From Bordetella parapertussis (lineage in GTDB: Bacteria; Pseudomonadota; Gammaproteobacteria; Burkholderiales; Burkholderiaceae_B): 13,019 bases of DNA. Shown here piece after piece: positions 1-13,019 of the stretch. Every line of letters starts with the position of its first letter. Within the stretch, counting starts at the first letter, position 1. The notes below the pieces were generated by a model. The model saw nothing but the letters and a program-made list of their open reading frames with translations, had not been told where the DNA came from and did no database searches. Location of the stretch: assembly GCA_945883615.1 (NCBI GenBank), contig CAMCYB010000049.1, positions 1-13,019 of the forward strand, read 5' to 3'. The position numbers and the translations under genes are program-made.

Positions 1-111
1 AAACGTTGGAACAATCGGTCAACTCGCAATTGGCAACCCATTAATGAAGTCTGGCTTAACCCACCAAAAGAGCACATCAATGAATCTATTAATTTAAAAC
101 AGGCAGCATGA
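1..111 (+). CDS. C-terminal fragment of an unidentified ORF, possibly a transposase
   Basis: An open frame enters from the left edge in frame 1 and ends with TGA at 109-111, giving 36 residues that begin KRWNNRSTRNWQPINEVWLN and end LKQAA. The start and the body of the protein are outside the window. The fragment is rich in W, N and R, as transposase tails often are, but I do not recognise a specific family and see no catalytic residue. The transposase idea comes mainly from context: the frame ends just before the point where the neighbouring potassium transporter gene is broken. Confidence 0.4.
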   Translation, partial: KRWNNRSTRNWQPINEVWLNPPKEHINESINLKQAA

Positions 112-140
112 AAGAACGGCCATCTTTGTTGACAACTACC
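1..140 (+). mobile_element. Probable right end of an insertion element interrupting a K+ transporter gene
   Basis: The TrkH/KtrB homology on the minus strand runs cleanly from 380 down to 141 and stops at once inside a conserved GGFGI segment. Left of 140 the DNA instead carries the tail of a plus-strand ORF (to 111) and a 29-bp non-coding end. This is the arrangement of an insertion sequence whose transposase gene ends close to its terminus. Read from outside in, the candidate terminus begins GGTAGTTGTCAACAAAGATG. The other end of the element and any target-site duplication lie outside the window, so the family cannot be assigned and a simple deletion/rearrangement junction is possible. Confidence 0.5.
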
Positions 141-380
141 GATGCCAAAGCCACCCACTTGTATAAGCGCCAAAATGATCCATTGGCCAAAGGTGGTCCA
201 ATGTGTTCCTGTATCAACCAGAGTTAAGCCTGTCACACACACGGCTGAGACTGTCGTAAACAAAGCAATCAAAAACGACTCTCTAACCCCGCTGGCTGAC
301 GCAATGGGCAACATCAGTGCAAAGGTTCCAATTGAGATCATGATCAAATAACCGACCACAATCACCCGGGTTGGGTGCAT
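141..380 (-). pseudogene. TrkH/KtrB-type potassium transporter, truncated after about 80 codons
   Basis: The minus-strand frame starts at ATG 380, preceded by a good ribosome site (AGGAAG, 4 bases before the ATG) and an in-frame TAG slightly upstream, so the start is secure. It encodes an N-terminus typical of the Trk/Ktr/HKT superfamily: HPTRVIVVGYLIM, a first membrane helix, LPIA, then the first pore loop TTVSAVCVTGLTLVDTG with the filter glycine in VTG, and the start of the next helix ending GGFGI. Intact KtrB-like proteins have roughly 440-480 residues and four such pore repeats; only the first remains. Beyond 141 the frame stays open for some 47 unrelated residues to the window edge, so a chimeric peptide could be made but not a working K+ pore. 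It lies 42 bp downstream of the CLC gene on the same strand, so both were probably one ion-transport operon. Confidence 0.82.
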
Positions 381-422
381 GCTGCTTCCTGACTAATCGA
401 ACTGTTTAACCACAGCTAAAAT

Positions 423-1808
423 TTAAGATTTAGGGCTTTTGCCCATTCGGGCGCGCAAAGAATCATATATGGGTTCGCCCCCCATTAATGTCGCAACGAA
501 TGCTGAGGCCACGCTGGCGATGAGTAAAGGTGGAATGAGTGAAACATTACCGCTCATTTCTACAATTAACAAAACACCTGTCAATGGGGCGCGCACAATT
601 GCCGTAAAAAGTGCTGCCATACCTACCAATGCAAAAGCGGTGGTGTTGGTGGCGTAATCAATGGGCACTATAAAATTGACCCCAGTTGCAAACAACGCGC
701 CGACTGTTGCGCCCATCAGTAATAAAGGAGAAAATAAACCGCCCGGCGTGCCAGCCGAGTAACAAATGGGGGCTAAGCTCCAGCGAATTAGGCCTAAAAC
801 TAACAAAGTCGCAATGCTAAATTGGCCAAGCAAAATAGCTTGTGTTTGCATTTCGCCGCTGCCTACCCAAAGCGGTTCGTAATAGCCGAGTGCACCGACT
901 GCCCCACCAATAAAAGCGGCTTTAATTTCAGGTGCAATGCGCGGTGCAATATTGTTAAATAAGTTTAAACCCAGCAACACAGCACGGTTGTACATGACAC
1001 CTAGGGCGCCCATCCAGCAACCAAAGAACGCATATAAAAGCATTGTTGTGAGGTCAGTCGGTAAAAAATCACCGACCTTAAACTCAACCAAGTTACCAAA
1101 ATAGGCACGGTAAACGGCGATGGCTGTTGCCACGGCTACCAAAGTAACTAAGGCACGCCTTAACGTGACGCGCCGAGCCACCTCTTCAATCACAAAGGCT
1201 GCGCCGGCAAGCGGGGCGTTAAAAGCAACGGACAACCCAGAACCCGCTACAGCGGTATAAAGTAAAAACTTGTCATCACGGCTTAAGCCAAATAGTCTGC
1301 CGCATTGAGTGCCAATTACAGCAGCCATTTGAATGGTAGGGCCTTCTCGGCCGAGCGCCATGCCCGGTATCATTGAAAGCAAACCACCAAAGAACTTAAC
1401 AGGCAGCACTTTAAACGGGGCAGGCGTCGCATCACCCCGCATCACGGCCTCAACGTGTTGAACACCACTTCCCGATGCAATGGGCGCAAAACGAATCAAC
1501 CACCGCGCAAGACCAACGCTTACTGCAGCGATCAATACGGCACCTAGCCATCCAGGTAAGCCAAAGACCCCATGTAGGCGCCAATCAGCTAGAAGGCTGG
1601 CCAACCCTTTGGTACCGTGAACCAACATCCAATGAAAACTACCCCCGACTAAACCCACAGCGACCCCAGCCAAGGCCGCAACCCATAACAAGGTAAATAA
1701 ACCGCGACTGGCAAGTGCAAGCGATTCGTCTTGCGAATCAGCCGCGTCAGAGGAGTTGTTTGTTTTTTCTACAGGCGACCCTGATAAAACAGGAGTTTTT
1801 TCACGCAT
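423..1808 (-). CDS. CLC-family chloride channel / H+-Cl- antiporter
   Basis: A 461-residue integral inner-membrane protein, close to the usual ClcA length (about 470) and without C-terminal CBS domains. Signature CLC motifs are present in order: GSGVQ (113-117, equivalent of GSGIP), GREGP (153-157) with the gating glutamate E155, the NAPLAGAAFVIEE segment (197-209) whose second glutamate E209 matches the intracellular proton glutamate of E. coli ClcA, GGLFSP (356-361) and EPIYDSL with the Cl--coordinating tyrosine Y448. Retention of both glutamates argues for a proton-coupled antiporter rather than a channel. ClcA-type proteins export Cl- or provide charge balance in acid stress. A TTG codon at 1820 would add four residues; ATG 1808 is preferred, though no strong ribosome site is visible before either. 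It diverges from pckG across about 145 bp, and the truncated K+ transporter gene follows it. Confidence 0.93.
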   Translation of the reverse strand: MREKTPVLSGSPVEKTNNSSDAADSQDESLALASRGLFTLLWVAALAGVAVGLVGGSFHWMLVHGTKGLASLLADWRLHGVFGLPGWLGAVLIAAVSVGLARWLIRFAPIASGSGVQHVEAVMRGDATPAPFKVLPVKFFGGLLSMIPGMALGREGPTIQMAAVIGTQCGRLFGLSRDDKFLLYTAVAGSGLSVAFNAPLAGAAFVIEEVARRVTLRRALVTLVAVATAIAVYRAYFGNLVEFKVGDFLPTDLTTMLLYAFFGCWMGALGVMYNRAVLLGLNLFNNIAPRIAPEIKAAFIGGAVGALGYYEPLWVGSGEMQTQAILLGQFSIATLLVLGLIRWSLAPICYSAGTPGGLFSPLLLMGATVGALFATGVNFIVPIDYATNTTAFALVGMAALFTAIVRAPLTGVLLIVEMSGNVSLIPPLLIASVASAFVATLMGGEPIYDSLRARMGKSPKS

Positions 1809-1954
1809 GAAATTATGCAAATTAGGGTTGAAACACCCGTTAGCGTAACCTAAGTCACATTAAGAGTGCACGGTGCTAATATTGTGCATGCCAAAAATAC
1901 GTTAAAAAATGGCACAGACAACAAATAATTGAAATACAACACAGGTATATAGAA

Positions 1955-3802
1955 ATGAATGCTCCCGCTTACGTACGTCATGAAAATTTAAAACAATGGG
2001 TCGCTCAAATCGCAGCCAAAACAAAACCCGCTCAAGTGGTTTGGTGTGATGGTTCGCAAGAAGAGTATGACCGCTTATGCGCTGTTATGGTGCAAGCGGG
2101 CACATTACATAAACTTAACCCCCAAAAACGGCCTAATTCTTATTTGGCGCGCTCAGTGCCTGACGATGTCGCACGTGTAGAAGACAGAACCTTTATTTGC
2201 ACACCTGAAGAAAAAGATGCGGGCCCGACCAATAACTGGAAGTCGCCTGCTGAAATGCGTCAAACACTTGATGGTTTGTTTGAAGGCTGTATGGCGGGTC
2301 GAACGATGTATGTTGTGCCCTTTTCGATGGGCCCAATGGGTTCACCCATTGCTCAAATTGGTATTGAATTAAGTGATTCACCTTATGTGGTCGTCAATAT
2401 GCGCATGATGACTCGCATGGGTAAAGCTGTTTATGACGTGTTGGGTGAGCAGGGTGAATATGTGCCTTGTGTTCATAGCGTAGGCGTGCCCTTAGCGCCA
2501 GGTCAAACAGACGTGGCGTGGCCTTGTAACAACACCAAATATATCGTGCATTTCCCCCAAACCCGTGAAATTTGGTCTTTCGGATCTGGCTACGGTGGTA
2601 ATGCACTGCTAGGTAAAAAATGTTTTGCTCTGCGTATTGCTTCTAATATGGGTCGCGATGCCGCCAAACAGTCTTCAGCGGGGTGGTTAGCCGAGCACAT
2701 GCTCATTTTGGGTGTTGAAACCCCTTCAGGCAAAAAATATCATATTGCTGCGGCGTTTCCATCGGCATGCGGAAAAACCAACTTTGCGATGCTCATACCC
2801 CCGACAAGTTTAACTGCTCAGGGTTGGAAAATCACCACCATTGGTGACGATATCGCCTGGATCAAGCCCGACTCAAAAGGCCAATTGCGGGCCATTAACC
2901 CCGAGGCGGGTTATTTCGGTGTCGCGCCCGGTACGAACACAATTTCAAACCCTAATTGCATGGCAACATTAAAAGACAATGTTATTTTTACCAACGTTGC
3001 CTTGACAGATGACGGCGATGTTTGGTGGGAAGGTTTAACCAAAACGCCGCCTGCCCATTGCATCGATTGGCGAGGTCACGACTGGACGCCAGAGCTGGCA
3101 AAAGAGAAAGGCGTTAAAGCAGCTCACCCCAATGCACGATTTACGGTTAGTGCCATTCAAAACCCGGTCCTTGACGAAGCATGGGATGACCCGGCAGGTG
3201 TGGTGATCGATGCCTTTATTTTTGGTGGCCGTCGTTCGACAACAGTACCGCTTGTGACTGAAGCGCGTAATTGGCAAGAGGGTGTTTACATGGCAGCCAC
3301 CATGGGCTCTGAAACAACCGCTGCAGCCACGGGGCAATTAGGCGTGGTGCGCCGTGACCCGTTTGCGATGTTGCCATTTTGTGGCTACAACATGGCTGAC
3401 TATTTTACCCATTGGCTTGATTTAGGGAAACGCCTCGAATCTCTCGGTGGCAAACTACCGAGTATATTTTGTGTGAACTGGTTTCGTACCGATGAAAACG
3501 GCCAGTTCGTTTGGCCCGGTTTTAGTGAAAACGCACGCGTGTTAAAATGGATGGTGTCTCGTATTGAGCAACAAGCTCAGGGTGTTGAACACGTATTCGG
3601 TGTCAGCCCAAGATACCAAGACCTAGACTGGACAGGGCTTGATTTCTCTGAGTCATTGTTTGATCGCATCACATCAATTGATACTGAAGCGTGGCGTCAA
3701 GAATTTGCCTTACACGATGCGTTATTTGAGCAGTTGTCATACGGGCTGCCAACAAGCTTACGTGAAATACGCATAGATTTAGAGGCTAAATTACTCGCTT
3801 AG
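1955..3802 (+). CDS. pckG: Phosphoenolpyruvate carboxykinase (GTP)
   Basis: A 615-residue cytosolic enzyme that interconverts oxaloacetate + GTP and PEP + CO2 + GDP, linking the TCA cycle to gluconeogenesis. Full length for the GTP-dependent family (about 600-620). Diagnostic motifs: the P-loop FPSACGKTN (268-276) with its characteristic reactive cysteine C272, the kinase-2 segment GDDIAWIK (297-304) that binds the metal, [16 protein letters not shown] (312-327), the guanine-site region [14 protein letters not shown] (421-434) and [20 protein letters not shown] (508-527) near the C-terminus. The ATP-type enzyme family lacks these. The start at ATG 1955 fits family N-termini; the ribosome site is weak (CAGG about nine bases upstream). 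Its TAG lies 12 bp inside the convergent minus-strand gene. No other gluconeogenic gene is adjacent. Confidence 0.97.
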
Positions 3803-4120
3803 AACATCGCAAGCAGCTGCCAAGACCGCTTGGTCTTGGCAAAGAAAAACAGCGATTTCATCTGGGTTCATCAACTCTAGAATGTCTAGTATTGATTCAC
3901 CTACATCATTCAGTAAGTCTAGAGACGAAACATGCATCGGTTGCCCACGATCAAAAATAGATTGTGGCAACCGATCAGGCAAAATGCTGGGGTCAGCTGG
4001 GCCGACAAGTAATAACACGGTGAAATGTGCTGCTTCGCTGGTCACCTCGAACTCAATCACGTTTGAGGTTAAAGCGTCGCTCGTGGTTTCAACACGTTTT
4101 ATTTCTAAGCCCGGAATCAT
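3791..4120 (-). CDS. Hypothetical 109-residue protein encoded directly after rdgC
   Basis: I do not recognise this protein. It has 109 residues, is acidic overall, and has no signal peptide, membrane helix or cysteine cluster. The N-terminal half reads like alternating beta strands ([13 protein letters not shown]), the C-terminal half like amphipathic helices ([19 protein letters not shown]). It begins 2 bp after the rdgC stop (TAA AG ATG), with its ribosome site (AGGTGA) inside the end of rdgC, which strongly suggests translational coupling and makes it a real gene. Its last codons carry a perfect hairpin and its end overlaps the pckG stop region by 12 bp. A role connected with RdgC or recombination is only a guess from position. 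Confidence 0.72.
3818..3841. terminator. Perfect 10-bp hairpin at a convergent gene junction
   Basis: TGCCAAGACC (3818-3827), a GCTT loop and GGTCTTGGCA (3832-3841) form a perfect 10-bp stem that begins 15 bp after the pckG stop codon. It is well placed to end or protect the 3' end of the pckG transcript. On neither strand is it followed by a T-run (plus strand continues AAGAAAAAC), so it is not a classical Rho-independent terminator. The whole hairpin lies inside the coding region of the opposing 109-residue gene. Confidence 0.45.
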
Positions 4121-4122
4121 CT

Positions 4123-5025
4123 TTATTCACCTGTGGTGTCGTTAAGTGCATGAAGCAGCGCTTCAAGCATGGGTATGACCTCAGCGGTCATTAATGCAAA
4201 ATCAGCATCAAGCTTTTCTTGCGCATCAAGCGATGCACCACTTTCATGCTCGTCTAAAATATCAAGTGCTTGTAGGCGTTTTATATCAAACTGATCGGTC
4301 AACACAAAACTCAATCGATCTTGCCAAGTTAAACCCAAACGGCTGCACTGGTGCCCTGCTTCGATATGGCGTTCAATCTCATCGGGGGTGATGTCGTGGC
4401 GAACATAGCGAACCATACCGGCCTGTTGACCTGAAGACTGCCATTGGCAATCTTGCTCAAGGGTAAGACCCGCCGGCGGTGCTTGTTCAAGCATCCATTT
4501 TGTCATCATGGCGCTAGGCGAGTGTGCGAGTATTAGGGGTTCAATGGGGTAGGGGTATAGTGATTTACCCATTAAAGTTAAAACGTGCTCAGCCCCGCCC
4601 GTTGACGCGGTGTCAATGACAAACCAATGGTTAATCGGGTCAAGCCACACGTGAATGTCGCGTGCAATACTAAATGCACGTGGGGTTAATTCGTCAATAG
4701 CTTGTTCTTTAAGTTCTTTAATTTGTTTGCGGCCAGGCTTAAAACCTTGTTGCGCTTCAAGATCAATGGCGCGTTCGCGCACAACTGTTTGCACAACTGA
4801 GCTTGGCAATAGTTTTTTTTCTATGCGCAATGCGCATAAAAGTTGGGCGCCAACTTGAACGACTAAAGCATTATGCCCCGCGCGGGGAGTCACCCAACCC
4901 ATACTGGGTTCTTTAGAACCCGATTGGCTAACAAAGGCATGGGCTTGCAATTGACTTTCTAGTGTTTCGCGCGTGTAAGAACCCTCGCGCGCAAGACGAA
5001 AAAGCTTAAGATTTTTGAACCACAT
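4123..5025 (-). CDS. rdgC: Recombination-associated protein RdgC
   Basis: Encodes 300 residues, essentially the length of E. coli RdgC (303). RdgC is a nucleoid-associated, ring-forming dimer that binds double-stranded DNA without sequence specificity and restrains RecA-promoted strand exchange. Family hallmarks are the N-terminal MWFKNLKLFRL, GWVTPRAGHNALVV, the LRIEKKLLPSSVV segment, the basic stretch KPGRKQIKELKEQAIDEL and the FSIARDIHVWLDP segment. A GTG at 5034 would add three residues, but ATG 5025 gives the canonical MWFKNL start and has a weak GAG about eight bases upstream, so I use it. The hypothetical 109-residue gene follows 2 bp downstream. An 83-bp gap with a small hairpin separates it from tetR upstream. 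Confidence 0.95.
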   Translation of the reverse strand: MWFKNLKLFRLAREGSYTRETLESQLQAHAFVSQSGSKEPSMGWVTPRAGHNALVVQVGAQLLCALRIEKKLLPSSVVQTVVRERAIDLEAQQGFKPGRKQIKELKEQAIDELTPRAFSIARDIHVWLDPINHWFVIDTASTGGAEHVLTLMGKSLYPYPIEPLILAHSPSAMMTKWMLEQAPPAGLTLEQDCQWQSSGQQAGMVRYVRHDITPDEIERHIEAGHQCSRLGLTWQDRLSFVLTDQFDIKRLQALDILDEHESGASLDAQEKLDADFALMTAEVIPMLEALLHALNDTTGE

Positions 5026-5051
5026 ATTGAACACTCAAAGTCTGACATTCT

Positions 5052-5066
5052 AGCCTTGTCAAGGCT
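5052..5066. other. Small hairpin in the tetR-rdgC gap
   Basis: AGCCTT (5052-5057), loop GTC, AAGGCT (5061-5066) form a 6-bp stem, with a possible outer AGTC/GACT pairing around it. It sits between the tetR stop and the rdgC start, both on the minus strand. No T-run follows, so termination is uncertain. Reading on the minus strand, the hairpin includes a perfect TTGACA -35-like hexamer, but no good -10 lies 16-18 bp downstream. Confidence 0.25.
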
Positions 5067-5108
5067 GACTGATATTTGAGCATGCTAAAACAGTCTGTGA
5101 CGTATGCT

Positions 5109-5738
5109 TTATTTTGTTACGGATGAGGTTAAACCATCAAAACAAGTGTGAACCAATAAGTCAATAATGTCTCGATCAGTGAAAGCACCCCCCATTTTTA
5201 GAAAATCAGCCACAGGGTCGCAGGCGCGAGCAAAAATTGAGTACAAAATAACTTCAGCGGGTAACGCTGCCGATAGTTGACCTTTTTCCTGTGCATCGAG
5301 TATCCATTCACCTAGCTGAGTGGTTAAGTCTTGTAACCGCTCAATGTAAGGCGGGTGACCCAGCAAGGCTTGTTGAATACTTGAGCGTGTTGAGGGTAAA
5401 TAAGGCATTTCGCCTTGAATATGAAGCGTAATACCCCAACGAACAATCATTTTTAACTTGTCTTTAGACATCAGGTGAGCGGGCACTCGGTTCACTTCAG
5501 CCAGCGTGTGGTCTAGTAACCGTGTCATTGATGCAGCAGCCAAAGACTCTTTTGACGGAAAATGTTTGTAAAGACTTGCTTTGGCAATGCCCACATCGGC
5601 AGCGACCTCGTCCATAGTCATGAGGTCAAAACCTTTTTGCGACAGCAACCGATTTACGGAATCGAGAATGGCGTTTTCACGAAATTGCATTTGCTGTTGT
5701 TTAAAGCTTGTTTTTTTAGGTGCGATAGTGGCATTCAT
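5109..5738 (-). CDS. TetR/AcrR-family transcriptional regulator
   Basis: A 209-residue one-component regulator, normal for TetR proteins (about 190-220). The N-terminal DNA-binding domain is clear: helix 1 around residues 20-35, then MTMDEVAADVGIAKASLYKHF (residues 40-60), in which VAADVGIAKASLYKHF is the helix-turn-helix, followed by PSKESLAAA. The C-terminal ligand/dimer domain is divergent, so the ligand cannot be read. The gene diverges from the lipid-modification operon across 111 bp that carries inverted half-sites over both -10 elements, which points to autoregulation and control of the operon. Given the operon, a fatty acid, acyl-CoA or lipid-oxidation product is a plausible ligand (inference). 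The bases before ATG 5738 are pyrimidine-rich (CCCTTTCCCTTTTT), so no Shine-Dalgarno is present. Confidence 0.93.
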   Translation of the reverse strand: MNATIAPKKTSFKQQQMQFRENAILDSVNRLLSQKGFDLMTMDEVAADVGIAKASLYKHFPSKESLAAASMTRLLDHTLAEVNRVPAHLMSKDKLKMIVRWGITLHIQGEMPYLPSTRSSIQQALLGHPPYIERLQDLTTQLGEWILDAQEKGQLSAALPAEVILYSIFARACDPVADFLKMGGAFTDRDIIDLLVHTCFDGLTSSVTK

Positions 5739-5769
5739 AAAAAGGGAAAGGGTCTCATTTTATTTCTGG

Positions 5770-5810
5770 ATAGTATATTAAACGACTAAAAAGTATTTTT
5801 TGTGTACTAT
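5770..5810. promoter_or_regulatory. Candidate TetR operator: inverted half-sites in the divergent promoter region
   Basis: ATAGTATAT at 5770-5778 on the plus strand faces ATAGTACAC on the minus strand (plus-strand GTGTACTAT, 5802-5810). A third related copy, AAAGTATTT, lies at 5791-5799. The outer two half-sites overlap the -10 hexamers of the two divergent promoters, as expected for a TetR repressor controlling itself and the neighbouring operon. The half-sites are imperfect and the region is AT-rich, so chance similarity cannot be excluded. Confidence 0.4.
5772..5777 (-). promoter_or_regulatory. -10 element (TATACT) for tetR
   Basis: The minus-strand hexamer TATACT lies 33 bp before the tetR ATG and within the left operator half-site. 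The -35 region on this strand is only A-rich (AAAAAT at 17 bp spacing). The mirror-image placement relative to the plus-strand TATAAT supports, but does not prove, a divergent promoter pair. Confidence 0.4.
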
Positions 5811-5813
5811 AAT
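5808..5813 (+). promoter_or_regulatory. -10 element (TATAAT) for the lipid-modification operon
   Basis: A perfect TATAAT lies 36 bp before the ATG of the first operon gene and shares bases with the right operator half-site. No TTGACA-like -35 is found 16-18 bp upstream (the bases are ACTAAA/CTAAAA/GACTAA), so the promoter may be weak or need activation. The predicted leader is about 30 bases, AU-rich, and without a Shine-Dalgarno. Confidence 0.5.
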
Positions 5814-5849
5814 GATTGAATTTTAAACTAATTTTAATTTTTTGTACCT

Positions 5850-6386
5850 ATGCATGATTCAAATGTAGCAATCTCGATTAAACCAACCCACGGTGCCGAT
5901 TGGCCGGTTGTGGGCGAAGGTGTTTTCTCTTGGAGCGTGTTTCGATTCTATCGTGCACGACTACTAAGTGAAACCGGTCTGTTTGACCCTGCTCAGCCTT
6001 ATCGTCTTGAAGTTCACTACCTCAGACGCTTGACGGCCAGTCAAATTGCAAATGTGACGTGTGCTGAAATCAAGCGTCTAGCCCTATTAGGGGTTCAATG
6101 TTGTGTTGACCTACCGGCTGAGAAAATTGACAGTTGGGCACAAAAACTCGAACAATTTTTACCTGACGTGACGCTAAATGATCAGTTGATCGGGGTGTTT
6201 AAGCCCGGCGAAGGGGTCAGGTTTTTTGATGCCAAACAAGAATTGGGTCTCATCAATGAAAGTGCTTTTGCAAAAGCATTTACAGCTATCTGGCTTGACC
6301 CGCAAACGCGTGCCCCAAAATTACGGTCTGAGTTATTAAAAAACTCCCGTCATCAAGGTGTTGAAGTGGGCAAGTCTTCACCATGA
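5850..6386 (+). CDS. Chalcone-isomerase-like protein 1, no signal peptide
   Basis: A 178-residue protein of the bacterial chalcone-isomerase-like family (Chalcone_3 type), first gene of the operon. It shares its architecture with the exported paralogue at 9765-10307: V-G-x-G near the N-terminus, an FxFYRARL strand, TGLFDPAQPYRLEVHYLR (SGLFSPNQPFALQLVYAR in the paralogue), DQLIGVFKPGEGVRFF, and the C-terminal AFTAIWLDPQTRAPKLRSEL. The bacterial family is not known to act on flavonoids; the fold is also used for fatty-acid binding in plant FAP proteins, which fits a lipid role (inference). Unlike most relatives it has no hydrophobic leader and should be cytoplasmic. ATG 5850 has no Shine-Dalgarno. 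The stop overlaps the next start as ATGA. Confidence 0.8.
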   Translation: MHDSNVAISIKPTHGADWPVVGEGVFSWSVFRFYRARLLSETGLFDPAQPYRLEVHYLRRLTASQIANVTCAEIKRLALLGVQCCVDLPAEKIDSWAQKLEQFLPDVTLNDQLIGVFKPGEGVRFFDAKQELGLINESAFAKAFTAIWLDPQTRAPKLRSELLKNSRHQGVEVGKSSP

Positions 6387-7732
6387 CACTTGAAAAAAAA
6401 CGCATTGCAGTTGTGGGTTCTGGTATTTCAGGCTTGTCAGCTGCATGGTTGCTGCAATTTAAAAATGAGGTTGTACTGTTTGAGTCGGGCGCTTATTTTG
6501 GTGGTCATGCCAATACTGTTGACGTCACCCTTGAGGGCAAAACTTACCCTGTCGATACAGGGTTTTTAGTACTCAATGAACTCACTTACCCCAATCTGCT
6601 TGCCCTCTTTAAAAGTTTAGACGTTCAAACCCATGCTAGCCAGATGACCTTTGGCGTGTCAATTGAAAGCCCTGATGTAGAGTGGGCGGGTACCTCGTTA
6701 GCGACTGTTTTTGCGCAAAAACGTAACATTTTTAGGCCTGCATTTTTAAGTATGCTTTCTGACATCGTGCGCTTTAACCGCCTTGCCCAAACTTATCTTG
6801 ACCAATCGTTGGTCGACCCCATTACGCTTGGTCAATTGTTGCAGCGTCATCGTTATGGCCAATCGATGCAAGACTGGTATTTATTACCGATGGCCGCTGC
6901 AATTTGGTCATCATCAGTGCGTGATATTTTGGAATTTCCAGCTGCAACGTTTTTACGCTTTTGTATCAATCATCGTTTATTGCAAGTGAGCCAACGCCCT
7001 CAGTGGCGAACCGTTTTGGGGGGCTCGCGCACGTATGTGAAAGCAATTATTGATCAGTTAGCCGATGCCAGGCTTCAAACGCCGGTAAAAACAATTAAAC
7101 GTTTTGATGACTATGTACTCGTTAATGAAGAACGCTTCGATGCGGTTGTGATGGCTTGTCATGCCCCCACAGCGCTTAAGTTGCTTGACGCTCACCCCGA
7201 TGAAACAGCCGCCCTGGGTGGGTTTCGGTATCAAACTAATTATGCTGTTTTACATACAGATAAAAATTTATTACCTCGCCGTAAGTCAGTTTGGTCAGCC
7301 TGGAATTATGCGATGGCAGGGGGTGATGAACAAGATCGGCCCACCTCAGTGTCATACCTGATTAATCTATTACAACCCTTACCGTTTAAAACCCCCGTGA
7401 TTGTCAGTTTAAATTCACATAGGCAACCAGACCCTGCTCACGTTATACAAACCTTTAAGTATGAGCACCCCGTCATGGATTCTGCAGCACTGGTTGCGCA
7501 ACAATCATTACCCCGCTTGCAAGGCCAACGCCGCACGTGGTTTTGTGGGGCATGGTGTGGTTATGGGTTTCACGAAGACGGCTTGAAATCTGCCATGGCA
7601 GTTGCGCAAGCGTTTGGGGTCAGGGCGCCTTGGGTTGAAGCAGAACCTGCCTCACCTGTCGCCTCATCCATTCTTGTACCACCTGCAGCAATTAAAACTG
7701 ATTCGCCACAACAGGCCGTACATGCAGAATAG
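6383..7732 (+). CDS. FAD-dependent oxidoreductase (COG2907 / amine-oxidase-like)
   Basis: A 449-residue flavoprotein. The N-terminal Rossmann dinucleotide site is VVGSGISGLSAAW (10-22), with the ribose-binding glutamate E34 in VLFES, then GGHANT (40-45) and the family signature PVDTGFLVLNE (56-66). The C-terminal FAD-contacting segment WFCGAWCGYGFHEDGLKSA starts at residue 386. This family resembles phytoene desaturases and amine oxidases and occurs repeatedly next to DUF1365 and CFA-synthase-like genes. A role as a desaturase or oxidase of a methylated phospholipid acyl chain is inferred by analogy with the Rhodobacter furan fatty acid pathway; the substrate is not visible in the sequence. 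The start overlaps the preceding stop by 4 bp, and the next gene starts 11 bp before its own stop. Confidence 0.9.
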   Translation: MTLEKKRIAVVGSGISGLSAAWLLQFKNEVVLFESGAYFGGHANTVDVTLEGKTYPVDTGFLVLNELTYPNLLALFKSLDVQTHASQMTFGVSIESPDVEWAGTSLATVFAQKRNIFRPAFLSMLSDIVRFNRLAQTYLDQSLVDPITLGQLLQRHRYGQSMQDWYLLPMAAAIWSSSVRDILEFPAATFLRFCINHRLLQVSQRPQWRTVLGGSRTYVKAIIDQLADARLQTPVKTIKRFDDYVLVNEERFDAVVMACHAPTALKLLDAHPDETAALGGFRYQTNYAVLHTDKNLLPRRKSVWSAWNYAMAGGDEQDRPTSVSYLINLLQPLPFKTPVIVSLNSHRQPDPAHVIQTFKYEHPVMDSAALVAQQSLPRLQGQRRTWFCGAWCGYGFHEDGLKSAMAVAQAFGVRAPWVEAEPASPVASSILVPPAAIKTDSPQQAVHAE

Positions 7733-8552
7733 CTTGCAACAAACGATGCCAAATATAAAATTGGGTGATGCCATTGTGATGCATGCACGCCTAAGACCTT
7801 TTGTGCATCGATTTGTTTACCGAGTGTTTTGCTTGCAAATTAGGCTTGATAACCCAGAGGGGTTGAGCAAACTAAACACATGGTTGTTTGGTGTCAATAA
7901 AAAACGCGCGGTTAGTTTTATGAATGCTGACCACGGGGCACGCGATGGCTCAGATTTAATGGTTTGGTTGAAACAAACCTTACATTCCTCTGGGCACGAG
8001 TTGCCTGAGGGTCAAGTATGGTTGCAATGCTTTCCTCGTATTTTGGGGTATGTGTTTAACCCTGTGAGTTTTTGGATGTTGCATGACCAAAAAGGCCAAT
8101 TATGTCTATTGTTAGCTGAGGTCAATAATACCTTCGGACAAAAACATCAGTATGTTTTGTCAAATGCAAAAGGTGGGGGGTTGCAGGCAGACTGTCCGCT
8201 CATTTGTGAAAAAGTTTTTCATGTGTCACCTTTTTGTCCGGTACAAGGCCAGTACAAGTTTGCCATTCAGCAAACATCAAAGGGTGAAAAAATTTCTATT
8301 AATTATTTTGACGATGTCACCGTTGAGCAAGCACTTGTCTTAACAGCCATCACCACTCAGTTTCAAACCTTCACCACAGCAGCGCTACTCAGACGTTTGC
8401 TACGTATGCCCTTGATGACATTTGGTGTTGTGGCTCGAATTCATTGGCAAGCATTTAAATTATGGCGCCAAGGTGCCAAGTTTCATTCAACCCCACCGCT
8501 TCCTAAACATACTGTGACATCAAACAAAGGGGTCAACCTTGAGCACGACTGA
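7722..8552 (+). CDS. DUF1365 family protein
   Basis: A 276-residue protein of the DUF1365 family (typical length about 240-280). Conserved blocks: MHARLRPFVHRFVYRVF (20-36), FPRILGYVFNPVSFWMLHD (104-122) and LAEVNNTFGQKHQYVL (131-146). The biochemical function of the family is unknown; its genes are strongly linked with COG2907 flavoproteins and CFA-synthase-like methyltransferases, as here, suggesting a shared lipid-modification step. I start at ATG 7722, which has CAGG seven bases upstream and overlaps the flavoprotein gene by 11 bp. The frame is open back to 7602, but that extension carries no family similarity. ATG 7746 is possible but has no ribosome site. The end overlaps the next gene by 14 bp. 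Confidence 0.9.
   Translation: MQNSLQQTMPNIKLGDAIVMHARLRPFVHRFVYRVFCLQIRLDNPEGLSKLNTWLFGVNKKRAVSFMNADHGARDGSDLMVWLKQTLHSSGHELPEGQVWLQCFPRILGYVFNPVSFWMLHDQKGQLCLLLAEVNNTFGQKHQYVLSNAKGGGLQADCPLICEKVFHVSPFCPVQGQYKFAIQQTSKGEKISINYFDDVTVEQALVLTAITTQFQTFTTAALLRRLLRMPLMTFGVVARIHWQAFKLWRQGAKFHSTPPLPKHTVTSNKGVNLEHD
8526..8532 (+). promoter_or_regulatory. Shine-Dalgarno that selects a TTG start
   Basis: AAAGGGG lies six bases before TTG 8539 and inside the end of the DUF1365 gene. It is the strongest reason for placing the methyltransferase start at TTG 8539 rather than at the first in-frame ATG, 18 codons later. Confidence 0.7.
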
Positions 8553-9789
8553 TCGCGAACAGACTCTTGCCGTGACAAGCCATCGCTCGATCATGGCTCG
8601 TATTTTATTGGCTGAACTCAGTCAAACGCAGGAAGGTCTGATTCACTTTACCGACCCAGATGGTCAAACTTATGCGTTTGGGCAACCCAATGCTGACTTA
8701 AAAGCAGACCTTCATATTTTAGATTGGCGAGCCGCTTCGTTGATGATTCGTCAAGGTGATGTTGGTTTTGCCCTTGCGTTGAGCCGCGGCTGGTTAAAAA
8801 CACCCGATATGCGCAGCTTGTTTCTCATTGCCTTGCGTAATGAAAACCATGTTGACACCGTTCATGGCCGTTGGTGGCCACTATTATTAAAACGTTTAGT
8901 GCATTGGGTATTACGTGACAACAGTCGTCGTGGCAGCCGTAAAAATATTATTAGTCATTACGACTTAGGTAATCACTTTTATGAATTGTGGCTCGACCCC
9001 ACCATGAGCTATTCGTCTGCGTGGTTTGGTCGAGCCGACAAACGACCCGACCATGAAGCCGCAATTTCAACAGACGCACTAGTTGTCGGTCAACAAGCTA
9101 AATATGACCATATCATTGACACGTTGCAGGCTAAAACAGGCGATCGCGTTTTAGAAATCGGCTGTGGTTGGGGTGGTTTTGCGCAAAGAGCGGCAGAGCG
9201 CGGTCTTCATGTCTATGGCGTGACGATTTCAGATGCTCAATTAAATTGGGCACAAGAGAAAATATCAAAGTCAGGGTTTAGCCAGCAGGTTGAACTGGTT
9301 CGACAAGATTATCGAGATATTCAAGGGCAGTTTGACCACATTGTTTCAATTGAAATGTTTGAAGCAGTTGGCATGCGGCATTGGACGACATATTTTGATA
9401 CGCTAAAAAAATGTCTTAAACCTGGTGGTCGTGCCGTTTTACAAGTAATCGATATGGCTGATCAATATTTTGATCATTACAAAAAACATACCGATTTTAT
9501 TCAGCAGTTTATTTTCCCTGGTGGTATGTTGCCAAGCCCTTTGCATATGCGTCAGGGTGCTGCAAAAGCGGGTTTACATGTTGAGTCATCAATAAGCTTT
9601 GGTTTCGATTATGCCCGTACTTTACGAACTTGGCTTGAACGCTTTGACGCTCAAATCATCGCAATAAGAGCACAAGGTTTTAGCGAGTCGTTTGTTCAAC
9701 TTTGGCGTATGTATCTTGTTTACTGCGAAGTTGCCTTTCTTGAATCTCGAACGGATGTCAAACAATGGACACTTTCTCGACCCCTATAA
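8539..9789 (+). CDS. Cyclopropane-fatty-acyl-phospholipid synthase family SAM methyltransferase
   Basis: A 416-residue enzyme (E. coli Cfa has 382) that should transfer a methyl or methylene group from SAM to a double bond in a membrane phospholipid acyl chain. Visible features: HYDLGNHFYELWLDPTMSYS (140-159), the SAM-binding loop LEIGCGWGG (205-213), YGVTIS (226-231), IEMFEAVG (271-278), KPGGRAVLQ (294-302) and FIFPGGMLPS (324-333). Aligned by eye with E. coli Cfa, the bicarbonate-site residues are partly changed: Glu239, Ile268 and Tyr317 correspond to E275, I304 and Y358, but Cys139 is Ser160 and His266 is Gln302. Gln at that place also occurs in plant cyclopropane synthases, so activity is likely, but the product could be a cyclopropane or a mid-chain methylated acyl chain (as with Rhodobacter UfaM). 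The start is TTG, supported by AAAGGGG. The end overlaps the next gene by 25 bp. Confidence 0.93.
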   Translation: MSTTDREQTLAVTSHRSIMARILLAELSQTQEGLIHFTDPDGQTYAFGQPNADLKADLHILDWRAASLMIRQGDVGFALALSRGWLKTPDMRSLFLIALRNENHVDTVHGRWWPLLLKRLVHWVLRDNSRRGSRKNIISHYDLGNHFYELWLDPTMSYSSAWFGRADKRPDHEAAISTDALVVGQQAKYDHIIDTLQAKTGDRVLEIGCGWGGFAQRAAERGLHVYGVTISDAQLNWAQEKISKSGFSQQVELVRQDYRDIQGQFDHIVSIEMFEAVGMRHWTTYFDTLKKCLKPGGRAVLQVIDMADQYFDHYKKHTDFIQQFIFPGGMLPSPLHMRQGAAKAGLHVESSISFGFDYARTLRTWLERFDAQIIAIRAQGFSESFVQLWRMYLVYCEVAFLESRTDVKQWTLSRPL

Positions 9790-10307
9790 AATTATTTTTA
9801 ATTAAATACCTGACACTGGGTTGTTTGTTATTTGCTCTTGGTGCAACACCTGTGCAGGCCAGTTGGCAAACACTTTTGCCCAATGCCAAACCGGTTGGTT
9901 CAGGTGAGCTGCGTCGGTTCGGTTTTCTAATTTATGATGCACAGTTTTTCACCTCATCTGGGCTTTTCAGCCCAAATCAACCGTTTGCCTTGCAACTTGT
10001 TTATGCCCGAACCATTGCAAAAAATCGAATCGTTACGGCCTCTCTTGATGAGTTAGAAAATTTAGGTTTTGATGTTGGTGCCAACCCTCAATGGCGCGCC
10101 GAACTTGAAAAGGTTTTGGCTGATGTGAAAGAAGGCGACACACTGACGGGCGTATATTTGCCAGGTCAGGGCGCAGTCTTTTTCTTAAATGATCAACTCA
10201 CCGGGCGTCTTGATGACTCGTTGGCACAAGCTTTTTTCTCAATATGGTTTGATCCGCGAACCAGCGAACCTGAGTTAAGAACTGCGCTCATTGGCGAGTC
10301 AAAGTAA
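9765..10307 (+). CDS. Chalcone-isomerase-like protein 2, exported
   Basis: A 180-residue protein with an N-terminal signal peptide: basic start (KLFLIKY), hydrophobic core LTLGCLLFALGAT and a likely cut after PVQA, before SWQTLL (about residue 32-33). The mature part is a chalcone-isomerase-like domain (Chalcone_3 type) with GSGELRRFGFLIYDAQFF, SGLFSPNQPFALQLVYAR, LTGVYLPGQGAVFF and the C-terminal SIWFDPRTSEPELRTALIG. It is a paralogue of the first operon gene but predicted periplasmic. In many proteobacteria a single exported copy accompanies the CFA/DUF1365/DUF3833 set; having both forms suggests one acts on each side of the inner membrane (inference). Start ATG 9765 has a weak GGA nine bases upstream. 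The stop and the MFS start share one base (TAATG). Confidence 0.85.
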   Translation: MDTFSTPIKLFLIKYLTLGCLLFALGATPVQASWQTLLPNAKPVGSGELRRFGFLIYDAQFFTSSGLFSPNQPFALQLVYARTIAKNRIVTASLDELENLGFDVGANPQWRAELEKVLADVKEGDTLTGVYLPGQGAVFFLNDQLTGRLDDSLAQAFFSIWFDPRTSEPELRTALIGESK

Positions 10308-11557
10308 TGCTGACTTCAAGTGCAATGGCTCGGTACAGCGTGCTGTCATTGCCTTTGGCCATGGCCATGTTACCAGTCTACATGATTGCGCCTAAATTTT
10401 ACGCTGATAACTTGGGGGTGAGTTTGTCTGCCCTCGGTATCTGTTTATTAATTGTGCGCTTGTTCGATACGATTCAAGACCCACTGATTGGGCGTTGGGT
10501 TGATACACTCAGCCGCTACCGTCACGGTTGGTCAATCTTAATCACCGTTGCTGCGGTGTTGTTAGCAATTGGTTTTATTGCATTGTTTATGCCCAGTGTG
10601 ACAGGCGAAGTGCCTTTGCTGATTTGGTTGTCTTTGAGCCTAGTGGTGGTTTACACCGCACACAGTCTCATCAATATTTGCTATTTGGCATGGGGCGCAC
10701 GTTTGACCGATGTGGTTGAAGGCCGGGCACGTGTCACGGCTTGGCGTGAGGCGGTTGGTGTAGTGGGGGTTGTATTGGCCTCAGTATTGCCCGCCTATTG
10801 GGCGAGTACACAGGGTGCTTTAACAGGTTATGCCTGGTTTGCGTATTGCTTTGTTGTGATTTTGTTGGTGACCACATTTATTACCTTAAAGTTTGCACCC
10901 CGCCCTGCAACCGTTGTTTTGCCAAATCATTCAAACTGGAAAACACCCCTTGCAGACAAGGCCGTCAGGCGTTTGTATGTCTTTTATTTTTTTAATGCGA
11001 CCTCAGTTGCCTTGCCGGCAACGCTGATTTTGTTTTATGTTGACGACGTATTGCAAACCCCAGACCTCACTGGTTTATTTTTAGCTGTTTATTTTTTATC
11101 TGGCTTGTTGACGCTGCCGTTATGGGTCAAATTGGCTGACCGTGTGACTAAAGTGAGGGCGTGGGCGTTGGGCGCGATCGTGGCTAGTTTTGCTTTGGTT
11201 TGGGCAGCCACTTTAGGGCAGGGCGATGTTTGGGCCTACGCTACGATTTGTGCCTTTGCGGGTGCTGCTTTAGGCGCTGATTTAGCTTTGCCACCAGCCA
11301 TGTTAGCTGATGCCATTCCACCTCAACAACGATCAAGTACAGGTTTATATTTTGGTGTTTGGGCCTTACTTGCAAAGTTTTCATTAGCGATTGCTGCAGG
11401 TGTTTCACTACCAACACTCGCTTGGTTAGGTTATCAACCAGGCAACCCCACTACGGCTGCATCATTACCCATTTGGTATGCCGTTTTACCCATTTCTTTC
11501 AAGTTATGTGCACTACTTGTGATCAAACCTTGGCGCTCAAGTTATGTCACACCTTAA
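10307..11557 (+). CDS. MFS transporter, GPH/MFS_2-like
   Basis: A 416-residue inner-membrane protein with about 11-12 hydrophobic helices. The N-terminus has the features of the glycoside-pentoside-hexuronide:cation symporter/MFS_2 family: LPVYMIAPKFYADNLGVS (22-39) and RLFDTIQDPLIGRWVD (51-66), the latter being the family form of the MFS loop 2-3 motif. The second half carries ALPPAMLADAIPPQQRSS (from about residue 326), matching the family's helix 8-9 region. Members with this operon context are generally annotated as sugar symporters, but no sugar gene is present here; MFS_2 proteins also include lipid transporters, so movement of a lipid or its precursor is a reasonable guess (inference). 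The gene is coupled to the previous one by TAATG, and the lipoprotein gene starts 22 bp after its stop. Confidence 0.87.
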   Translation: MLTSSAMARYSVLSLPLAMAMLPVYMIAPKFYADNLGVSLSALGICLLIVRLFDTIQDPLIGRWVDTLSRYRHGWSILITVAAVLLAIGFIALFMPSVTGEVPLLIWLSLSLVVVYTAHSLINICYLAWGARLTDVVEGRARVTAWREAVGVVGVVLASVLPAYWASTQGALTGYAWFAYCFVVILLVTTFITLKFAPRPATVVLPNHSNWKTPLADKAVRRLYVFYFFNATSVALPATLILFYVDDVLQTPDLTGLFLAVYFLSGLLTLPLWVKLADRVTKVRAWALGAIVASFALVWAATLGQGDVWAYATICAFAGAALGADLALPPAMLADAIPPQQRSSTGLYFGVWALLAKFSLAIAAGVSLPTLAWLGYQPGNPTTAASLPIWYAVLPISFKLCALLVIKPWRSSYVTP

Positions 11558-11564
11558 TACGTTT

Positions 11565-11571
11565 AAAGGAG
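11565..11571 (+). promoter_or_regulatory. Shine-Dalgarno that selects a GTG start
   Basis: AAAGGAG lies eight bases before GTG 11580. It shows that the lipoprotein gene starts at GTG 11580 and not at the upstream in-frame ATG 11544, which would add 12 residues before the signal peptide and overlap the MFS gene. Confidence 0.8.
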
Positions 11572-11579
11572 TTTTTATC

Positions 11580-12128
11580 GTGAAATTTAAAGCCCTGATT
11601 GCAAGTATCTCAGCAGCCCTATTGACCGCTTGTGGTAGCGTTGACGTTGAAACTTACGCTAAACAAACGCCTGTGCTTGAGTTGCATCGCTATTTTGATG
11701 GCACCCTTGATGCCTGGGGTATTTTCCAAAAACGCAATGGCGAGTTGGTGCGACGCTTTCACGTTGAAATTATTGGAACGTGGAAGAGTGCTGATGAAGG
11801 TGAGCTTGACGAATACTTTACTTACGATGACGGCGAAAAACAACGCCGCGTCTGGACACTTAAACGTCAACCTGACGGTACTTGGCACGGCACTGCCGAT
11901 GATGTCAATGGTATTGCAATTGGGCGCGTAGCGGGCAATGCACTGCATTGGAAATACATTTTAAAGCTGCCCGTTGATGGCAAAGTTTACGACGTGAACT
12001 TTGATGACTGGATGTGGCAACTCGATGATCAAAGCATGATGAACCGGTCTGTGATGTCTAAGTTCGGTTTTGATTTGGGCGAAGTGACGTTGTTTTTTAA
12101 GAAACGACCTGAGACCAAAACGCAATGA
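11580..12128 (+). CDS. DUF3833 family lipoprotein
   Basis: A 182-residue predicted lipoprotein. From the GTG start the sequence is a classical lipoprotein signal: MKFKALIASISAALLTAC, with lipobox LTAC at residues 15-18 and Cys18 as the lipid-anchored residue. The mature part matches the DUF3833 family in length and in the blocks LELHRYFDGTLDAWGIFQKRNG split around residues 32-53, VEIIGTW, and YDVNFDDWMWQLDDQ near the C-terminus. Its composition suggests a beta-rich, lipocalin-like fold. No biochemical function is established for DUF3833. With Gly at +2 after the Cys it is likely sorted to the outer membrane, where it could bind or carry a modified lipid between membranes (inference). The stop overlaps the next start as ATGA. 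Confidence 0.87.
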   Translation: MKFKALIASISAALLTACGSVDVETYAKQTPVLELHRYFDGTLDAWGIFQKRNGELVRRFHVEIIGTWKSADEGELDEYFTYDDGEKQRRVWTLKRQPDGTWHGTADDVNGIAIGRVAGNALHWKYILKLPVDGKVYDVNFDDWMWQLDDQSMMNRSVMSKFGFDLGEVTLFFKKRPETKTQ

Positions 12129-12907
12129 TATTTAAACCCTTAAATACGCCCCTTGAAGACTGGTCGGGTTGTCGAGTATGGCTGGTTGGGGCTTCCAGTG
12201 GCATTGGTGCCGCCTTGGCGCAAGACTTGTTGGCTCGGGGTGCGCATGTCGTGGTTTCAGCGCGTCGTGAAAGTACATTAAAAGACGTTGTTGCAGATTA
12301 CCCCAATGGGCACGTGCATGCTTTCGATGTGATGCAAACAGCTGACTGGCCTGTTGCACTTGAGCAGGTTGAGCAAATATTGGGAGAAATCGATTTAGTT
12401 GTGTTGGGCGCTGCGCGTTATGACCCACAACACAGCTGGGAAATTGATCTCGCCACCGTTCAAGCCAGCTACGAATTAAACGTGATCAGTATGTACACAG
12501 GGTTGCATACTTTGGTGCCATACTTGCTTAAAAAACCGAACCGGGGTGTGGCTATTATTAGCAGCATAAGTGGCTATACCGGTTTACCCAGAGCCATGGT
12601 TTATGGCGCAACCAAAGCGGCATTGCAAAATCTAACTGAAACGCTGTATTTTGAATTGGCCCCCAAAGGGGTGTCGGTTTATTTAATTAACCCAGGTTTT
12701 GTCAAAACACCGATGACGGCTGCAAATGACTTTCACATGCCATCTTTAATCACACCACAACAAGCTGCCCAAGAGATTAGGGCGGGTTTTGAGAAAGGGC
12801 AGTTTGAAATTGCGTTTCCCAAAGGGTTTGCAACGTCTCTCAGATGGGTGGCACGCTTGCCTTATAAACTACGCTTTTGGCTTTTACACCGCATGACAAA
12901 CATGTAA
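12125..12907 (+). CDS. Short-chain dehydrogenase/reductase (SDR)
   Basis: A 260-residue classical SDR. The NAD(P)-binding motif is GASSGIG (22-28); SARRES after the second strand, with paired arginines, favours NADP(H). LGAAR (94-98) replaces the NNAG stretch, N119 is the helix-4 asparagine, and the catalytic triad is S147, Y160 and K164 in SISGYTGLPRAMVYGATKAAL split over 147-167. PGFVKT (190-195) follows. It should oxidise a hydroxyl or reduce a carbonyl on a lipid-type substrate; the substrate is not evident. It is the last gene of the operon, overlaps the DUF3833 gene by 4 bp, and ends 24 bp before the heptanucleotide repeat array. No terminator hairpin with a T-run is visible in that gap. 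Confidence 0.93.
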   Translation: MIFKPLNTPLEDWSGCRVWLVGASSGIGAALAQDLLARGAHVVVSARRESTLKDVVADYPNGHVHAFDVMQTADWPVALEQVEQILGEIDLVVLGAARYDPQHSWEIDLATVQASYELNVISMYTGLHTLVPYLLKKPNRGVAIISSISGYTGLPRAMVYGATKAALQNLTETLYFELAPKGVSVYLINPGFVKTPMTAANDFHMPSLITPQQAAQEIRAGFEKGQFEIAFPKGFATSLRWVARLPYKLRFWLLHRMTNM

Positions 12908-12931
12908 TGTAAAAGGGTGCTTCAACTTCTA

Positions 12932-13019
12932 AAAGTTCAAAGTTCAAAGTTCAAAGTTCAAAGTTCAAAGTTCAAAGTTCAAAGTTCAAAGTTCAAAGTT
13001 CAAAGTTCAAAGTTCAAAG
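12932..13019. repeat. Perfect tandem heptanucleotide repeat (AAAGTTC)n
   Basis: From 12932 to the window edge the sequence is AAAGTTC repeated 12 times plus four further bases, with no mismatch, and continues beyond the window. A single array of perfect units indicates recent expansion by slipped-strand replication. Because 7 is not a multiple of 3, every plus-strand frame reads the same open seven-codon cycle (K V Q S S K F), while every minus-strand frame meets TGA once per 21 bases. It is not a CRISPR: no spacers are present. Confidence 0.97.

Follow-up and report, generated by a model that had tools for sequence, protein, structure and literature searches.

What does a block of eight tightly packed genes next to a TetR-family regulator make, and what controls it? 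We address this question for a 13,019-nt stretch of Bordetella parapertussis DNA (contig CAMCYB010000049.1), which as a whole we call the window. The best explanation, in which we have high confidence, is that the operon at 5850-12907 is a furan fatty acid (FuFA) operon. From ordinary fatty acids of the membrane, the cluster would very probably make protective furan fatty acids.

The ORF list of the window contains eight co-directional ORFs that span 5850-12907 on the plus strand, and a divergent TetR gene (TetR_N) on the minus strand (5109-5738). Pfam backs the family of each, which upholds the eight-gene block beside TetR given in a preliminary description of this DNA. From 5' to 3', the block starts with CHI1 (5850-6386, Chalcone_3), a protein with the chalcone isomerase fold and, by sequence comparison, no signal peptide. 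It is followed by a COG2907-type flavoprotein, by locus comparison the counterpart of the FAD desaturase UfaD (6383-7732, Amino_oxidase/NAD_binding_8), a UfaO-type protein (7722-8552, DUF1365), a UfaM-type SAM methyltransferase with a TTG start (8539-9789, CMAS), and CHI2, an exported chalcone-isomerase-like protein (9765-10307, Chalcone_3). The last three are an MFS_2 transporter that does not reach the NCBIfam GPH cut-off (10307-11557), a DUF3833 protein classed as a lipoprotein from its LTAC motif (11580-12128), and an SDR oxidoreductase assigned by Pfam and NCBIfam (12125-12907, adh_short). The overlaps are 4 bases for CHI1/UfaD, 11 for UfaD/UfaO, 14 for UfaO/UfaM, 25 for UfaM/CHI2, 1 for CHI2/MFS and 4 for DUF3833/SDR. 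For DUF3833 we prefer the GTG start at 11580, which is preceded by AAAGGAG and leaves a gap of 22 bases after MFS; only with the ATG at 11544, likewise open, would this junction overlap, by 14 bases. With the GTG start, our base-by-base check bears out the claim that six of the seven junctions overlap. The operon is expected to be wider than these eight genes, with SnoaL_2 as a ninth: such a gene comes after SDR in both of the closest relatives as well as in other loci, and the window ends short of it, inside a tandem array of 12.6 copies of AAAGTTC at its edge (12932-13019).

The block is not a chance assembly, because its gene order recurs, whole or in part, in many proteobacterial loci and annotated records, the outcome of a gene-order comparison suggested in the preliminary description. 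Homologues of UfaD, UfaO and CMAS-family UfaM are all encoded together in the window, and the core ufaD-ufaO-ufaM is the published FuFA pathway (PMC7380195), so that the pathway itself is already known. The three reactions of UfaM, UfaD and UfaO are taken from the available part of that paper, and the window homologues presumably catalyse them too. UfaM would methylate the cis-vaccenyl chains of existing phospholipids at C11. We propose that, because its Cfa-type bicarbonate site is dismantled, the cationic intermediate would lose a proton from the chain and not from the new methyl, giving 11Me-12t-18:1 and no cyclopropane. UfaD, with FAD, would convert this product to 11Me-10t,12t-18:2, on which UfaO with O2 would close the furan ring, with 9M5-FuFA as the expected product. 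O2-dependent furan formation by UfaO gives DUF1365 a published role (PMC7380195, available part), and the earlier remark that families of this block have no biochemical role does not hold for DUF1365. The idea of an operon for acyl-chain modification, akin to the FuFA genes of Rhodobacter, agrees both with our locus comparison and with the same part of that paper.

The UfaD, UfaO and UfaM of R. sphaeroides and Rhodopseudomonas palustris are homologous to those of the window (PMC7380195, available part), and the series ufaD-ufaO-MFS-DUF3833-SDR is found, arranged as in the window, in many Rhodobacteraceae loci. The ufaM gene of R. sphaeroides is located separately (RSP2144 versus RSP1091-1087; available parts of PMC7380195 and PMC12089945), whereas in the window it is within the operon, and in Rhodobacteraceae FuFA loci TetR and CHI1, both present here, are not seen. 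Azoarcus pAZKH and Cupriavidus pinatubonensis p2 have FAD-DUF1365-CFA-CHI-MFS-DUF3833-SDR-NTF2, an order identical to the window but without CHI1. The Cupriavidus p2 locus resembles the window in having a TetR homologue (39%) and also the motif described below; Azoarcus pAZKH has a MerR with B12-binding domains in place of TetR. CHI2, MFS, DUF3833, SDR and the missing SnoaL protein would have accessory roles. In the available text of PMC7380195, RSP1087, 1088 and 1089 are the remaining genes of the R. sphaeroides ufaD-ufaO operon, and their single deletions left the fatty acid profile without detectable change. These three are probably SDR, DUF3833 and MFS, because the lengths of two of the proteins (245 and 186 aa), together with the Rhodobacteraceae loci, point to them. 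The earlier suggestion that the product is also moved is left without support by these deletions, and we have dropped a lipid export pathway; also against it, only SDR was detected after ufaM in locus L152, and none of the window accessory proteins in L155.

Three elements go beyond the known pathway: CHI1 as an extra gene, a TetR with a repeated site, and a residue signature of UfaM. CHI1 would be an extra, lipid-binding-like member of the cluster. In 62 of 62 CHI1 proteins there is no catalytic Arg (LXGXGXR) at or beside its position; for CHI2, this Arg is at the position in 0 of 43 and within one residue in 37 of 43, rows P0063-P0066 of the comparison being signal-bearing CHI2-type. We hypothesize a role in lipid or ligand binding, in which CHI1 may be a cytoplasmic binder of an acyl chain or intermediate. 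The alternative that CHI1, CHI2 or both are hemoproteins like yeast Aim18p/Aim46p, serving the O2 chemistry of UfaO and not lipid binding, seems to us unlikely. Among 268 genomes of the family, 40 have the candidate ligand-binding protein CHI1 beside this TetR.

The TetR protein matches the TetR_N helix-turn-helix (PF00440) with 52.7 bits against a cut-off of 24. In a plasmid collection, all four matches to it at E 1e-15 are beside ufaD, and all are in Cupriavidus. TetR looks dedicated to the operon from its co-location with CHI1, because the motif fills the intergenic region, and because these Cupriavidus relatives keep both the gene and a motif site (4/4). The first operator-like copy, TCTGGATAGT, is at 5765-5774, and the second, ACTAAAAAGT, starts 20 bp further on at 5785-5794, where the -35 element would be expected. 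A third, degenerate copy outside the motif pattern, ACTATAATGA, can be proposed at 5806-5815, overlapping TATAAT at 5808-5813 (all three on the plus strand). The window has one match to the motif pattern, and 200 shuffles have none. In 41 TetR intergenic regions we count 91 sites of the ACTnnnnAGT type against 7.0 in shuffles, for a motif picked after inspecting these same sequences; the 20/21 spacing is present in 25 of the regions against 0.02 in shuffles, and nine have one site only. Duplicates are left out of these 41 regions, since L002-L006 and L010 have regions already present among L117-L155, and so is L156, where no TetR was found. The three-copy pattern occurs in 10 of 14 genomes, every match directly before CHI1. 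The 14 include one genome with no known TetR-CHI1 place (G143), and the pattern is missed in G007 and in the two closest relatives, G001 and G010, all three of which have that place. The regulator appears to be specific to this operon, and its operator-like motif to be conserved. TetR would bind ACTnnnnAGT-type sites, spaced by about 20 bp, across the promoter, and would most likely keep the operon repressed until an acyl-type ligand appears; it could also be an activator instead of a repressor.

Other loci have other regulators. Our survey kept 80 of 127 relatives, and the neighbouring regulator is MerR-B12 in 15, sigma-E/ChrR in 17, ChrR alone in 2 and TetR in 7. An adjacent sigma-E/ChrR pair is found neither in the window nor in any of the seven TetR loci, and the survey and the window genes agree with the earlier view that TetR takes the position of sigma-E/ChrR. 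In R. sphaeroides, deletion of chrR raises FuFA (PMC7380195, available part). In a Pseudomonas cluster, UfaM, an FAD oxidoreductase and SDR are near a LitR-type gene and are light-induced; there, a blue-light receptor releases the repressor, a LitR-type MerR, where the window has TetR (PMC9758184, available part). Light or singlet oxygen might still run the FuFA operon in trans, through a sigma-E/ChrR or LitR encoded elsewhere and with TetR as a local modifier, a possibility that we consider quite improbable. Regulators of the light/singlet-oxygen type are next door in 34 of 80 loci against seven for TetR, and by a loose TGATC-N15-20-CGTA pattern, which recovers only 7 of 19 ChrR loci, two of the seven TetR loci have a match (L004 and L006) but window positions 5401-5950 do not. 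A ChrR query from a gammaproteobacterial bin, of limited sensitivity, finds nothing in any of the ten related genomes G001-G010, and in nine of nine TetR-type genomes there is no full-length LitR-like match, only short ones in four. The reading we prefer is that the usual light/singlet-oxygen switch is, as far as the sequence goes, replaced here by a TetR-type regulator.

The third element concerns the methyltransferase. Cfa binds bicarbonate with Cys139, Glu239, His266, Ile268 and Tyr317 (E. coli numbering). The solved E. coli-type Cfa 6bqc, aligned by eye, has C, E, H, H, I, Y in the signature columns, and the window UfaM has S160, E275, A276, Q302, I304 and Y358: the Cys of Cfa is replaced by Ser and His266 by Gln, and Glu, Ile and Tyr are retained. 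With identical sequences entered once, and with 30 loci read from the methyltransferase places of an 18-genome search, the 59 enzymes adjacent to ufaO (58 loci and the window) read SEAQIY in 50 cases, AEAQIY in 6, SEAQI with the last position missing in 1, and only S in 2. The Cys common to 15 unlinked Cfa paralogues is in none of the 59, and both His are likewise absent in the 57 that are readable, so that Ser/Ala, Ala and Gln replace Cys/His/His. The 19 enzymes not adjacent to ufaO are 15 CEHHIY and 4 SEAQIY. Among the protein matches listed, 120 of 120 have [SA]EAQIY, and all 30 alphaproteobacterial loci read have [SAG]EAQIY, 25 of them with ufaD or ufaO in the locus. By its residues the window methyltransferase is UfaM-type rather than Cfa-type, the UfaM class here being defined by ufaO adjacency and signature. 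We infer that the loss of the Cys and of both His may account for the intact methyl of the product. Against the furan reading, Halomonas UfaM in E. coli is reported to give cyclic fatty acids besides 11-methyloctadec-12-enoate. E. coli has a Cfa of its own. That this is a cyclopropane fatty acid operon, with an ordinary Cfa that the neighbouring genes merely assist, is hardly credible, and we reject it on the signature: despite a CMAS Pfam match and its homology with Cfa enzymes of solved structure, the protein stays below the Cfa cut-offs curated in NCBIfam (best 230.8 of 400 bits), Cys/His/His are replaced, the gene adjoins UfaD and UfaO homologues, and in the loci read 14 of 18 genomes have a separate CEHHIY methyltransferase away from ufaO. 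A related case is the actinobacterial Cfa-like/FAD enzyme pair, which we take to be TmsA/TmsB. This 10-methyl fatty acid pair is like the window in its two enzyme types, but its methylene product is later reduced, and TmsB forms it even though the bicarbonate site of this enzyme is described as conserved, so the site alone is not decisive for the product (PMC7791843, available part).

Taking the FuFA operon with its TetR, CHI1 and UfaM signature together, a speculative reading, which we hold only tentatively, is a self-gated membrane-lipid circuit. TetR would sense a FuFA acyl intermediate or product, cytoplasmic CHI1 would carry or buffer this ligand, and the cooperative array of operators spaced by 20 bp would make a switch that responds to lipid state, not to light or singlet oxygen; losing the bicarbonate site of Cfa would be the evolutionary step from cyclopropane synthase to furan-lipid entry enzyme. 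Furan fatty acids, which are thought to guard membranes against damage, are unusual membrane lipids, and the named records compared label their genes as cyclopropane synthase family or as domains of unknown function. A signature separating UfaM from Cfa would allow re-annotation of genomes, and provides a straightforward way to test by mutation how the same carbocation leads to cyclopropane or to methyl-alkene. Bacterial CHI-like proteins gain a definite pathway setting from the co-inherited CHI1, and an operon-tied TetR with a short conserved motif would mean non-light control of FuFA synthesis, with a ligand that can be searched for directly.

The TetR gene (5109-5738, minus strand) diverges from a block of eight plus-strand genes (5850-12907) in which six of the seven junctions overlap, and this arrangement, as given in the preliminary description, is borne out by the gene calls in the window, by Pfam and by reading each junction. 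In the part of PMC7380195 available, UfaM methylates cis-vaccenate in phospholipids, the UfaD product is 11Me-10t,12t-18:2, and UfaO, a DUF1365 protein, forms the furan ring with O2. Because that source gives UfaO a role, and because homologues of UfaM, UfaD and UfaO are all encoded consecutively in the window, the earlier statement that DUF1365 is without an assigned role is outdated. The operon is real, conserved, and of the furan fatty acid (FuFA) type.

A UfaO scan with one genome per species found 127 relatives; 80 loci from these were retained. Genes were scored anywhere in the locus at >90 bits, with profiles built from the 80 loci: SDR is present in 71, MFS in 65, UfaM in 61 (one of these, in L063, is of Cfa type and lies outside the cluster), DUF3833 in 59, CHI2 in 43, SnoaL-like in 40 and CHI1 in 7, counts that are lowered by loci cut at contig ends and, for SDR, possibly raised by unrelated paralogues. 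The order recurs, whole or in part, in many of these loci, and it is identical in two named annotated plasmids, Azoarcus pAZKH and Cupriavidus pinatubonensis p2. Another plasmid, from Cupriavidus sp. USMAHM13, carries a scrambled variant that starts with TetR-ufaD-ufaO and continues with a rearranged CHI, lipocalin, DUF2878, two CFA-type genes and DUF1295. A glutathione peroxidase gene (plus strand, 33/80 loci at >150 bits), absent from the window, lies upstream of ufaD in many Burkholderiales (L013, L014 and L016 among them; one Pfam-confirmed), fitting a lipid-peroxide theme.

The closest of the 80 loci are L001, from 'Alcaligenaceae bacterium UBA6179' (UfaO 90% identical to that of the window), and L010, from an uncultured Alcaligenaceae bin (76%). 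On a different contig of the L001 genome (G001), TetR, CHI1 and UfaD are 97%, 84% and 94% identical to their window counterparts. A perfect AAAGTTC array of 12.6 units (12932-13019) occupies the space between SDR and the expected SnoaL_2 gene up to the window edge, and may be the reason that the sequence stops at 13019. Runs of at least three such units were not found in the loci compared, L001 and L010 included.

In the parts of the sources available, light control is described for a Pseudomonas cluster (PMC9758184) and ChrR control for FuFA in R. sphaeroides (PMC7380195); blue light induces a putative CFA synthase gene in Vibrio cholerae (PMC5241685). Within about 4 kb upstream of the 80 loci, with domains checked on representatives, we find sigma-E with ChrR in 17, ChrR alone in 2, MerR with B12-binding domains in 15, TetR in 7, no regulator in 27, and a contig edge in 12. 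A ChrR query matched none of ten relatives' genomes (G001-G010); among four more, it matched G015 (E 1e-36) and, weakly, G018, with no match in G013 and G014. To a LitR-like query, G009, G013 and G014 showed full-length or near-full matches; across G001-G008 and G010 there were none except short ones, some 60 to 85 residues long, in G002-G005.

A CHI1 search of 268 genomes of one family (that of G004) matched 83, many of them single, weaker matches that by our reading are of the CHI2 type. In all 20 best loci TetR adjoins CHI1 and UfaD, with RdgC beyond TetR; TetR is also beside CHI1 in 19 of 20 further loci (none was found there in L156) and in L007, making 40/268 genomes. At 3791-5034 (minus strand) the window encodes an RdgC-like protein and an unknown 109-aa protein; both neighbour TetR in many related loci, from which no functional link of either to TetR is evident.

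The TetR-CHI1 intergenic regions share an operator-like motif, [AT]CTNNNN[AG]GT. In 41 distinct regions (window included), the same ones inspected in choosing the motif, it has 91 sites, compared with a mean of 7.0 and a maximum of 14 over 200 shuffles. At least two copies occur in 32 regions and one in 9; spacings of 20 (27 pairs) and 40 (10) are the most frequent, and a spacing of 20 or 21 occurs in 25/41 regions against 0.02 expected. The window contains a single match to the two-copy form (5765-5794), and 0/200 shuffles contain any. Allowing one mismatch, the three-copy form matched 10 of 14 genomes, each time directly 5' of the CHI1 match and nowhere else, and its backward control matched none of the 14. 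The three-copy form gave no match in G001, G007 and G010, all with a TetR-CHI1 place, or in G143, not known to have one. As a check on sequences unused in choosing the motif, a collection of 72,556 plasmid records yielded four TetR relatives (at E 1e-15), all Cupriavidus and all beside ufaD; ACTNNNNAGT is found in all four intergenic regions, and in one of them it occurs twice at a spacing of exactly 20 bp. Copy 2 of the window (5785-5794) sits at the expected -35 position and a TATAAT (5808-5813) overlaps the degenerate copy 3 (5806-5815), a placement which suggests that TetR would repress the operon.

Cys139, Glu239, His266, Ile268 and Tyr317 of E. coli Cfa have a bicarbonate role. At the Cys139, Glu239, His240, His266, Ile268 and Tyr317 columns (6bqc alignment), the window methyltransferase has S, E, A, Q, I and Y. 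Methyltransferases within 1.5 kb of ufaO (58/80 loci plus the window, 59 in all) read SEAQIY in 50 cases, AEAQIY in 6 and SEAQI with the last position missing in one; two are readable at the first position only, as S, and no counter-example turned up among the 59. Away from ufaO, 15 of 19 have CEHHIY (14 of 18 genomes searched contribute one apiece, and L063 one) and four read SEAQIY, three from Rhodobacteraceae genomes and one, L051, divergent and upstream of ufaD. In Alphaproteobacteria (73/142 genomes matched) the best 30 places all read [SAG]EAQIY, with ufaD or ufaO in 25 of these loci; the named plasmid copies read SEAQIY (Azoarcus) and AEAQIY (Cupriavidus). Of these sets, the one adjacent to ufaO tests the signature more fairly, since the alphaproteobacterial 30 and 120 listed protein matches were picked by UfaM similarity. 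Lacking a bicarbonate base close to the methyl that is transferred, the enzyme would quench the cation through loss of a chain proton. An actinobacterial Cfa-like enzyme is said, in the available part of PMC7791843, to keep the bicarbonate site yet make no ring, which speaks against site loss as simply sufficient.

The features of this variant that are new here are the TetR regulator and CHI1; the chemistry is already known from other systems. The testable additions of this analysis are the residue signature and the operator-like motif.
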